Notes under the pieces: model-generated
Database searches by the model: none
Seen by the model: only the letters and a program-made list of their open reading frames with translations
What the model was told of the DNA's origin: nothing
Source: Aquipseudomonas guryensis
GTDB taxonomy: Bacteria > Pseudomonadota > Gammaproteobacteria > Pseudomonadales > Pseudomonadaceae
Assembly: GCF_014164785.1 (NCBI RefSeq)
Contig: NZ_JACJFN010000002.1
Span: forward strand, 434,001-498,000
Reading direction: 5' to 3'
Length of the DNA: 64,000 nucleotides
Translations under genes and position numbers: made by a program
Shown here: piece after piece, positions 1 through 64,000 of the stretch
Position numbering within the stretch: position 1 is the stretch's first letter
How the letters are laid out: each line of letters begins with the position of its first letter

Positions 1-173
1 ATATCGCCCTGGAAGTGGCCGATGTGTACAAGGCCTGCGAGGACATCCGTTCGCGCGGCGGCAAGATCACCCGCGAGCCGGGGCCGATGAAGCACGGCAC
101 CAGCATTCTGGCGTTTGTCGAAGACCCGGACGGCTACAAGATCGAGCTGCTGTCTCCGAGTCGCAACGACTGA
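1..173 (+). CDS. gloA: Lactoylglutathione lyase (glyoxalase I), C-terminal part
   Basis: Only the last 56 codons are in the window, and the gene enters from the left edge. The reading frame starts at base 3 and ends at a TGA at 171-173. The segment carries the end of a glyoxalase/VOC fold, including the motif [12 protein letters not shown], whose glutamate is the last metal ligand in glyoxalase I. The enzyme isomerises the methylglyoxal-glutathione hemithioacetal to S-lactoylglutathione in the cytoplasm. The family assignment is firm. Assignment to a particular gloA paralogue (pseudomonads carry several) cannot be made from this fragment. Confidence 0.85.
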
Positions 174-308
174 TCTGCTGTGCCGCATTTTTCCTAGGTG
201 GCAGGCTGTTGCGGGAGCTGTCGGCGCTAGCAGTTTTGTCGCTAGTGCGGTCTGGTCGCGGCTGATCCTGCCGTCAGGCATAGGTGAGTAGCATCAGCGC
301 TGCGCAAA

Positions 309-336
309 AAAAAGCCCCGCAAGTGCGGGGCTTTTT
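309..336. terminator. Bidirectional intrinsic terminator between gloA and the PA3496-like gene
   Basis: A GCCCCGC / GCGGGGC stem with a 4-base AAGT loop is flanked by A5+ on the left and T5 on the right, so it can act on both strands. It lies between two convergent genes, where such a terminator is expected. Confidence 0.85.
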
Positions 337-348
337 CATGGCCGACCT

Positions 349-543
349 TCAGAGGTCGAAGTCGTAGTCGCCGAGCTGTTTCTGCAGGCGTCGCTCTTCC
401 AGGTAGTTGTCGATGACCCGGCGTTTGGCCAGGTTGGTCTTGGCGACTTCCACCACCGGACGCTCGGTGGTTTCTTCGGCGTCTTCGGCGACAAAGTCAT
501 CGTCGAGTACGAGTTCTTCTTTGTCAGTGCTCATCAGGTTCAC
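349..543 (-). CDS. Small conserved acidic protein, PA3496 family
   Basis: This 64-residue protein has a very acidic N-terminal half (EELVLDDDF..EDAEE) and a basic, probably helical stretch near the C-terminus (KRRVIDNYLEERRLQKQLG). There is no signal peptide and no membrane segment. Its position next to nth and rsxEGDCBA matches PA3496 of P. aeruginosa, which some annotations call a putative envelope-integrity protein. I know of no experimental function. A second Met at codon 4 (534) is an equally reasonable start. It is convergent with gloA and is followed by the shared terminator at 309-336. Confidence 0.75.
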   Translation of the reverse strand: MNLMSTDKEELVLDDDFVAEDAEETTERPVVEVAKTNLAKRRVIDNYLEERRLQKQLGDYDFDL

Positions 544-641
544 TCCAACTCAGGGGGCGATGTTGGCGACCTTATAGCGACAAAGCGGAACAGGGTAAAA
601 AAGATTTTTTCAATCGATGTATTGGCTTAATCAATGGCCGG

Positions 642-1280
642 TTAATCGTCGGAGGTTTTTGCCCTGTATTCGCACAGATCCTCGATGCGGCAGCTGCCAC
701 AGCGCGGCTTGCGCGCCTGGCAGACATAGCGGCCGTGGAGGATCAGCCAGTGGTGCGAATCGAGGAGAAAGTCCTTGGGCACGAACTTGAGCAGTTTCTT
801 TTCCACTTCCAGCACGTTCTTGCCCGGCGCGATGCCGGTGCGGTTGCTGACGCGGAAGATGTGCGTGTCTACGGCCATGGCCAGCTGGCGGAAGGCGGTG
901 TTGAGCACTACGTTGGCGGTCTTGCGGCCAACGCCGGGTAGCGCTTCAAGGTCTTCGCGGTTATCCGGCACCTGGCTGTTGTGCTTTTCCACCAGGATGC
1001 GGCAGGTCTCGATGACGTTCTTCGCCTTGCTCGGGTACAGGCCGATGGTCTTGATGTACTCGCACAGGCCCTCATAGCCCAGGGCGTAGATCGCTTCCGG
1101 GGTGTTGGCCACCGGATAGAGCTTGGCCGTGGCCTTGTTTACTCCAACGTCGGTGGCCTGAGCGGAGAGAATCACCGCGATCAGCAGCTCGAAGGGCGTG
1201 CTGTAGGCCAGCTCGGTCTTCGGCTCGGGGTTGTCCTCGTGCAGCCGGCGGAAGATCTCGTAGCGCTTGGCCGCGTTCAC
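642..1280 (-). CDS. nth: Endonuclease III, DNA glycosylase/AP lyase
   Basis: This 212-residue base-excision repair enzyme removes oxidised pyrimidines and cleaves abasic sites. The helix-hairpin-helix [12 protein letters not shown] (114-125) contains the catalytic Lys120, and VDTHIFRV contains Asp138. The C-terminal [4Fe-4S] ligands are Cys187, Cys194, Cys197 and Cys203 (C-x6-C-x2-C-x5-C). All of these numbers match E. coli Nth, so the protein is full length and the start is right. It is the last gene of the rsx transcription unit: its ATG overlaps the rsxE stop by 4 bases, as in other pseudomonads. Confidence 0.97.
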
Positions 1281-1987
1281 TCGATCACCCCGGTAACTCG
1301 TACACGGCGGCTGGCGGCGGGCTCAGCTTCCGGCTGGGCGGCCTTGGCACGCTCGGCGACCAGGGCATCGATACGGTTCTTCAGGGCGATCAGCAGGCCG
1401 AGGACGAGGAACGCACCTGGCGGCAGGATGGCCAGCAGGAAGCCCTGGTAGTCAGCGAACATTACCAGTTGCCAGTTGGCGGCAATCGGACCGAACAGCA
1501 GGTGCATGTTGGCTAGCAGTGCGCCGGTGCCGAGCAGTTCGCGCACCGCGCCGATGGCCAGCAGCACCAGGCCGAAACCGGTGCCCATCATCAGGCCGTC
1601 GAAAGCGGCATGGCCGACGCTGTTCTTCGCCGCGAAGGCTTCGGCGCGGCCGAGGATGATGCAGTTGGTGGTGATCAGCGGGATGAAGATGCCGAGGATC
1701 TGGTACAGCTCATAGGTGAAGGCCTGCATCAGCAACTCGATGCAGGTGGTCAGCGCGGCGATGATCATGACGAAAGCCGGCAGGCGCACGGCATCGGTGA
1801 CCTGGCGGCGGATCAGAGCTACAGCGGCGTTCGAGCAGGCCAGCACCAGGGCGGTGGCGATGGCCATGCCGAGGGCGTTTACCACCGAGTTGCTCACCCC
1901 CAGCAGCGGGCACAGGCCGAGCAGCTGGACCAGGCCCGGATTGTTCTTCCACAGGCCGTTGATGGCGATTTCGCGGTAGCTAGCCAT
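1277..1987 (-). CDS. rsxE: Rsx/Rnf electron transport complex subunit E
   Basis: This 236-residue integral membrane subunit has about six hydrophobic helices. It carries the two half-repeat cysteines typical of RnfA/RnfE and NqrD/NqrE, in GLCPLLGVS (Cys26) and [10 protein letters not shown] (Cys109). In the family these help bind an intramembrane [2Fe-2S] centre shared with the A subunit. The C-terminal tail (about 205-236) is soluble, Ala/Glu/Arg-rich and poorly conserved. The complex couples NAD(P)H/ferredoxin electron flow to ion movement, and in gamma-proteobacteria it helps re-reduce SoxR. Its start overlaps the 3' end of rsxG by 8 bases. Confidence 0.96.
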
Positions 1988-2636
1988 TGTTGTTTTCCCC
2001 GCCCTGACTGGTAACCGGCGCGAGTAGCTCGGCCTGGTGTGCGTCGAAATACTGCAGCGCCTTGTGCACCGCCTTGACCACCGCGCGCGGGGTGATGGTG
2101 GCTCCGGCGAACTGGTCGAACTGGCCGCCGTCCTTCTTCACCGCCCAGCCGGCGGCATCCGGCGACTGCAGCGACTGGCCGGCGAAGCTGTTGATCCACG
2201 GGCTCTTGGCCAGCTCGATCTTGTCGCCCAGGCCTGGGGTTTCCTTGTGCCCGACCACGCGCACGCCCGCCAGGCGGCCATCGGCATGGATGCCCACCAG
2301 CAGGAAGATGCTGCCGCTGTAACCGTCCGGCGCGGTGGCCTGGAGGATCACCGCCGTCGGCTCGCCCTGCAGGGTGGCCAGGTAGGCCGGACTGGGTGTC
2401 TTGTTGCCGAGCAGCGGGTCGAACACCTGGCGCGGGTGATCCAACAGGTGGTTGTCGTAGCTGCCGGCGGGGAGGATCTGCGCCAACGCCTGGGCCTTGG
2501 CTTCGCGCTCGGCGGCGGCGATGCGCGTGGCGGTGCCTTGCTGGGTGATCGCCACCACGCCGACGGTGACCACGGCGAACAGGCCGAGCACCAGGCTGTT
2601 TTTCAGCATCGAGCGGGAAATTTCCGGCAGGGCCAT
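1980..2636 (-). CDS. rsxG: Rsx/Rnf electron transport complex subunit G (covalent flavin subunit)
   Basis: This 218-residue protein has one N-terminal membrane anchor (about 12-32) and a periplasmic FMN-binding domain. The flavinylation motif is AGAT (177-180), with Thr180 as the predicted site of phosphodiester-linked FMN. The first residue of the usual S/T-G-A-T motif is Ala here, which is a mild deviation. The tail after about residue 205 is Gly/Asn-rich. It lies in the rsxABCDGE-nth operon, 1 base downstream of rsxD and overlapping rsxE. Confidence 0.95.
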
Positions 2637-2637
2637 G

Positions 2638-3669
2638 TCATTCCCCCAGTTTGAAGCCGCGCTCCGGCTTGCGATGGCCGTAGGTGCGCGGGCGGGTGTA
2701 GTAGTCGATGGTCGGGGCGCACAGGTTCATCAGCAGCACGGCGAAGGCCACGCCATCCGGGTAGCCGCCCCAGGTACGGATGATATAGACCAGCACGCCA
2801 ACGCCGGCACCGAAGAGGATTCGCCCCAGGTTGCTGGTGGCGCCGGACACCGGGTCGGTGACGATGAAGAAGGCGCCGAGCATGGTCGCGCCGGTCAGCA
2901 GGTGGAACAGCGGAGAGCCGTTGGAATCCGAACCGGAGCCATTCCAGCACAGCAGGCTGATGACGAACAGCGCGCCGAGCATGCCCAGCGGCGCGTGCCA
3001 GCTGATCACCTTCTTGTAGATGAGGAACAGGCCGCCCAGCAGGAAGGCCAGGTTGACCCATTCCACCGCCTTGCCGCCGAACTCGCCGAAGGCCGGGTTC
3101 TGCGCCCACAGCTCGTCCATGGTCAGGCTCTTGTTGATTTTCAGGCTGTCCAGGGCGGTGGCCTGGCTCCAGCCGTCGGGCAGGGCGGCGAGGCCGAAGA
3201 TCTGCTGGATGCCGTCCCAGGCGCCCACCGTGTGCGGCTTGGGCCAGCTGGTCATCTCGATGGGGAAGGAAATCAGCACCACCACGTAGCCGATCATCGC
3301 CGGGTTGAACGGATTCTGGCCGAGGCCGCCATACAGCTGCTTGCCGAACACGATGGCGAAGCCGACCGCGACCAGCGTCAGCCACCAGGGCGCGTAGGGC
3401 GGCAGGGCCAGGGCCAGCAGTACGGCGGTGACCAGGGCGCTGCCATCCTTGAGGAAGAAGGCGATCGGGCGCTGGCGCGCGGCCAGGATCGCCGCTTCCA
3501 CGGCCAGGGCGACGACGCTGGCCCAGACCAGGTTGACTAGGGTGCCGATACCGAACAGCCAGGTCAGGACCAGGGCGCCCGGCGCGCAGGCGGCGGCTAC
3601 CAGCAGCATGACGCGCTGGGTACGGTTGCTGCCCTTGGCGTGGGGCGAGGTGATGCGGGGCAGGGCCAT
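2638..3669 (-). CDS. rsxD: Rsx/Rnf electron transport complex subunit D
   Basis: This 343-residue membrane subunit is related to NqrB. I chose the ATG at 3669 ([10 protein letters not shown]) because GGAG lies 7 bases upstream and this is where family homology begins. An in-frame ATG at 3735 would add 22 residues read from a palindromic repeat. The predicted FMN-carrying threonine is Thr171 in DGWSQAT. The conserved [10 protein letters not shown] motif is present further on. There are about eight to ten hydrophobic helices. The gene is separated from rsxC by about 200 bases that hold a repeat pair, which is unusual for this otherwise overlapping operon. Confidence 0.95.
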
Positions 3670-3720
3670 TGATGCTCCGTGTCTGCTTGCGCCGTCATTG
3701 GGGCGGCGCAGCGCTGTTCT

Positions 3721-3871
3721 GTAGCCCGGATGCAATCCGGGCGGGCGATCCGCAGATCGTTCGGTTAATCCTGCTCCTCTGCGATTGTGCGAGAGGGGCG
3801 TTGTCTTGCTTGCAGGTAGCGCAGACCATCGATGGTGTCGCGCGGCCTTCCCCGGATTGCATCCGGGCTAC
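3721..3871. repeat. Palindromic repeat pair (REP/BIME-like, family 1)
   Basis: GTAGCCCGGATGCAATCCGG (3721-3740) and its inverted copy CCGGATTGCATCCGGGCTAC (3852-3871) face each other across about 110 bases. The same pair occurs at 48393-48467. Each unit is itself a stem (CCCGGAT/ATCCGGG). The right copy overlaps the end of rsxC: the rsxC TAG stop (3868-3870) is the TAG inside the repeat. The bases between the copies contain no convincing gene. Confidence 0.85.
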
Positions 3872-6336
3872 GGTTTCTGCTGCTCCGCCAGTTTCTGTTC
3901 GGCCTCGGCCAGGCGTGCGCGGGCGGCATCAAGTGCCTCGCTGGCGGCCTGCTCATCGCGCTCCAGTTTGCGCAGGTCGGCGCGGGCGAAAGCGAGTTCG
4001 GTTTTCAGGGCGCGCAAGGCTTCATCCACCGGGCCCTTGTCGGTACGCACCAACTCGGGGGCCGGCTTGTTCGAGGCCTCTTCGGCGGCATGCAGGGCCT
4101 GTTCGGCGGCGGCCAGGGCGGCGCGCAGGGGCGCCAGCTCGGCTTCCCCGGCAGCAGCCTTTTCTGCCTTCTTCAGTTCGGCGCGTTTCATCGCCAGTTC
4201 GATCTTGGCTTTCTTCAGCGCTTCGTCGCCGGCCGGTTTGGCGGCGGGAGCCGGCGCTGCGCTTTGCAGGCTTTCCACGGCTTGCTCGGCGGCAGCCAGC
4301 TGCTGGCGGGCCTGTTCCAGTTCGCTCTGCTGCTCGGCCGTGGGGCTTTCCAGCTTCTCCAGCTTGCGCAGCTGTGCCTTGAGCATGGCGGCTTCGATCT
4401 TGGCTTTCTTCAGCGCTTCGTCGCCGGCCGGTTTGGCGGCGGGAGCGGGCGCTGCACTCTGCAGGCTTTCCACGGCTTGCTCGGCGGCGGCCAGCTGCCG
4501 GCGAGCCTGTTCCAGTTCGCTCTGCTGCTCGGCCGTGGGGCTTTCCAGCTTCTCCAGCTTGCGCAGCTGAGCCTTGAGCATGGCGGCTTCGATCTTGGCC
4601 TTCTTCAGTGCTTCGTCAGCCGGCGGTGCGGCTGTAACGGCCGGGGCACTGGCCTGCACGGCTTCCAGGGCTTTCTGCGCGGCTTCGGCGGCGGCGCGCA
4701 GAGTGCTGACCTGGGCCTGTAGCTCGGGGGTGTCGTGGCTGGCCAGCTGTTTCTCGGCTTTTTTCAGGGCGACCTGGGCCATGCTGGCTTCGATCTTCAG
4801 GCGCTTGAGCTGGTCGTCGGCGGCAGGTGCAGCGGCAACTGGCGCGCTGCTTGCTGCTTCGGCCTGGGCCGCCTTGGCCTTGGCGGCACGCTCGGCGCGG
4901 GCGATGCGCTCGGCTTCCTTGCGTTCTTCCTCGCGGCGCAGGCGCTCCTGGCGCAGTTCGAAGCGCTGCTTGGAGTGCTCGGCCTTCTGCTGCTTCTGTT
5001 CCAGGTCGCGGATCTCGGCCTTGGCGGCGCGGTAGTACTGCACCAGCGGGATGCTCGACGGGCAGACATAGGCGCAGGCGCCGCACTCGATGCAGTCGAA
5101 GAGGTTGTGCGCCTTAAGCTGCTCATGCTGCTGGCCGAGGGCGAAGAAGTGCAGCTGTTGTGGCAGCAGGCTGGCTGGGCAGGCTTCGGCGCATTCACCA
5201 CAGCGGATGCACGGCATGGCCGGCGGCGGGGTGGGGAGCTCGGCACTTGTTGAAGCCAGCAGGCAGTTGCTGGTCTTGATCAGCGGCACGCCGAGGTCGG
5301 GCAGGCTGAAGCCCATCATCGGCCCGCCCATCACCAGGCGATTGAGCTTGGCTTGGTCCAGCCCGGCGAAGTCGAGCAGCTCGCCCACGGGAGTGCCGAT
5401 CAGTGCCTCGACGTTGCCAGGACGGCTCAGGGCTTCGCCAGTCAGGGTAGTGATGCGCGAGATTAGCGGCTTGCCCAGCACGATGGCGTCATGGATGGCC
5501 ACACAGGTGCCGACGTTCTGGCAGAGCATGCCGATATCGGCCGGCAGTCCGCCGCTGGGCACTTCCACGCCAGTGAGGATCTGGATCAGCTGCTTCTCGC
5601 CACCAGACGGGTACTTGGTCGGGAACACCTTGAGGCTGTAGCTGCGCTCGACCAGGGCGGCGCGCACGGCGGTGATGGCCTCGGGTTTGTTGTCCTCGAT
5701 GCCGATCAGCACCTGGTCGGGCTGGATCAGTTGCACCAGGATGTCGATGCCGGAGATCAGCTCGGCGGCGCGTTCACGCATCAGCATATCGTCGGCGGTG
5801 ATGTACGGCTCGCACTCGGTACCGTTGATGATCAGCGTGTGGATCTTCTGCGTCGGCCGCGCCGTAAGCTTGACCGCCGTAGGGAAACCGGCACCGCCCA
5901 GGCCGTTGATGCCGGCCTGGCGGATCTTCTCCAGCAGCTCGGCGGCTTCCATGTGCCGATAGTCCGGGCAGGGCTGCAGGTCGGTCCACTGCTCCAGGCC
6001 GTCGCTGTCGATGACGATGGCCGCTGCCGGCATGCCGGACACATGCGGGTAGGGCTGCGCGCCGATAAAACTGACGGTGCCGGAGGTCGGCGCATGCACG
6101 GCGGCGCTAACGAAGCCATTGGCCTCGGCGATCTTCTGGCCCTTGAGCACATGTTCGCCCACCGTCACGCAAGGCTCGGCGGCGGCGCCGATGTGCTGGC
6201 CCAGCGGCAGGATCAGGCGCTTGGGCAGTGGCGCCGGCTGGATCGGCGTGCGGTTGGAGAGGGTCTTCTGCTCCGCCGGGTGGATGCCGCCGGGGATGTC
6301 CCAGATCTGCTGGGTGTGGTCGATCAACGCGCTCAT
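3868..6336 (-). CDS. rsxC: Rsx/Rnf electron transport complex subunit C, with long repeated C-terminal extension
   Basis: This 822-residue peripheral subunit resembles the NADH-binding NuoF/NqrF-type module. The ATG at 6336 ([12 protein letters not shown]) overlaps the rsxB stop by 4 bases. The core contains the Gly-rich nucleotide/FMN region [12 protein letters not shown] (about 149-160) and two [4Fe-4S] motifs: Cys376/379/382/386 and Cys415/418/421/425. After about residue 430 follows a charged Lys/Glu/Ala-rich, coiled-coil-like extension of about 390 residues. It includes two near-identical 65-residue repeats (about 583-712) flanked by diverged copies. E. coli RsxC is about 740 residues, so this one is long. 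The stop codon lies inside a palindromic repeat. Confidence 0.96.
4201..4590 (-). repeat. Tandem 195-bp repeat within rsxC
   Basis: Two near-identical in-frame copies of 195 bases start with GATCTTGGCTTTCTTCAGCG at 4201 and 4396. A third, diverged start is at 4591. They encode [34 protein letters not shown], 65 residues each. The few differences are mostly silent or conservative (for example R versus Q after EQAR), so the duplication looks recent or is kept homogeneous by recombination. Confidence 0.9.
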
Positions 6337-6908
6337 GCGGCTTGCTCCCGGTCGCTGGCGATCAATTGGCCGGGGGCCAGCGGCAGCTGCCATTTCCAGG
6401 TCTGCACGGTGCTGCCGAGCGGGATCATGTCGATGCAGTCGACCGGGCAAGGCTCTACGCAGAGGTCGCAGCCGGTGCATTCGCTGACGATCACCGTGTG
6501 CATCTGCTTGGCCGCGCCGACGATGGCATCCACCGGGCAGGCCTGGATGCACTTGGTGCAACCGATGCACTCGGCTTCGCGGATATAGGCGACCATCTGC
6601 GGCTTCTCGCCTTCGACGGCGTCCAGCGGCTCGGCCTCGACATCCAGCAGATCGGCCAGGGCCTGGATCGTCGCCTCGCCGCCGGGTGGGCACTTGTTGA
6701 TCTTGTCGCCACCGGCAATCGCCTCGGCGTAAGGCTTGCAGCCGGGATAGCCGCACTGGCCGCACTGGGTCTGCGGCAGCAGGGCGTTGATCTGCTCGGC
6801 GATCGGGTCACCCTCGACCCGGAAACGCACCGCCGCATAACCGAGGATGGCGCCCGCCAGCAGGCACAGGGCCAGGAGGGCGAGGACGGCAATCAGAATC
6901 AGGCTCAT
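6333..6908 (-). CDS. rsxB: Rsx/Rnf electron transport complex subunit B (ferredoxin subunit)
   Basis: This 191-residue iron-sulfur protein has one N-terminal membrane anchor (about 2-26). It has a Fe-S domain with Cys49, Cys52, Cys57 and Cys73 ([15 protein letters not shown]), then a two-cluster ferredoxin domain with Cys114/117/120/124 and Cys144/147/150/154. It passes electrons from RsxC towards the membrane subunits. Its start overlaps rsxA's stop and its stop overlaps rsxC's start, each by 4 bases, which indicates translational coupling. Confidence 0.97.
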
Positions 6909-7489
6909 AGCTTGATCAGCCCGGCAAAGCCCATGAACGCCAGCGACATCAGCCCGGCGGTGATCATGCCGATGGCGGCGCCCTGGAAGGACTGCGGCAC
7001 ATCGGCGATGGCAATGCGCTCCCGCATGGCGGCGAACAGCACCAGCACCAGGGAGAAACCCAGGCCGGCGGCAAAGCCGTTGGCGGTGGCGGTAATAAAG
7101 GTGAACTCGGCCTTGTTGGCGTTGACCAGGGCCACGCCGAGTACGATGCAGTTAGTGGTGATCAGCGGCAGGAAGATGCCCAGCACGCGGTAGAGCAGGG
7201 GGCTGGTCTTGTTCACCACCATCTCGGTGAACTGCACCACCACAGCGATCACCAGGATGAAGCTGATGGTGCGCAAGAACTCTAGACCCAGTGGCTCCAG
7301 CACGTATTCCTGCACCAGGTAGCTGCACATGGCGGCCAGGGTGAGGACAAAGGTGGTGGCCAGCGACAGGCCGATGGCGGTCTCGATCTTCTTCGATACG
7401 CCCATGAACGGGCACAGGCCGAGAAACTGCACCAGCACGAAGTTGTTGACCAGGATGGCACTGACCATGATCAAGGCGAGTTCGGTCAT
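6905..7489 (-). CDS. rsxA: Rsx/Rnf electron transport complex subunit A
   Basis: This 194-residue membrane protein is the first gene of the rsx operon. It is paralogous to RsxE, with the matching cysteines Cys26 (GLCPFMGVS) and Cys114 ([10 protein letters not shown]) that would share the intramembrane [2Fe-2S] centre. It has six hydrophobic helices. It diverges from the pilus operon across a 276-base intergenic region that must hold the rsx promoter. Confidence 0.97.
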
Positions 7490-7765
7490 CGGGTTACCGT
7501 TGCGGGCAGAAAGGCCGGATTAAAAGGGTGCCTATTATCGGGAAGAGCCTCTGCACCTGCAATGCGCGGCGTGAACTACCGCTCAGGGGTGAAAAATGTC
7601 CGCTCCTCCCAATTGGTGTACCATTTGTCTGTCTGCTAATGTTGCCGCACATTGCTATAACTAAGCTCAACTTCAACGGAATGATGGGCTGTAAAAACAA
7701 CATCGCCAAGGAAGGTCTCCAGCAAATGCGCCTAGCGCATTCGAAGTTCGCAGGAGTGTCCAGAA
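7490..7765. promoter_or_regulatory. Divergent intergenic region between rsxA and the minor-pilin operon
   Basis: These 276 bases hold no convincing gene. Short open frames exist on both strands but lack coding signatures and good start sites. The 7610-7680 stretch is the most AT-rich part and is the likely place for promoters. I see no clear sigma-54 element. An AGGAG at 7752-7756 serves the TTG start at 7766. Confidence 0.5.
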
Positions 7766-8158
7766 TTGGAATCCCAGCAGGTGCGTGGCTTTAGTCTTAT
7801 CGAGCTGATGATCGTCATCGTCATCATCGGCATTTTGGCGGCCATCGCCATTCCCAACTATCAGCAGTACATCCTGCGCAGCAATCGCGCAGCCGCCCAA
7901 GCGGAAATGATGGATATCGCCAATCGGCAGAAGCAGTTTCTCCTTGCTAACCGCGCCTATGTCGGCAAGGCAGACCTGGAAGCTTCCGGCTATGCGCTGC
8001 CAGCGGATCTTGGCTCCCGCTACAGCTACGCCATAACGGTTGGCAGCGGCACTCTACCTACCTTCGTCATTACCTTTACCGCCATTGGCTCGCAGGCGGC
8101 CGATGGCGATCTCACGCTGAACAGTGCTGGCGTAAAGACTCCAGCGGATAAATGGTGA
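7766..8158 (+). CDS. Type IV minor pilin, PilE-like
   Basis: This 130-residue prepilin has a short leader ending in Gly8, then the type III signal F-S-L-I-E (Glu at mature position 5) and a hydrophobic helix ending IAIPNYQQYI. That is a textbook PilD cleavage site and assembly helix. The start is a TTG with AGGAG 9 bases upstream, and no ATG lies before the leader. The globular part is short and ends at ADKW, without the C-terminal disulfide pair usual in PilE. It is the first gene of the cluster, whereas P. aeruginosa pilE is last in its operon. A GspG-like or PilA-like minor pilin is an alternative name. Confidence 0.85.
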   Translation: MESQQVRGFSLIELMIVIVIIGILAAIAIPNYQQYILRSNRAAAQAEMMDIANRQKQFLLANRAYVGKADLEASGYALPADLGSRYSYAITVGSGTLPTFVITFTAIGSQAADGDLTLNSAGVKTPADKW

Positions 8159-8721
8159 CCTATATGGCGAACATTTTCCGTAAAGAGCAGGGCATCAGTC
8201 TGATCGAGGTGCTGGTCACCTTGGTCATTCTGGCAGTTGGTATGCTGGGTATCATGGGCATGCAGGCCCGCTTGCAGCAGTCGGAGGCCGAGGTTTATCA
8301 GCGTACCCAGGCGCTGATCCTGTTGCAGGACATGGCCAGCCGGCTGGCGGCAAACCGCAACCAGGCGGCCAGCTATGTCACCGGCCCGAACAGCCCGCTG
8401 GGGGCAGGCATGACCTGCCCGGCGTCTGGGGCTACGCAGCTGGAGCGCGATCGTGCCGAGTGGTGCAACGCCTTGCAGGGCGCGGCGGAAACGGACGCTA
8501 CGGGCAATGTCGGCGCCATGCTGGGCGGCCGCGGCTGCGTCGAGTCGCTGGGTTCCGGACAATACCTGATCACCGTGGCATGGCAGGGGCTTGGCGCATT
8601 GACGGCACCACCGAGTGGCGCCGCCTGTGCGGCCAACAGCTACAACCTGGCAGGCAGCGAATGTACCGGTGACCTGTGTCGCCGAGTAGTAACCACCGTA
8701 GTACGGGTGGCCACTCTATGA
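8152..8721 (+). CDS. pilV: Type IV pilus minor pilin/modification protein PilV
   Basis: This 189-residue prepilin has the leader ..RKEQG, cleaved before I-S-L-I-E, and Glu5 is present. A hydrophobic helix VLVTLVILAVGMLGI follows. The globular domain has several cysteines (for example CPASG, EWCNAL, RGCVES), as expected for disulfide-stabilised minor pilins. The ATG at 8152 overlaps the upstream gene's stop. An in-frame ATG at 8164 (MANIFRKEQG) is a good alternative start and would give a more typical leader. The stop overlaps the pilW start as ATGA. Confidence 0.88.
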   Translation: MVTYMANIFRKEQGISLIEVLVTLVILAVGMLGIMGMQARLQQSEAEVYQRTQALILLQDMASRLAANRNQAASYVTGPNSPLGAGMTCPASGATQLERDRAEWCNALQGAAETDATGNVGAMLGGRGCVESLGSGQYLITVAWQGLGALTAPPSGAACAANSYNLAGSECTGDLCRRVVTTVVRVATL

Positions 8722-9836
8722 ACAGCTTTACGTTGGCGGCCAGGCCGCAATCCAGAGGCTTCGGTCTGATCGAACTGTTGGTCGCCATGGCCATCGGTTT
8801 GTTGTTGATGGGGGCGACCCTGAAGCTTTATCTCGATCTCAATCGCAGCCATCAGGACATGGCTCGAGTCAATCAGCAGATAGAGGCCGGTGGTGTGGCC
8901 ATCCAGGTGCTGCGCGAAGATCTGCTGCATGCCGGGTTCTGGAACGGTTACGTGCCGGAGTTCGATGATTTCACTTTCTCTACGGCACCGACCGATTACC
9001 CTACTGCGGCACCTGGCCCTTGCCTGGCTTTTTCCAGTTGGACGGCAACCGAGAAAGCCAATCGCGTGGGCATGGCCATTCAGCTCTTCGATGATGTGCC
9101 GACCGGTTGCACGACCCAATTGCCCGACCGCGTGGCTGACAGCGATGTACTGGTCGTGCGTTATGCGCAGACCTGCGTGCCCGGTACCGCCAATTGTGCG
9201 GCACTCAATGCCGCAGATGCCTACTTCCAGGCCTCGCAGTGCAACAGTGATGCCGTGCGTTATTCCATTGAACTGGGCGGCGGCACCCTGACCCAGCGTG
9301 ACTGCAGCACCCTCGCCGAGCGCCGGCAATGGGTGAACAACATCTACTACCTGCGCACCTACTCCACCACGCCGGGTGACGGTATTCCCACCCTGATGCG
9401 TTCGAGCTTTTCGGCTGGAGTTCAGCAGCCGGCAGTGGCGCTGATCGAAGGGGTCGAAGCCATGCGCTTCGAGCTGGGTGTGGATCAGGTCAGTGATGCC
9501 GGCTTGGCAGTGGTGTCCACGGATCCGGTGGCCTGGGCCAATACGGAAGTGCGCACTTCCCCCACCAATCGTGGCGATGGTGCCGCAGATGCCCTGTGCC
9601 GCTCAGCCACGCCCTGCACCCTGGCTGATCAGATCAATACGGTGATGGTCAAGGCTTACCTGCTGGTGCGGACCCTGAATGAAACCCAGGGCTACACCTC
9701 CGACAAGACTTACTTCGTCGGTGATCCGGGTGATAGCGATGCCGAATTCGGCCCGTTCAGTGATGGCTTCAAGCGCCATGTCTACACGACCAGTGTGCGC
9801 CTCACCAATGTCTCCGGCCGGAGGGAAACGCCATGA
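8718..9836 (+). CDS. pilW: Type IV pilus minor pilin PilW
   Basis: This 372-residue protein starts at the ATG that overlaps the pilV stop (ATGA at 8718-8721). Prepilin signal: RPQSRG, cleaved before F-G-L-I-E, followed by the hydrophobic helix LLVAMAIGLLLMG. The large globular domain is typical of PilW, which primes pilus assembly together with FimU, PilV, PilX and PilE and links the tip complex to PilY1. It overlaps pilX by 4 bases. Confidence 0.9.
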   Translation: MNSFTLAARPQSRGFGLIELLVAMAIGLLLMGATLKLYLDLNRSHQDMARVNQQIEAGGVAIQVLREDLLHAGFWNGYVPEFDDFTFSTAPTDYPTAAPGPCLAFSSWTATEKANRVGMAIQLFDDVPTGCTTQLPDRVADSDVLVVRYAQTCVPGTANCAALNAADAYFQASQCNSDAVRYSIELGGGTLTQRDCSTLAERRQWVNNIYYLRTYSTTPGDGIPTLMRSSFSAGVQQPAVALIEGVEAMRFELGVDQVSDAGLAVVSTDPVAWANTEVRTSPTNRGDGAADALCRSATPCTLADQINTVMVKAYLLVRTLNETQGYTSDKTYFVGDPGDSDAEFGPFSDGFKRHVYTTSVRLTNVSGRRETP

Positions 9837-10312
9837 AAACCTTGCAGCGTGCACAACAGGGGGTGGTTCTGGTTGTTGGCCTGGTGATGTTGCTGCTGGT
9901 CACCCTGCTGGTGGCCAGTGCTTTCACCTTGAGTTCGGGCAGCCTGGATTCGGTGAGCAACCAGCAATGGCGCAGTGAGGCGGTTGCTGCGGCCGATGCG
10001 GCTCTGGAACAGGTGATTGGTTCGGCATTCACCACCTCACCACAGGCGCAGACGATTCCCATCGATATCAACCAGGACAGTACCAGCGAATACCAGGTTG
10101 CCGTGACTGAACCGGTCTGTGAACGGACTAGCCTGGCTAGCAGCGCCGCGCCCAGCAGCGTGACCCTGGCCGGAATATCCAGCAATACCTGGAACACCGT
10201 GTTTGCCGTGCAGGCCAGCGTGGACGACCCGGTTACCGGCGCTGCGGTTCAGGTGCGCTCGGGTGTTCGAGTGTTGTTGAGCGATTCACAGAAGCAGCTG
10301 TTGTGTCCTTAA
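9833..10312 (+). CDS. pilX: Type IV pilus assembly protein PilX
   Basis: This 159-residue protein has the PilX N-terminal domain: AQQG, then V-V-L-V-V and a long hydrophobic helix. Position 5 after the presumed cleavage is Val rather than Glu. Loss of Glu5 is known for the tip-most pseudopilin GspK and fits a tip position. The ATG overlaps the pilW stop (ATGA). It is followed after 25 bases by pilY1, the only gap in the cluster. Confidence 0.85.
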   Translation: MKTLQRAQQGVVLVVGLVMLLLVTLLVASAFTLSSGSLDSVSNQQWRSEAVAAADAALEQVIGSAFTTSPQAQTIPIDINQDSTSEYQVAVTEPVCERTSLASSAAPSSVTLAGISSNTWNTVFAVQASVDDPVTGAAVQVRSGVRVLLSDSQKQLLCP

Positions 10313-10337
10313 TGTGTACTGGCGCGAGGTATTGGCC

Positions 10338-13300
10338 ATGAAGTCCCTATTCGGTTGGGTGTCACTCGTCGTTGGCATGGGCATAAGCAGTGCTGCTCTG
10401 GCAGAAGACATCGATCTGTTTGTATCCAATCCGCCGACCGGGGCTGATGCTCCCAACGTGTTGATCGTGCTGGATACCACCGCCAACTGGAGCCAGGCCT
10501 ACGCCAACGAAAAAGCGGCGCTGGCGTCTGTGATCAGTGGCATGCCGGTCAATACATTCCGTGTCGGCTTGTTGATGTTCACCGAGACCGGTAGCGGTAA
10601 TTCGGGTAATGACGGCGCCTACGTGCGGGCAGCCATCCGCACCATGGACACGGCGAACAAAGCAACCTACCAGAATCTGGTCAACAGCTTGGACAAGCTG
10701 GATGACAAGGGCAACGGCGCCAAGTTGGCCAAGGCTATGGAAGAGAGTTACCTGTACTTTTCCGCCGGCGTACCGCATGCCGGCAACAATAAGGTCAAGG
10801 CCGACTATCTGGGCAACACCAGTGGCACTGCTGCGTCCCAGGCGATCTACGCACTTGCGGCCAATGCCCTGAATAGCAAGGCGGGTACGCAGTACAACAA
10901 CCCTATCGTTACCGGCTGTGCGAAGAACTTCATCATCTACATCAGCAACGGTCCGGCAACCGACAACAACAGCGACAAGACCCAGGCCAACACGGCCCTG
11001 GCGGCTGCTGGCGGATCGACTGCGGCGATTGCCATTTCACCCAGCGGCTTGCAGGACAACCCGGCGGACGAGTGGTCGCGCTTCATGAAGAAGAGCGCGC
11101 TGGGCATTACCACCTATACCGTGGAGATCGATCGCGGTACCACCGGGCAGGGACCGAACATGACGGCGCTGCTGCAGAGCGTGTCCCGGGTCAGTAGCGG
11201 CAAGTACTTCTCGGTATCCAGCAACGCCTCCGAAATCGTCAACGCGCTGAATTCGATTCTTTCCGAGATCCAGTCGGTCAACAGCGTATTCGCTTCGGTA
11301 AGCTTGCCGGTCAGCGTTAACACTCAGGGTACCTACCTGAATCAGGTATATGTCGGCATGTTCCGCCCTGACGCGGATGGCCTGCCGCGCTGGATGGGCA
11401 ACCTCAAACAATACAAGCTGGGCCTGGTGAACACGGACTTGCGCTTGCTGGATGCGGATGACAACAGTGCGATCAACGCCAGTTCGGGTTTCGTCACCGA
11501 GTGCGCACGTAGCTTCTGGACCCCCAGTGCAGCTGATAACTACTGGGGCTTTGCCCCGCGCGGTGAGTGCCTGACCGTTACCGACTCCGGTAACTCAAAC
11601 TCCCCGGACGGTAATATTGTCGAGAAAGGTGCACAGGCTTATCGCTTGCGTAACGACACGGGCCGCACGGTGAAAACCTGCTCGCCAACCTTTGCCTCCT
11701 GTACGTCGCTGACCAATTTCAACAACGCCAATACCGCCATCACCCAAGGGTTGTTGGGGGCCGCGAACGCGACTGAACGCACCAATATGATCAATTGGGC
11801 AGTTGGCCAGGATCTGCAGAACGAGAATGGCGATCTAGTCTCAGGTAATCCTAATACCTCTGACACTCGTGCTTCTGTGCATGGCGACGTGGTGCACTCA
11901 CGTCCTGTTGCGATCAACTACGGTACCGATGCCAGCCCCGATGTGGTGGTTTTTTATGGTGGCAATGACGGTCTGTTGCGTGCCGTGAACGGCGATCGGG
12001 ATGGCAGTTTCGGTGGCTACGCGGCAGGGCGCGAGATCTGGTCGTTCATGGCGCCGGAGTTCTACGGCAGCATCAAGCGCATCTATGATAACTCGGTCAG
12101 CATCAGCTACCCTGGCACCACGGTGACCACCCCGGCGCCGCTACCCAAACCTTATGGTTTCGATGGCCCGGTAACCGCAATCAAGGAAAGCAGTAGCGCC
12201 TGGTTGTACGCGACCATGCGTCGTGGCGGCCGTGCACTGTATGCCTTCGATGTAAGCAACCCGGCAGCACCGAGCTTGAAGTGGAAGAAAGGCTGCCCGA
12301 ATAATTTCCCGACTAGCGGAGCTGTCGATGATACCGGCTGCACCACGGGCTTCAGTGGTATCGGCCAGACCTGGTCTTCACCGAAAGCTCTCAAGTCTGC
12401 TGGTTATGGTGCAGGCGCCAGCAACATGCTGATCATGGGTGGTGGCTATGACACCTGCGAAGATGGCGATCCGAATACCTGCACTGCAGCGAGCAAGGGC
12501 AACAAGATCTATGTGCTGGACGCCGATACCGGTGCCCTGCTGCAGACCTTCACCACCGACCGCGGGGTGATTGCCGATGTAACCATTGTGCCGGATAGCT
12601 CCGGCAAGGCGATCTACGCCTATGCCGTAGACCTGGGCGGTAACCTCTACCGCATCACCATTGGCAACCTGGCGCCAGCATCCTGGTCGATGACCAAACT
12701 GGCCTCCCTGGGCTGCGATACCACGGCCAGCTGCACCAACAACCGCAAGTTCATGTTCGCTCCGGACGTGGTATCTGATGCTGGTGGTTATCTAGTGCTG
12801 ATGGGCAGCGGTGATCGTGAAAAGCCGCTGCTCAGCTATACCGGTGCCGCCAGCGTGAGCAATCACTTCTTCATGGTGAAGGATCAGCCAGCTGATGCGA
12901 CCTGGCTGACCTCGGAAAGCGGCACCTGCGGCAGTGCAGTGATCTGCCGCAACTCGCTCTTGCCAATCCTGACCGATGCCACTCCCTCTGCTGCTGATCT
13001 GGCTGCTAAAAAGGGCTGGTATCTGGGCATGACCTCTACCGAGCAAGTGGTTACCTCGGCCATTACCGTTTTTGGCTTGGTAACCTTCAGCACCCATCAG
13101 CCAGCAGTAGCGACGCCGGGGCTTTGCTCAAGCCTGGGCGAGTCAAGGGTCTATAACATCGGCTACGAGGATGCAGAGGGGCCAGACGGCATCCGTTTCG
13201 CAGACCTGGCGGGTGATGGTCTGCCGCCTTCGCCAGTTGCCGGCATGGTGACCCTGGACGATGGTACAACCGTGCCCTTCGTTATCGGCGCCAATCCGGA

Positions 13301-13385
13301 CTCCCCGCTGGAAGGCAGTCCGCCGGTTACACCGCCGTCGTTGACTCAGCCGACGTCGCGGGTTTATTGGAACATTGAGCAATGA
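10338..13385 (+). CDS. pilY1: Type IV pilus tip adhesin/mechanosensor PilY1
   Basis: This is a 1015-residue secreted protein. I chose the ATG at 10338 because GAGG lies 8 bases upstream and a clean signal peptide follows (MKSLFGWVSLVVGMGIS..ALA). The N-terminal part resembles a von Willebrand A fold (NVLIVLDTTANWSQ), but the MIDAS Asp-x-Ser-x-Ser is degenerate. The C-terminal half is the PilC/PilY1 beta-propeller, with the hallmark VVFYGGNDGLLRAVNGDRDG, GREIWSFMAPEF and later VLDADTGALLQTF. PilY1 sits at the pilus tip and acts in adhesion, surface sensing and pilus dynamics. The stop overlaps the next pilin gene (ATGA). Confidence 0.93.
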   Translation: MKSLFGWVSLVVGMGISSAALAEDIDLFVSNPPTGADAPNVLIVLDTTANWSQAYANEKAALASVISGMPVNTFRVGLLMFTETGSGNSGNDGAYVRAAIRTMDTANKATYQNLVNSLDKLDDKGNGAKLAKAMEESYLYFSAGVPHAGNNKVKADYLGNTSGTAASQAIYALAANALNSKAGTQYNNPIVTGCAKNFIIYISNGPATDNNSDKTQANTALAAAGGSTAAIAISPSGLQDNPADEWSRFMKKSALGITTYTVEIDRGTTGQGPNMTALLQSVSRVSSGKYFSVSSNASEIVNALNSILSEIQSVNSVFASVSLPVSVNTQGTYLNQVYVGMFRPDADGLPRWMGNLKQYKLGLVNTDLRLLDADDNSAINASSGFVTECARSFWTPSAADNYWGFAPRGECLTVTDSGNSNSPDGNIVEKGAQAYRLRNDTGRTVKTCSPTFASCTSLTNFNNANTAITQGLLGAANATERTNMINWAVGQDLQNENGDLVSGNPNTSDTRASVHGDVVHSRPVAINYGTDASPDVVVFYGGNDGLLRAVNGDRDGSFGGYAAGREIWSFMAPEFYGSIKRIYDNSVSISYPGTTVTTPAPLPKPYGFDGPVTAIKESSSAWLYATMRRGGRALYAFDVSNPAAPSLKWKKGCPNNFPTSGAVDDTGCTTGFSGIGQTWSSPKALKSAGYGAGASNMLIMGGGYDTCEDGDPNTCTAASKGNKIYVLDADTGALLQTFTTDRGVIADVTIVPDSSGKAIYAYAVDLGGNLYRITIGNLAPASWSMTKLASLGCDTTASCTNNRKFMFAPDVVSDAGGYLVLMGSGDREKPLLSYTGAASVSNHFFMVKDQPADATWLTSESGTCGSAVICRNSLLPILTDATPSAADLAAKKGWYLGMTSTEQVVTSAITVFGLVTFSTHQPAVATPGLCSSLGESRVYNIGYEDAEGPDGIRFADLAGDGLPPSPVAGMVTLDDGTTVPFVIGANPDSPLEGSPPVTPPSLTQPTSRVYWNIEQ

Positions 13386-13888
13386 GTGCCCGGTTCGCTC
13401 TGAAGCGCAGCGTCGGCTTTACCTTGGTGGAGCTGATGATTGCGATGGCAATCCTGGGCATCCTGGCAACGATTGCCCTGCCGGCATTCGACAGCTTTAT
13501 CCTGGGTAGTCGCTTACGAACCTACTCTAACGATTTTGCTGCCGCGGCTCGCTTGGCGCGCAGCGAGGCACTCAAACGCAACGCTCAGGTACGCTTGTGC
13601 ATGTCTGCTGATGGTTTGAGTTGCACGACATCCGGTAGCTGGGAGCAGGGCTGGATCGTGATCACCAGTGATAATGTAGTTGTGCATGCCTGGCCGGCAG
13701 TCAACGCCGGGTATCTTGTGAGCTCAGCTGCAACCAGCCTGACCTTTGCCGCCAATGGCCTGGGGCCTGGGATGTCGGCAACGGTATGCCGGGCAACCCC
13801 GTCGGTAGGTACGCAGGAGCGAGTCGTGACAGTCTCCACCCTGGGCCGAACGAGTGTGAGCACAACCAACACCGGCACCTGCTCCTGA
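13382..13888 (+). CDS. Type IV minor pilin FimU/FimT (GspH family)
   Basis: This 168-residue prepilin has the leader ..KRSVG, cleaved before F-T-L-V-E, then the helix LMIAMAILGILATIALPAF. The sequence AARLARSEALKRNAQVRLC is the classic GspH/FimT signature. It starts within the pilY1 stop (ATGA). In P. aeruginosa fimU leads its operon, while here the FimU/FimT-like gene closes it. FimU versus FimT cannot be settled without alignment. A strong hairpin follows at 13907-13934. Confidence 0.85.
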   Translation: MSARFALKRSVGFTLVELMIAMAILGILATIALPAFDSFILGSRLRTYSNDFAAAARLARSEALKRNAQVRLCMSADGLSCTTSGSWEQGWIVITSDNVVVHAWPAVNAGYLVSSAATSLTFAANGLGPGMSATVCRATPSVGTQERVVTVSTLGRTSVSTTNTGTCS

Positions 13889-13906
13889 GCCCGCAGTTGG
13901 CAGATG

Positions 13907-13934
13907 GATCTGCCACTGTTGCCAGTGGCAGATC
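13907..13934. terminator. Hairpin between the pilus operon and metG
   Basis: A perfect 12-base stem GATCTGCCACTG / CAGTGGCAGATC with a TTGC loop lies between convergent genes. There is no long T-run on either side, so termination efficiency is uncertain. Confidence 0.6.
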
Positions 13935-13943
13935 TAAATCCCC

Positions 13944-15986
13944 CTACTTGACCCGCTGCCCCGGCTTGGCGCCGCTGTCCGGGCTGAGCAGGTAGATTTC
14001 TTCGCCGCCGGGGCCGGCGGCCAGGACCATGCCTTCGCTGATGCCGAACTTCATCTTGCGCGCGGCCAGGTTGGCCACGTACAGGGTCAGGCGGCCTTCC
14101 AGCTTGCTCGGGTCCGGGTAGGCGCTCTTGATGCCGCTGAACACGTTGCGCTTCTGATCGCCGATGTCCAGGGTCAGGCGCAGCAGCTTGTCGGCGCCTT
14201 CGACGAACTCGCACTTCTCGATCAGGGCGATGCGCAGGTCGACGGCGGCGAAGGCGTCGAAGGCGATCTCGGCGGCCAGCGGGTCCTTCATCAGCTCACC
14301 GTTGCCGGCGGGAGCGGCCGGCGCGTCGGTGGCGGCGAGGTCTTCCTTGGAGGCGGCGGTCATGGCGTCGATCTTCGCCGGCTCGATGCGGGTCAGCAGC
14401 GGGTTGAACGGGTTCAACTGGTGGTTGGCCAGCGGCGTGCTCAGATCGGTCCAGCTCAGCGGGGCGACGTTGAGGAAAGCCTCGGCGTCGGCGGCCAGCT
14501 TTGGCAGCACGGGTTTGAGCAGGATCACCAACTGGCGGAACAGGTTGACGCCCAGGGCACAGATTTCCTGCACTTCGGCCTGCTTGCCTTCGACCTTGTT
14601 CAGCGCCCACGGCGCCTTGTCGGCGATCCAGGCATTGGCGCGGTCGGCCAGGGCCATGATCTCGCGCATGGCGCGGGAGAAGTCGCGGGCTTCATAGGCG
14701 TCGGCGATGCTCGGCGCGGCGGCCTGGAAGGCCGCCCACAGTTCCGGCTCGGGGTTGGCGTCTACGAGAACCCCAGCGTTGCCCTTGTGGATGAAACCGG
14801 CGCAGCGGCTGGCGATGTTGACCACCTTGCCGACCAGGTCCGAGTTGACCTTCTGTACGAAGTCCTCGAGGTTCAGGTCGAGGTCGTCGACGCCGCGGCC
14901 CAGCTTGCTGGCGTAGTAGTAGCGCAGGTATTCCGGATTCAGGTGGTCCAGGTAGGTGCGCGCCTTGATGAAGGTGCCGCGCGACTTGGACATTTTCTGG
15001 CCGTTCACCGTCAGGTAGCCGTGCACGTTGACCGCGGTCGGCTTACGGTAGCCGGCGCCTTCGAGCATGGCCGGCCAGAACAGGGCGTGGAAGTTGACGA
15101 TGTCCTTGCCGATGAAGTGGTACAGCTCGGCGGTCGAGTCCTTGTTCCAGAACGCGTCGAAGTCCAGCTCCGGGCGCTTGCTGCACAGGTTCTTGAAGCT
15201 GGCCATGTAGCCGATTGGCGCGTCCAGCCAGACGTAGAAGTACTTGCCCGGCTCGTCGGGGATCTCGAAACCGAAGTAGGGCGCGTCACGGCTGATGTCC
15301 CACTCCTGCAGGCCGCCATCCAGCCATTCGGCAATCTTGTTGGCCACGGCATCCTGCAGGGTGCCGCTGCGAGTCCAGGTCTTCAGCATGACCTCGAAGT
15401 CGGGCAGCTTGAAGAAGAAGTGCTTGGAATCACGCAGCACCGGCACGGCGCCGGAGATGGCCGAGCGCGGGTTCTTCAGCTCGGTCGGCTCGTAGGTGGC
15501 ACCGCATTTCTCGCAGTTGTCGCCGTACTGGTCCTCGGCCGCGCACTTGGGGCAGGTGCCCTTGATGAAGCGGTCGGCGAGGAACATGCCCTTTTCGGGG
15601 TCGAAGTATTGGGTCACCGAACGGGTAGCGATATGCCCGGCATCACGCAGCTTGAGGTAGATGCTGGTGGCCAGCTCGCGGTTTTCCTCGGCGTGGGTCG
15701 AGTGGAAGTTGTCGAAATCGACCAGGAAGTCGGCGAAGTCGGCACTGTGCTCGGCCTGCACGTTGGCGATCAGTTGTTCCGGGGTGATGCCTTCTTTTTC
15801 CGCGCGCAGCATGATCGCCGAGCCGTGGGCGTCGTCGGCGCAGACGTAGATGCACTGGTTGCCTCGCAGCTTCTGGAAGCGCACCCACATGTCGGTCTGG
15901 ATGTATTCGAGCATGTGGCCGAGGTGAATCGAGCCGTTGGCGTAGGGCAGGGCGCTGGTGACGAGAATCTTGCGGGCTTCGGACAT
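13944..15986 (-). CDS. metG: Methionyl-tRNA synthetase
   Basis: This 680-residue class I aminoacyl-tRNA synthetase has HLGH at 21-24, the zinc knuckle (CPKC..CEKCGA, around 145-161) and KMSKS at 331-335. A C-terminal EMAP-like tRNA-binding and dimerisation domain (from about 575, [19 protein letters not shown]) completes it. The start at 15986 ([18 protein letters not shown]) matches the family, and an ATG 39 bases further upstream is unlikely. It is convergent with the pilus operon and divergent from apbC. Confidence 0.97.
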
Positions 15987-16078
15987 GATGATCGGCTGCA
16001 CTGGTGTTACGAGGGAAGCCGGCAACTATATAGGCGCGGCGGTTTTTTTTCACCCGTGGCGGCCGTAAACGGTGGGGA

Positions 16079-16130
16079 CGAGCTCTGCTCGCGAACACAA
16101 ACAGTGCAGAAGCATCGCGAGCAGAGCTCG
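16079..16130. repeat. Palindromic intergenic repeat upstream of apbC
   Basis: CGAGCTCTGCTCGCGA (16079-16094) and its perfect inverted copy TCGCGAGCAGAGCTCG (16115-16130) are followed by CTCCTACAG. The CTCCTACA tail is shared with the other REP-like elements at 17301-17369 and 62854-62915. Confidence 0.8.
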
Positions 16131-16196
16131 CTCCTACAGAAGCTGGGCCTGGGGTAAGATGCCCGCCTGTTTTGCTCAGCCTTTCGGAGTTGCCCC

Positions 16197-17291
16197 ATGA
16201 GCGCCGTTACCCGCCAAGTGGTCGAAGCGACCCTGCGCCAGTTCACCGACCCCAACCTCAACCAGGACCCCGTGTCCGCCGGCTGTCTGCGCGAAGTCGC
16301 TATCGACGGCGGCAAGGTCCGCGTGCGCCTGGAGCTGGGCTACGCCGCCGGGTTGTTCAAGAACGGCTGGGCGCAGATGCTGCAGATGGCTCTGGAAGGG
16401 GTCGAAGGCATCGACAGCGCCAAGGTCGAGGTCGACTGCGTGATCGGGGCGCACAAGGCCCAGGCCCAGGTGCCGGCGCTGGCCAATGTAAAGAACATCA
16501 TCGCCGTGGCCTCCGGCAAGGGCGGTGTGGGCAAGTCGACCACCGCGGCCAACCTGGCCCTGGCCCTGGCCCGCGAAGGCGCGCGGGTCGGCATTCTCGA
16601 TGCGGATATCTACGGCCCGAGCCAGGGCATCATGTTCGGCATCGCCGAAGGTACCCGGCCGAAGGTGCGCGACGAGAAGTTCTTCGTGCCGCTGGAGGCG
16701 CATGGCGTGCAGGTCATGTCGATGGCCTTCCTCACCGACGACAGCACCCCGGTGGTGTGGCGCGGGCCGATGGTCTCCGGCGCGCTGCTGCAGCTGATCA
16801 CCCAGACCGCCTGGGACAACCTGGACTATCTGGTGGTCGACATGCCGCCGGGCACCGGCGACATCCAGCTGACCCTGGCGCAGAAGGTGCCGGTGGCCGG
16901 CGCGGTGATCGTCACCACCCCGCAGGACCTGGCTCTGCTGGACGCTAAGAAAGGCGTGGAGATGTTCCGCAAGGTCAATATCCCGGTGCTCGGCGTGGTG
17001 GAGAACATGGCCGTGCACATCTGCTCCAACTGCGGGCATGCCGAGCATCTGTTCGGCGAAGGCGGCGGCGAGAAGCTGGCCAGCCAGTACGGCGTCGATC
17101 TGCTGGCCTCCTTGCCGCTGTCGATGGCCATCCGCATGCAGTCGGACGGCGGCAAGCCGACCACCATCGCCGATCCGGAAAGCCAGATCGCCATGATCTA
17201 CCAGGAAATGGCCCGCTGCGTCGGCGCGCGCATTGCCCAGAGCGGCTTGGGCGCCAGCGCCATGCCCAACATCGAAATCAGCGACGATTAA
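16197..17291 (+). CDS. apbC: Iron-sulfur cluster carrier protein ApbC/Mrp
   Basis: This 364-residue P-loop ATPase of the Mrp/NBP35 family loads Fe-S clusters onto apoproteins. An N-terminal MIP18-like (DUF59) domain (about 1-90) precedes the deviant Walker A GKGGVGKST (107-115). The cluster-binding CxxC is Cys276/Cys279 (ICSNCGH). DMPPGTGD is the Walker B region. A GGAG lies upstream of the ATG (TTTCGGAGTTGCCCC). It diverges from metG, which is the usual pseudomonad arrangement next to dcd. Confidence 0.95.
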   Translation: MSAVTRQVVEATLRQFTDPNLNQDPVSAGCLREVAIDGGKVRVRLELGYAAGLFKNGWAQMLQMALEGVEGIDSAKVEVDCVIGAHKAQAQVPALANVKNIIAVASGKGGVGKSTTAANLALALAREGARVGILDADIYGPSQGIMFGIAEGTRPKVRDEKFFVPLEAHGVQVMSMAFLTDDSTPVVWRGPMVSGALLQLITQTAWDNLDYLVVDMPPGTGDIQLTLAQKVPVAGAVIVTTPQDLALLDAKKGVEMFRKVNIPVLGVVENMAVHICSNCGHAEHLFGEGGGEKLASQYGVDLLASLPLSMAIRMQSDGGKPTTIADPESQIAMIYQEMARCVGARIAQSGLGASAMPNIEISDD

Positions 17292-17300
17292 TGCCGCTCT

Positions 17301-17369
17301 TGTAGGAGCCAGCTTGCTAGCGATCTATTTGCTTGCTGGGCGTTGATCGCCAGCAAGCCGGCTCCTACA
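17301..17369. repeat. REP/BIME-type inverted repeat (family 2)
   Basis: TGTAGGAGCCAGCTTGCTAG.. (from 17301) and its inverted partner ending ..GCCGGCTCCTACA (17345-17369) give 25-base arms with a few mismatches. The same element, nearly base for base, is at 62854-62915. It lies between co-directional apbC and dcd. Confidence 0.9.
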
Positions 17370-17453
17370 GACGAGGGGCCTTTGAACCGCGCCCTGCCTC
17401 CCGGTAAGATGCGCGCTCAGTTTTTCACCACACCTTGAGTCAGGACGCCCGCC

Positions 17454-18020
17454 ATGAGCATCAAATCGGACAAGTGGATTCGCCGCATGGCCCAGGAACA
17501 CGGGATGATCGAGCCCTTCGTCGAGCGCCAGGTGCGCACCGAAGGCGCCGAGCGCCTGATTTCCTACGGGGTATCCAGCTACGGTTACGACGTGCGCTGC
17601 GCCGACGAATTCAAGGTCTTCACCAACATCCACTCGGCCACCGTCGACCCGAAGAACTTCGATGAGAAGAGCTTTGTCGATGTCAAAGGCCCGGTGTGCA
17701 TCATCCCGCCGAACTCCTTCGCCCTGGCCCGTACCGTCGAGTACTTCCGCATCCCGCGTGACGTGCTGACCATCTGCCTGGGCAAGAGCACCTACGCGCG
17801 CTGCGGCATTATCGTCAACGTCACCCCGCTGGAACCCGAGTGGGAAGGTCACGTGACCCTGGAATTCTCCAATACCACCACGCTGCCGGCGAAGATCTAC
17901 GCCAACGAGGGTGTGGCGCAGATGCTGTTCCTGCAGTCCGACGAGTCCTGCGAAGTGTCCTACAAGGATCGCGGCGGCAAGTACCAGGGCCAGACTGGCG
18001 TAACCCTGCCGAGAACCTGA
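17454..18020 (+). CDS. dcd: dCTP deaminase
   Basis: This 188-residue homotrimeric dUTPase-fold enzyme converts dCTP to dUTP for thymidylate synthesis. The family signatures are [13 protein letters not shown] near the N-terminus and [20 protein letters not shown] in the middle, with the catalytic glutamate in the last. An AGTCAGGA motif precedes the ATG. A strong terminator follows. Confidence 0.97.
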
Positions 18021-18037
18021 TTAACGTCGTATTGCTG

Positions 18038-18066
18038 AAAAGCCGGGTTTTTGACCCGGCTTTTTT
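18038..18066 (+). terminator. Intrinsic terminator of dcd
   Basis: AAAAGCCGGGT / ACCCGGCTTTTTT forms an 11-base stem with a T-rich loop and a T6 tail, starting 17 bases after the dcd stop. Confidence 0.9.
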
Positions 18067-18102
18067 GTATCTGCTCAAACAGTACAGTCAAAGGAGATGG
18101 CG

Positions 18103-18648
18103 ATGAACATACTGAAACTGGTGGCGATCCTGCTGCTATTGGGCGGTTCCGGATTGGTGCGGGCCGAGTTGCAGGTGCAGGCGGGCAAGGGCGTGTTCGG
18201 TTTGCCACCCAGCGCGCCGCCGGCCGCATTTATCGAGCGACTGGGGTCACCGACGGCCGAACTGCCGTTGCGTCAGGGGCGGCGCGGTTTGCTTTATGGC
18301 AACTCGTTGCTGTTGGAGTTCGAGGGCGAGACGCTGCGTGAGGTGCGCTGCTGGAAGCTGGAACAGTTTACCGATGACCTGTTCCTCGGCTGGTTGCAGC
18401 AAGTCGAGCCGAGGGCCGACATGCAGGGTTTCGTGGTCGATGACCGGCTGCGCCTGGGCATGCCGCGTGCGCAGGTGAGCGCCTTGCTCGTCGGGCTGGA
18501 GGGGGATGGCGACGAGCGCTCCGATGTGCGGATCAAGAACGGCCAGCAGCTCTGGCTGGGCTATGGCGCCGCGCCGGATTACCACCTGGGTGACGATCCC
18601 GAGCAGCAGGTGCTGGTGTCGATAACTGTGCAGTTCAACGCACATTGA
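18103..18648 (+). CDS. Secreted protein of unknown function
   Basis: This 181-residue protein has a clear signal peptide (MNILKLVAILLLLGGSGLVRA). The start at 18103 has AAGGAG 6-7 bases upstream, and the ATG at 18097 is too close to that site. The mature protein has no cysteine pair or known motif I recognise. It contains GMPRAQVSALLVGLEG, reminiscent of the BamE/SmpA-like 'lGmsraeV' helix found in many small envelope proteins, but that is only a resemblance. It is monocistronic between dcd and the convergent export operon. Confidence 0.8.
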   Translation: MNILKLVAILLLLGGSGLVRAELQVQAGKGVFGLPPSAPPAAFIERLGSPTAELPLRQGRRGLLYGNSLLLEFEGETLREVRCWKLEQFTDDLFLGWLQQVEPRADMQGFVVDDRLRLGMPRAQVSALLVGLEGDGDERSDVRIKNGQQLWLGYGAAPDYHLGDDPEQQVLVSITVQFNAH

Positions 18649-18656
18649 CCGAGCCG

Positions 18657-19085
18657 CTACCGTCCTAGCTGTTGCAGGTAGCGCTTCATCACGTCGCCGA
18701 GGGCGGTGGTGATGACCGCGGTGGAAACGCCGAACATGAGGATGCCGTTGGCCGCCTCCAGGGCGCTCAGCAGCTGCCATCTGGGTGACAGCACCACGTC
18801 GCCGTAACCGAGGGTGGCGAACGTTACGCCGGAGAAGTAAAGCGCCCGGGCGAAGCTGTCGAACTCGCCGAGAACGACGAACAGTAGGGCCCAGAGACCC
18901 ATCTGCATCAGGTTGCCCAGCAGCATCAGCATCATCACCAGGCTCAGAACCAGGATGGTAGTGCCTCGGCTGTGGCGCTCCTGATGCTGTCGGTAATCCA
19001 TGTAGAGGGGCAGGCTGAGGCCCACCATCACGGCTTGTAGCACCAGGCACAGAACGGTCATGGGGATGCCGAGCAACAGGTTCAT
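18657..19085 (-). CDS. Small two-TM potassium-channel-like protein
   Basis: This 142-residue membrane protein has three to four hydrophobic segments. The filter-like motif TFATLGYGDVV between the last two fits the pore of Ion_trans_2 channels (T-x-G-Y-G-D). There is no RCK/TrkA domain. The ATG at 19085 overlaps the stop of the upstream gene (ATGA). An in-frame ATG at 19091 is possible. It is the last gene of a five-gene operon, so ion flow may serve the export system or envelope homeostasis (inference). Confidence 0.8.
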   Translation of the reverse strand: MNLLLGIPMTVLCLVLQAVMVGLSLPLYMDYRQHQERHSRGTTILVLSLVMMLMLLGNLMQMGLWALLFVVLGEFDSFARALYFSGVTFATLGYGDVVLSPRWQLLSALEAANGILMFGVSTAVITTALGDVMKRYLQQLGR

Positions 19086-20119
19086 GAGCATGTTTTGTCC
19101 GCTCCAGGTATTGGGCTGCGCTGGTCGATCAACAACACTGCCAGGTAGGCGTACAGGGTGACCAGGATGAACAGGCACATACGGACGGCGAAGGCCGTGT
19201 AGACATCCTTGCCGCTGGCGCTGTCCTGCACAGACTGGCCGAGCAGGATCAGCAGGGTTATTGCCGTGTTGAGCCAGAAGCTGGCGCTGTAGCGGGTTCT
19301 GGTCAACTGGTAGAGGCGCCGCGCGAGCAGCAGGACAAACAAAAGAACCAGCAGGAAGAACAGCCACAGGTGCGGCAGGATGCTCAGCAGCGACCACAGG
19401 GCAATGGCCAGCAGGCCGCCGAGCAGGGTGGAACCGAGCAGCTCGCGGCCGGCCATGCGGGCGTTGGTCACGCAGGTCTGCTGGCCAAGGCTGACGGCCT
19501 TCATGATCAGGGCCAGGTAGCTGGCCGGGTCGACCATTGCCAGCAGCCAAGTGGGCACCACCACCAGGGTGGCGCGCAGGGCGATCCAGCTGCTGAGTGG
19601 GTCGCTCGCCGGTGTGGGCGCGGGAGTTGGCGGCAGGCCAATCGGTTCGGGGAACAGTGCGTGAACCAGGCTGACGCACAAGCCGGTCAGCAGCGCCGCC
19701 TTGACCAGGGCGATCAGCACTTCCTGGCCCAGTGCCATGGAGGCGGTGCCGGCGGCGGTGATCAGGGTCAGGCCAACCACCATCAGGTTAGCGACCAGGC
19801 CGCTGCCGCCGCGCAGGGCGAAGCGGAAACACAGGAACAGGCCGAGCGCCACCAGCAGCACGCCACTGGGTGGTGAGTGGCGCAGCAGGGGCAACAGCAG
19901 CAGGCCGCAGCTGCAGGTCAGGCCCACCACCAGGGCCAGGATCAGACTGCCCTTGAGGCCCAGCGGCTGGTTGCTCATGGCCAGCAGGAACAGCACCAGC
20001 ACCGGGGTGAGAAAAGGCAGCGGCAGTGCCAGGCCGAAGCCCAGCGCGGTACCCAGGGCCACACCGACAGCCAGGCGCAGGGCACGTTGCGGGCGGGGAT
20101 CGGTCACGGACGGGTTCAT
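19082..20119 (-). CDS. FUSC/DUF2955-like inner-membrane transport protein
   Basis: This 345-residue protein has two blocks of hydrophobic helices (about 12-150 and 215-330) separated by a Pro-rich linker (LPPTPAPTPASDPLSSW). This is the layout of half-size aromatic-acid exporter/FUSC proteins. Pairing with a HlyD adaptor and a NodT factor is typical of the DUF2955 group. The ATG at 20119 shares one base with the HlyD stop. The substrate is unknown; small organic acids or toxic hydrophobics are the usual guess for the family. Confidence 0.75.
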   Translation of the reverse strand: MNPSVTDPRPQRALRLAVGVALGTALGFGLALPLPFLTPVLVLFLLAMSNQPLGLKGSLILALVVGLTCSCGLLLLPLLRHSPPSGVLLVALGLFLCFRFALRGGSGLVANLMVVGLTLITAAGTASMALGQEVLIALVKAALLTGLCVSLVHALFPEPIGLPPTPAPTPASDPLSSWIALRATLVVVPTWLLAMVDPASYLALIMKAVSLGQQTCVTNARMAGRELLGSTLLGGLLAIALWSLLSILPHLWLFFLLVLLFVLLLARRLYQLTRTRYSASFWLNTAITLLILLGQSVQDSASGKDVYTAFAVRMCLFILVTLYAYLAVLLIDQRSPIPGADKTCS

Positions 20120-21234
20120 CAGTAGGCGAACGACAGCCAGCTCATCACGCGCAGGAAGGCGTGACCGAGCAGGTTCAGCGGGTTGCCCTCGCTGGGGAAG
20201 GCCATCACCTCGGCCTGGCCGCCAACGCGCAGGCCGCGGTAGTCGCCCAGCTCGCCGGCCTCGAACTCGACGATCACCGGGAAGCGCTGCGCCGCGCGCA
20301 GCCAGTCGCGATTGTTCTCCACCGTCGGCAGGCTGCCCGGGGCGCTGCTCTGGCCGACGCTGACGCCGTAGCCGATGCTGCGGATCTTGCCGCGATAGAC
20401 GTGCCCGGGGCGGGCGTCGAGGACGATGGCCACCGGCGTGCCGGGCTGCAGATGGCCGAGGTTGTTCTCGCTCATTTCGGCGCTGATCCACAGATCGTTG
20501 AGGCCGATCAAGGTCATCTGCGGGCTGCCGGCCGCGGCGTACTGGCCCACTTCGCTGCGCAGGTCGGTGATCAGACCTGCGGAAGCGGCGCGCACCTGGG
20601 TCTTGCTCAGGTCCAGCTCAGCCTGCTCTACCGCCGCGGTGGCGCTGCGCAGACGGGCGTTTTCATCGCCGCTGCCACCCTCGGTTTCGCGGGCACGCTG
20701 CACTTCGGCGCGGGCCGCGGCCACCTGGCTGGTGGCCTGGGCCAGATTGGCCCGCGAGATTTCCAGGCGGCGCAGAGAGATGGTTCCGGGGTCTTCGCGG
20801 TACAGCCGCTCCAGGCGCTCGCGGTCCTGCCGCGCTTCCAGCTCGCCGGCTTCGGCGGCGCGCTGCGAGGCCAGGGCCGAGTCGATGGCGGCGGTGCTGG
20901 CGCCGACCTGGCCGCGCATGTTCTGCAGCTCGGCGCGGGCCTTGGCCAGGGCGATCGCGTAAGGCTCGGGGTTGATCTCGAACAGTACCTGGCCGGCCTC
21001 GACCATCTGGTTGTTGCCGACCCGCACGTGCTTGATGCGCCCGGCCACTTCCGGCGCCACCGCCACCACATAGGCCTGCACCCGCGCCTGCTGGGTGTAG
21101 GGGGTAAAGCGGTCGGCCAGCAGGTACCAGAGCAGGGTCAGGCCGATCAGCGCCAGGACGATCTGCACGCCACGGCGGCTGGGGTCCTGCTCCTTGGCGA
21201 CGGATGGAGCGGCGGTCTTGGTCTTGTCGGTCAT
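20119..21234 (-). CDS. HlyD/EmrA-family periplasmic adaptor subunit
   Basis: This 371-residue membrane fusion protein has one N-terminal TM (about 26-44), then the split lipoyl/barrel-sandwich domain (GRIKHVRVGNNQMVEAGQVLFEINPEPY and later TQVRAASAGLITDLR). A long coiled-coil hairpin (about 105-215) and a beta-barrel domain (TLIGLNDLWISAEMSENNLGHL) follow. It links the inner-membrane protein to the NodT channel. The ATG overlaps the upstream nodT stop (ATGA). Confidence 0.9.
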   Translation of the reverse strand: MTDKTKTAAPSVAKEQDPSRRGVQIVLALIGLTLLWYLLADRFTPYTQQARVQAYVVAVAPEVAGRIKHVRVGNNQMVEAGQVLFEINPEPYAIALAKARAELQNMRGQVGASTAAIDSALASQRAAEAGELEARQDRERLERLYREDPGTISLRRLEISRANLAQATSQVAAARAEVQRARETEGGSGDENARLRSATAAVEQAELDLSKTQVRAASAGLITDLRSEVGQYAAAGSPQMTLIGLNDLWISAEMSENNLGHLQPGTPVAIVLDARPGHVYRGKIRSIGYGVSVGQSSAPGSLPTVENNRDWLRAAQRFPVIVEFEAGELGDYRGLRVGGQAEVMAFPSEGNPLNLLGHAFLRVMSWLSFAY

Positions 21235-22751
21235 GGCGTTTCTGCCTGGGCGGACGGAGTGGGCGGCTCGTCGAGCAGGTCGCCCCAGTCGGTACGTTGC
21301 TGCATCTGCTCGCGGGTGGCGGTATCGACCAGCGGTTGGTTGCTATACCAACCACCGCCGAGGGCGCGGTACAAGTCGATCAGGCTGCTCAGCGCGGCGC
21401 TGCGTGCCACCAGGTAGCCGTCCTGCTGGACGAACAGGGCGCGCTGGGCGTCCAGCACCCGTTGGAAATCGGAATAGCCCTCGCGGTACTGGGCGTTGGC
21501 CAGGGTCAGCGAGCGCTTGGCCGAGAAGGACGCCTCGCGCAGGATTCGTTCGCGCTGCAGAGCCTTGCTCAGGCCGGTGGCGGCGTCGTCAGCCTCGCGC
21601 GCGGCCTGGCGCACGCGGTCGCGATAGGCTTCGATCAGCTGCTGCAGGCGGGCATCCTGTACGCGCACGTTGTTGCGCAGGCGGCCATGGTCGAACAGGT
21701 TCCAGGTCAGGCTGGGGCCGGCGCCGAGGCTGACTGTCTCGGGGCTGCCATTCAGACTGCTGGCCGACCAGCCGATAGTGCCGAGCAGGCTGAGCGAGGG
21801 GTATAGGTCGGTCTCGGCCACGCCGATCAGCGCGGACTGGGCGGCCACCTGCCATTCGGCCGCACGCACATCGGGGCGGCGCAGCAACAGGTTGGCCGGT
21901 ACGTCGTCGAGCAGGGCCTGATCGACCAGCGGGACCAGGCCGGTTTCGGCGCTCAGCTCCGGCAGGCTGCCGGGTGGCTGGCCGATCAGCACCGTCAAAG
22001 CGTTGCGCGTCTGCGCGACCTGGGTCTCCAGTTCGGGCACGCTGCTCAGGGTGCCGAGGTACTGGGTCTTGGCCTGCTGCAGGTCGAGTTCGTCGCTGTT
22101 GCCGCTGTTGAATAGGCGTTCGGTGATATCCAGGCTGCGCTTCTGTAACTGGGCGTTGTTGCGGGCGATTCCCAGGCGCGCCTCGGCGGTGCGCAGGGCG
22201 AAGTAGGTTTGCGCGACCTGGGCACGCAGCAGCACCAGGGCATCCTCGTAGTTGGCCTGGGCGGCGAAGTAGCTGGCGTCGGCCGACTCGATGGCGCGGC
22301 TATAACGGCCCCAGAAATCCAGCTCCCAGCCGATGTCGAAACCGGCGCCGTATTGCCAGGCGCTGCTGTCCAGTTCGGGGGTACCGTCGTACTGGCTGCG
22401 ATCCAGGTAGAAAGCATCGGCGCTGGCCTGCTGCAGCTGCGGGTAGCGTCCGCTGCGGGCGATGCCGAGTTGGGCGCGGGCCTCAAGGATGCGCAGGGCG
22501 GCGATGCGCAGGTTGGGGTTGTGCACGTCCGCCTTGGCGATCAGCCGGTCGAGCAGCGGGTCGTCAAACTGCGCCCACCACTGGCGCTGGTTCGGCTGCG
22601 GGCGCTGCTGGCTGGCCGCGTCGAGGGCCTGGCTGTCCCAGTGGTCGATCCAGTCCTGGCGCGGCGACTGGAAGTCCGGGCCCATGCGCACGCACCCACC
22701 CAGGGTGGCTGCGGCCAGCAGGGGCCAGGCGCGCAGACGTTTATTCGCCAT
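21231..22751 (-). CDS. NodT/OprM-family outer membrane efflux lipoprotein
   Basis: This 506-residue TolC-like protein starts at the ATG at 22751 (MANKRLRAWPLLAAATLGGC). It has a lipobox LGGC, lipidated Cys20, and the RMGPDFQSPR segment usual for this family. Two repeats of the outer membrane efflux domain follow, with the typical ALAQRERILREASFSAKRSLTLA-like coiled coil and YREGYSDFQRVLDAQR. It overlaps the 3' end of the AI-2E gene by 11 bases. It supplies the outer-membrane duct of the tripartite system. Confidence 0.92.
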   Translation of the reverse strand: MANKRLRAWPLLAAATLGGCVRMGPDFQSPRQDWIDHWDSQALDAASQQRPQPNQRQWWAQFDDPLLDRLIAKADVHNPNLRIAALRILEARAQLGIARSGRYPQLQQASADAFYLDRSQYDGTPELDSSAWQYGAGFDIGWELDFWGRYSRAIESADASYFAAQANYEDALVLLRAQVAQTYFALRTAEARLGIARNNAQLQKRSLDITERLFNSGNSDELDLQQAKTQYLGTLSSVPELETQVAQTRNALTVLIGQPPGSLPELSAETGLVPLVDQALLDDVPANLLLRRPDVRAAEWQVAAQSALIGVAETDLYPSLSLLGTIGWSASSLNGSPETVSLGAGPSLTWNLFDHGRLRNNVRVQDARLQQLIEAYRDRVRQAAREADDAATGLSKALQRERILREASFSAKRSLTLANAQYREGYSDFQRVLDAQRALFVQQDGYLVARSAALSSLIDLYRALGGGWYSNQPLVDTATREQMQQRTDWGDLLDEPPTPSAQAETP

Positions 22752-23841
22752 CCTGCGGCCCGGCCGCTTCGAGGGCCGGGGTCTCGACCCATTGCCAGAA
22801 CAGCTTGTAGCCCACGGCCAGCAAGACCGGGCCAATGAACAGGCCAATGATGCCGCCGCTGACCATGCCGCCGAGGGCGCCGATCAGCACCACCGGCATC
22901 GGCACATCCACCCCGCGCCCCAGCAGCAGGGGCTTGAGCACGTTGTCGGCGAGGCCGGCGATGAGCACGTAGATGGCGAAGACGATGGTGCCGAGGGTGG
23001 CCCCTTCGGCAAAGAATACATAGACGATCACCGGCAGGATGATCAGGGTGGCTGGCAGCTGCATGATGCCCAGGATCAGCACGCCCAAGGCCAGCAGACC
23101 TGCGCCCGGCACGCCCTTGACGATGAAGCCGGCGCCGACCAGCAGCATCTGGATGAAGGCGATGCCGATCACCCCCTGGGCCACGGCGCGGATGGTGGCG
23201 GTGCACAAATCGACCAGCATGTCGCTGCGGCTTGGCTCGACGATGCGGGCGGAAATGCGCCGGGCGCTTTGGTGACCGCTCTCGCCATAGGCCATGATGA
23301 TGCCGGCGATGATCAGCGAGCCGATGAACGCCAGCAGGCCGAGGCCGGCTCCGGCCAGCTTGCCCAGCAACCCCAGGGCAGTGTCTTTGACGTGGGGAGC
23401 GATCTGCTGCAGCACGCTGCTGATGTCGGAGGCCGCCTGGGCCCAGAAGGCATGCAGGGGCTTGCCGATCAGCGGCCACTGGGCCACGGAGTCGGGTGGC
23501 GCCGGCAGGTGCAGGTTGCCTTCCTTGACGACAGTGATGGCGCTCTGCACGGACTCGGTCAGCGAGGCGCCGAGCAGATAGGCGGGTACCAGCAGGATGG
23601 CGATGGCGATAATCACCAGCAGGGTCGCGGAGCGGCCTTCGCCGCCGCCGAGCCGGCGTTTGAGCATGCCGTGCAGCGGGTAGAGGGTGACGGCTAGGAT
23701 CAGGGCCCAGAACATCAGGCTGAGGAAGGGGCTGAAGACTTCGTAGCAGGCGACCACCAGGGCGGCGATCAGGCCCGCACGGATCAGGGTGTCGAGCAGG
23801 GATCGGGTAAATATCCGTTCTGGCGTGGTGTTCGGCGACAT
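22741..23841 (-). CDS. AI-2E transporter family (PerM/TqsA-like) permease
   Basis: This 366-residue protein has about eight TM helices in the order seen in the AI-2E/UPF0118 family: an N-terminal TM pair, a long periplasmic segment (about 75-150), then the C-terminal core. In the core, the loop ALVILGIMQLPATLIILP and the GALGGMVSGGIIGLFIGPVLLAVGY motif are diagnostic. A GGAGAG precedes the ATG. It is the first gene of the export operon. Members move small molecules or ions; the substrate cannot be read from sequence. Confidence 0.88.
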   Translation of the reverse strand: MSPNTTPERIFTRSLLDTLIRAGLIAALVVACYEVFSPFLSLMFWALILAVTLYPLHGMLKRRLGGGEGRSATLLVIIAIAILLVPAYLLGASLTESVQSAITVVKEGNLHLPAPPDSVAQWPLIGKPLHAFWAQAASDISSVLQQIAPHVKDTALGLLGKLAGAGLGLLAFIGSLIIAGIIMAYGESGHQSARRISARIVEPSRSDMLVDLCTATIRAVAQGVIGIAFIQMLLVGAGFIVKGVPGAGLLALGVLILGIMQLPATLIILPVIVYVFFAEGATLGTIVFAIYVLIAGLADNVLKPLLLGRGVDVPMPVVLIGALGGMVSGGIIGLFIGPVLLAVGYKLFWQWVETPALEAAGPQDGE

Positions 23842-23949
23842 ATGGCTCTCCTTTCCTGAAGTGGCTTATACCTGCCCGACTTGAGTGACTAGGTCGTTAC
23901 TTCAAAAAGCGTAGCCTGCCGCAGGCATATGAGCCTGCGGCATTGCTGC

Positions 23950-24010
23950 TCAGAACCTGATGCGTACAGTGCCCCCTACGGCAAAGCCCGTTTTGTCGGA
24001 TGTGCGGCTA
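23950..24010 (-). pseudogene. Possible remnant of an outer-membrane beta-barrel C-terminus
   Basis: Directly after the nadE stop, one minus-strand frame reads SDKTGFAVGGTVRIRF and then a TGA at 23950-23952. An alternating-hydrophobicity strand ending in Phe is the hallmark of the last beta-strand of outer-membrane barrels. No start, signal peptide or upstream coding sequence remains, since the frame runs back into nadE. It may be the residue of a deleted porin gene, or chance. Confidence 0.3.
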
Positions 24011-24838
24011 TCAGGGTACCAACGGCAGCTCGCGCTTGTGCCGAGTGTTGTCGTAGGTGCGCACGATGGTGGCGTAGGCGTGCTCGCTGACCGGTTGGCC
24101 ATGCAGGAAGGCGTCGATCTCGGCATAGCTGACGCCATGCGCTTCCTCGTCCGGTTTGCCGGGGCGCAGCTCTTCCAGATCGGCGGTCGGCACCTTGAAT
24201 ACCAGATTTTCCGGGGCGCCGAGGTGTTTGGCGATGGCCCGTACCTGACCCTTGACCAGGCCGGACAGCGGGGCGAGGTCGCAGGCGCCGTCGCCGAACT
24301 TGGTGAAGAAGCCCATCACCGCCTCGGCGGCGTGGTCGGTGCCGATCACCAGGCCATTGTTGGCGTTGGCGATGGCGAACTGGGCGACCATGCGAATGCG
24401 CGCCTTGATATTGCCGGTGACGAAGTCGCGGCGGGCATCGCTGAGCTGCTGCAGGTGGCTGACCTGCTCGCCGAGGCCACGCACGCTGTCTTCGATGTTG
24501 ACGGTGTCTTCCTCGTCGGCGCGGATGAATTTCAGCGAGTCCTGGGCATCCTGCTCGTCGTGCTGGGTGCCATGGGGCAGGCGTACGGCGATAAAGCGGT
24601 ACCCCGAGTCGCCCGTTTCCGCACGTAGCTCCTCGACCGTTAGCTGTGCGAGGCGGCCGGCGGTCAGCGAGTCGACGCCACCGCTGATGCCCAGCACCAG
24701 CACTTTCAGGCCGGAGTTGCGCAGGCACTGCTTGATGAAGGCCTTGCGCTTGTCGATCTGCGCCACCAGCGCGGCGGTATCGGTGAAAGGCGGCACCACA
24801 TCGAGGGCGGCGGCGATTTCGGCTTGGCGATTGCTCAT
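24011..24838 (-). CDS. nadE: NH3-dependent NAD+ synthetase
   Basis: This 275-residue enzyme is the same length as E. coli NadE. The PP-loop SGGVDS (52-57) binds ATP. The deamido-NAD/Mg region [22 protein letters not shown] and [21 protein letters not shown] are present. It amidates nicotinate adenine dinucleotide to NAD+. The start at 24838 ([10 protein letters not shown]) lies 10 bases after pncB. Third gene of the pncA-pncB-nadE salvage operon. Confidence 0.96.
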
Positions 24839-24848
24839 TTCAAAGTCC

Positions 24849-26054
24849 TCACTGGGCGTCGCGGACGCGAAAAACATGTTTCAGGTAGCTGACGAAGTTG
24901 TCGTCGCGGCATTGGGTCTTGCCTGGCGCATCGGAGATCTTGGCGACCGGTTGGCCATTGCAGGCGGTCATCTTGATCACGATGTTCATCGGTTCGACCC
25001 CGGGGATGTCGCAGGTCAGGTTGGTGCCGATGCCGAAGCTTACGTTGATCCGCCCGCAAAGTGCACGGTAGAGCCGCAGCGACTTCTCCAGGGTGAGTCC
25101 GTCGGAGAACACCAGGGTCTTGCTCATCGGGTCGATGCCGAGCTTTTCGTAGTGGGCGATGGCTTTTTCCGCCCACTGCAGCGGGTCGCCGGAGTCGTGG
25201 CGCAGGCCGTCGAACAGCTTGGCGAAGTACAGGTCGAAGTCGGCCAGGAAGGCATCCATGGTGATGCAGTCGGTCAGGGCGATGCCAAGCAGGCCGCGGT
25301 ACTCGCGCACCCAGCAGTCCAGCGCCGCGCTCTGGCTGTCGATCAGCCGTGGGCCGAGCTGTTGGTGGGCCATCAGCCATTCGTGGGCCATGGTGCCGAT
25401 CGGCTTGAGGTCGAACTCGCGGGCCAGGTGCACGTTGCTGGTGCCGACGAAGCGTCCGGGGAAGTCGCGCTTGAGGATGTGCACCATCTGCTCCTGCACC
25501 CGGTAGGAGAAGCGCCGGCGGGTGCCGAAGTCCGCGATCTGGAAACCTTCCAGTTCGGTGGCCGAGGCCTCTCCCTTGAGCCAGTCGAGCTTCTGGTACA
25601 GGCGCTCGCTGGCCTGTTCCAGCACCACCTCGCGGTAGCGATAGCGGTTACGCACTTCGCTGACGATGGCCAGCAGCGGGATCTCGTAGAGGATCACGTG
25701 CAGCCAGGGTCCGCGCAGGCGTATGCACAGCTGGCCGTCTTCGACGCTGGTGTGCACGTAGCGCAGGTTGAAGCGGAACAGGCTGAGAAAGCGAATGAAG
25801 TCCGGCTTGATGAACGGAATGCGTTCGAGGAAGGCCAGCTGGTCGGCACTCATGCTCAGCTCGGCCAGGCGCTCGATCTGGTAGCGGATTTCCGCCAGGT
25901 AGGGCGTCAGGTCCTCGGCATTGCGGCAGCGGAACTCCCACTCCACCTCGGCGTTGGGGTAGTTGTGCAGCACCGCCTGCATCATGGTCAGCTTGTAGAA
26001 ATCGGTATCCAGCAGGTTCTGCACGATACGCTCGGCAAATACGCTTTCACCCAT
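24849..26054 (-). CDS. pncB: Nicotinate phosphoribosyltransferase
   Basis: This 401-residue enzyme makes nicotinate mononucleotide from nicotinate and PRPP with ATP hydrolysis. Family motifs: [15 protein letters not shown] near the N-terminus, the GTMAHEW region with the presumed phospho-acceptor His224, and [11 protein letters not shown] and [10 protein letters not shown] (phosphate-binding). It lies 2 bases downstream of pncA in the same operon. Confidence 0.96.
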
Positions 26055-26056
26055 GA

Positions 26057-26701
26057 TCAGATCTCCTTGTCCGTGTTGAGGGCCGCGTCCAGCTCATCCA
26101 GGCTGGCGTACAGCTCGATGCCCGCGGTACGCATCTCGGCGCAGGCAGTTTGCGCGGTGCTCTCGGCGATGGCACGGCAGGCCGGCAGGTACACGCCGAC
26201 CTCGAAACCGGCACGGCGTAATTGCAGAGCGGTGGTCTTCACGCAGTAGTCGAGGGCCAGGCCGCCGACCAGTACGCGCTGCACGCCATTGTGCCGGAGA
26301 AACTCGATGGCGCCCGTGCTGCGCTTTTCGGCCAGGTCGTGGTAGCAGGCGCCGTAGGGGTGCAGGTCTGGCTCTACGCCTTTCCACACGAAGTAGTCGT
26401 AGTCCAGCGGTTGCGGCAGTTCATCCAGCAGCTCGAACCCAGGCGTGCCCGGCACGCAGTGGCTGACCCAGCTGAGATCGGCGTTGGCCAGCGGCAGCGG
26501 CTTGAGCATTTCTGCATGGCTCGGCGCGATCCAGGCGGCTTGCGGGCTATGCGCGTCCTTGCTGCCCAGGCGCAGGTGGGCGCGGCTGGCCAGCTCATTC
26601 AGGGCAGGAGCGATCTGTTCGCCACCAGCCACCGGCAGCTCATCTGGGCACAGTGGGGTGAAGCCCTTTTGCGCATCGACGTCGAAGCTGGCGATTTTCA
26701 T
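26057..26701 (-). CDS. pncA: Nicotinamidase
   Basis: This 214-residue cysteine hydrolase (isochorismatase fold) converts nicotinamide to nicotinate. The catalytic triad is Asp9 (DVDAQKGF), Lys107 (VWKGVEP) and Cys153 ([11 protein letters not shown]). Probable metal ligands are Asp49, His51 and His81. An AGGAGTGTCAGG precedes the ATG. First gene of the salvage operon, divergent from nrtR with a palindrome in between. Confidence 0.94.
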
Positions 26702-26733
26702 CCTGACACTCCTTTTCGCTGGGTTGCGTGGCT

Positions 26734-26758
26734 ACATATTCCATCTGATGTAATATGT
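26734..26758. promoter_or_regulatory. Candidate NrtR operator
   Basis: A 25-base near-perfect palindrome, ACATATTCCAT-CTG-ATGTAATATGT (11-base arms, one mismatch), lies in the AT-rich spacer between pncA and nrtR, 33 bases from the pncA start. NrtR repressors bind palindromes near NAD-salvage genes, so its place and form fit an autoregulated operator. Confidence 0.75.
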
Positions 26759-26840
26759 GGTCAAGCGCTTTTCTGCGAAAAAAGTGAAATTCACCTAGTT
26801 ATTGGTCAAGATGAAATAAGTCGAAGGGACTGGAGGAATG

Positions 26841-27533
26841 ATGGGTTCTGCAGAAGTGCTGGCCAGCGTGGATATCGTCGCGCTGCGCCTGAGCGAGGCG
26901 GGCGAGCTGGAGCTGCTGCTGATTCGTCGTGCGCAGGAGCCGTTCGCCGGGCAGTGGGCGTTGCCCGGCGTGCTGGTCAACGGCCGCTGTGCCGATCTCA
27001 GCCTGGATGCCGCGGCGACCCGTGCGCTGCAGGAAAAGGCGCGGGTGCAACCGCAGCACCTGGAGCAGGTGGCGACGGTGGGCAACGCGGTGCGTGACCC
27101 GCGCGGCTGGTCGTTGAGCACCTTCTACCTGGCCCTGTTGCCTGCCGATACCGAGTTGCCGGGCGAGGATTTGTGCTTTGCCAGCCTGGCGCAGGTGCTC
27201 GACGAGCGCTTTCCACTGCCATTCGACCATGTGCAGTTGGTGGCGCAGGCGCTGGAGCGGCTGGCCAGCAAGTCGGTGTACACCTCGCTGCCGCTCTATC
27301 TGCTGGCTCCACGTTTTACCGTGACCGAGGCGCTGGCCGCGTTTCAGGCCTGCCTGGGCCAGGCGGTACAGCACACCACCCTGCGTGGGCGCCTGGACAA
27401 GATGAAGCAGCAGGGCTGGATCAGTGATACCGGCGAGAAGAACTACCCGAAGATGGGGCGGCCGCAGAGCCTGCTGGCGCATCGGCCGCAGGGCCGTGGG
27501 GCGTTTATCTTCGATCGCAGTGTGCTGTCCTGA
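26841..27533 (+). CDS. nrtR: NUDIX-domain transcriptional regulator of NAD metabolism NrtR
   Basis: This 230-residue protein has an N-terminal NUDIX fold (about 8-135) with a degenerate NUDIX box: the segment after LPGVLVNGR lacks the REx2EE catalytic glutamates. A C-terminal winged helix-turn-helix follows (TLRGRLDKMKQQGWISDTG..GRPQSLL). This is the NrtR architecture, in which ADP-ribose binding releases the operator. Two ATGs are adjacent (26838 and 26841). The GGAGG at 26832-26836 is very close to both, and the second has the better spacing. It diverges from pncA. Confidence 0.93.
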   Translation: MGSAEVLASVDIVALRLSEAGELELLLIRRAQEPFAGQWALPGVLVNGRCADLSLDAAATRALQEKARVQPQHLEQVATVGNAVRDPRGWSLSTFYLALLPADTELPGEDLCFASLAQVLDERFPLPFDHVQLVAQALERLASKSVYTSLPLYLLAPRFTVTEALAAFQACLGQAVQHTTLRGRLDKMKQQGWISDTGEKNYPKMGRPQSLLAHRPQGRGAFIFDRSVLS

Positions 27534-27667
27534 ACCTGCGCTGAACGACTGCATTGCGTGATCTTCATAGCGGCCTCAGCTAATCTGCATGCGAGCAAAA
27601 TAAGAAGTGCCAGGACGGCCTGTATTCACACTGTGCTCCCGAGTCTGCTTGGGTACTGGAACGTCGC

Positions 27668-28339
27668 ATGATCAAGCCTTGCTGTCTTGCCCTCGGAGTT
27701 ACCCTGGGCATTGTGTTCCCCGCCAGCGCCGCGAGCCTGCTGGTCGACCTGGTGGATGGCCAGGGCCAGCCGCTGGCCAATGCCGTGCTCACCCTGCGTG
27801 GCGCGCCGGGTGCCGCGCCAGGCGAGTCCATCATGGATCAGCGTGACAAGCAGTTTGCCCCCAGCGTGCTGGCTGTGCGCAGCGGCACCTCGGTGAAATT
27901 CCCCAATAGCGACAACATTCGCCATCAGGTCTATTCCTTCTCGCCGGCCAAGCGTTTCGAGCTGCGCCTGTACCAGGGCACGCCCAGCGAGCCGGTGCTG
28001 TTCGATAAGCCGGGGGTGGTGGTGCTTGGCTGCAATATCCATGACTGGATGCTCGGCTACGTGTATGTCACCGACGATCCCTGGTTTGCCGTCAGCGACG
28101 AGCAGGGCCGGCTGAAGATCGACGGTCTGCCGGCCGGCAGTTACCAGGCCAGCCTGTGGCATCCGCAAAGCCCGAACATGTTGCCGGTTGCTGCGGGTGA
28201 ACTGCAGGTTGTCGAACCCAGCCTGCAACAGCGCTTTACCCTGCAGCTCTCGGGTCCGGTGCAGGCAGTGCCTGCCGCGCCGGCGCCAAGTTCCTTTGGT
28301 GATGCATTCAAGAAGGCCACGCGTGAAGTTCAGCCATAG
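27668..28339 (+). CDS. Periplasmic cupredoxin-like protein (methylamine-utilisation-type)
   Basis: This 223-residue exported protein has a signal peptide ending ASA|AS. An N-terminal beta domain (LLVDLVDGQGQPLANAVLTL, carboxypeptidase-regulatory-like) leads into a cupredoxin-like segment. Candidate type-1 copper ligands are His86 (NIRHQVYSF), Cys122, His125 and Met128 (LGCNIHDWM). The His-x2-Met spacing is shorter than in plastocyanin. The tail is Ala/Pro-rich. It overlaps the next gene by 17 bases and heads a four-gene unit. A redox or copper-sensing partner for the following membrane protein is inferred. Confidence 0.85.
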   Translation: MIKPCCLALGVTLGIVFPASAASLLVDLVDGQGQPLANAVLTLRGAPGAAPGESIMDQRDKQFAPSVLAVRSGTSVKFPNSDNIRHQVYSFSPAKRFELRLYQGTPSEPVLFDKPGVVVLGCNIHDWMLGYVYVTDDPWFAVSDEQGRLKIDGLPAGSYQASLWHPQSPNMLPVAAGELQVVEPSLQQRFTLQLSGPVQAVPAAPAPSSFGDAFKKATREVQP

Positions 28340-30671
28340 CTTCCAGGCGCGTATCGCCAGCGTCCTGATCCTGCTGTTGCTGGTAGTGATCGGGGCCCTG
28401 TATTTTTCGGTCAAGGCCGCCACCGGTGTAGCCGTGCAGAACCAGTTGCGCGAGGAACTGGGCGTCGGTGGCCGGGTCTTCGAGCAATTGCTCGAAGTGC
28501 GTGGCCGTCAGTTGCACGATGCGGTGCGTGTGCTGGCGGCGGATTTCGGCTTCAAGGATGCGGTAGCCAGTGGCGATGCCGATACCATCCGCTCCGCCTT
28601 GGGCAACCATGGTGCGCGGATCAATGCCGGGGTGGTGATGCTGCTAGGGCTGGATGGCAGCCTGCAGGTCAGCACCGCCGAACAGATCGGCAGCGACTCG
28701 GTGAGTCGCCTGGCCGGGCAGATGCAGGACCCTGCCGGCAGCGGCCCGCAGGTATTCCTGCTGCCCATCGATGGTGAAGTATTCCTGCTGGTCGAGGCCA
28801 TCGTCAGTGCGCCATTACCCATCGCCCGGGTGGTGATGGGCTTTCATGTCGACGAGGCCTTCGCCAACGAATTGCGCGAGCTGACTCACCTGGAGCTGAC
28901 CCTGGTATCGATCGAGCAGGGCAAGCCGGCGGGCTGGATCAGCACCTTGCCGGCCGCCCTGCACGGCGGCCTGCGCGCGGAGATCATGCAGTACAACCTC
29001 GATAGCGGCAGCCGTTTGCTGGAGCAGGATGGCCAGCGCTATCTCGGTGAGTGGCGCACCCTTGCCAGCGGCCCGAACTACAAGGTGCTGGCGCTGTTAC
29101 ACAAGTCGTTGGATCAGGCCGAGGCGGCCTTTGCGCCACTCGATCAGGACATTCTGCTGATCGCCCTGGCGGCCCTGTTCGCCTCGTTGCTGGGCGCTCT
29201 GTTGCTGGCGCGCAACCTATCGCAGCCGGTACGCCAGCTGGCGCGGGTGGCCGAACGCATCGGCCAGGGCGACTACCAGACGCCCATCACCCTGCAGCGC
29301 CGTGATGAGCTGGGCAGCCTGGCGCAGACCTTCCAGAGCATGCAGGAGGGCATTGCCGAGCGTGAACGGCAACTGGCGCACAACGCCCTGCACGATGCCC
29401 TGACCGGATTGCCCAACCGCACCCTGGCCGTCGAGCGCCTGGGCAGTGCGATTACCGCAGGGCGACCAACCGCCTTGCTCTACCTGAGCGTGAGCAACTT
29501 CCGCAGCATTCTGGAAAGCAGCGGTGCGGATGGCGTCGATCTGGCCCTGCAGCAGCTCGCCCGGCGCCTGCAGGCGACCCTGCGTCCTGGCGACAGCCTG
29601 GCGCGCCTGGTGGCGGATGAAATGCTGCTGTTGCTGGAGCACTGTGACAGCGATAGCGCTATCGCCGCCGCCGACAAACTGCAGCAGTTGCTGATCAAGC
29701 CCATGCACATTGGCAACCTGGTCATCAGCCTGGATTGCTGCATCGGCATTGCCGTTTATCCGGTGCATGGCACAACCCCGGATGAGCTGCTGCGCCGAGC
29801 CGCCATTGCTATGCAGGATGCCGCGCACCTGCCGGGCCGCCTGCAGGTTTACCAGCAGGGCCGCGACGATGCCCATCAGCGGCAGATCAGCCTGATCCGT
29901 GATCTGCGCCATGCGGCGAGCAATGCGGAATTGCTGCTGTATTACCAGCCCAAGCTGGATATCCGTGCCGGCCAGGTGCACGAGGCCGAGGCCCTGCTGC
30001 GCTGGAATCATCCGCAGTACGGCATGGTTTCACCGGGCGAATTCATCCCCCTGGCCGAGCGCACCGGCAGCATCCAGATTCTCACCGCCTGGGTGATCGA
30101 AGAAGTGGTGCGCCAGCTGCATGAGTGGAACAGCCGCGGTTTGCATATGCAGGTGTCGTTGAATATCTCTGCCGAAGACCTGGGTAGTCTGCAACTCGCC
30201 GAGCGCGTCGCGGCGCTGTTGGCCGGCCAGGCGGTGGCGGCCGAGCAACTGGTGTTCGAGATCACCGAGAGTGCGGTGATGCAGGACCCCGAACGCGCCC
30301 TGGAGGTGCTGCACAGCCTGCGCAACTGCGGCATTCACCTGTCAGTGGATGACTTCGGCACCGGCTATTCCTCGCTGGCCCAGCTCAAGCGCATGCCGGT
30401 GCAGGAGCTGAAGATCGACCAATCGTTCATCCGCGAGCTGGATGAGCAGAGTGATGACGCGGTGATCGTCCGTTCGACCATCGACATGAGTCACAGCCTC
30501 GGCCTCAAGGTGGTGGCCGAGGGAGTCGAATTCCAGCGCAATCTCGATCTGCTGCGGCTGTGGAACTGCGACACCGCCCAGGGCTACCTGATTAGCCGGC
30601 CGCTGCCGGCCCAGGCCTTCGAACAGTGGATGCAGCAGTGGCAACCATCGACTCTGGCTGGAGCACATTGA
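28323..30671 (+). CDS. Membrane-bound c-di-GMP phosphodiesterase (sensor, HAMP, degenerate GGDEF, EAL)
   Basis: This 782-residue protein starts at a GTG inside the 3' end of the cupredoxin gene (VKFSHSFQARIAS). Domains: TM1 (about 9-31), a periplasmic double-Cache-like sensor (about 32-275), TM2 (about 280-300), HAMP, GGDEF and EAL. The GGDEF motif is replaced by VADEM (430-434), so cyclase activity is not expected. The EAL domain looks active: E556-A-L, D676-D677 in DDFGTGYSS, K697/D699 in KIDQSF, and E733/E736 in EGVE. The operon context points to periplasmic redox, copper or gas input controlling c-di-GMP hydrolysis (inference). Confidence 0.92.
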   Translation: MKFSHSFQARIASVLILLLLVVIGALYFSVKAATGVAVQNQLREELGVGGRVFEQLLEVRGRQLHDAVRVLAADFGFKDAVASGDADTIRSALGNHGARINAGVVMLLGLDGSLQVSTAEQIGSDSVSRLAGQMQDPAGSGPQVFLLPIDGEVFLLVEAIVSAPLPIARVVMGFHVDEAFANELRELTHLELTLVSIEQGKPAGWISTLPAALHGGLRAEIMQYNLDSGSRLLEQDGQRYLGEWRTLASGPNYKVLALLHKSLDQAEAAFAPLDQDILLIALAALFASLLGALLLARNLSQPVRQLARVAERIGQGDYQTPITLQRRDELGSLAQTFQSMQEGIAERERQLAHNALHDALTGLPNRTLAVERLGSAITAGRPTALLYLSVSNFRSILESSGADGVDLALQQLARRLQATLRPGDSLARLVADEMLLLLEHCDSDSAIAAADKLQQLLIKPMHIGNLVISLDCCIGIAVYPVHGTTPDELLRRAAIAMQDAAHLPGRLQVYQQGRDDAHQRQISLIRDLRHAASNAELLLYYQPKLDIRAGQVHEAEALLRWNHPQYGMVSPGEFIPLAERTGSIQILTAWVIEEVVRQLHEWNSRGLHMQVSLNISAEDLGSLQLAERVAALLAGQAVAAEQLVFEITESAVMQDPERALEVLHSLRNCGIHLSVDDFGTGYSSLAQLKRMPVQELKIDQSFIRELDEQSDDAVIVRSTIDMSHSLGLKVVAEGVEFQRNLDLLRLWNCDTAQGYLISRPLPAQAFEQWMQQWQPSTLAGAH

Positions 30672-30673
30672 AC

Positions 30674-31531
30674 ATGGGCAAGCCCCTCGCGTTGATCCTC
30701 CTCGGGCTGCTATGCCCTGGCCTGGTTCTGGCCGAGCAGGGGCGCCTGTTGGCCACTGGTGGTGCGAGCAGCATCGAAGGCGCTGCCGGTGGCGGTATCA
30801 CGCCCTGGGCTGTGCTGTCTGGTTATGGCGAGCAGGGCGAGTGGGGCGCCAGCGCCTTCGCCACCCGCGTCGAGACTGGCGATTACCGCCTGGATGTGTC
30901 CGGTATGGCGGCGTCCTACGGCAATCGTGTGGAGCTGTCCTACGCGCGCCAGCGTTTCGACCTCGGCACCCTGGCCCGCGACCTCAGCCTGCCGGACAAC
31001 AGCCTCAGCCAGGACATTCTCGGTCTCAAGGTGCGCCTGTTCGGCGACCTGATCTACGACCAGCTGCCGCAGGTGTCCCTGGGCATCCAGCACAAGCGGC
31101 AGAAAGATTTTCTGGTGCCGAGCCTGATCGGCGCCCAGCGTGACGAAGACACCGAGGCCTACATCGCCGCCAGCCGCCTGCTGCTCGGTGGCGCGTTCGG
31201 CTACAACCTGCTGCTCAACGGTAACCTGCGCTACAGCCGGGCTAACGAGCTGGGCCTGCTGGGCTTCGGTGGTGATCGCCGCGACCAGCACTCAGTGCTC
31301 AAGGAAGGCTCCGTGGCCGTACTGTTCAACCCGCGCTGGGCGCTGGGCGTTGAGTACCGCGAGAAGCCGGACAACCTGTCCTTCGCCGGCGAGAACGACT
31401 GGTCCGATGTGTTCATCGGCTACTTCCCCAACAAGCATCTGGCTGTGGTGCTGGCCTATGCGCGCCTGGGTGAAATCGCTGGGCTGGACAATCAAGACGG
31501 CGCCTATCTGTCCATCCAGGGGAGCTTCTGA
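30674..31531 (+). CDS. DUF3034 family outer-membrane-type protein
   Basis: This 285-residue exported protein has the signal peptide MGKPLALILLGLLCPGLVLA. The mature part begins EQGRLLATGGASSIEGAAGGGITPW, the opening I associate with DUF3034, followed by many amphipathic strands with aromatic girdles. It ends in ..LSIQGSF, a C-terminal Phe as in outer-membrane barrels. The function is unknown. It starts 2 bases after the phosphodiesterase stop and ends 2 bases before the globin gene, so it is translationally linked to both. Confidence 0.8.
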   Translation: MGKPLALILLGLLCPGLVLAEQGRLLATGGASSIEGAAGGGITPWAVLSGYGEQGEWGASAFATRVETGDYRLDVSGMAASYGNRVELSYARQRFDLGTLARDLSLPDNSLSQDILGLKVRLFGDLIYDQLPQVSLGIQHKRQKDFLVPSLIGAQRDEDTEAYIAASRLLLGGAFGYNLLLNGNLRYSRANELGLLGFGGDRRDQHSVLKEGSVAVLFNPRWALGVEYREKPDNLSFAGENDWSDVFIGYFPNKHLAVVLAYARLGEIAGLDNQDGAYLSIQGSF

Positions 31532-31533
31532 GC

Positions 31534-31953
31534 ATGCGCATTCTCCTCGCTGTGCTGTGCCTGACCCTGGCCGCCTGCGCCAGCCAGCCGCCCAGGGATG
31601 ACAGCCTCTACCGCAGCCTCGGCGAGCAAGCCGGGATCACCCGTATCGTCGAAGGCATGCTGCTCAACTCGGCGCGCAACCCGCGCATCGCCCACTACTT
31701 CCGCGACATCGACATCGAGCGCCTGCGCGACAAGCTGGTCGAACAGGTCTGCGTCGAGGCCGGCGGTCCCTGCGAATACACTGGCGACAGCATGGAAGAG
31801 AGCCACAAGGGCCTGAATATCGACCGGGGCGACTTCAATGCCCTGGTCGAAGACCTGATCGATGCGATGGACGCCGAGGGCATTCCGGTCGCCGCACAAA
31901 ATCGCCTGCTGGCGCGCCTGGCGCCAATGCGTGGGCAGATCATCGAACGTTAG
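31534..31953 (+). CDS. Lipoprotein group 1 truncated haemoglobin
   Basis: This 139-residue protein has a lipoprotein signal (MRILLAVLCLTLAAC, lipidated Cys15). A trHbN-type fold follows: SLYRSLGEQAGITRIVEGML, HYFRDIDIERLRDKLVEQVC and GDSMEESHKGLNI, in which His91 is the predicted proximal haem ligand. The residue aligned with the B10 Tyr of M. tuberculosis trHbN is Leu (EGMLLNS), so ligand stabilisation should differ. Cys73 and Cys80 could form a disulfide. The envelope location is unusual for a globin. Last gene of the four-gene unit. Confidence 0.82.
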   Translation: MRILLAVLCLTLAACASQPPRDDSLYRSLGEQAGITRIVEGMLLNSARNPRIAHYFRDIDIERLRDKLVEQVCVEAGGPCEYTGDSMEESHKGLNIDRGDFNALVEDLIDAMDAEGIPVAAQNRLLARLAPMRGQIIER

Positions 31954-32138
31954 GTCATCCTCGGGTGACTGCTGGCAACCTGGGCGCGATAGATGGCACC
32001 CGTTCAGCTCGCCAACTCCTTCACATCCACGCACTGCATTAGCGCGACCGGCGCAGGCTTTGGCGTATTCTGCGCAGCTGCGATTGGCACGCTGCTGCTG
32101 GTCGCCTTTGTATAGACCATTGATTCAGGGAGTGAAAA

Positions 32139-32591
32139 ATGAAGTACAAGAGCCTGCTGGTAGGTCTTTTCAGTGCTGTGGTTCTCGTCGGCTGCGGCGA
32201 TAGCGAGCAGACCCTCTCGGAGAAAGCCGGCAAAGCGGTGGGTGAGGGTGTCACCGGTTTTCTCTCCGGCGTAGGCAGTGGTATCGACCAGAGCATGGTG
32301 GTCGAGACTGAGCTTGGCGCAGGCGCGAGCAAGGCCGGTCTGGTCAAGACCACCGCCAAGTCCAACGGTATGGCCGACGCGCAAAAGAGCTTCAGCGTCT
32401 ATCTGGTGGCCAACGAGCCATTCAAAGGTACTCTGCTGGCCAAGGCGTATGACAAGGATGGCCAGGAAATCGGCCGGGCGAAGAGTGAAGTCGACCTGCA
32501 GAAGGACGATGCCGACTACATCATTTTCGCCTTCAACGAGCGCATGGACAGCCAGTTGGTACACAAGTACCTGGTTGACACTGTGCAGTAA
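32139..32591 (+). CDS. Lipoprotein of unknown function
   Basis: This 150-residue protein has a lipobox (VVLVGC, Cys19 followed by Gly-Asp). The first mature part is Gly/Ser-rich and helical (SEKAGKAVGEGVTGFLSGVGSGID). The rest looks like a small beta-sandwich with charged strands (GTLLAKAYDKDGQEIGRAKSEVDLQKDDADY). The Asp after Cys+1 does not decide sorting in pseudomonads. It is monocistronic with its own hairpin terminator. No function assigned. Confidence 0.8.
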   Translation: MKYKSLLVGLFSAVVLVGCGDSEQTLSEKAGKAVGEGVTGFLSGVGSGIDQSMVVETELGAGASKAGLVKTTAKSNGMADAQKSFSVYLVANEPFKGTLLAKAYDKDGQEIGRAKSEVDLQKDDADYIIFAFNERMDSQLVHKYLVDTVQ

Positions 32592-32609
32592 GCCTTGCTC
32601 CACCCTCCA

Positions 32610-32633
32610 CGCGCCGGCACCTTTGCCGGCGCG
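32610..32633 (+). terminator. Hairpin downstream of the lipoprotein gene
   Basis: CGCGCCGGCA / TGCCGGCGCG is a 10-base stem with a CCTT loop. The following CTGGTTTC is only weakly T-rich. Confidence 0.65.
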
Positions 32634-33031
32634 CTGGTTTCAAACGTGTGTATGGATAAAGTTCCCTGCCTCGGAGTTTTCCGCAAAAACTCCGGAGTTT
32701 TCTGCAAGAAGCTGTCACCTCCCAGTCACTAGAGTCCTGCATCCCACCAAGCCGCGTCGCAACCCGGTTGTTCGCGGCGTGTTTGCTCTCCCGGCCAGGT
32801 TGCAACCTGTTTTCGCCGGCGCGAGCTAAAGTTGAGTAGAGACGTAGGTTGATTGGCTCTCACCCGGATGACCGAGAGCAGCATGGCAGCGCGGATGGCG
32901 CCACCCCATTCATGACCCGTTCCTGCATAGGGGCGGGTTGTTCAGCGGCCCGCCACAAGCGGGCGTAATGCCAACCAGGCTGCGGACGATTCGCCGCAGC
33001 GTCATAACAACAAACGAGAGGGCATCCTCCC
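32634..33031. promoter_or_regulatory. Intergenic region upstream of putP with repeated GGAGTTTTC motif
   Basis: These 398 bases hold no convincing gene. GGAGTTTTCCGC (32673-32684) is repeated as GGAGTTTTCTGC (32694-32705), 21 bases on. Between them AAAACTCC makes an inverted repeat with the first copy. This may be an operator cluster or a weak hairpin. The remainder presumably contains the putP promoter and leader. An AGAGGGCATCCTCCC sequence precedes the putP ATG. Confidence 0.4.
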
Positions 33032-34522
33032 ATGACCGCTAGCACCCCCATGCTGATCACTTTCGTGGTGTACATCGCCGCGATGGTTCTGATCGGGCTA
33101 TTCGCCTACCTGCGTACCAAGAACCTGTCCGACTACATTCTCGGCGGTCGCAGCCTCGGTAGTTTTGTTACCGCGCTGTCCGCTGGTGCCTCCGACATGA
33201 GCGGCTGGCTGCTGATGGGCTTGCCGGGTGCGGTGTACATGTCCGGCCTGTCCGAAGGCTGGATCGCCATCGGCCTGATCGTCGGTGCCTACCTGAACTG
33301 GCTGCTTGTCGCCGGCCGTCTGCGTGTGCAGACCGAGCACAACGGCAACGCCCTGACCCTGCCGGACTACTTCACCAACCGCTTTGAAGACAACAGCCGC
33401 ATCCTGCGCATCTTCTCTGCCCTGGTGATCCTGGTGTTCTTCACCATCTACTGCGCCTCGGGCGTGGTGGCCGGTGCGCGCCTGTTCGAAAGCACCTTCG
33501 GCATGAGCTACGAAACCGCCCTGTGGGCCGGTGCCGCCGCAACCATCGCCTACACCTTCATCGGGGGTTTCCTCGCGGTGAGCTGGACCGACACCGTGCA
33601 GGCCACCCTGATGATCTTCGCCCTGATCCTCGCTCCAGTGATGGTGCTGGTGGCTACTGGCGGCATGGACAGCACCTTCGCTGCCATCGAGCTGAAGGAC
33701 GCCACCAACTTCGACATGCTCAAAGGCGCTACTTTCATCGGCGTGATCTCGCTGATGGCCTGGGGTCTGGGCTACTTCGGTCAGCCGCACATCCTGGCGC
33801 GCTTCATGGCGGCTGACTCGGTCAAGTCGATCCCGGCTGCCCGTCGCATCTCCATGACCTGGATGATTCTCTGCCTCGGCGGCGCCGTAGCGGTAGGCTT
33901 CTTCGGTATCGCCTACTTCTCCGCTAACCCGGACCTTGCTGGCCCGGTTACCGAGAACCCGGAGCGCGTATTCATCGAGCTGTCCAAGCTGCTGTTCAAC
34001 CCGTGGATCGCTGGTGTGCTGCTGTCGGCCATCCTCGCCGCCGTAATGTCCACCCTGAGCTGCCAGCTGCTGGTGTGCTCCAGCGCCCTGACCGAAGACT
34101 TCTACAAGGCCTTCCTGCGCAAAGGCGCCAGCCAGAACGAACTGGTCTGGGTCGGCCGTGCCATGGTGCTGCTGGTTGCGGTGATCGCCATTGCCCTGGC
34201 CTCCAACCCGGAAAACCGTGTGCTGGGCCTGGTCTCCTACGCCTGGGCCGGCTTCGGTGCCGCCTTCGGTCCGGTGGTGATCCTCTCCGTGATGTGGAAA
34301 GGCATGACCCGAAACGGCGCCCTGGCCGGCATGATCGTCGGTGCGGTGACCGTGGTGGTGTGGAAGAACTGGATCGGTCTGGGCCTGTACGAAATCATCC
34401 CGGGCTTCATCCTCGCCACCCTGGCCATTCTGCTGTTCAGCCGCATCGGCAACGGCGCGTCGAAAACCATGCAACAGCGTTTCGACATGGCCGAGAAGGA
34501 ATACCAGGACGCCCATATCTGA
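33032..34522 (+). CDS. putP: Sodium/proline symporter
   Basis: This 496-residue SSS-family transporter has 13 predicted TM helices. Typical PutP sequences are present: YILGGRSLGSFVTALSAGASDMSGWLLMGLPGAVY (TM2-TM3), GWIAIGLIVGAYLNWL, and ILAAVMSTLSCQLLVCSSALTEDFYKAF in TM9 (Na+/proline site). It imports proline with Na+ for carbon and nitrogen supply or osmoprotection. putA is not adjacent. It is monocistronic with a terminator at 34624-34657. Confidence 0.96.
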   Translation: MTASTPMLITFVVYIAAMVLIGLFAYLRTKNLSDYILGGRSLGSFVTALSAGASDMSGWLLMGLPGAVYMSGLSEGWIAIGLIVGAYLNWLLVAGRLRVQTEHNGNALTLPDYFTNRFEDNSRILRIFSALVILVFFTIYCASGVVAGARLFESTFGMSYETALWAGAAATIAYTFIGGFLAVSWTDTVQATLMIFALILAPVMVLVATGGMDSTFAAIELKDATNFDMLKGATFIGVISLMAWGLGYFGQPHILARFMAADSVKSIPAARRISMTWMILCLGGAVAVGFFGIAYFSANPDLAGPVTENPERVFIELSKLLFNPWIAGVLLSAILAAVMSTLSCQLLVCSSALTEDFYKAFLRKGASQNELVWVGRAMVLLVAVIAIALASNPENRVLGLVSYAWAGFGAAFGPVVILSVMWKGMTRNGALAGMIVGAVTVVVWKNWIGLGLYEIIPGFILATLAILLFSRIGNGASKTMQQRFDMAEKEYQDAHI

Positions 34523-34571
34523 TACCCCCAGGCGTGGCTGGCCGGTCGTCCAGTCGCGTCTTCGCTTCGCC

Positions 34572-34588
34572 TCAGGTCCAGGACCTGA
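34572..34588. repeat. Perfect 17-base palindrome after putP
   Basis: TCAGGTCC-A-GGACCTGA lies about 50 bases after the putP stop and before the T-tailed terminator. It could be a small mRNA 3' hairpin or a protein-binding site. Confidence 0.4.
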
Positions 34589-34623
34589 CGGCGGGGCACC
34601 ACGCACGACCCGATAGTGCTTTG

Positions 34624-34657
34624 CGGCCCACGTCTCCCGGCGTTGGGCCGTTTTTTT
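34624..34657 (+). terminator. Intrinsic terminator of putP
   Basis: CGGCCCA / TGGGCCG, with a further CG/CG pair inside, is followed by T7. Confidence 0.8.
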
Positions 34658-34835
34658 GCCTGCGATAAATGCACGCCACTTCCCTTGGGCACGGCTGCTG
34701 CCGCGATGCCGTGCCGCACGCCGGGTCGCCCATCCTAGCCAAAGTCGCTTTCGCTAAAGGGAGCAAAGCCTCGGCAATCTGCCTTGCCATGCCTGCCTCT
34801 GATTGGGGCGTGACCTGTTTTGGGGCTTGGATTAA

Positions 34836-34852
34836 CGCGCCGACATGGTGCG
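34836..34852. promoter_or_regulatory. Candidate NtrC-type enhancer site
   Basis: CGCGCC-GACAT-GGTGCG resembles the NtrC dyad TGCACC-N5-GGTGCA (one arm mismatch within the palindrome, and the outermost bases differ). It lies about 50 bases upstream of a -24/-12 promoter, within the usual enhancer range. This is a suggestion only. Confidence 0.35.
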
Positions 34853-34903
34853 TGACCCTTCGGTCTGATATTCAAGTTGTTGAATTTAATCAATAAAATC
34901 CTA

Positions 34904-34919
34904 TGGCACGGCCCTTGCG
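34904..34919 (+). promoter_or_regulatory. Sigma-54 (RpoN) promoter
   Basis: TGGCACGGCCCTTGCG matches the -24/-12 consensus TGGCAC-N5-TTGC exactly. The expected transcription start is about 34930, leaving a short leader with AAGGAG 6 bases before the ATG at 34954. It is the only convincing -24/-12 element I found in the window. Confidence 0.85.
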
Positions 34920-34953
34920 ATGGTTCTCACGACCAGGTGGCAAGGAGTACGGC

Positions 34954-36363
34954 ATGGTCCGCACCTTTTTTGATGAAATGTATGAAGCGAGCAGCATCGT
35001 TCGCCCGCACTACCGGGAGTTCGCTCGCTGGTTGGCTGCTACGCCGGAAGAGCTGCTGGCCCAGCGCCGCCGCGAAGCCGACCTGTTGTTCCACCGCGCC
35101 GGTATCACGTTCACTCTCTACGGGGACGAGCAGGGCACTGAGCGCCTGATCCCCTTCGACATCATCCCGCGCAGCATCCCCGCCAGCGAATGGCGCATCG
35201 TCGAGGCCGGCTGCATCCAGCGCGTGCAGGCGCTGAACATGTTCCTCGCCGACCTCTACCACGACCAGCGCATCATCAAGGCCGGCATCATCCCCGCCGA
35301 GCAGGTGCTGGCCAACGAGGGCTACCAACTGGCGATGCAGGGCCTCGACCTGCACCGCGATATCTACGCGCACATCGCCGGGGTCGACCTGGTACGCGAT
35401 GGCGACGGCACCTACTACGTGCTGGAAGACAACCTGCGCACCCCCAGCGGCGTCAGCTACATGCTCGAAGACCGCAAGATGATGATGCGCCTGTTCCCCG
35501 AGCTATTCGCCATGCAGCGCGTGGCACCCATCGACCACTACCCGAGCCTGCTGCTGGAAACCCTGAAAAGCTCCAGTCCGCTGGACAACCCCAATGTGGT
35601 GGTGCTGACCCCTGGGCGCTTCAACAGTGCCTATTTCGAGCACGCCTTCCTCGCCCGCGAGATGGGTGTGGAGCTGGTGGAAGGTGCCGACCTGTTCGTC
35701 CGTGACGACAAGGTGTTCATGCGCACTACCTCCGGCCCGCAGGCGGTGGATGTGATCTACCGCCGCCTGGACGACGCCTTCCTCGACCCGCTGGCCTTCA
35801 ACCCGGATTCCATGCTCGGCGTGGCCGGGCTGCTCTCGTCCTATCGCAGCGGCAATGTGGTACTGGCCAACGCGGTGGGCACCGGGGTGGCGGATGACAA
35901 GTCGATCTACCCCTATGTCACCGACATGATCCGCTTCTACCTGGATGAAGAACCGATCCTGAAGAACGTGCCGACCTGGCAGTGCCGCAAGCCCGAGGAT
36001 CTGTCCCACGTGCTGGCCAACCTGCCCGAACTGGTGGTCAAGGAAACCCAGGGCTCCGGCGGCTACGGCATGCTGGTTGGCCCGGCGGCGAGCAAGGCCG
36101 AGATCGAGGCCTTCCGTGCCCGTCTCAAGGCTAATCCGGCGGCCTACATCGCCCAGCCCACGCTGTGCCTGTCGACCTGCCCAACCTTCGTCGAAAGCGG
36201 CATCGCGCCGCGCCATATCGATCTGCGCCCGTTCGTCCTGTCCGGCCGCGAAACCCGCCTGGTGCCCGGCGGCCTGACCCGCGTGGCGCTGCGCGAAGGC
36301 TCGCTGGTGGTCAACTCGTCGCAAGGCGGCGGGACCAAAGACACCTGGGTGGTCGAGGACTAA
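34954..36363 (+). CDS. Circularly permuted ATP-grasp type 2 protein
   Basis: This 469-residue protein starts at MVRTFFDEMYEASSIVRPHYREF, with AAGGAG 6 bases upstream. An ATG at 34903 would overlap the promoter. Hallmarks of the CP_ATPgrasp family are YYVLEDNLRTPSGVSYMLEDR, VVLTPGRFNSAYFEHAFLAR, VVKETQGSGGYGMLVGP and HIDLRPFVLSG. The family is predicted to form peptide or amide bonds with ATP but has no settled substrate. It is followed by the alpha-E gene after 2 bases. Confidence 0.93.
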   Translation: MVRTFFDEMYEASSIVRPHYREFARWLAATPEELLAQRRREADLLFHRAGITFTLYGDEQGTERLIPFDIIPRSIPASEWRIVEAGCIQRVQALNMFLADLYHDQRIIKAGIIPAEQVLANEGYQLAMQGLDLHRDIYAHIAGVDLVRDGDGTYYVLEDNLRTPSGVSYMLEDRKMMMRLFPELFAMQRVAPIDHYPSLLLETLKSSSPLDNPNVVVLTPGRFNSAYFEHAFLAREMGVELVEGADLFVRDDKVFMRTTSGPQAVDVIYRRLDDAFLDPLAFNPDSMLGVAGLLSSYRSGNVVLANAVGTGVADDKSIYPYVTDMIRFYLDEEPILKNVPTWQCRKPEDLSHVLANLPELVVKETQGSGGYGMLVGPAASKAEIEAFRARLKANPAAYIAQPTLCLSTCPTFVESGIAPRHIDLRPFVLSGRETRLVPGGLTRVALREGSLVVNSSQGGGTKDTWVVED

Positions 36364-36365
36364 TC

Positions 36366-37316
36366 ATGCTGAGTAGAACTGCCTCCGATCTGTACTGGAT
36401 GTCGCGCTACCTGGAGCGCGCCGAGAACCTCGCGCGCATGCTCGACGTCAGCTATTCGCTGTCGCTGATGCCGCAGGACGGCCGTGGCGACGGCATCGAC
36501 GAACTGGCCATGCCGCTGTTGATCACCGGCACCCTGGACGACTACCTGGAACGCCACGGCGAGATGCACGCCGAGCGCATGCTGCACTTCTTCGCTCTGG
36601 ATGCAGACAACCCGGCGAGCATCTACTGCTGCCTGCAGGCCGCGCGTACCAACGCCCACGCCGTGCGCGGACGCATCACCGCCGACATGTGGGAGAACAT
36701 CAACGCCACCTGGCTGGAGATGCGCGGCATCGCCGCCCAGGGCCTGGGGCGCTACGGCATCAGCCGTTTCTGCGAGTGGGTCAAGGAGCGCTCGCACCTG
36801 TTCCGCGGCGCCACTTTCGGCACCATCATGCGCGGCGAGGCGTATCGCTTCATCCGCCTGGGTACCTTCCTCGAGCGCGCCGACAACACCTTGCGCCTGC
36901 TCGACGCACGCTACGAGATGCTGGGCGAGGAGGCCGATGCGGTCAGCGACACCTCGGCGCGCGGCTACTACCAATGGAGCGCGCTGCTGCGTGCGCTGTC
37001 CTCCTTCGAGGCCTTCACCGAGATCTACCGCGGCTCACCGCGCACCCGCAAGATCGCCGAACTGTTGCTGCTGCGTCCGGACGTACCGCGTTCGCTGCGC
37101 TCGTGCATGGAAGAACTCAACCTGATGCTTTCCGGCCTGCCCGGCGAGAACGGCCGCCCGGCCCAGCGCATGGCCGCCGAGCTCGACGCGCGCCTGCGCT
37201 ACACCAGCATTGACGAGGTCCTCGATGAGGGCCTGCATGTCTGGCTTACCGATTTCATCCTGCTCGTCCGGCAGTTGGGCAGCTCCATCCACACGTCCTA
37301 TCTGGAGGTCGTATGA
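36366..37316 (+). CDS. Alpha-E domain protein
   Basis: This 316-residue, almost all-helical protein starts MLSRTASDLYWMSRYLERAENLARMLDV, the signature opening of the alpha-E (DUF403) family. It contains the inner repeat FIRLGTFLERADNTLRLLDARYEML. It nearly always accompanies the ATP-grasp and transglutaminase genes found here on either side. Biochemical role unknown. It overlaps the next gene by 4 bases (ATGA). Confidence 0.93.
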   Translation: MLSRTASDLYWMSRYLERAENLARMLDVSYSLSLMPQDGRGDGIDELAMPLLITGTLDDYLERHGEMHAERMLHFFALDADNPASIYCCLQAARTNAHAVRGRITADMWENINATWLEMRGIAAQGLGRYGISRFCEWVKERSHLFRGATFGTIMRGEAYRFIRLGTFLERADNTLRLLDARYEMLGEEADAVSDTSARGYYQWSALLRALSSFEAFTEIYRGSPRTRKIAELLLLRPDVPRSLRSCMEELNLMLSGLPGENGRPAQRMAAELDARLRYTSIDEVLDEGLHVWLTDFILLVRQLGSSIHTSYLEVV

Positions 37317-38107
37317 GACTCTCGATCCGTCACGACACCACCTACAACTACGATGACCAGGTGCGTTCCAGCATCCAGTACCTGCGCCTGACGCCGCAGG
37401 AGAGCGTGCGCCAGCACGTGCTCAGCTGGCAGCTCGACCTGCCGCGCGCAGTGCGTGCCCAGCGCGACCCGCACGGCAACATCCTGCATGTACTGACCCT
37501 CGATGAACCGCACGAAGCCCTGGTGATCGGTGCCCGCGGCCAGGTCGAGATCGACGAACACTGCGAATCCGAAGGCGACAACCACTCGGCTCTGCCATAC
37601 CTGCGCTTCACCAGCCTGACCCAGCCGGACGACGCCCTGTACGACTTCGCCCAGGCCAGCAGCGCCGGTCGCCGCGATCGCGACAGCCTGATCAGCCTGA
37701 TGCACGGCCTGCACGAGCAGATGCCCTATACCCCCGGCGCCACCAAGGTCGACAGCACCGCTGCCGAAGCCTTCGCCGGCCGCGCCGGGGTCTGTCAGGA
37801 CCACACCCATGCCTTCCTTGCCTGCGCCCGCAGCCTGGGCGTGCCGGCGCGTTACGTGTCGGGCTACCTGTTCACCGAAGACAGCGGCCACCTGGCCAGC
37901 CACGCCTGGGCCGAAGCTTGGCTGGATGACGCCTGGTACAGCTTCGACGTGACCAACCAGCTGTCCCGGCCGGAACGTCACCTCAAACTGGCCGTCGGCC
38001 TGGACTACCTCGACGCCTGCCCGGTACGCGGCATGCGCCGTGGTGGTGGTGGCGAGCAGATGCATGCACGGGTCAAGGTTTCGCCGTTGCTGCAGGTGCA
38101 GCAGTAG
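37313..38107 (+). CDS. Transglutaminase-like cysteine protease family protein
   Basis: This 264-residue protein has an N-terminal bacterial transglutaminase-like beta domain (MRLSIRHDTTYNYDDQVRSSIQYLRL) and a catalytic core. The triad is Cys161 (GVCQDHTHAF), His197 (SHAWAEAW) and Asp212 (YSFDVTN). There is no signal peptide, so it acts in the cytoplasm. With the ATP-grasp and alpha-E proteins it may make and trim, or ligate, a small peptide (inference from family context). Third gene of the sigma-54 operon. Confidence 0.93.
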   Translation: MRLSIRHDTTYNYDDQVRSSIQYLRLTPQESVRQHVLSWQLDLPRAVRAQRDPHGNILHVLTLDEPHEALVIGARGQVEIDEHCESEGDNHSALPYLRFTSLTQPDDALYDFAQASSAGRRDRDSLISLMHGLHEQMPYTPGATKVDSTAAEAFAGRAGVCQDHTHAFLACARSLGVPARYVSGYLFTEDSGHLASHAWAEAWLDDAWYSFDVTNQLSRPERHLKLAVGLDYLDACPVRGMRRGGGGEQMHARVKVSPLLQVQQ

Positions 38108-38191
38108 TCGTCAGCGAGGCACGTTTGGCAGCAGTGCTCTGCTAGCGGGGTGCTGCAACACTGAGTGGGCGAAGGGGGCAGGGGAGTGTTG

Positions 38192-38677
38192 CTAATCCGC
38201 CCGTAGAGGGCGCACCGGTGCGCCATGGACAACCCCCAGGCTCTGGATGCCCGTCAGGTCCGAGAATGAGTACTGGCCGGAAAAACCGCTCGGGGTGATC
38301 CGGCCTTGAATCTCTATGTAGACGTCACAGAAATTCGCTGTGAGGTTGAGGGTCAGCACGCTGCCTTGCACGTGATAGGCCGCCTCATCCGGCGTAAATC
38401 CAGGGCTGGGTTGCGTTTGTTGGTCGAGTAGGACGACCTTCTTCCAATTACCGGGCGTGCACGTGTCAGCAGGCTCGTCTGTGAATCTGAGCGTGACCGA
38501 TCTGAGCCGGTGGCCATTCAAGTCGGAAACCACGAACGCCCACGGCTTGGCAGCCCATGAGGCAAACTCCTGTTGGTTTTTCCCGGCGGGGTAATCAGCC
38601 GCGGGCCCGACTGAGCCTGGGGTGGGCGCGCAGCCTGCAAGTGTCAGCAGCACAAAAGGTGATACGAGAGCCTTCAT
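38192..38677 (-). CDS. Lipoprotein of unknown function
   Basis: This 161-residue protein starts at 38677 (MKALVSPFVLLTLAGC), with lipobox LAGC and lipidated Cys16. The mature protein is predicted beta-rich and has cysteines in DTCTPGNW and NFCDVYIE that may pair. I do not recognise the family. It lies between core genes and the kinase-like gene at the start of a block with weaker codon bias, and may be a recent acquisition. Confidence 0.7.
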   Translation of the reverse strand: MKALVSPFVLLTLAGCAPTPGSVGPAADYPAGKNQQEFASWAAKPWAFVVSDLNGHRLRSVTLRFTDEPADTCTPGNWKKVVLLDQQTQPSPGFTPDEAAYHVQGSVLTLNLTANFCDVYIEIQGRITPSGFSGQYSFSDLTGIQSLGVVHGAPVRPLRAD

Positions 38678-38724
38678 GGATGAAGCTAGGATGTATTGGC
38701 TGCCGGCCCGTTTCTCCCTGGGTT

Positions 38725-39231
38725 TCATTTAGCATCCAGCCGCGAGAGGAGCGCCGTGACCAGCGCTTCTGGTGGGGCTGATACATCAAGCTCCTCTCCT
38801 AGGCCGCTATTGGCGCGGGCATACAGAGCTTCACGCTCCTCCATGACGGTGTGCCGTTCAAACGCCTGCTCATCAAGAGCGCGCGCACTCTGGCGTACTT
38901 CAATTCGCCGAAGGTTCTCTTGCAGCGGCAGTGTGAGCAGAAAGGAGCGGATATCCGCTTCTATATGGCTGAGTCTGCGACACAAATCGTCGAGATCATC
39001 CGGCGTGCGCCAGATATGGTTGATCACAAAGTTTCGATAGCCGTGACTCTTGTGATGTTCGATCAAGAAAGACAGTGCCGTATGCAGGTATTCCACTTCG
39101 TTGGGCGGCGGCGGGTTCATGGCTATTACATGATCACCATCCAGCATTACACAGTGGTCTATTTCCTCCATGAGTGCTTCGGCGAGTGTTGATTTTCCTA
39201 TTCCCAGTGGGCCGTTGAGGATAATGATCAT
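38725..39231 (-). CDS. P-loop NTPase, small-molecule kinase-like
   Basis: This 168-residue protein has Walker A GPLGIGKST at 7-15 and a short kinase-like core (DHCVMLDGDHVIAMNPPPP..). Such AAA_33/zeta-like proteins phosphorylate nucleotides, antibiotics or other small molecules. The substrate cannot be inferred here. Codon use is less GC-biased than in flanking core genes, and it may belong to the accessory block to its right. I see no attC site at either end. Confidence 0.75.
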   Translation of the reverse strand: MIIILNGPLGIGKSTLAEALMEEIDHCVMLDGDHVIAMNPPPPNEVEYLHTALSFLIEHHKSHGYRNFVINHIWRTPDDLDDLCRRLSHIEADIRSFLLTLPLQENLRRIEVRQSARALDEQAFERHTVMEEREALYARANSGLGEELDVSAPPEALVTALLSRLDAK

Positions 39232-39492
39232 GCTGTGTCCTTAGTCCGTCTGTGCAAGTAAAGATGCCTGGACGCTAACCGCCCAGTCCAATTGCCAGTC
39301 ATATCCTCAACGCTCTATCGCTAGATTTTCAGAAAGTTTGCCCGCTGTCCGGGTTGGTGCAATAGCCTGGCTCTGTAAAGCAGCGAATGACTATGTCAGA
39401 TTTTCTTGCGCTCAGCCCCTCTGCGTACATTGGATAAACCGCAGCGAAGGAGGTGAGTCGTTTCGGTGTTTCGGCATCCTCCTATCTCCTGA
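39232..39492. other. Non-coding stretch left of the cassette block
   Basis: No gene is supported here on either strand. The sequence is of mixed composition, with several stop codons in every frame. I see no complete attC, transposase remnant or RNA gene. Confidence 0.5.
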
Positions 39493-39525
39493 TGCGCTCA
39501 GGGCCTAGCGCACTTCGCTAGGCGT
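39493..39525. terminator. Double hairpin at the end of the B-box gene
   Basis: GCCTAGCG / CGCTAGGC with a 5-base loop overlaps the gene's stop. Next to it CCTGA / TCAGG flanks TGCGC. This may be a rho-independent-like end without a T-run, or a collapsed recombination site. The first bases on the minus strand, GCCTAGC, are one base off an attC R'' box (RYYYAAC). Confidence 0.4.
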
Positions 39526-39886
39526 CATAGTTGGTGGTGATTTTCTTAAAGTACTTTGTGTTGTAGATGATAATTGCCAAGCCGAAAGTGAAAAATCCGG
39601 CGCCTAAAACTATTAAGAAATTACTGCTGCTGCTTTGAATTCCGAAAATTATAAAGGCAAGTCCGGTAAATATATTAAAGATAGGGCCGAACAAGGAAGC
39701 TGTAGGTGAGGATGAGTAAGCTTTCTTGGTATTTTGCAGAAGACTGTTAAGGTGAGTGACTTCTGCTTCATGCACACCCTTGCAGGCAAGTCCGTCCTTT
39801 AAGTCTGTGCAGCAATCAACGCATAGGGCGCGCTGACAGTGTTTGCAGATTCCGATTGCTTCTTTGGGGTGATTAAAGCACTGCAT
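39518..39886 (-). CDS. B-box zinc-finger membrane protein, likely cassette gene
   Basis: This 122-residue protein starts at 39886 (MQCFNHPKEAIGICKHCQRALCVDCC). The N-terminal Cys/His cluster (C3, H6, C14, C17, C22, C25, C26, then C36 and H39) fits a B-box-type zinc site. Two TM helices follow (about 64-83 and 90-112). The coding sequence is clearly AT-richer than the core genome. It lies downstream of an attC-like site in the same orientation as two cassette genes. Function unknown. Confidence 0.8.
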   Translation of the reverse strand: MQCFNHPKEAIGICKHCQRALCVDCCTDLKDGLACKGVHEAEVTHLNSLLQNTKKAYSSSPTASLFGPIFNIFTGLAFIIFGIQSSSSNFLIVLGAGFFTFGLAIIIYNTKYFKKITTNYDA

Positions 39887-39899
39887 GGTTCTTCCTTGA

Positions 39900-39975
39900 T
39901 GTTTGATGATTAAGTTGATGTGCCGGCTTGGCGATCCCGGCGAGTAGAGTGAGCGCTTTGAGCGCATAGTTAGGT
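39900..39975 (-). other. attC-like recombination site, degenerate right half
   Basis: Read on the minus strand, it opens with R'' ACCTAAC (39975-39969), then TATGC and GCTCAAAGCGCTCACTC. That last stretch is nearly the same as the matching part of the attC at 40393-40467. An imperfect inner stem (CCGGGATC..AAGCCGG) follows. The expected R' GTTRRRY is not recognisable. It begins 10 bases after the stop of the upstream cassette gene. Confidence 0.6.
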
Positions 39976-39985
39976 GTGATCTGGA

Positions 39986-40384
39986 CTAACATCCACCGCT
40001 ATGAAATAGGCCGCACGCGGTGTTGATAACAACAAAGCCCCCGAGATACCAAAGCCCGATAGCGCCAATGACTCCGCATGAGGCAGCAATCGGAAGCGAG
40101 AGCCTACTGCGATGCGACAAGAAACCCAGCGAGATGAAGAAGGCTGCGAGCGGCAACCCAACTATGATGAGCCTAGAATCACCAAAACCATACAGGACAT
40201 CGATGCTAAGGGTTCCAATGACGAGGAGTTGGAACGCAAGAAGCGCGACCCCCATGGCGAGCGCTGTTGCCGAGATTGCCCTGTGCATTCTCTTTCGGAT
40301 AGAGGGTACGACGCCTACGGCAATAAGCAGCACAATAGGTACTGTGGCCAGCAAGAACGCCGCGAGGGGGCTTGCGAAGAGCAT
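39986..40384 (-). CDS. Four-TM membrane protein of unknown function, cassette gene
   Basis: This 132-residue protein is mostly hydrophobic, with about four TM helices (near 5-27, 36-60, 71-88 and 99-122) and a small Arg-rich loop (RKRMHR). It begins 8 bases after the R' box of an attC and ends 10 bases before the R'' box of the next, which is the compact layout of an integron cassette. No recognised family. Confidence 0.8.
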   Translation of the reverse strand: MLFASPLAAFLLATVPIVLLIAVGVVPSIRKRMHRAISATALAMGVALLAFQLLVIGTLSIDVLYGFGDSRLIIVGLPLAAFFISLGFLSHRSRLSLPIAASCGVIGAIGLWYLGGFVVINTACGLFHSGGC

Positions 40385-40392
40385 GAATGGAC

Positions 40393-40467
40393 ACCTAACA
40401 CTTTGTTAAGGGGCCGGTTTTAGCCGGTCCCTGTGAGCGAGTGGGCGCTTTGAACGCATTGTTAGAT
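40393..40467 (-). other. attC recombination site (integron cassette)
   Basis: On the minus strand the 75 bases read R'' ATCTAAC, spacer AATGC, L'' GTTCAAAG, an imperfect inner stem-loop (GACCGGCTAAAACCGGCC), L' CTTAAC, spacer AAAGT and R' GTTAGGT. R'' fits RYYYAAC and R' fits GTTRRRY. The outer boxes are complementary with one mismatch. The stop codon (TAA) of the upstream gene lies inside R'', as is common in cassettes. Confidence 0.85.
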
Positions 40468-40779
40468 ACCGTAATCACGCTCAACTCTTGAAATTCTTAC
40501 CTTGAAAGATGAATACCACTTCTCGTGGCCGGTTTTCTGGGCCTCTTGGTGCTCAATATTGAGTTTCCAATTTCTTATGGATTCTAGGTCTGACCAGTAC
40601 GATACAGTTATGCCTAGATCTTCTCTTGCAGACTCTACTCCCAAGTACCCAGGCTGCTCGCTTGCTAGCATAAGCATGTTGGATGCTGTTTCAGAATAGC
40701 CATTGTCGCCCTCAGTTCGTAGCGATGTAAAAATTACAGCGTAATATGGTGGTTCTGGAGTTTTTGCTATGGTCGACAC
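40462..40779 (-). CDS. Antibiotic-biosynthesis-monooxygenase (ABM) domain protein, cassette gene
   Basis: This 105-residue protein is of the ABM/EthD-like dimeric ferredoxin-like fold (YYAVIFTSLRTEGDNGYSETA..EQPGYLGVESAREDLGITVSYW). I chose the GTG at 40779 because AGGAAA lies about 5 bases upstream and family members start here. An ATG at 40830 would add 17 residues overlapping the cassette boundary. Its TAA stop is within the attC R'' box. ABM proteins of this sort are frequent cassette cargo. Substrate unknown. Confidence 0.85.
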   Translation of the reverse strand: MSTIAKTPEPPYYAVIFTSLRTEGDNGYSETASNMLMLASEQPGYLGVESAREDLGITVSYWSDLESIRNWKLNIEHQEAQKTGHEKWYSSFKVRISRVERDYGI

Positions 40780-40827
40780 GATGCTTTCCTGAAGGTAGTT
40801 AACTAAAGTTAGGTGGCATTGCTGTCG

Positions 40828-40834
40828 CATAACA
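40828..40834 (-). other. Possible cassette boundary (R'-like GTTATGC)
   Basis: On the minus strand GTTATGC lies about 50 bases upstream of the ABM start. It differs from GTTRRRY at one position, though GTTAT- junctions do occur. It may mark the upstream end of the cassette. No full attC or attI is visible beyond it. Confidence 0.3.
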
Positions 40835-41109
40835 TCCGATAGGGCGTCGGGTAATGTTCTTGTCTATTTTGTAACGCTCTGATTTTTCATTCCCAACTAG
40901 AGCAAATACGACAATGCGGCTGGTAATGAGCGACAGTGGCTTTCCGCCGTACACCGCAGGACAGGTTCAGGCCAGATATTTCAGATGGCGAAGGCGAGTT
41001 GTGGTGGGTTTGGGCATTCCTGGCCTCTGTCGATTTCCGTTGTTGCTGTTGCCACGCTAGCGTCTGTCGCTTGGCGGGTAAAGCCTGGGCAGGTGCTGGG
41101 CTGCTCTTC
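40835..41109. other. Intergenic stretch right of the cassette block
   Basis: These 275 bases hold no supported gene, integrase fragment or attI site. An open plus-strand frame that runs into the cytochrome gene is antisense shadow. This is where an integron integrase would be expected if the platform were complete. Confidence 0.5.
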
Positions 41110-41928
41110 CTAGTGTTCGGTTTTGCGCGTGGACATGTGGCGCAGGTAACCAATCAGTTGCTCGAGCTGGCTGTCGCTGATAACGCTTTCGCTGAAAGCC
41201 GGCATTCGCCCTTGAGGCCAGCGCCGCAGGCTCTGCGGATCACGAATGTACTGCCGCAAAAAATCCCCTGCGAAATACTCCGTTGGGTTATGCGGAATAT
41301 TCAGATCGGGCCCGAACTGCGAATCCCCCGCACCATTCAGGCGGTGGCAGGCCAGGCAGTTTTTCTGGAACTGGGCGAAGCCGGCCTGCACATCGCCATT
41401 GGCGTTCGCTGCGGGGAGCAGGGCAGGGAAGCGTTTGGCGACTGCTTCCAGCAGGCGGATGCGGGAAACCTGGAACGGCCACTGTTCCGGCCCGATCTGC
41501 GCCGCTTCAGGGTTTTGCCAGACCAGGTAGAACGGCCCCGCGCTGGGTTTGCCTTCGGCCAGTGCAGGCCAGGGTTGTTGTGGGTCTTCGATGGCCAGCC
41601 AGGCGCGCGCGCCTTTGGTCGCCAGCAATGGCGCGGCTGGCAGTTCGGCAGCAAAACCGTCGAGGGCCACTGCCTGCAAGTGGTCGCCTGGGGCTACGCC
41701 CTCCAGCAGTACCACCAGGGGAATGGCGCGGTACTGCATGTCGCGCTTGTAGGCCACGTCGGCGCTGATGCTGATGGTTTCGGTCTGGGGGTGGCTGAGC
41801 AGGCTGCTGCTGTTCCAGGTGCGCGTTCCGCTAGGCAGTTCTATGTGCAGTTCGGCGGCATGCGTGGTTGCAGCGTGCAGGCTGGCCAGTAATGCCAGGC
41901 TGGAAAGTGCATTCAGCAGTCGACGCAT
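41110..41928 (-). CDS. Periplasmic c-type cytochrome with N-terminal beta domain
   Basis: This 272-residue protein has a signal peptide (MRRLLNALSSLALLASLHAATTHA). An N-terminal beta-rich domain of about 150 residues resembles the molybdopterin-less sulfite-oxidase-like domains seen next to cytochromes (FYLVWQNPEAAQIGPEQWPFQV). The C-terminal cytochrome c has the haem motif Cys191-x2-Cys194-His195 (CLACH) and probable axial Met242 (GRMPAF). It overlaps the upstream rhodanese gene by 16 bases, so the two form an operon. Role in periplasmic sulfur or redox chemistry is inferred. Confidence 0.88.
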   Translation of the reverse strand: MRRLLNALSSLALLASLHAATTHAAELHIELPSGTRTWNSSSLLSHPQTETISISADVAYKRDMQYRAIPLVVLLEGVAPGDHLQAVALDGFAAELPAAPLLATKGARAWLAIEDPQQPWPALAEGKPSAGPFYLVWQNPEAAQIGPEQWPFQVSRIRLLEAVAKRFPALLPAANANGDVQAGFAQFQKNCLACHRLNGAGDSQFGPDLNIPHNPTEYFAGDFLRQYIRDPQSLRRWPQGRMPAFSESVISDSQLEQLIGYLRHMSTRKTEH

Positions 41929-42293
41929 GCCGCTTCCTTATCCCGAGGCGTGGTGGCCAGTTTGAGTTGTTCATAGGCGCCGGCATTCATCACTTGCGTG
42001 TAACCCAGTGCACGCAGTTCGTCCTGGGCCTGCGATGAGCGTCGGCCGCTTCGGCAATACAGCACGACGGGGGTGTTCTTGTCTGGCACCACCGCCGCGA
42101 TGCGTGCGCCAATCTGGTCGTGGGGGATCAACTGAGCACCGGGCAGGGCGCCGCTGGCGAACTCATCGGCACTGCGCACGTCGATCAGTACGGTGTCCGG
42201 CAGGACAAGCGTGCGCAAGGCGGCGCTCTGGTCGATTTCTCCGGCCTGAGCAAACGGCAGGATCAGGGCAAGGCTGAGCAGTAGGTGGCGCAT
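41913..42293 (-). CDS. Periplasmic rhodanese-like protein
   Basis: This 126-residue protein has a signal peptide (MRHLLLSLALILPFAQA|GE) and a single rhodanese domain. The active-site loop is Cys80-R-S-G-R-R-S, and LIDVRSADEFASGALPGA is the N-terminal signature. It probably moves sulfane sulfur in the periplasm, like PspE. The start at 42293 is the ATG directly before the signal peptide. It overlaps the cytochrome gene. The C-terminal CVDC may be a second reactive thiol pair. Confidence 0.9.
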   Translation of the reverse strand: MRHLLLSLALILPFAQAGEIDQSAALRTLVLPDTVLIDVRSADEFASGALPGAQLIPHDQIGARIAAVVPDKNTPVVLYCRSGRRSSQAQDELRALGYTQVMNAGAYEQLKLATTPRDKEAACVDC

Positions 42294-42415
42294 AGGGTTC
42301 ACCTCACAGAAGCAATGAAGTGCCACGCTAGCACACCTGCTGGCACGGGTTGAGGGGGATAAGTTGTTCCGTGGCCTGAGCAGCTACGGCGTCAGGCCAC
42401 GGCAGGGAAGAATGA

Positions 42416-42511
42416 TCAACTGACCAGACGAGTCACGTTGGGCAGGATCAGGATAACGGCGGTGGCCAGGACGATCAGGGTCGCCTGCCGGTACTTGGCT
42501 TGTTTGAACAT
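42416..42511 (-). CDS. 31-residue single-TM small protein
   Basis: MFKQAKYRQATLIVL.. gives a short basic N-terminus and one hydrophobic helix (about 9-26). The Shine-Dalgarno match (AAAGGCAG, 10 bases upstream) is modest. The codon pattern is GC-rich at third positions over the whole frame. Such tiny membrane proteins are often missed. Conservation is needed to confirm it. Confidence 0.45.
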   Translation of the reverse strand: MFKQAKYRQATLIVLATAVILILPNVTRLVS

Positions 42512-42915
42512 GCTGCTACTGCCTTTCTTCTTGTTGGTGTATTGGCTTTTGTCAGCAACCAGTGGCTGGTAGACACGGGCACAACACCTTGGCTCAGACC
42601 ATAAACCACCCCGGCAAAACCCGGCGGCGGCACTTTGCCTTGATAACTCTAGGGCCCGCGTCACGTGGAGCTTAGACGACTTGGCTCCTAGCACGGCATA
42701 GGCAAAAGCCTGTAGTTATTGCATCGGCTAAACAATCGATGCGCAGGCCTGGCGCCAGAGCGCTTGCTTCAGCGCGGGTGGAATGCCTGACAATCTTTAC
42801 CGCCTGTCTGAGCCGAACGGTCAATGGCCCTGAGCGTATCGGTCATTGAGTCCGGCCCGCGTGGGGCTAAGGTTAGGCAACCCGGCTTTTGCCGCTGCCA
42901 GCTACCGAGGACGTC
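42512..42915. promoter_or_regulatory. Intergenic region upstream of the beta-oxidation pair
   Basis: These 404 bases hold no convincing gene. An inverted repeat GCATCG-N10-CGATGC lies at 42721-42742. A direct repeat of CGGTCAATG/CGGTCATTG has units starting at 42818 and 42840 (22-base spacing). These are candidate regulator sites for the downstream operon. Confidence 0.4.
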
Positions 42916-44121
42916 ATGACTGAAGCACTGATTTTCGACGCCGTGCGCACCCCGCGCGGCAAGGGCAAGAAGGACGGCGCGCTTTACAGCGTCAAGCCGG
43001 TCAGCCTGGTGGCGGGCCTGCTGCGCGCGCTGCAGGAGCGCAACGGTCTGGACACCCGCCAGGTCGATGATGTGGTGCTTGGCTGCGTGACCCCGGTGGG
43101 CGACCAAGGCGCCGACATCGCCAAAACCGCCGCGATGGTCGCCGACTGGGATGTCAGCGTCTCTGGCGTGCAGCTCAATCGCTTCTGCGCCTCGGGCCTG
43201 GAAGCGGTAAACATCGGCGCGATGAAGGTGCGCTCCGGCTTCGAGGACCTGGTGGTGGTCGGCGGCGTGGAGTCCATGTCGCGCGTGCCGATGGGTTCGG
43301 ACGGCGGCGCCTGGGTGATGGACCCGGAAACCAACATGCAGACTCACTTCACTCCGCAGGGCATCGGCGCCGACCTGATCGCCACCCTTGAAGGCTTCAG
43401 CCGCACTGACGTCGACAGCTTCGCCCTGCGCTCGCAGCAGAAGGCCGCGCGGGCCAGTGCTAATGGCTCGTTCGCCAAGTCGCTGATTCCGGTGACCGAC
43501 CAGAACGGTATCGTCATCCTCGATCACGACGAATTCATTCGCGGCGACAGCACGCTGGAAGGCCTGGGCAAGCTCAAGCCGAGCTTCGAGATGATGGGCC
43601 AGATGGGCTTCGACGCCACCGCGCTGCGCGTCTACAGCCATGTCGAGCAGATCACCCACGTACACACGCCTGGCAACAGCTCGGGCATCGTCGATGGCGC
43701 CGCGCTGATGCTGATCGGCTCCGAAGCCAAGGGCCGCGAGTTGGGCCTCAAGCCGCGAGCGCGTATCGTCGCCACCGCGGTGACCAGCACCGACCCGACC
43801 ATCATGCTCACCGGCCCGGCACCGGCCACGCGCAAGGCGCTGGCCAAGGCCGGTCTGTCGGTCGAGGACATCGACCTGTTCGAGGTCAACGAGGCTTTTG
43901 CATCCGTCGTCATGAAGTTCATGAAGGACATGGGCGTGTCCGAGGACAAGGTCAACGTCAACGGCGGTTCCATCGCCATGGGCCACCCGCTGGGCGCCAC
44001 CGGCTGCGCCATCCTCGGCACCCTGCTCGACGAGCTGGAGAAGCGCGAGCTGCGCTACGGCCTGGCCACGCTGTGCGTCGGCGGCGGCATGGGCATCGCG
44101 ACGATTATCGAAAGAGTTTGA
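42916..44121 (+). CDS. Acetyl-CoA C-acyltransferase (thiolase), PA1736/FadI-type
   Basis: This 401-residue degradative thiolase cleaves 3-ketoacyl-CoA in beta-oxidation. Active-site residues: Cys91 ([11 protein letters not shown]), His357 (GHPLGATG) and Cys387 (CVGGGMG). The start at 42916 ([18 protein letters not shown]) is the family start. It forms an operon with the hydratase/dehydrogenase gene 16 bases downstream, the arrangement of PA1736-PA1737. This is a second fadAB-like pair, since the classical fadBA operon has the reverse order. Confidence 0.94.
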
Positions 44122-44137
44122 GGCGGAGATAAGAAAA

Positions 44138-46282
44138 ATGACTGACGCCATCCGTTACGAAAAGGGCCAGGACAATATCGTCGTCCTGACCATCGACATG
44201 CCTGGCCAGAGCGCCAACACCATGAACGCCCAGTACCGCGAGGCCATGGGTGCCACCGTGGCGCGCCTGGAGGCCGAGAAGGACTCCATCGCCGGGATCA
44301 TCATCACTTCCGCGAAGAAGACATTCTTCGCTGGCGGCGACCTGGGCGAGCTGATCAAGGTCACCAAGGCCGACGCCAAGCCGTTCTACGACATGGTCCT
44401 AGGCATCAAGGGCCAGCTGCGCCGCCTGGAGACCCTGGGCAAGCCGGTGGTCGCTGCCATCAATGGCGCCGCGCTGGGCGGCGGCTGGGAAATCTGCCTT
44501 GCTTGCCACCACCGCATCGCCCTGGACAACTCCAGTGTTCAGCTTGGCCTGCCGGAAGTGACCCTCGGCCTGCTGCCCGGTGGCGGCGGCGTGGTACGCA
44601 TGGTGCGCCTGCTAGGCCTGGAGAAGGCGCTGCCGTACCTGGCCGAAGGCAAGAAGGTGCGCCCGGATGCGGCGCTCAAAGCCGGCCTGATCCACGATAC
44701 AGCCGCGACTGCCGAAGAGATGCTGAGCAAGGCGCGCGCCTGGATTGCCGCCAACCCGACCGCCGTGCAGCCGTGGGACACCAAGGGCTACAAGATCCCC
44801 GGCGGCACCCCGAGCACCCCGGCTGTGGCGCAGATGCTGGCCATCGCGCCGAGCGTGCTGCGTGACAAGACCAAAGGCTGCTTCCCGGCGCCGGAGAAGA
44901 TCATGTGCGCCGCCGTCGAGGGCGCGCAGGTCGACTTCGACACCGCGCAGATCATCGAGGCGCGCTACTTCACCGAGCTGACCACCGGCCAGGTGGCGAA
45001 GAACATGATCGGCACCTTCTGGTTCCAGCTCAACGAGATCAACGCCGGCAGCTCACGCCCGCAGGGTATCCCGCAGTACGTTACCAAGAAGGTCGGCGTG
45101 CTCGGCGCCGGCATGATGGGCGCCGGCATCGCCTATGTGTCGGCGGCCGCCGGCATCGAGGTGGTGCTGAAAGACGTGTCCATCGAGGCGGCGGAGAAGG
45201 GCAAGGCCTACTCGGCCAAGCTGCTCGACAAAAAGGTCAGCCGTGGGCAGATGACGGCCGAGAAGCGCGAGGCCTTCCTCGCGCGGATCAAGCCGACCGT
45301 CAGCGACGCCGACTTCGACGGCTGCGACCTGATCATCGAGGCGGTGTTCGAGGATCGCGGTCTCAAAGCCAAGGTCACCGCCGCCGCCGAAAGCGCTGCG
45401 CTGAGCGACGCGGTGATCGCTTCAAACACCTCGACCCTGCCGATCACCGGCCTGGCCACGGCGGTGCAGAAGCAGGACAAGTTCATCGGCCTGCACTTCT
45501 TCAGCCCGGTCGACAAGATGCCACTGGTGGAGATCATCCGCGGCGCCAAGACCAGCGACGAGACCCTGGCCCGTGGCTTCGACTACGTGCTGCAGATCAA
45601 GAAGACCCCGATCGTGGTCGAGGACAGCCGCGGCTTCTTCACCTCGCGGGTGTTCGGCACCTTCACCAACGAAGGCATCGCCATGCTCGGCGAGGGCGTC
45701 AGCGCGGCGATGATCGAGAACGAGGCGCGCAAGGCCGGCATGCCGGTGGGCCCGCTGGCGATCAGCGACGAAGTGTCGATGAGCCTGATGGAACATATCC
45801 GCCAGCAGACCGTCGCCGACCTGGCAGCCGAGGGCAAGAGCATCCCGCAGCACCCGGCGTTCAACGTCATCGAGCTGATGCTCAAGGAGTACAAACGTCC
45901 GGGCAAGGCCGCCGGCGGTGGTTTCTACGAGTACCCGGAGGGTGGCAAGAAGCACCTGTGGCCGCAGCTCAAGGCGCGCTTCGAGAAGGCCGATGCGCAG
46001 ATATCTCAGGAAGACGTGCGTGATCGCATCCTGTTTATCCAGGCGATCGAGACCGTGCGCTGCGTGGAGGAGGGTGTATTGAAGTCCGTCGCGGACGCCA
46101 ATATCGGCTCGATCTTCGGCATCGGCTTCGCCGCCTGGACCGGCGGGGCGCTGCAGTTCATCAACCAGTACGGCATCCAGGACTTCGTTGCCCGCGCCCA
46201 GTACCTGGCCGAGCAGTACGGCGAGCGCTTCCTGCCGCCGGCGCTGCTGCTGGAAAAGGCAGCCAAGGGCGAACAGTTCTGA
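44138..46282 (+). CDS. Enoyl-CoA hydratase / 3-hydroxyacyl-CoA dehydrogenase, PA1737/FadJ-type
   Basis: This 714-residue bifunctional beta-oxidation enzyme has an N-terminal crotonase domain (about 1-190) with catalytic Glu118 (GGGWEICLAC) and Glu140 (LPEVTLG) and the oxyanion loop FAGGDLGEL. An NAD-binding Rossmann domain follows (GVLGAGMMGAGIA, about 322-334) with the catalytic His453 (LHFFSPVDKMPLVE). The C-terminal half is the helical dimerisation domain. It works with the upstream thiolase. AAGAAAA/GGAG lie just before the ATG. Confidence 0.95.
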   Translation: MTDAIRYEKGQDNIVVLTIDMPGQSANTMNAQYREAMGATVARLEAEKDSIAGIIITSAKKTFFAGGDLGELIKVTKADAKPFYDMVLGIKGQLRRLETLGKPVVAAINGAALGGGWEICLACHHRIALDNSSVQLGLPEVTLGLLPGGGGVVRMVRLLGLEKALPYLAEGKKVRPDAALKAGLIHDTAATAEEMLSKARAWIAANPTAVQPWDTKGYKIPGGTPSTPAVAQMLAIAPSVLRDKTKGCFPAPEKIMCAAVEGAQVDFDTAQIIEARYFTELTTGQVAKNMIGTFWFQLNEINAGSSRPQGIPQYVTKKVGVLGAGMMGAGIAYVSAAAGIEVVLKDVSIEAAEKGKAYSAKLLDKKVSRGQMTAEKREAFLARIKPTVSDADFDGCDLIIEAVFEDRGLKAKVTAAAESAALSDAVIASNTSTLPITGLATAVQKQDKFIGLHFFSPVDKMPLVEIIRGAKTSDETLARGFDYVLQIKKTPIVVEDSRGFFTSRVFGTFTNEGIAMLGEGVSAAMIENEARKAGMPVGPLAISDEVSMSLMEHIRQQTVADLAAEGKSIPQHPAFNVIELMLKEYKRPGKAAGGGFYEYPEGGKKHLWPQLKARFEKADAQISQEDVRDRILFIQAIETVRCVEEGVLKSVADANIGSIFGIGFAAWTGGALQFINQYGIQDFVARAQYLAEQYGERFLPPALLLEKAAKGEQF

Positions 46283-46312
46283 GTTTGCCCGGCGAGTTGG
46301 CAATGCCCTGAC

Positions 46313-46339
46313 AAACCGGCCCCTGTGGGCCGGTTTTTT
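46313..46339 (+). terminator. Intrinsic terminator of the beta-oxidation operon
   Basis: AAACCGGCCC / GGGCCGGTTT with a CTGT loop and T6 lies 30 bases after the stop. Confidence 0.9.
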
Positions 46340-46523
46340 ATTGGTCTGACTGACTGTCGATGCAGGACTGCACTCAAGCATGCAGGGTAGAGATGCTTTG
46401 CAGGGCCGGCTGCAGTTCCGCTGTTCTGGAGCCTCTGCAGTGTTTGAACTGCATTGCGCGGGGCTTTCCCTGTAGGCTGGGCGACAAGTGCATTGAGCCG
46501 GCTTGCGAGCTGTGGGGGTAGAT

Positions 46524-47033
46524 ATGGAACACGCCATGAAGCGCCGATGCAGGCGAGCAGGGATGCTGGGCGTGGCCTGGCTGGTCGGTTTGGCTGTTTC
46601 GGCAGCCCATGCCGAGGGCAAGATCAACGACCAAAACGACCCGCAGAGCGGTGCCCGGGTGGTGAGCTTTGTTCAAGAGGCCGTCTCGCAGCGCATCACC
46701 CTGAATTTCTTCGGAATGAGTGATCCGCAAAGCCGCGAAGTGCAGTTGACCCTGGTGCTGATGCGTGGCGACGATAAACCGCGTTACCTAGGGTGCGATC
46801 AGATCGATGTGCGCGTCGGTGGCATGCGCATTGGTCACCAGGAGAAGATCGAGCGCAGCCCCCTCAAGGTCGGCGTCGTCGAGTACATCTACGTGCCCTT
46901 GCGCTCGCGCGATCTACAGCCTTTGGCGCTGGCCCAGCGTCTGGACTACAGCGTGTGTGGCGATAGCGGCAGTGCGACGGCGGAAGAAATAGCCGGCGTG
47001 CGTGAGGTGCTCAAGCGCCTGAAATTGCTCTGA
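46524..47033 (+). CDS. Secreted protein of unknown function
   Basis: This 169-residue protein has an N-terminal export signal (basic KRRCRRAG, then MLGVAWLVGLAVSAAHA|EG). The start at 46524 has GGGGGT a few bases upstream, and a second ATG at 46536 is possible. The mature part is predicted beta-rich, with two cysteines (LGCDQ, YSVCGD) that may pair, and a helical end (AEEIAGVREVLKRLKLL). I do not recognise a family. Confidence 0.75.
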   Translation: MEHAMKRRCRRAGMLGVAWLVGLAVSAAHAEGKINDQNDPQSGARVVSFVQEAVSQRITLNFFGMSDPQSREVQLTLVLMRGDDKPRYLGCDQIDVRVGGMRIGHQEKIERSPLKVGVVEYIYVPLRSRDLQPLALAQRLDYSVCGDSGSATAEEIAGVREVLKRLKLL

Positions 47034-47058
47034 GCCGCTAGAGCAGCGGCCAGGCTCA

Positions 47059-47268
47059 TCAGGCAGCCTGGCACCAACCGTTCTGCATGCACACCACTTC
47101 GTGGATATCCAGCTTCTCGTCCTGGCGGGTTGGCATGCGCAGAGTCAACAGGCTGCCGTCCTCCAGGTGCACGGTGGCTTCCGACTCGAAGCGCAAGCCG
47201 GACTCGTCAAAGCTGGCATAGGTGACGCCGTAGGTACGGGTGCTGGAGAAGGCTTCGTTGATGGTCAT
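47059..47268 (-). CDS. Small hypothetical protein, 69 residues
   Basis: It starts at 47268 (MTINEAFSSTRTYG) with GAGG 8 bases upstream. The middle is beta-rich with alternating charges (RFESEATVHLEDGSLLTLRMP). There are two cysteines near the end (VVCMQNGWC). No signal peptide and no family known to me. It may be co-transcribed with the small secreted peptide gene just upstream (44 bases). Confidence 0.65.
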   Translation of the reverse strand: MTINEAFSSTRTYGVTYASFDESGLRFESEATVHLEDGSLLTLRMPTRQDEKLDIHEVVCMQNGWCQAA

Positions 47269-47312
47269 CGTCACGTCCTCGTTAGCCGGGGCCGGGTAGC
47301 GGCCCCTCTGGC

Positions 47313-47417
47313 TTACTTGCGGTGGGTGGCCTGTTGGGCCTGGTGGTTGTGCGCGGCGGCGGGGCTGTGGAAGGCGGAAGCCGCGATCAGGCTGGCGATG
47401 GCTGCGAAACTGCTCAT
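47313..47417 (-). CDS. 34-residue secreted or periplasmic peptide
   Basis: It reads MSSFAAIASLIAASAFHSPAA.. and then a His/Gln-rich tail (AHNHQAQQATHRK). AGGAG lies 7 bases before the ATG, the best ribosome site among the small frames here. The hydrophobic part is signal-like with a possible cleavage after PAAA. The His-rich tail could bind metal (inference). It precedes the 69-residue protein gene. Confidence 0.55.
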   Translation of the reverse strand: MSSFAAIASLIAASAFHSPAAAHNHQAQQATHRK

Positions 47418-47642
47418 GGGGTATCTCCTGTACGGGTGATGGGTTGAATCCGACGCCTGCATCATTGACGAGACGCCCCATCGACAGAAGTGAATGGCGA
47501 GCATGGTAACTATCAAGGCCGATGATGGTTGCCGGATGTCGGCTGATGCGCCTGACAGCCCCGTGGATATTGCGTTGCAGAGCACTTCGATGCAGGCTTA
47601 GCGCCTTCTTCCAACCCTCCGTCGAGTCAGGTAATCCGCTTA

Positions 47643-48371
47643 ATGTCACTGCGCATCTGCATTCTGGAAACCGATGTCCTTCGCCCTGAACTGATCGAGC
47701 AATACCAGGGCTACGGCCGCATGTTCGAGCGCCTGTTCGAGCGTCAGCCGATACCTGCGCAGTTCAGCGTGTACAACGTCATGCAGGGCGACTACCCGAG
47801 CGATGACGAGCAATACGATGCGTACCTGATTACCGGCAGCAAGGCCGATTCCTTCGGCAGCGACCCCTGGATCCAGACGCTCAAGGTTTACCTGCAGCAG
47901 CGCTACCAGCGTGGCGACAAGCTGCTCGGCGTGTGTTTCGGCCACCAGCTGCTGGCCCTGATGTTTGGCGGCCATACCGAGCGTGCGCAGCAGGGCTGGG
48001 GCGTGGGTATCCATCGTTACGAGGTCAAGCAACAACCGGCCTGGATGAGCCCGGCGCTGCAGCAGCTGACCTTGCTGATCAGCCACCAGGACCAGGTCAC
48101 TGCGCTGCCGGAAAAGGCCACGCTGCTGGCGTCCAGTCCGTTCTGCCCGATTGCCGCCTACTGCATCGACGACCAGGTGCTGTGCTTCCAGGGCCATCCG
48201 GAGTTCATCCACGACTACTCGCGGGCGCTGCTGGATATCCGTCAGAAGTGCATTGGCGAGCCGACCTACCAGCAGGCCGTGGCCAGCCTGGAGCAGGATC
48301 ATCAGGGGCATCTGGTTGCCGAATGGATGATGCGTTTCGTCGCCCACGGCAAGGGCACGCAGACCGCCTGA
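47643..48371 (+). CDS. Class I glutamine amidotransferase-like protein
   Basis: This 242-residue protein has the GATase1 catalytic Cys98 (GVCFGHQLL), His185 and Glu187 (QGHPEF). It stands alone, with no synthetase partner, as in the GuaA-N-like/YfeJ or gamma-glutamyl-hydrolase-type group. Possible roles are hydrolysis of gamma-glutamyl compounds or aminotransfer to an unknown acceptor. It is followed by a palindromic repeat pair. Confidence 0.88.
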   Translation: MSLRICILETDVLRPELIEQYQGYGRMFERLFERQPIPAQFSVYNVMQGDYPSDDEQYDAYLITGSKADSFGSDPWIQTLKVYLQQRYQRGDKLLGVCFGHQLLALMFGGHTERAQQGWGVGIHRYEVKQQPAWMSPALQQLTLLISHQDQVTALPEKATLLASSPFCPIAAYCIDDQVLCFQGHPEFIHDYSRALLDIRQKCIGEPTYQQAVASLEQDHQGHLVAEWMMRFVAHGKGTQTA

Positions 48372-48392
48372 GATAGCAAGTCGCCAGCGCCC

Positions 48393-48467
48393 GTAGCCCG
48401 GATGCAATCCGGGGCGGCCGCTGGTGATCGCTTGGGTGCCTGTAATTCCCGGATTGCATCCGGGCTA
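48393..48467. repeat. Palindromic repeat pair (REP/BIME-like, family 1)
   Basis: GTAGCCCGGATGCAATCCGG (48393-48412) and its inverted copy CCCGGATTGCATCCGGGCTA (48448-48467) match the pair at 3721-3871. It lies between convergent genes, and the right copy ends 4 bases from the corA stop. Confidence 0.85.
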
Positions 48468-48471
48468 GGTT

Positions 48472-49443
48472 TTACAGCCAGTTCATCCGCTTGAAGTTGG
48501 CAAACAGGCCGACGCAGCCCACGCCGATGATGCCGAGCACGCCGAAGTAGCCGTAGTGCCAGGTCAGCTCCGGCATGTGCTGGAAGTTCATGCCGTAAAT
48601 CCCCGCCACCGCCGTAGGGAACGCCAGGATCGCCGCCCAGGCGGCGAACTTGCGCTGGGTCAGGCTTTGCCGCGATGACTCCAGCAGCAGACCTATCTCG
48701 ATGGCGTGGTCGGCCATCTCGCGCAGCCCGGTCAGGTCTTCCAACAGGCGCGTGACGTGGATCGCGATGTCGCGAAAGTACGGGCGCATGTGCTTGTCGA
48801 TGAAGGGAAAGTCGAGCTGTTGCAGCTCCTGGCAGATCTCCACCATCGGTGCAATCTGCCGGCGCAGACGCAGCAGGTCACGCCGCAGGCCGTGGATGCG
48901 CTCCACGTCGGCCTGGGTCAGTGGGCGACCGAGCACGGTTTGTTCGATGTCTTCCAGTTCGCCGTGAATGCAGTCCATCAGCGGCCGGTAGTTTTCCATG
49001 ACGAAGCTGAGCAGGGCGTAGAGCACGAAGTCCTCGCCGTGTTCTAGCAGCAGTGGCTTGGCTTCGCAGCGCTGGCGCACCGTGGAGTAGGGCGCCGAGT
49101 TGCCGTAGCGGGCGCTGATTACATAGCCTTTGCCGGCGAACAACTGGGTTTCGATGAATTGCAGGCGCCCTTCATCGCGGATCGGCGAATAGAGCACCAT
49201 AAACAGCGCATCGCCGAAGGTTTCCAGCTTGGGGCGGGTGTGCTGGGCGATGGCGTCTTCCATGGCCAGCTCGTGCAGGTTGAACTGCTGCTGCAGGCAC
49301 TGCAGTTCCTCGCTGCTGGGGTCGCGCAGACCGATCCAGACGAAATGCTCGGGGCGGGTGGCCCACTGCTTGCCTTCATCGAGAGTGAAGTCGGCGACTT
49401 TCCGACCTTTGCTGTAGGCAGCGGCGGCAACGATCTGGCCCAT
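48472..49443 (-). CDS. corA: CorA-family magnesium/divalent cation transporter
   Basis: This 323-residue protein has a long cytoplasmic alpha/beta funnel domain and two C-terminal TM helices. The family signature G284-M285-N286 (YGMNFQHMPEL) is at the periplasmic end of TM1. The basic C-terminus KRMNWL is typical. It forms a pentameric channel for Mg2+ (some members also Zn2+, Co2+ or Ni2+). It is monocistronic. Confidence 0.93.
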   Translation of the reverse strand: MGQIVAAAAYSKGRKVADFTLDEGKQWATRPEHFVWIGLRDPSSEELQCLQQQFNLHELAMEDAIAQHTRPKLETFGDALFMVLYSPIRDEGRLQFIETQLFAGKGYVISARYGNSAPYSTVRQRCEAKPLLLEHGEDFVLYALLSFVMENYRPLMDCIHGELEDIEQTVLGRPLTQADVERIHGLRRDLLRLRRQIAPMVEICQELQQLDFPFIDKHMRPYFRDIAIHVTRLLEDLTGLREMADHAIEIGLLLESSRQSLTQRKFAAWAAILAFPTAVAGIYGMNFQHMPELTWHYGYFGVLGIIGVGCVGLFANFKRMNWL

Positions 49444-49497
49444 GGGTATTCCTCTGCGGTGCGATGACGCAGCTTAACCCGCCGCGCATGCAGATGG

Positions 49498-49523
49498 AAA
49501 AAGGCCCGGACTGTGCCGGGCCT
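49498..49523 (-). terminator. Intrinsic terminator of the YajG-like gene
   Basis: On the minus strand GGCCCGG / CCGGGCC with a 6-base loop is followed by T5, just after the stop at 49530. Confidence 0.85.
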
Positions 49524-49529
49524 GTGGGC

Positions 49530-50201
49530 TCACTGCTTTGCCAGGACTGCGCGGACCTGCGGGTCATCGATGATCTGCCGCAGCTGTTCGCGGTAGGCGA
49601 TCAGGATGTTGTTCTGTGGCGAGTCACTGGCCTTCTGCACGATCACATCACGCTCGGTAATGTTCTTGCTGAGCACTTCGCCGCTATCTATCTGGTAAAC
49701 CCGGATGTTGGTGTCGGTGTCGAAGTTGAAGTCCGATACCCAGTTGAGGTTGATGCTGAAGTACCACTCCTTCAACTCCAGCGCCAGCAGGGTCTTGGCA
49801 TTGGCTTGCTTAAGGGCCGCCTCGGCTTCGGCGGCGCTGGGCAGGTGATCCATCTTCACGGCCTGTGCTTGCCAGCCTTTCTGCTGCAGGCCATTGCTCA
49901 GGCGATGCTCAAGGAATTCAGCCAGGTCGCGCTCCTTATCGCCTTCGGCGACTGCGAGTACCTGTGGCACGCTCCAGTCGAAGGGAATACCGAAGGAGCC
50001 GTGGGCCACGCCGACGAACTCGCGCGGTTTACCCTTCTGGACGCGTGTGCGGTTGTCGATCACGGTGATCAACACGCTGTCGTCATTCTGGTAGGCCGGT
50101 TGTGGCAGTTGCTGCTCGAACGGGATGGACGTCACGCAGCCGGTGGTCAGCGCTGCAGCAAGCAGGGCACCACACAGTTTGAGAACGGAGGAAATTCGCA
50201 T
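49530..50201 (-). CDS. YajG-like lipoprotein
   Basis: This 223-residue lipoprotein has a signal peptide with lipobox LTTGC (Cys22). The body fits the YajG/uncharacterised lipoprotein family: a beta-rich start (SVLITVIDNRTRV), a helical LAEFLEHRLSNGLQQKGW and a central strand pair (LLALELKEWYFSINLNWVSDFNFDTDTNIRVY). It is probably outer-membrane anchored. Role unknown, though the layout resembles proteins that assemble or stabilise envelope complexes. It is monocistronic. Confidence 0.8.
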   Translation of the reverse strand: MRISSVLKLCGALLAAALTTGCVTSIPFEQQLPQPAYQNDDSVLITVIDNRTRVQKGKPREFVGVAHGSFGIPFDWSVPQVLAVAEGDKERDLAEFLEHRLSNGLQQKGWQAQAVKMDHLPSAAEAEAALKQANAKTLLALELKEWYFSINLNWVSDFNFDTDTNIRVYQIDSGEVLSKNITERDVIVQKASDSPQNNILIAYREQLRQIIDDPQVRAVLAKQ

Positions 50202-50405
50202 AGGGAGTAGTTCTTTCTGACGGATTTATGGAAAGACGCGGAGCAAATGAGTGCTCGCATCCAGTAAACGTCAGAGGCCCGTTTCATGACCGAAACGATG
50301 ATGTATCAGGCCTCCATGCCTGCAGTGTCTATCCAGTGCAGAACGCTACGATAACCAAGTGATGGCCATGTGCCAATGCATTGAGTGGAAAAGAACTTAT
50401 TGCAA

Positions 50406-51131
50406 TTACCTGGCTTCGACGAGCTGCTGGTCGAGCTGCTCGATGCACTCGCGCATCAGCGTCTGGCAGCGTTCCATCAACTGCGGCAGGTCGTCCAGGG
50501 TCAGGTCCAGGGTCGGGATGGCCGGCAGCGAGCGGATCATGATGCGGCCGCTGTCCCAGCTGTTGAGCTTGATGCGCTTGGCGTAGCTGCTGACGCACAC
50601 CGGAATGATCGGTACGCCGGCGGCGATGGCCATCTGGAATGCGCCTTTCTTGAACGGCAGCAGGCCGTTGCCGAGGTTGCGGGTGCCTTCCGGGAACACC
50701 CAGATCGAGGTATCGCGATGCTGCAGGGTCTCGGTGGTGGTGAGCATGGCCTCTTTGGCCTTGCGCGCATTGCCCCGGTCGATCAGCACGTTGCCGGCCA
50801 GCCAGTAGAGTTGGCCGAAGAATGGCACCCACTTCAGACTCTTCTTGCCGATGCTCACCGTGCGCGGCGGCACCACGCGGCCGAGTACGTACAGGTCGTA
50901 GTTGGACTGGTGGTTGGCAATGATCACGCAGGACTGTTTCTGGTTGAACAGGCTCTGCACATCGGTTTTAACCCGCAGACGCAGCATGCACAGGGCCGGC
51001 AGCGAATACAGGCGCGCGCACAGGCGGCTGTTGTCCGGGTTGAACGGGCGGCACAGGCCGAGCAGCAAGCCAAGAATTCCGGCAATGATGAAGTGCAGAC
51101 CCATCAGCAGCATGCGGGGGAGGAAAAGCAT
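50406..51131 (-). CDS. plsC: 1-acyl-sn-glycerol-3-phosphate acyltransferase
   Basis: This 241-residue membrane acyltransferase makes phosphatidic acid from lysophosphatidic acid. Motif I is His74-x4-Asp79 (NHQSNYD). Motif III is FPEGTR (146-151), and motif IV (VPIIPVCVS) is present. The N-terminus holds a hydrophobic anchor (about 5-28). The G+C-rich gene is monocistronic. No clear terminator was found in the 200 bases after it. Confidence 0.93.
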   Translation of the reverse strand: MLFLPRMLLMGLHFIIAGILGLLLGLCRPFNPDNSRLCARLYSLPALCMLRLRVKTDVQSLFNQKQSCVIIANHQSNYDLYVLGRVVPPRTVSIGKKSLKWVPFFGQLYWLAGNVLIDRGNARKAKEAMLTTTETLQHRDTSIWVFPEGTRNLGNGLLPFKKGAFQMAIAAGVPIIPVCVSSYAKRIKLNSWDSGRIMIRSLPAIPTLDLTLDDLPQLMERCQTLMRECIEQLDQQLVEAR

Positions 51132-51272
51132 CGAGTAGGCCTGTAGGCAGACAAAAAGGCGCGCAGTGTACGGGCGTGCACTGCTTTCGGCAATTGACCC
51201 CGATCAGAGGTTATTACCGGGCATTTCCACTCCGATAGCTGCCGGTACGTGGCCTGTTCGGCCCTGAAAGCA

Positions 51273-51297
51273 AAAGCCCGGCACTTGGCCGGGCTTT
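51273..51297 (-). terminator. Intrinsic terminator of the crotonase gene
   Basis: AAAGCCCGGC / GCCGGGCTTT with a 5-base loop lies just after the stop at 51314 on the minus strand, followed by TTTTGC. Confidence 0.8.
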
Positions 51298-51313
51298 GCA
51301 GGGAACGAGGTAA

Positions 51314-52003
51314 TCAGCCGAGGTGCTGCTGATCCAGCTCGATGGCCTTGTCCAGGGTTTCCAGGAAGGCCTTGCGCACTTTCAGCTTGGTGTTCTTGTG
51401 CGCGGTCATGTTGATTTTCTTCAACTGCTGGGCGGTAGCGACGGCGGTGGCCATCAGCTCTTCGGTTGGCACAACCTTGTCGAGGAAGCCGGCATCTACG
51501 GCGCCTTGCGGATTGAAGATCTCGCCATTGATCACCGAACGGTGGAAGGCCGACTTGCGCAGACGGTCACGGGCCAGCTCAATGCCGGCGTGGTGCATGG
51601 TCATGCCGATCTGCACTTCGTTCAGGCCGATGTTGAACGGGCCTTCCACGCCGATGCGGTAGTCGGCCGAGAGCAGGATGAAGGCGCCCTTGGCAATGGC
51701 GTGGCCCGGGCAGGCGACGATGATCGGGAAGGGGTGCGACAGCATGCGACGGGCCAGGGTGGAACCAGCGGTGACCAGGGCCACGGCGTTCTGCGGGCCG
51801 GAAGTCATCACCTTGAGGTCGTAACCGCCGGACAGGATGCCCGGCTGGCCGGTGATGATCACCACGGCGCGATCCTGCACGGCCTGATCCAGGGCGGCAT
51901 TGAAGGCGGCAATCACATCCGGGGAGATGGCGTTCACCTTGCCGTTGTTCAGGGTCAGGGTGGCAATGCCGTCTTCGAGTTGGTAGCTGATCAGGTCGCT
52001 CAT
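51314..52003 (-). CDS. Crotonase/enoyl-CoA hydratase family protein
   Basis: This 229-residue protein has a crotonase fold: GIATLTLNNGKVNAISPDVI, the oxyanion-hole region ILSGGYDL and GHAIAKGAFILLSADYRIG, and LNEVQIGMTM. One of the two catalytic glutamates of true hydratases (at the GGG.E position) is replaced (AKGAFIL), so the reaction is uncertain: isomerase, hydrolase or other. It is monocistronic with its own terminator. Confidence 0.9.
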   Translation of the reverse strand: MSDLISYQLEDGIATLTLNNGKVNAISPDVIAAFNAALDQAVQDRAVVIITGQPGILSGGYDLKVMTSGPQNAVALVTAGSTLARRMLSHPFPIIVACPGHAIAKGAFILLSADYRIGVEGPFNIGLNEVQIGMTMHHAGIELARDRLRKSAFHRSVINGEIFNPQGAVDAGFLDKVVPTEELMATAVATAQQLKKINMTAHKNTKLKVRKAFLETLDKAIELDQQHLG

Positions 52004-52199
52004 GGCGGGGTTCCTAGTCCTGGAGTGGGCTGAAGTGGCGCTGACGTTACCCAGCGTGGCGCTGCGGGTAAAGCGCTTTGGCTGACCGCCTGGTCATTGC
52101 CATTGGTCTGCTGTCATCTATCGAGGTCATCGGCTCAGCCAATTGGCTGCTATACCCATGACTGTCTTAGGTTAGCCAGCAACCTGAGGAGTGCCGAAC

Positions 52200-52418
52200 A
52201 TGTATCGAATGATCCCCCTGATTTTGCGGGTCAGCGCAGTGCTTCTGCTGTTGGGTCTGATCCTGTGGGCCGGCAGCAGCCACAGTCACACACCTTATGG
52301 CGTGTTGCAGGTGTTTGCCCTGAGCCTGTTCTTTTCCCTGGGTTTCCTTCTGTTTGGTGGCCAGCGCTTCACTGAGGTCAGGCAGGAACGCCGCCAGCGC
52401 GCTCGGCATTCTGCATAA
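52200..52418 (+). CDS. Small two-TM membrane protein
   Basis: This 72-residue protein starts at 52200, with GAGGAG 8 bases upstream. Two hydrophobic helices (about 5-24 and 35-53) flank a His-containing loop (SSHSHTPYG), and the tail is very basic (RQERRQRARHSA). Unknown family. Confidence 0.7.
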   Translation: MYRMIPLILRVSAVLLLLGLILWAGSSHSHTPYGVLQVFALSLFFSLGFLLFGGQRFTEVRQERRQRARHSA

Positions 52419-52510
52419 GCGCATGAATCGACTGAAAAAAACTTTTGCCTTAAGCCGGCCGTTCGGCTACATTAGCGCGCCTCGACGGACTGACCAGTTC
52501 GACGAGACCC

Positions 52511-52600
52511 GGTGAAGTGTCCGAGCGGTTGAAGGAGCACGCCTGGAAAGTGTGTATACGGGAAACCGTATCGTGGGTTCGAATCCCACCTTCACCGCCA
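52511..52600 (+). tRNA. tRNA-Ser (anticodon GGA)
   Basis: This 90-nt class II tRNA has the acceptor GGTGAAG / CTTCACC, discriminator G and encoded CCA, and a T-arm GGGTTCGAATCCC. The long variable arm (TATACGGGAAACCGTATC region) is typical of tRNA-Ser. The anticodon loop CTGGAAA gives GGA (52545-52547), reading UCC/UCU. A terminator follows at 52610. Confidence 0.97.
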
Positions 52601-52609
52601 GACAAATCA

Positions 52610-52644
52610 AACCCCTGAAAGAGCAATCTTTCAGGGGTTTTTTG
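52610..52644 (+). terminator. Intrinsic terminator of tRNA-Ser
   Basis: AACCCCTGAAAG / CTTTCAGGGGTT with the loop AGCAAT and a T-run. A near copy is found at 53525-53562. Confidence 0.92.
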
Positions 52645-52836
52645 TTTCTGGTGTCCGCCAGTGTCGATGAAGTGTCGAAAACCGGACCCTGTCTCCTTTC
52701 CCAAGAAGCTCATTATTTCAATAGGTTAAGGTTAGCTTTGACATGCTGAGGTCGCTTTCGGGCAAGGCCGCTACTGGCAGGCAGATAGCTGCGCGTTATA
52801 TCAGGATCAGGGTTTACCCAACTCGGTGGGGATCGC

Positions 52837-52862
52837 AAAAAAAAGCGCCCAGGGGAGGGCGC
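52837..52862 (-). terminator. Intrinsic terminator of the small secreted protein gene
   Basis: On the minus strand GCGCCC / GGGCGC with a 6-base loop is followed by T8. It lies about 70 bases after the stop at 52929. Confidence 0.85.
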
Positions 52863-52928
52863 ATAGGGTAAATCTCTTTGCAAAGGAGCTCATGGGGCCT
52901 TAGAGGTGGACTCGGAAGGGGGAAGAAG

Positions 52929-53156
52929 TCAGCACTCTTTGGTTGCGTGGTTGCCTTCTGCAATACCTTTTTCAGTGGTCGCGCCTTTCTGGCTAACAAC
53001 TTGAGTAGCCTTGTTATCTTTCCCGTGAATACTTTCTTGAGTTTGCTTGAAATCACTTGCTGCTTTCAAAGTGCGGTCGAAACCATCCTCCGCAAGTACG
53101 GAGGTAGTAGCGCCAAGGACAAGCATTCCAGCGAGTGCAATATTTGCAATTTTCAT
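52929..53156 (-). CDS. Small secreted protein within the tRNA-Ser-bounded segment
   Basis: This 75-residue protein has the signal peptide MKIANIALAGMLVLGATTSVLA. The mature part begins EDGFDRTLKAASDFKQTQE and is short, charged and Thr/Lys/Gln-rich, ending in a single Cys. The start of the mature chain (AE-x-G-x-DR) faintly recalls PtrA-type small periplasmic proteins, but I would not name it so. It is AT-richer than its neighbours, has its own terminator and lies inside the 0.9-kb segment framed by duplicated tRNA-Ser 3' ends. Confidence 0.75.
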   Translation of the reverse strand: MKIANIALAGMLVLGATTSVLAEDGFDRTLKAASDFKQTQESIHGKDNKATQVVSQKGATTEKGIAEGNHATKEC

Positions 53157-53490
53157 AAGTTAGGCCTCTATCAGTTCGTGTGATCTATTTCGTGAGCATC
53201 TGTGAAGATGCGTAGATCTTACGAAGATGAAGCTAACGCGAGGATGACCTCAGAATTACAAAATTGAAATCTAGCACTGTAGAGGGGGAAGGTAGGAATC
53301 GCTGCAAAACATCCCTGAAATACTTAGGATTGGCAAGACCCCTTGCGCATTAAGTGCCCAGCTACGCTCCACCTAGTCAGTGTCGAGCAATTGTCGAAAT
53401 CACTGTGCCGGATAGGTACGTAGTGAAACGGACGAGAGTGCTGAGACCTCAGATTGAGCGGGTTTGCGACGCAACGGGACGCTTAAGATA
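53157..53490. other. Non-coding part of the tRNA-Ser-bounded segment
   Basis: No gene is supported. The composition is mixed and AT-richer than average. The promoter of the small secreted protein should lie in the first 100 bases (minus strand). No integrase fragment is seen. Confidence 0.5.
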
Positions 53491-53562
53491 GGGTTCAAAT
53501 CCCACCTTAACCGCCAGACAACTAAAACCCCTGAAAGAGCAGTCTTTCAGGGTTTTTTGTTC
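53491..53562 (+). repeat. Duplicate of the tRNA-Ser 3' end and terminator (att-like)
   Basis: GGGTTCAAATCCCACCTTAA.. through CCGCCAGACAA copies 52575-52605 (tRNA-Ser T-arm, acceptor and following bases) with two mismatches. The CCCCTGAAAG / CTTTCAGGG terminator is repeated too. No other part of a tRNA lies upstream, so it is not a second gene. Such direct repeats usually mark tRNA-targeted integration. Confidence 0.85.
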
Positions 53563-53747
53563 CTCTCGCCCGAAAATCCCCGGCAAGTGCTGCGCGAGCA
53601 GGTTTGCGGCTGCTCCTGATGGCTCGGATGCGCAGTCCCACTGTCGCGGATCAGGATTACTGCCAAGCCCAAGGTGCTGGACTACTGTTATAGGGAATCG
53701 ATACCCCCTCCAGCCTAGATCCAGCCCCGAGCTGGCGCGGATGTGCG

Positions 53748-56123
53748 ATGAGCGAAGCTGACCCTGGAAGCACCCTGGCCATCGAGCTCGCCCAGACGCT
53801 ACAGGGTTTGGATGGCGAGCGCTGGTTCCGCCAGATGGCCGATGGCTTGCCGCTGATCGTCTGGACGGCCCGTGCGGATGGCGTTGTCGACTATTTCAAT
53901 CGGCGCTGGTGGGACTTCATCGGAGCCAGGCCAGGCGCCCCGGACGAGAGGGGCTGGCAGAATATCCTCCATCCCGATGATCTGCCCCCTACGCTGGCCC
54001 GCTGGCAGCAGGCGCTGGTCACTGGCGAGTCCTATGAGATGGAGTATCGCTTCCTGCGGGCTGTCGACCAGACCTACCGCTGGCACCTGGGGCGTGCCGA
54101 GCCACTGCGTGAGGCTAGCGGGCAGATTCTCAAGTGGCTGGGCACCTGTACCGATATCGATGACCAGAAACGCGCCGCCGAGTCTCTGGCTGGGGTTCAG
54201 CAACGCCTGCAGGAACAGGTGCTCGAGCGCACGATGCTGATCGAGCGGGTAAATACCCACCTGCTGGCAGAAGTGCAGAAGGGCGAGTATTTGCTGCGTC
54301 AGTTGCAGTCGCACACCGATAACCTGGCGCGGATTATCGCGACCCAGACCCGTCTGGCCGAGGCCGAGCTGGATCTCGACCTATTCCTCAACCTGGTGGT
54401 GCAGCAGATGCAGGAGCTGACGCCGGCTTCAGGGGCGGCGGTCGAGTTGGTCGATGGTGAGGAAATGGTCTATCGCGCAGCATCCGGCAGCGTGGCGCCA
54501 TTCGTGGGCGTGCGCCTGGGTATTGGCAGCAGCCTGTCCGGGCTCTGTGTACGTTCGGCCACGGTGCTGATGTCGGCCGATACCGAGCAGGATCCGCGGG
54601 TCGACCAGGCTGCGTGCCGCAAGATTGGCGTGGCGTCGATGGTGGTGGCGCCCCTGTTGCTGGCGGGCAGGGCTGTCGGTGTGCTGAAGATCATGGCGTC
54701 GCAAGCGAACGCTTTTAGCGCTGCAGATGTGCAGACGTTGCAGCTGATGGCTGGCCTGCTGGGCTCGGAGCTGGGGCATCAGGTCGATTTCGAGAACAAC
54801 CAGCGCCTGCTCGCTGAGCGTACCGAGGAAGTGGCCAAGCGCATGGCTTCCGAGGCGGTGCTGCGGGCCAACATGGAGCGTACTCAACGCATCATCGAGA
54901 GCTCTCACGAAGCCTTCGTCTGCGTCAACGAACAGAGCGAGATTACCGACTGGAACTCCGAGGCCTGCCGGATTTTTGGCTGGGAGCGGGGCGAAGTGAT
55001 AGGGCGCCCGCTGACCTCGGTGATCATCCCGGAACGCCTGCGCAGCGCGCATCATGAAGGCATGGCGCGTTTCATCAAAACCGGTCAGGGGCCGGTGATC
55101 AATCGCCGGGTCGAGTTGCCGGCCCTGCGCAAGGATGGCAGCGAGCTGATCGTGGAGATCACCATCAGCACCAGTGGCAACGGCGCGGAGCGCGAGTTCA
55201 GTGCCTTCATGCGCGATGTCACCGAGCGCAAGCGCACCGAACAGGAAGTGCTGCTCAATCAGCAGTTGCTGCGTTCGGTCACCGATGCCATTCCCGCAGT
55301 GGTGGCCTTTATCGACACGCGCGAAGTGCTGCGGTACTGCAACAAGCCGTTCCTGCAGACGTTCGGCAAGATCGAAGCGCAGTGTCTGGGGCATTCATTG
55401 CTCGAATTGCTCGGTGCCGATGAATACGCCTTCATCCAGCCCCATGTGACGCAGGCCCTGGCGGGGCAGCAGACTTCCTTCGAGCGGGCGCTCAAGGTGC
55501 AGGGCAACGAGCGCTATATGGAGGCGCGCTATGTGCCGGAGCGCGATGTTGGCGGCGAGGTGCGCGGTTTCTATTTGATTCTCTGGGACATTACCGAGCG
55601 CTGGGCGCTGGAGCAGCAGTTCCGCTTGCGGGCCCTGCGCGACAGCCTGACCGGTCTGCTCAATCGTGCCGCGATCATGGAGGCACTGGAGCGTGCGATT
55701 GCCGAGCACGGGCCTGGTAGTCGCGATCTGGCCTTGCTCTACCTGGATGTCGACCACTTCAAGGAGATCAATGACAACCTCGGGCATGCCGTGGGAGACG
55801 AGGTGTTGAAGATCTTTGCCGCACGCCTGCAGCGCAGTGTGCGCACCAGCGATGTGGTGGCGCGTCTGGGGGGCGATGAGTTCGTCATTCTGTTGCAGCA
55901 CCTGTCGTCGGCCGAGCTTGCCTGTGAAGTGGCAGCCAAGGTCATCGACGCCATGGTCGAGCCGTTGCAGATTCGTCAGCACAGCCTGGCGGTCTCCACC
56001 AGCATCGGCGTGGCCATGCTCGATGCGCAGACGCCTTGCCCGGAAACCCTGCTGGAAAAAGCCGATCAGGCGCTCTACCAGGCCAAGCAGGCGGGGAGGA
56101 ATCGCTTTTCCCTGTCGCCCTAG
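53748..56123 (+). CDS. PAS-GAF-PAS-PAS diguanylate cyclase
   Basis: This 791-residue cytoplasmic sensor protein has no TM helices. Domain order: PAS/PAC (about 22-140), a coiled-coil linker (about 140-205), GAF (about 205-345), a coiled coil, PAS/PAC (about 375-495), PAS/PAC (about 500-620) and GGDEF (about 625-790). The GGDEF motif is intact (708-712). The inhibitory I-site RTSD (699-702) lies the standard five residues upstream, so it should make c-di-GMP with product inhibition. The signals are unknown. Confidence 0.94.
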   Translation: MSEADPGSTLAIELAQTLQGLDGERWFRQMADGLPLIVWTARADGVVDYFNRRWWDFIGARPGAPDERGWQNILHPDDLPPTLARWQQALVTGESYEMEYRFLRAVDQTYRWHLGRAEPLREASGQILKWLGTCTDIDDQKRAAESLAGVQQRLQEQVLERTMLIERVNTHLLAEVQKGEYLLRQLQSHTDNLARIIATQTRLAEAELDLDLFLNLVVQQMQELTPASGAAVELVDGEEMVYRAASGSVAPFVGVRLGIGSSLSGLCVRSATVLMSADTEQDPRVDQAACRKIGVASMVVAPLLLAGRAVGVLKIMASQANAFSAADVQTLQLMAGLLGSELGHQVDFENNQRLLAERTEEVAKRMASEAVLRANMERTQRIIESSHEAFVCVNEQSEITDWNSEACRIFGWERGEVIGRPLTSVIIPERLRSAHHEGMARFIKTGQGPVINRRVELPALRKDGSELIVEITISTSGNGAEREFSAFMRDVTERKRTEQEVLLNQQLLRSVTDAIPAVVAFIDTREVLRYCNKPFLQTFGKIEAQCLGHSLLELLGADEYAFIQPHVTQALAGQQTSFERALKVQGNERYMEARYVPERDVGGEVRGFYLILWDITERWALEQQFRLRALRDSLTGLLNRAAIMEALERAIAEHGPGSRDLALLYLDVDHFKEINDNLGHAVGDEVLKIFAARLQRSVRTSDVVARLGGDEFVILLQHLSSAELACEVAAKVIDAMVEPLQIRQHSLAVSTSIGVAMLDAQTPCPETLLEKADQALYQAKQAGRNRFSLSP

Positions 56124-56183
56124 GACTTTTCCTCTTCCTGCCAAGCGCTTAAGGTGCGTCGATTCTTTGCAGGGGAGCGGCCT

Positions 56184-57329
56184 ATGCGCGCCCGTTGGGA
56201 CATTTTCTGCGCGGTGGTGGACAACTACGGCGACATCGGCGTGACCTGGCGCCTGGCTCGGCAACTGGTGGCTGAGCACGGCGTGCTCGTGCGTCTGTGG
56301 GTAGACGAGCTGGCCGCGCTGCAGCGCCTGTGCCCGCAAGCCGACATTCAGGCTGCCAGCCAATGGCTGGAAGGTGTCGAGGTCTGTCACTGGCCTGCCG
56401 ACTGGCAGCCCGTGCAGCCCGGCGAGGTGGTGATCGAGGCCTTTGCCTGTCATCTGCCGGCGGCGTTCGTCAGCGCGATGGCCGCGCAGGCGCGTAAACC
56501 GCTGTGGCTGAACCTGGAATACCTGAGTGCCGAAGACTGGGTCGGCGGTTGCCATGGGCTGCCATCGCCGCAGCCGGATGGCCTGCAGAAGTTCTTCTTC
56601 TTTCCCGGTTTTACCGCGCAGACCGGCGGCCTGTTGCGCGAAGGTGATTTGCTGGCGCGGCGCCGAGCGTTCCAGGCCGATCCGGCGGCGCGCGCGACGT
56701 TTCTGGCGGGGCTGGATGTGCAGCCGCTCGATGGCGCCCGCTTGGTCTCCCTGTTCGCCTACGAAAATCCGGGCTTGGCGAGCTGGCTGGAGGCGCTAGC
56801 CGCGGATGCCCGGCCGACCCAGTTGCTGGTGCCGCAAGGGCGCATCCTCGGCGATCTGCAGGCCTGGCTGGGCGAGGCCGAGTTGCCGCCTGGCGGCAGC
56901 TGGCGGCGCGGCAATCTGCAGGTTCAGCTGCTGCCGTTCGTCCGCCAGGAAGACTACGACCTGCTGCTGTGGAGCTGCGATTTCAACGCGGTGCGCGGCG
57001 AGGACTCCTTCGTCCGCGCCCAGTGGGCCGGGCGACCGCTGCTCTGGCATATCTATGTGCAGCAGGAGCAGGCGCACCTCGACAAGCTTGAGGCGTTTCT
57101 GCAGTTGTATCTGCAAGGGCTGACGGCAGAGGCCGCCGCAGCGCTGGGTAGTTTGTGGCGGGCATGGAATAGCGGGCAGGGCATGGGCGAGAGCTGGGCG
57201 GCGTTGCAGAAAGTCGCCCCCGAGGTGAGCGCGCATGCCGAGCGCTGGTGTCTGCAACAGGCCTCTCGTCCTGATCTTGCTGCGGCGCTGGCAGAGTTTT
57301 ACCAAAATTGGCTATCATGCGCGGCTTAG
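56184..57329 (+). CDS. earP: EF-P arginine rhamnosyltransferase
   Basis: This 381-residue GT-B enzyme transfers rhamnose from dTDP-rhamnose to Arg32 of EF-P. The start at 56184 ([28 protein letters not shown]) has GGGGAG 6 bases upstream. The N-terminal [11 protein letters not shown] is the EarP signature. [40 protein letters not shown] near the C-terminus is the nucleotide-sugar site. It is directly followed by efp, which pairs enzyme and target. Confidence 0.95.
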
Positions 57330-57363
57330 AAATTCGTACCTCCATCAAAATCCGGATATTCGT

Positions 57364-57939
57364 ATGAAAACCGCACAAGAAATGAAGCCCAACAGTGTGG
57401 CCCTGATCGACGGTCAACCTTGGCTGATCCAGAAAGCCGAGTTCACCAAGTCCGGTCGTAACAGCGCCATCGTCAAAATGAAGCTGAAGAACCTGATCAA
57501 CGGCTCGAAGACCGAGACCGTTTACAAGGCCGACGACAAGATGGAGCCGGTGATCCTCGAGCGTAAGGAAGTGACCCTGTCCTACATCAGCGGCACTGAT
57601 TACGTGTTCATGGACCCGGAGTTCAACTCCTACGAACTGCGCGAAGAAGACCTGGAAAGCGTTCTGCCGTTCATCGAAGAAGGCATGACCGACATCTGTG
57701 AAGCCGTGTTCTTCGAAGGCAAAGTGATCTCCGTTGACCTGCCGACCACCATCGTGCGCCAGATCAGCTACACCGAAGGTTCCGCCCGTGGCGACACTTC
57801 CGGCAAGGTCATGAAGCCGGCCAAGCTGAGCAACGGTACCGAAGTCAAGGTTGCAGACTTCTGCAACATCGACGACTGGATCGAGATCGACACCCGCGAC
57901 GGTTCCTACAAAGGCCGTACCCAGGCGCCGCAGGCTTAA
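57364..57939 (+). CDS. efp: Translation elongation factor P, arginine type
   Basis: This 191-residue factor rescues ribosomes stalled on polyproline. Arg32 lies in the loop KSGRNSA, the site modified by EarP in pseudomonads. The three beta domains (KOW-like N-domain and two OB folds) are complete, ending in ..[13 protein letters not shown]. It lies 34 bases after earP, and a separate promoter is possible in the gap. A terminator follows. Confidence 0.97.
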
Positions 57940-57964
57940 GCCTTCCGTCTGTACCGCGTGTGAC

Positions 57965-57993
57965 AAAGAGCCCGGCCATGTGCCGGGCTCTTT
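57965..57993. terminator. Bidirectional terminator between efp and the LysR gene
   Basis: AAAGAGCCCGGC / GCCGGGCTCTTT with a 5-base loop lies between convergent genes. Confidence 0.88.
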
Positions 57994-57997
57994 CATT

Positions 57998-58957
57998 TCA
58001 GCTGCCAATTGGCAGGCGGTTGTGCAGGGCCTGGTCCCAGGGCGGCGGGTGGCCGAAGCGCTCGCTGAGGAAGGCCAGCAGCAGGCGCACGCGTGGGCTG
58101 GTTTCGCGCTCCAGGCGCAGGGCGTAGATGCTGCTGGGTTCGGGGGGCGGCAAGCCGTTGTCGCAGAACAGCGGCTGCAACTCGCCGCGCAGCAGGTATT
58201 CGCTGGCCAGCCAGGTCGGCAGATGGGCGATGCCCAGGCCATTGCACACCCCGTGGATCAGGGTTTCGCAGTTGTTGCTGGTCATGCGCAGGCGACCGGG
58301 CCGACAGAGCTGCAGCTTGCCCTGGTGGGCAAAGCGCCAGGCGTAAGGCGGCGCCAGGGTGGCCCAGTCGAGGCCATCATGGCCTGCCAACTCCTGCGGG
58401 CTCAGCGGTGTGCCACGTTGGCGCAGGTAGCTCGGGCTGGCGCAGGCGATGCGCATCATCGAGGCCAGCGGTGTGGCAACCAGGCGGCTGTCACCCAATG
58501 GTCCGATGCGGATCACCAGATCGACCTCGCCCAAGTGCTCGCCGTCCAGGTCAATGAAGCTGTCGATCAGGCGCAGTTGCACATCCAGGCCGGGGTTTAG
58601 TGCGAGGAAGTCGGCAATGGCTGGGGCCAGGTGGCGGCGACCGAAAGGGCTCGGTGCGTCGATGCGGATCAGACCTTCCTGGGCGCTGCTCAGCGACACG
58701 GCCTCGGCTCTGGCCAGGCGCAGTTCGTCGAGGACGCGCCGGCTGCGTTCGGCGAAGGCGACACCCGCCGGGGTGGCTCGTACCGCGTGGGTGTTACGCA
58801 GGAACAGGCTTACCCCGAGCGCCTGTTCCAGGCTGTCCATGCGCCGTGCCACGGCCGAAGGTGTGAGCTGGTACAGGCGCGCGGCAGCGGAGAAGCTGCC
58901 GCTTTCCAGTACGGCGAGGAAAAGATCGAGTTGATCGCTGAGTTGGGGCGGATTCAT
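57998..58957 (-). CDS. LysR-family transcriptional regulator
   Basis: This 319-residue protein starts at 58957 (MNPPQLSDQLDLFLAVLESGSFSAAARLYQLTPSAVARRM). The winged helix-turn-helix spans about 5-65, followed by the linker helix and a periplasmic-binding-like effector domain. It diverges from the TSUP permease gene, so that permease is the likely target together with its own promoter. Confidence 0.94.
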   Translation of the reverse strand: MNPPQLSDQLDLFLAVLESGSFSAAARLYQLTPSAVARRMDSLEQALGVSLFLRNTHAVRATPAGVAFAERSRRVLDELRLARAEAVSLSSAQEGLIRIDAPSPFGRRHLAPAIADFLALNPGLDVQLRLIDSFIDLDGEHLGEVDLVIRIGPLGDSRLVATPLASMMRIACASPSYLRQRGTPLSPQELAGHDGLDWATLAPPYAWRFAHQGKLQLCRPGRLRMTSNNCETLIHGVCNGLGIAHLPTWLASEYLLRGELQPLFCDNGLPPPEPSSIYALRLERETSPRVRLLLAFLSERFGHPPPWDQALHNRLPIGS

Positions 58958-59057
58958 GGCATGCCTGTGCGTTATGGGCACAGCCATTGTGCATCTTTGT
59001 GCGTTTCCGATCCAAGTAGCGCTGATTAGCATGGATGCCTCTGAATGCGGAGGTCGC

Positions 59058-59810
59058 ATGCTGTTGAGTGAAGTGCTGATCAATATCGGCCTGGGTTTGT
59101 GCCTGGGGACTATCGGCGGGCTGTTCGGTATTGGTGGGGGGCTGATCGCGATTCCCATGCTCGGTCTGCTGTTCGGCCTGGATCAGCACCTGGCCCAGGG
59201 CACAGCCTTGGTCATGGTGGTGCCGAACGTGATGCTGGCGCTATGGCGTTACAACCAGCGCAATCGCCTCAATTGGCGTTGGGCCGCTGTGCTGGCGCTG
59301 GCCGGTTTCTGCTGGGCGCTGCTCGGTGCCAACCTGGCCGCCAGCCTGTCGGCAACCCTGATGCGCCAACTGTTCGTCGTCTTTCTGCTGACCCTGATGC
59401 TGTATAACGGCTGGCGTCTGTATCGGCCGGTGCCGCTGCAGAGTGCGCAAGGTGCGCCCAGTACGGGTCAGCTGGCTGTACTGGGTACTTTTGCCGGGCT
59501 GGCTGGCGGTCTGTTCGGCGTGGGCGGGGCGGTGGTAGCCACGCCGGTGCTGACCAGTGTGTTCGGCCTGAGCCAGGTGGCGGCGCAAGGCCTGGCGCTG
59601 GCAATGGCCCTGCCGAGCACCGGGGTGACCCTGGCCACGTTTGCCGCTCACGGTCAGGTTGCCTGGGGGATGGGGCTGGCGCTGTCCTGCGGCGGTCTGC
59701 TCAGCATCAGCTGGGGCGTGCGTATCGCCCACGCCCTGCCGGACAAGCTGCTGCGTCTGTTGTTCTGCGGTTTTCTGCTGGCCTGCTCGCTGGGCCTGTT
59801 GCTGCAATAG
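59058..59810 (+). CDS. TSUP (TauE/SafE) family permease
   Basis: This 250-residue membrane protein has the two-fold repeat typical of TSUP: GTIGGLFGIGGGLIAIPML in the first half and GLAGGLFGVGGAVVATPVL in the second. About eight TM helices. Members export sulfite, sulfoacetate or other organic anions. I chose the ATG at 59058 (MLLSEVLINIGLG) because GGAGG lies 4 bases upstream. An ATG at 59031 is possible. It is flanked by two LysR genes. Confidence 0.9.
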   Translation: MLLSEVLINIGLGLCLGTIGGLFGIGGGLIAIPMLGLLFGLDQHLAQGTALVMVVPNVMLALWRYNQRNRLNWRWAAVLALAGFCWALLGANLAASLSATLMRQLFVVFLLTLMLYNGWRLYRPVPLQSAQGAPSTGQLAVLGTFAGLAGGLFGVGGAVVATPVLTSVFGLSQVAAQGLALAMALPSTGVTLATFAAHGQVAWGMGLALSCGGLLSISWGVRIAHALPDKLLRLLFCGFLLACSLGLLLQ

Positions 59811-59818
59811 GTCGGCGT

Positions 59819-60673
59819 CTAGAGGCGGAAACCCTCGACGATATGCTCGGCCAGGGTTTCCGTGACCTGCGATTGGCTGTGCTGGCTGCGCAACAGCACG
59901 ATACTGGTCTGCGGCAGCGTCGGCAGGCCTTCGGCCTCGCCGATGATGCGCATGTCCGGGGTGATCAGGCTCTGCAACTGGGCGGTAACCGCCAGGCCGG
60001 CGCTGACCACGGCGAAGATCGCCGATAGGCTGGGGCTGGTGTAGGCGATGCGGTACTCGCGCTCCATGGCGTCCAGGGCGTTGCAGGCCCAGGCGCGGCA
60101 GAAACAGTCGGCATTGAACATGGCCAGCGGCATGGGCGTCTGCTCGTGGGGGCTGAAGCCGATGGCCTCGGCCCAGACGAAGCGTTCCTGGCGCAGTAGC
60201 TGACCGATTTCCTTGCCCGGCTCGCGGGTGACGATGGTCAGGTCGAGATCCTGGCGCTGCAGCAGCTGGTAGGACGGCTCGCAGTGCAGCTCCACCTGCA
60301 CCAGCGGGTAGGCCTGGGCAAAGCGCGCGAGGATGCCCGGCATGAAGCGCATCACGTAGTCGTCTGGTGTGCCGATGCGCACCGAGCCGACCATGTGCGG
60401 CTCGCGCAGGGTATTGAACACCTCACCATGCAACTTGAGGATGCGCCGGGCGTAACCCAGCAGCACCTGACCTTCGGCAGTGAGGCGTACCTGGCGGCCA
60501 TCACGTTGGAACAGCGAGCGTTGCAGCACGTCTTCTTCCAGGCGCTTCATCTGCATGCTGATAGCCGACTGGGTGCGGTTGACCGCCTCGGCCGCACGGG
60601 TGAAACCGCCCAGGTCGGCGATGGCAACGAAGCTGCGCAACAGCTCGGTGTCGATGCTTGGGTAATTGGCCAT
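59819..60673 (-). CDS. LysR-family transcriptional regulator
   Basis: This 284-residue protein has the wHTH MANYPSIDTELLRSFVAIADLGGFTRAAEAVNRTQSAISMQMKRLE and an effector domain with VGSVRIGTPDDYVM. It is convergent with the TSUP gene (8-base gap) and divergent from the DUF1127 gene. The latter is a common arrangement in pseudomonads and suggests that it regulates the DUF1127 gene. Confidence 0.94.
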   Translation of the reverse strand: MANYPSIDTELLRSFVAIADLGGFTRAAEAVNRTQSAISMQMKRLEEDVLQRSLFQRDGRQVRLTAEGQVLLGYARRILKLHGEVFNTLREPHMVGSVRIGTPDDYVMRFMPGILARFAQAYPLVQVELHCEPSYQLLQRQDLDLTIVTREPGKEIGQLLRQERFVWAEAIGFSPHEQTPMPLAMFNADCFCRAWACNALDAMEREYRIAYTSPSLSAIFAVVSAGLAVTAQLQSLITPDMRIIGEAEGLPTLPQTSIVLLRSQHSQSQVTETLAEHIVEGFRL

Positions 60674-60770
60674 TGATCAATCTCCAAGATGTCTCGTATA
60701 AGAAACATTCGTTGGATTGATCTTAATCCCAGCGCGAGACTGGCGCCAACCCCACAAGGAGGGCGTCGAG

Positions 60771-61004
60771 ATGAAAGGTCAAAAAGGTTATGCCGTAGCG
60801 CAGTCGATCAGTATCGGACGGGTACGTCCCCTGTATCTACTCAAGGCCGCCTGGGGTCAAGTAGTACGCTGGTGGCAACTGGCCGAGCAGCGTCGCCGGC
60901 TGGCGATGCTGGATGGAGATGCGCTGAAGGACATGGGCCTGAGCCGCGCCGATGTCATGCAGGAAAGCGAACGGCCGTTCTGGGACGATCCGCTCAAGCG
61001 TTGA
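60771..61004 (+). CDS. DUF1127 family small protein
   Basis: This 77-residue protein starts at 60771 (MKGQKGYAVAQS) with AAGGAGG 8 bases upstream. The C-terminal DUF1127 motif is intact: WWQLAEQRRRLAMLDGDALKDMGLSRADVMQESERPFW. Members are small, Arg-rich and often RNA-binding or stress-related. It diverges from a LysR gene. Confidence 0.92.
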   Translation: MKGQKGYAVAQSISIGRVRPLYLLKAAWGQVVRWWQLAEQRRRLAMLDGDALKDMGLSRADVMQESERPFWDDPLKR

Positions 61005-61138
61005 GCAGTGGTGTCGCGAGGTGTGGTAAAGGGCTGCTGGGATCACGCCGGCAAGCTGCCAGGACCGAGGCGCACGTGGCGGCTGGTAGCATGCCGGTTG
61101 GCTGAATTAGAAATAGGGTTTTAGAGCAAGGAGCCAGT

Positions 61139-61600
61139 ATGTCCCGTTACCACCTAGCACAACTGAATATCGCCAGCATGAAAGAGCCCCTGGAGTCGCC
61201 CGGCATGGCCGACTTCGTCGCCAATCTGGAGCGCATCAATGCCCTGGCTGAGTGCTCGCCAGGCTACGTCTGGCGGCTGCAGGACGAGGCTGGCGATGCC
61301 ACCGCGATTCGCCCGTTCGGCGAGGACGTGCTGGTCAATCTGTCGGTCTGGCAGGATGTCGAATCGCTCAGCGACTACGTATACAAGTCTGCCCATAGCG
61401 AGATGCTCAAACGCCGCAACGAATGGTTCAGCCGCCTGGGCGATGTACACATGGTGCTGTGGTGGGTGCCGGCTGGGCATCTGCCGGATCTTTATGAGGC
61501 CGCCGAGCGCTTGCGTCTGCTGCGTGAGCTGGGGCCGACTGCCGAGGCGTTCAGCTTTCGCGAGCGCTTTGTCGCACCGCTTGCCTCGCCCTGTGCCTGA
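61139..61600 (+). CDS. DUF3291 family protein
   Basis: This 153-residue soluble protein has YHLAQLNIASMKEPLESPGMADFVANLERINALAE.SPGYVWR near the N-terminus and VLVNLSVWQDVESLSDYVY, HMVLWWVPAGHLP further on. These are signatures of DUF3291, a ferredoxin-like (ABM-type) fold. GCAAGGAG precedes the ATG. Function unknown. Confidence 0.9.
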   Translation: MSRYHLAQLNIASMKEPLESPGMADFVANLERINALAECSPGYVWRLQDEAGDATAIRPFGEDVLVNLSVWQDVESLSDYVYKSAHSEMLKRRNEWFSRLGDVHMVLWWVPAGHLPDLYEAAERLRLLRELGPTAEAFSFRERFVAPLASPCA

Positions 61601-61643
61601 ATTGGGCTGGCGCTGCTGGGCAATGCGGCTAGCATAGGCCGGC

Positions 61644-62858
61644 ATGAGCCTTTCCCTGTCCTTGTCGCAAGCTCGTCGCCTGGCCCTGGCTGCCCAGGGC
61701 TTTGGTCGCACGCCGCGCGGGGGCGTCGGCCAGCGTCAGTTGCTGGCGCAGATCGAGCGCCTCGGCGTGCTGCAGATCGATTCGGTCAACGCCTTGGTGC
61801 GTTCGCACTACCTGCCGGGCTTCTCGCGTCTTGGTCTCTACCCAGTAGAGTTGCTCGACGAACTGGCCTGGGGCCAGCCGCGGCGCCGCGCTCTGTTCGA
61901 GTACTGGGGGCACGAAGCCTCGCTATTGCCACTGGAGCTGTATCCGTTGCTGCGCTGGCGTATGCGCCGTGCAGCCGATGGCCAGGGCATCTACCGGCAA
62001 CTGGCTGAGTTCGGCCGGCAGCAGCGCGAGGTCATTGCTCGTGTATTGCGCAGCGTGCGCGAGCAGGGAGCCCTGGGTGCCGGCAGCCTGACCACTCGTA
62101 CCGAGCGGGCCGGGCCCTGGTGGGACTGGAGCGCAGAGAAGCATGCACTGGAATGGTTGTTCGCCGCCGGCCAGGTGACGGTGGCTGGGCGGCGCGGCTT
62201 CGAGCGTCTCTACGACCTGCCGGAGCGAGTGATTCCGCTGGCGCAGTTCGAGCATCCCGAACTGGATGAAGACGATGCGCAGCGCCAGTTGTTGCTGCGC
62301 TCGGCAGATGCCCTGGGGGTGGCGACGGCGAAGGATCTACGCGATTACTACCGGCTGGATGCAGCCGACAGCAAGGTGCGCATCGCCGAGCTGGTCGAGG
62401 CCGGTGAGTTGCAGCATGTTGCGGTCGAGGGTTGGTCGCAGCCGGCCTATTGCCGTGGCGAGCCAAAGCTGCCGCGGCGGATCAAGGCCAGCGCGCTGCT
62501 GTCGCCTTTTGACTCACTGATCTGGGCGCGCGAACGCACCGAGCGACTGTTCGACTTCCACTACCGTCTGGAAATCTATACGCCACAACACAAGCGCGTG
62601 CATGGCTACTACGTGCTGCCGTTTCTGCATGACGAGCGCTTGCAGGCGCGCCTCGACCTGCGCAGCGAGCGGGCGCAAGGGCGCCTGGCGGTGCATGCCG
62701 TACATGTGGAGGAAAGTGGCTTGGACGAAGACGCACTGCTGGCGCTGGCGAGGCAGCTGAACGCGCTGGCTAGCTGGTTGGGGCTGCAGCGGGTAGTGCT
62801 CAACTGCCGGTCGGCAGAGGCCACACGCTTGCGGCCTCTGTTGGCGAGTGACCTGTAG
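61644..62858 (+). CDS. ycaQ: YcaQ-type DNA glycosylase (crosslink repair)
   Basis: This 404-residue winged-helix protein of the AlkX/YcaQ family opens DNA interstrand crosslinks and removes N7-alkylguanines in E. coli. The catalytic QxD is Gln44-Ile45-Asp46 (LGVLQIDSVN). FEYWGHEASLLPLELYPL and SPFDSLIWARERTERLFDFHYRLEIYTP are further family signatures. It starts 43 bases after the DUF3291 gene. Confidence 0.92.
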   Translation: MSLSLSLSQARRLALAAQGFGRTPRGGVGQRQLLAQIERLGVLQIDSVNALVRSHYLPGFSRLGLYPVELLDELAWGQPRRRALFEYWGHEASLLPLELYPLLRWRMRRAADGQGIYRQLAEFGRQQREVIARVLRSVREQGALGAGSLTTRTERAGPWWDWSAEKHALEWLFAAGQVTVAGRRGFERLYDLPERVIPLAQFEHPELDEDDAQRQLLLRSADALGVATAKDLRDYYRLDAADSKVRIAELVEAGELQHVAVEGWSQPAYCRGEPKLPRRIKASALLSPFDSLIWARERTERLFDFHYRLEIYTPQHKRVHGYYVLPFLHDERLQARLDLRSERAQGRLAVHAVHVEESGLDEDALLALARQLNALASWLGLQRVVLNCRSAEATRLRPLLASDL

Positions 62859-62915
62859 CAGCCAGCTTGCTGGCGATCCGCGTCGCCACTGATCGCCAGC
62901 AAGCTGGCTCCTACA
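62854..62915. repeat. REP/BIME-type inverted repeat (family 2)
   Basis: TGTAGCAGCCAGCTTGCTGG.. (62854-62878) and ..CAAGCTGGCTCCTACA (62891-62915) are 25-base arms with one mismatch. This is the same element as at 17301-17369. The first arm overlaps the ycaQ stop codon, so the repeat begins inside the gene end. Confidence 0.9.
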
Positions 62916-62945
62916 AAAACGGGGTCGCAGCCCCGTGATTGCAAC

Positions 62946-63698
62946 TTACTTGTTAGCGGCGATGCGTGCGCGGATATGTGCGGCGCGTTCGGCGGAAGCC
63001 GGGTGGGAGTCGAACATGCTGCTCTCGCCACTGCCCAGCTTGGCCAGTTTCTCGAAGGCGGTGACCAGGCCTTCGCGGTTGACGCCGCGCTGGGTCAGCA
63101 GGTCGAAGGAGAAGTCATCCGCATCGGACTCCTGCGATTGGGAGAACTGCGCGTTGACCAGTGCCTCGCCCAGTTCGCCGATCTGCGAGCTGGACAGCGC
63201 CGCCGCAGCGCCATTGCCCGAAGAGGCGGCGGCATTGCGTGCGGCCGAGGTGGCGTAGGCTGCCTGCATGGCCTTCTTGGTATGACCCAGAGCCACGTGG
63301 CCCATCTCGTGGCCGAGTACGCCTTCCACTTCGTTGTCGGTCATCAGATCCATCAGGCCGCTGTACACGCGTACGCAACCGTTGGCCATGGCCCAGGCGT
63401 TGACCTCGTCGGTCAGGTAGACCTTGTAGTTCACCGGCGTGCCGTTGACCTGGCTACCGAGGTTGGCGGCGATCTTGTCCAGGCGCTGGCTGTATTCGCT
63501 GTCTGCCGGTGCGATGGGCGCTTCGGCGTCCATCTGCACGCAGGCCTGGTCGGCCTGGCTCTTCACTTCGGCGTCGCTGAGGGTGGCGGCCTGCATGGCC
63601 ATCACACCGGTCTGCAGCATGGCGTCCGGGCTCATGTTCTGGCAGCCGCTGAGCAGGGTGGCGAAGGCGAGGGCGGAAAAGGGGAATTGCAGTTTCAT
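62946..63698 (-). CDS. M48 family lipoprotein metalloprotease
   Basis: This 250-residue protein has a lipobox LLSGC (Cys19) and the zinc site His130-Glu131-x2-His134 (HEMGH). A third ligand is expected about 55 residues later, in ..SQSQESDADDFSFDLL (Glu). It is a LoiP/BepA-like periplasmic metalloprotease for envelope quality control. AGGAAGATGACCG precedes the ATG. Confidence 0.92.
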   Translation of the reverse strand: MKLQFPFSALAFATLLSGCQNMSPDAMLQTGVMAMQAATLSDAEVKSQADQACVQMDAEAPIAPADSEYSQRLDKIAANLGSQVNGTPVNYKVYLTDEVNAWAMANGCVRVYSGLMDLMTDNEVEGVLGHEMGHVALGHTKKAMQAAYATSAARNAAASSGNGAAAALSSSQIGELGEALVNAQFSQSQESDADDFSFDLLTQRGVNREGLVTAFEKLAKLGSGESSMFDSHPASAERAAHIRARIAANK

Positions 63699-64000
63699 CG
63701 GTCATCTTCCTTGGTGGGTGTATAAGCCGCGAGTCATTCCCGGCTGGGCGGTGCTTGCAGATCGCTGCATCACGTTCCGGACTCAAGACATCAGAGCCCG
63801 CAGACTGCGCGAATTGTTGCACAGGTGCCTGGGGTTGGTGCTGAAACAGGTCTCACTTGGCGTAGCCACTATCAACGATCTGGCCTTGATGGCGTCGTGC
63901 TTTTTAGTGGGCATAAGCCCTTGGGGGGCGAATTGCTCGCTGGATTTTGGGGCGCGGTAGGTGAGGTGCAGCCGTTGTACCGCCGGTCTGTTTAGTCAGC
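63699..64000. other. Right-hand end of the window
   Basis: No complete gene is supported in the last 302 bases. They should contain the promoter of the M48 protease gene. Open frames here lack ribosome sites or recognisable motifs. Confidence 0.5.

Follow-up and report, generated by a model that had tools for sequence, protein, structure and literature searches.

An integron cassette array headed by an attI-like site without an adjoining integrase in Aquipseudomonas guryensis

The cassette cluster and its attC sites

The region at positions 39493-40834 of the window (the whole stretch of 64,000 nucleotides of Aquipseudomonas guryensis DNA analyzed here, C2:434001-498000 of the 4.29 Mb, 7-contig host genome, G000) contains three short genes on the minus strand (Table 1). 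As stated in the original prediction, these genes are AT-richer than their surroundings: the GC content of the region is 0.484 vs 0.627 for the window, and 3 of the 1254 sliding windows of the same length (step 50, with overlapping ones counted) are as low or lower. The product of the first gene matches the Pfam profile ABM with an E-value of 2.1e-4 and 21.8 bits, just under the cut-off of 23.1; the GTG start of this gene is our choice, and the ATG at 40830 falls outside the cassette. The second gene encodes a protein with four TMs for which no Pfam match is detected at E ≤ 0.1. The third protein shows a weak similarity to zf-B_box, below the cut-off (E 0.0083). Upstream of the cluster is a cytochrome c gene, and the other conserved flank is a gene that we take to encode a transglutaminase-like protein. 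The two genes between the latter and the cluster (38725-39231 and 38192-38728) were considered as extra cassettes and rejected because the attC profile finds no attC after them; the AAA gene of this pair is present in 1 of 19 genomes, namely, the host itself. A search of the window against Rfam identifies only a tRNA.

Table 1. Features of the cassette cluster and its flanks, in window coordinates
Feature	Position	Strand	Remarks
Cytochrome c gene	41110..41928	-	Conserved left flank of the platform
attI-like platform (orphan attI), degenerate	40803..40940	-	Left limit approximate
Cassette 1 (ABM)	40399..40802	-	Starts at G^TTAACT, ends with the G of attC1 R'
Gene 1, ABM-like protein, 105 aa	40462..40779	-	GTG start
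attC1, intact	40393..40467	-	HMM match 40394-40466, E 2.7e-11; folds
Cassette 2, 132-aa hydrophobic protein	39907..40398	-	Four-TM gene at 39986-40384; flanked by attC1 and attC2
attC2, decayed	39901..39975	-	HMM match 39906-39974, E 3.5e-11; comparison with G176
Cassette 3, B-box-like zinc-finger membrane protein	39518..39906	-	Gene at 39518-39886; homologous cassette in G176
Inverted repeat GCCTAGC-7 nt-GCTAGGC	39503..39523	-	At the expected place of attC3; read against G176
Two further genes without attC	38192-39231		Between the right flank and the array
Transglutaminase-like gene (presumed)	37313..38107	+	Conserved right flank

The attC sites were searched for with an HMM built from 30 sites, none of them in the window (23 from elsewhere in the host genome and 7 from G028). 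Because the consensus that RNAalifold derives from the attC alignment contains 3 pairs only, the model relies on sequence alone (nhmmer). This independent profile identifies both sites that had been predicted in the cluster, and the next-best match in the window has an E-value of 0.49. A pattern search with TAACAATGCGNTCAAAGCG, allowing up to 3 mismatches, yields 27 matches in the host genome compared to 0 for the reversed control. The boxes of attC1 are as originally described: R'' is ATCTAAC, with the TAA stop codon of gene 1 inside it, and R' is GTTAGGT, so that this site combines R''/R' boxes containing AAC/GTT with single-strand folding, which is better for the bottom strand (-14.2 kcal/mol, z -2.99) than for the top strand (-11.7 kcal/mol, z -2.14). 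For single attC sites, the predicted folds resemble the canonical hairpin only in part, and the same holds for the array controls. Relatives of attC1 with 76-88% identity are found in at least 39 other places of the host genome (40 of the 58 candidates were scored), and both attC1 and attC2 belong to the attC family of the host's own integron.

The second site is degenerate, again as predicted. It retains an R'' box, ACCTAAC, and the L'' block, whereas its R' is ATCAAAC (39907-39901), lacking the GTT, in contrast to the GTTAGGC of the homologous cassette in G176. After the third gene, the HMM detects no attC; the short inverted repeat at the expected place is possibly a collapsed attC, judging from its sequence.

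The distribution of the three genes in the genus is uneven. Among 298 genus genomes, the four-TM gene is found in the host alone and the B-box gene in 5 (E ≤ 1e-5), just two of which, the host and G176, show high identity, so that at the species level these genes are not the same everywhere; three distant paralogs of the B-box protein (32-33% identity) are encoded in other arrays of the host. Relatives of the ABM gene are present in 154 of the 298 genomes, the host counted, and attC sites adjoin it in the host and G069, the contexts that were inspected. Genes 1 and 3 are cassettes because their homologs in other Pseudomonas genomes are enclosed by attC sites: the ABM homolog in G069 (77%, with an in-frame TAA; L126) and the B-box homolog in G176, in a cassette that is 82% identical, have attC sites on both sides.

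A CALIN is defined as at least 2 attC sites without intI (PMC9024848, in the portion of the text available). With two attC sites detected by an HMM of array sites, one of them decayed, and with no adjoining integrase, the nearest intI being about 470 kb away, the window cluster is a chromosomal CALIN by definition, in agreement with the original prediction. The new part is the orphan attI at its head.

The attI-like site at the head of the cluster

There is indeed no intI in the window, although the host genome contains a complete intI at C2:3077-4021 (522.7 bits), which is the single TIGR02249 match over the cut-off in this genome. The gene beside it is predicted, from its sequence, to be rimO. 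The host intI is adjoined by an attI site that ends with ...GTCGTCTACTTATAG^TTAGGC, and the attC profile (E ≤ 1e-3) finds 6 sites behind this intI, up to the contig start. Another 27, 17 and 20 attC sites are located at the C3 start, at C3 529-537 kb and at the C6 start, respectively, and arrays at contig ends may be joined to one another.

The claim that the window contains no attI does not hold: position 40803 is the end of an attI-like site that is somewhat degenerate. The joint, G^TT, lies between 40803 and 40802, where cassette 1 starts, and the site ends with ...ACCTAACTTTAG^TTAACT. It carries the repeats TGTCGC at 40935-40930 and TGTCG at 40913-40909. The sequence model R2 matches it at 40800-40866 with an E-value of 8.5e-15, this site being itself part of the R2 training set.

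Sites of the same kind follow the same cytochrome c gene in three other species: L056 in Pseudomonas sp. R-28-1W-6 (G404), L060 in Pseudomonas sp. 8AS (G405) and L209 in G338. The cytochrome c gene is upstream in each of the four genomes and is 92% identical in G338. In L056 and L060, the joint reads ...GTCGTCTAATTATAG^TTAG and is followed by other cassettes. Over 66 nt, these two sites are identical at 61 of 66 positions, and the window site and L060 at 48 of 66. The window site and L209 are 86% identical in the 3' half (66 nt) and 84% in the 5' part, with 88% identity in the flank; thus, in this pair the platform is no better conserved than the flank (86% vs 88%), which is a point against its reading as a platform.

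The similarity of the window site to the attI adjoining the host intI is mixed. In the last 20 nt, there are 7 differences in the window, 1 in L056, 1 in L060 and 3 in G338. When the 66 nt are compared with the host attI, the score of the window site is reached by 3 of 1000 shuffles and that of L056 or L060 by 0 of 1000; restricted to the upstream 46 nt, the similarity is close to random expectation, the score being reached by 26 (window), 48 (L056) and 109 (L060) of 2000 shuffles. Homology to attI is therefore apparent mainly via the orthologs, with 19 of 20 core positions in L056 and L060 compared to 13 of 20 in the window. Given these mixed scores, the window site is best interpreted as a worn representative of a group of orthologous sites, and its core, having drifted, may be losing function at this locus.

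These comparisons bear on the possibility of off-target insertion, whereby an IntI would have placed the cassettes in a chromosomal site of unrelated sequence (attG), as in Escherichia coli. Such insertions have been reported (Loot et al. 2024, as cited in the available portions of PMC12901181, PMC11023631 and PMC12444791), and attG sites resemble the window in that cassettes reside away from intI. The 7 differences in the 20-nt core are compatible with an off-target event, and one head in the host, that of the fourth array (C2:859490), matches attI in the 20-nt core alone (19 of 20 positions) and is closer to the attG case. However, unlike an attG site, which is unrelated to attI or attC, the window recipient is related to attI and common to several species: it matches sites at the same locus in three species, two of them with 19 of 20 attI core positions, and orphan sites across the genus have common motifs over about 140 nt (see below). 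Off-target insertion is accordingly very unlikely for the window.

The contents of the four loci differ at the first position, as a comparison of the locus across species reveals: the first cassettes encode the ABM protein in the window and proteins of 177 aa in L056, 132 aa in L060 and 141 aa in G338, unrelated to one another in a blastp search at E 0.01 save for a marginal match between the ABM and 177-aa proteins (E 0.007, 50 aa). When all proteins encoded behind the four platforms are compared with the same threshold, two further links are detected, a B-box pair between the window and G338 (37%) and a pair between L056 and G338 (41%), so the contents of the four loci are not wholly unrelated. 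L056 is followed by three attC sites before the contig end, whereas in L060 the attC is broken after its first bases. In G338, the locus encodes products of 141, 146, 171, 111 and 88 aa and contains four attC sites; further on there are genes including a B-box relative and then the transglutaminase-like gene.

As in the host, intI is present elsewhere in the genome in G404, G405 and G338. One contig of Pseudomonas sp. 8AS contains, besides the intI-linked attI at 1,690,236, two more sites, one at 2,405,205 and the cytochrome c platform itself at 1,882,478, with 0 or 1 attC per site by this profile. In a sensitive tblastn search (E 0.05), the upstream regions of the four cytochrome c-locus sites, taken over about 1.4 kb, contain no intI match, so that the window locus is not a complete integron with intI adjoining attI; the control for this search gives one downstream match (L230, E 7.9e-5).

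attI-like sites without an adjoining integrase across the genus

The R2 model of attI was built from six sites, with no attC sequence used. At E ≤ 0.01, it matches 92 of the 398 genus genomes. From more than 150 matches, 72 sites were examined, namely, the best site of each of the 30 top-scoring genomes (L174-L203), 40 further matches (L204-L243, with E-values of about 2e-7 or better; G239:C198, in the same range, was left out), the host C3 site and the window site; the examined stretches vary in length, and some stop at contig ends. An intI gene or a remnant of one is directly upstream of 16 of the 72 sites, and the remaining 56 are orphans. A same-strand attC is present within 2 kb downstream of 46 of the 56 orphan sites, whereas in the upstream control any attC is found within 2 kb of 1 of the 72 sites. 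With four training sites removed, 44 of 54 orphan sites (68 sites in all) have such an attC. Because attC took no part in the attI model, the association of attI with attC is independent evidence. Of the 10 orphan sites for which these 2 kb contain no attC, L225 is close to the end of its contig, and L177 has an attC outside the stretch examined.

For the clustering of contexts, L056 and L060 were added and one duplicate was dropped, and the resulting 58 orphan sites represent about 40 different gene contexts. Among the contexts that recur between species are the cytochrome c locus, in four, and a LysR locus, in three (G000, G338 and G265). The intI genes were searched for in 49 genomes, nearly all of which had been chosen for their attI-like sites: at E ≤ 1e-60, 28 of the 49 have intI, and 23 of these 28 have one match. 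The single-contig genome G338 has one intI and six sites, of which the five followed up have 4, 2, 6, 6 and 3 attC sites behind them.

The orphan sites have more in common than the joint. A G^TT-like cassette joint was located by script in 71 of 75 sites; the other four (L224, L234, L238 and L243) were left out of the profiles. In the 52 aligned orphan sites, common motifs span the region between about -140 and the joint: TGTCGC near -137 and -114, which may be IntI-binding repeats, AAGG..TTA near -80, GACAAGGAACGTTAT near -65 and TGTCGCCTACTTATAG at the joint. This block of about 140 nt corresponds, in intI-linked copies, to the interval between the intI start codon (in our own reading of it) and the first cassette. 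Within several genomes, the last 66 nt of an orphan site and of the intI-linked attI are 97-98% identical (the C3 and C2 copies in the host, and copies in G013, G383 and G193), and the sequence just upstream differs between the copies.

One could regard this block as a promoter or a dispersed palindromic repeat behind which cassettes are found by virtue of selection for expression. The block would include any cassette promoter, and its type A variant is palindromic and folds strongly, forming a long single-strand hairpin. In the window, a scan of 40700-41110 detects no sigma-70-like promoter in the module and one weak site inside cassette 1; the lack of a promoter in the module is a point against the platform reading favored below. 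The explanation is hardly credible, however, given that the block occupies the gap between intI and the first cassette in intI-linked copies, that is, it is attI by position, and that the cassettes join at the G^TT-like joint in the 71 of 75 sites where it was located.

The main rival is the loss of intI, whereby complete integrons at the window locus and at others would have lost the integrase and kept attI and a few cassettes, with no service in trans. Several observations are compatible with this scenario. The conserved orphan block stops at about the position of the intI start codon of intI-linked copies. Cut or broken intI genes adjoin attI in L175, L176, L188, L198 and L217, and two sites counted as orphans, L199 and L242, show weak tblastn matches to the N-terminal part of intI (E 0.001 and 0.003) that may be remnants because they stand where intI would start. 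In the window, attC2, attC3 and the platform core are decayed. Finally, 21 of the 49 genomes, 6 of them single-contig assemblies, have no intI at E ≤ 1e-60, with G147 and G398 among the 21 containing a broken or cut intI below this threshold. On the other side, the four cytochrome c-locus sites have no intI match in the upstream region searched, and the orphan sites are scattered over about 40 contexts, whereas rimO is found in the fetched stretch of 9 of the 16 intI-linked sites. In addition, the host and G338 carry different cassettes at the same platform despite 84-88% identity of the site and its flank, which suggests that cassettes were exchanged after the split. Loss of intI therefore appears unlikely to be the explanation for the window, albeit with considerably more in its favor than off-target insertion.

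Proposed mode of action and relation to known systems

We favor, as the likely explanation, the reading of the window cluster as a short array, decayed in part and seated on a conserved orphan attI platform, with IntI acting in trans. In this scheme, the IntI made near rimO would excise cassettes and deliver them to its own attI and, in trans, also to orphan attI platforms; one integrase would thus have supplied several arrays, and the window array was probably built in this way. Cassette 1 keeps plausible borders. Cassettes 2 and 3 are probably locked, given the missing GTT of attC2 and the absence of attC3, and the window platform, to judge by its worn core, could be on its way out. Our confidence is lowered by the more degenerate core of the window site and by the two additional sites that may hold intI remnants.

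A broader proposal, which we consider possible but doubtful, is that the attI module has been copied to new loci and homogenized within each genome, with one integrase serving the platforms in trans (a distributed integron). The genome-wide test of homogenization is weak (59 of 2000 permutations) and involves 35 type A sites, at least two of which are misassigned. The automatic typing (A, B or C) misassigns at least L209 and L225, so the type counts are not taken as evidence. The hairpin of the type A block could let IntI treat the site somewhat like an attC.

The interpretation of the cluster as a CALIN thus stands but is incomplete, given the attI-like platform in the window, the intI and attI elsewhere in the genome and the related platforms in the genus. 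In this single genus, an attI-like site that lacks an adjoining intI stands at the head of many integrase-less clusters. Orphan attI sites would account for the recurrence of such clusters at fixed loci, and integrons would then be multi-site systems. The origin of CALINs is debated, with off-target insertion, loss of intI and rearrangement having been proposed (PMC8618304, in the part available). In IntegronFinder, attI detection covers class 1 only, according to the accessible text of PMC9024848; because common software ignores attI outside class 1, orphan attI sites could be overlooked elsewhere. A search of the open-licence literature, a scope that does not extend to the early Pseudomonas integron work in subscription journals, found no report of integrase-less attI platforms at the head of chromosomal arrays.

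The window array shares with CALINs in general at least two attC sites, a chromosomal location and the lack of an adjoining intI, with an IntI encoded elsewhere in the genome; unlike a CALIN, which is defined by attC and the absence of intI (PMC9024848, as far as the available text goes), it is headed by an attI-like site. With the sedentary chromosomal integron of pseudomonads, where intI is near rimO in the host and its relatives, it has in common the attC family, an attI-like docking site and cassettes with small uncharacterized genes, whereas the window locus has no intI and is one of several platforms in the genome. In about half of Xanthomonas genomes, CALINs are found at a small number of recurring loci that do not adjoin intI, according to the portion of PMC12444791 available, and, like the cytochrome c platform, these integrase-less arrays occupy the same loci across species; that portion reports no attI there, whereas in the window an attI-like site could explain the fixed position. 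Finally, in gene cassettes of the delta-attI type from mobile integrons, an attI sequence is likewise found away from its intI, but there, in the available part of PMC12901181, attI lies inside a gene cassette, whereas in the window it heads a chromosomal array.

Copies of the attI-like site

The type A attI (L009:2919-2990) contains a long palindrome with a strong predicted single-strand fold, the bottom strand folding better than the top (-13.7 vs -11.6 kcal/mol). Within a genome, the orphan site and the attI next to the integrase gene are 97-98% identical over the 3' 66 nt, with unlike upstream sequences (pairs compared, L124/L174, L207/L208, L186/L215 and L213/L211), a pattern that looks like copying or gene conversion. 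An additional array head in the host, located at a contig end, matches the attI core at 19/20 nt and differs in its upstream sequence; this could be a nascent or attG-like platform.

Matches to the attI-like site are present also in some large single-contig Pseudomonas genomes (L202 in G213 and L224 in G274). No intI was detected in these two genomes at E <= 1e-60, and no attC downstream of either match within the stretch read; these matches may be relics or chance palindromes.

Flanking blocks in Pseudomonas sp. 8AS

In Pseudomonas sp. 8AS, a distance of about 0.52 Mb separates the cytochrome c gene from the transglutaminase, alpha-E and ATP-grasp genes, which in the window are next to the array. 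The cytochrome c block and the transglutaminase block are each close to a separate attI-like site in this genome (L280 and L278). This layout looks like a chromosomal rearrangement with a cassette platform at either break end.

Repeats and genes at the array

Two short inverted repeats in the window look like collapsed attC sites, with the R'' and R' boxes joined, although the ACCTAAC/GTTAACT repeat may be a coincidence because it overlaps the attI core. Two overlapping genes, for an AAA-type kinase and a lipoprotein-like protein, separate the array from the transglutaminase-like gene; of 19 genomes searched for the AAA gene, the host alone had it. In G069, the ABM cassette (L126 944-1243) carries an in-frame TAA.

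Coordinates of repeats, genes and attI-like sites
Feature	Location	Equivalent position
Inverted repeat GCCTAGC/GCTAGGC	window 39503-39523	
Inverted repeat ACCTAAC/GTTAACT	window 40797-40814	
Overlapping genes for AAA-type kinase and lipoprotein-like protein	window 38192-39231	
attI-like site, Pseudomonas sp. 8AS	L280 19875-19805	G405 C4:2405205
Additional array head, host	L170 7490-7528	G000:C2:859490-859528
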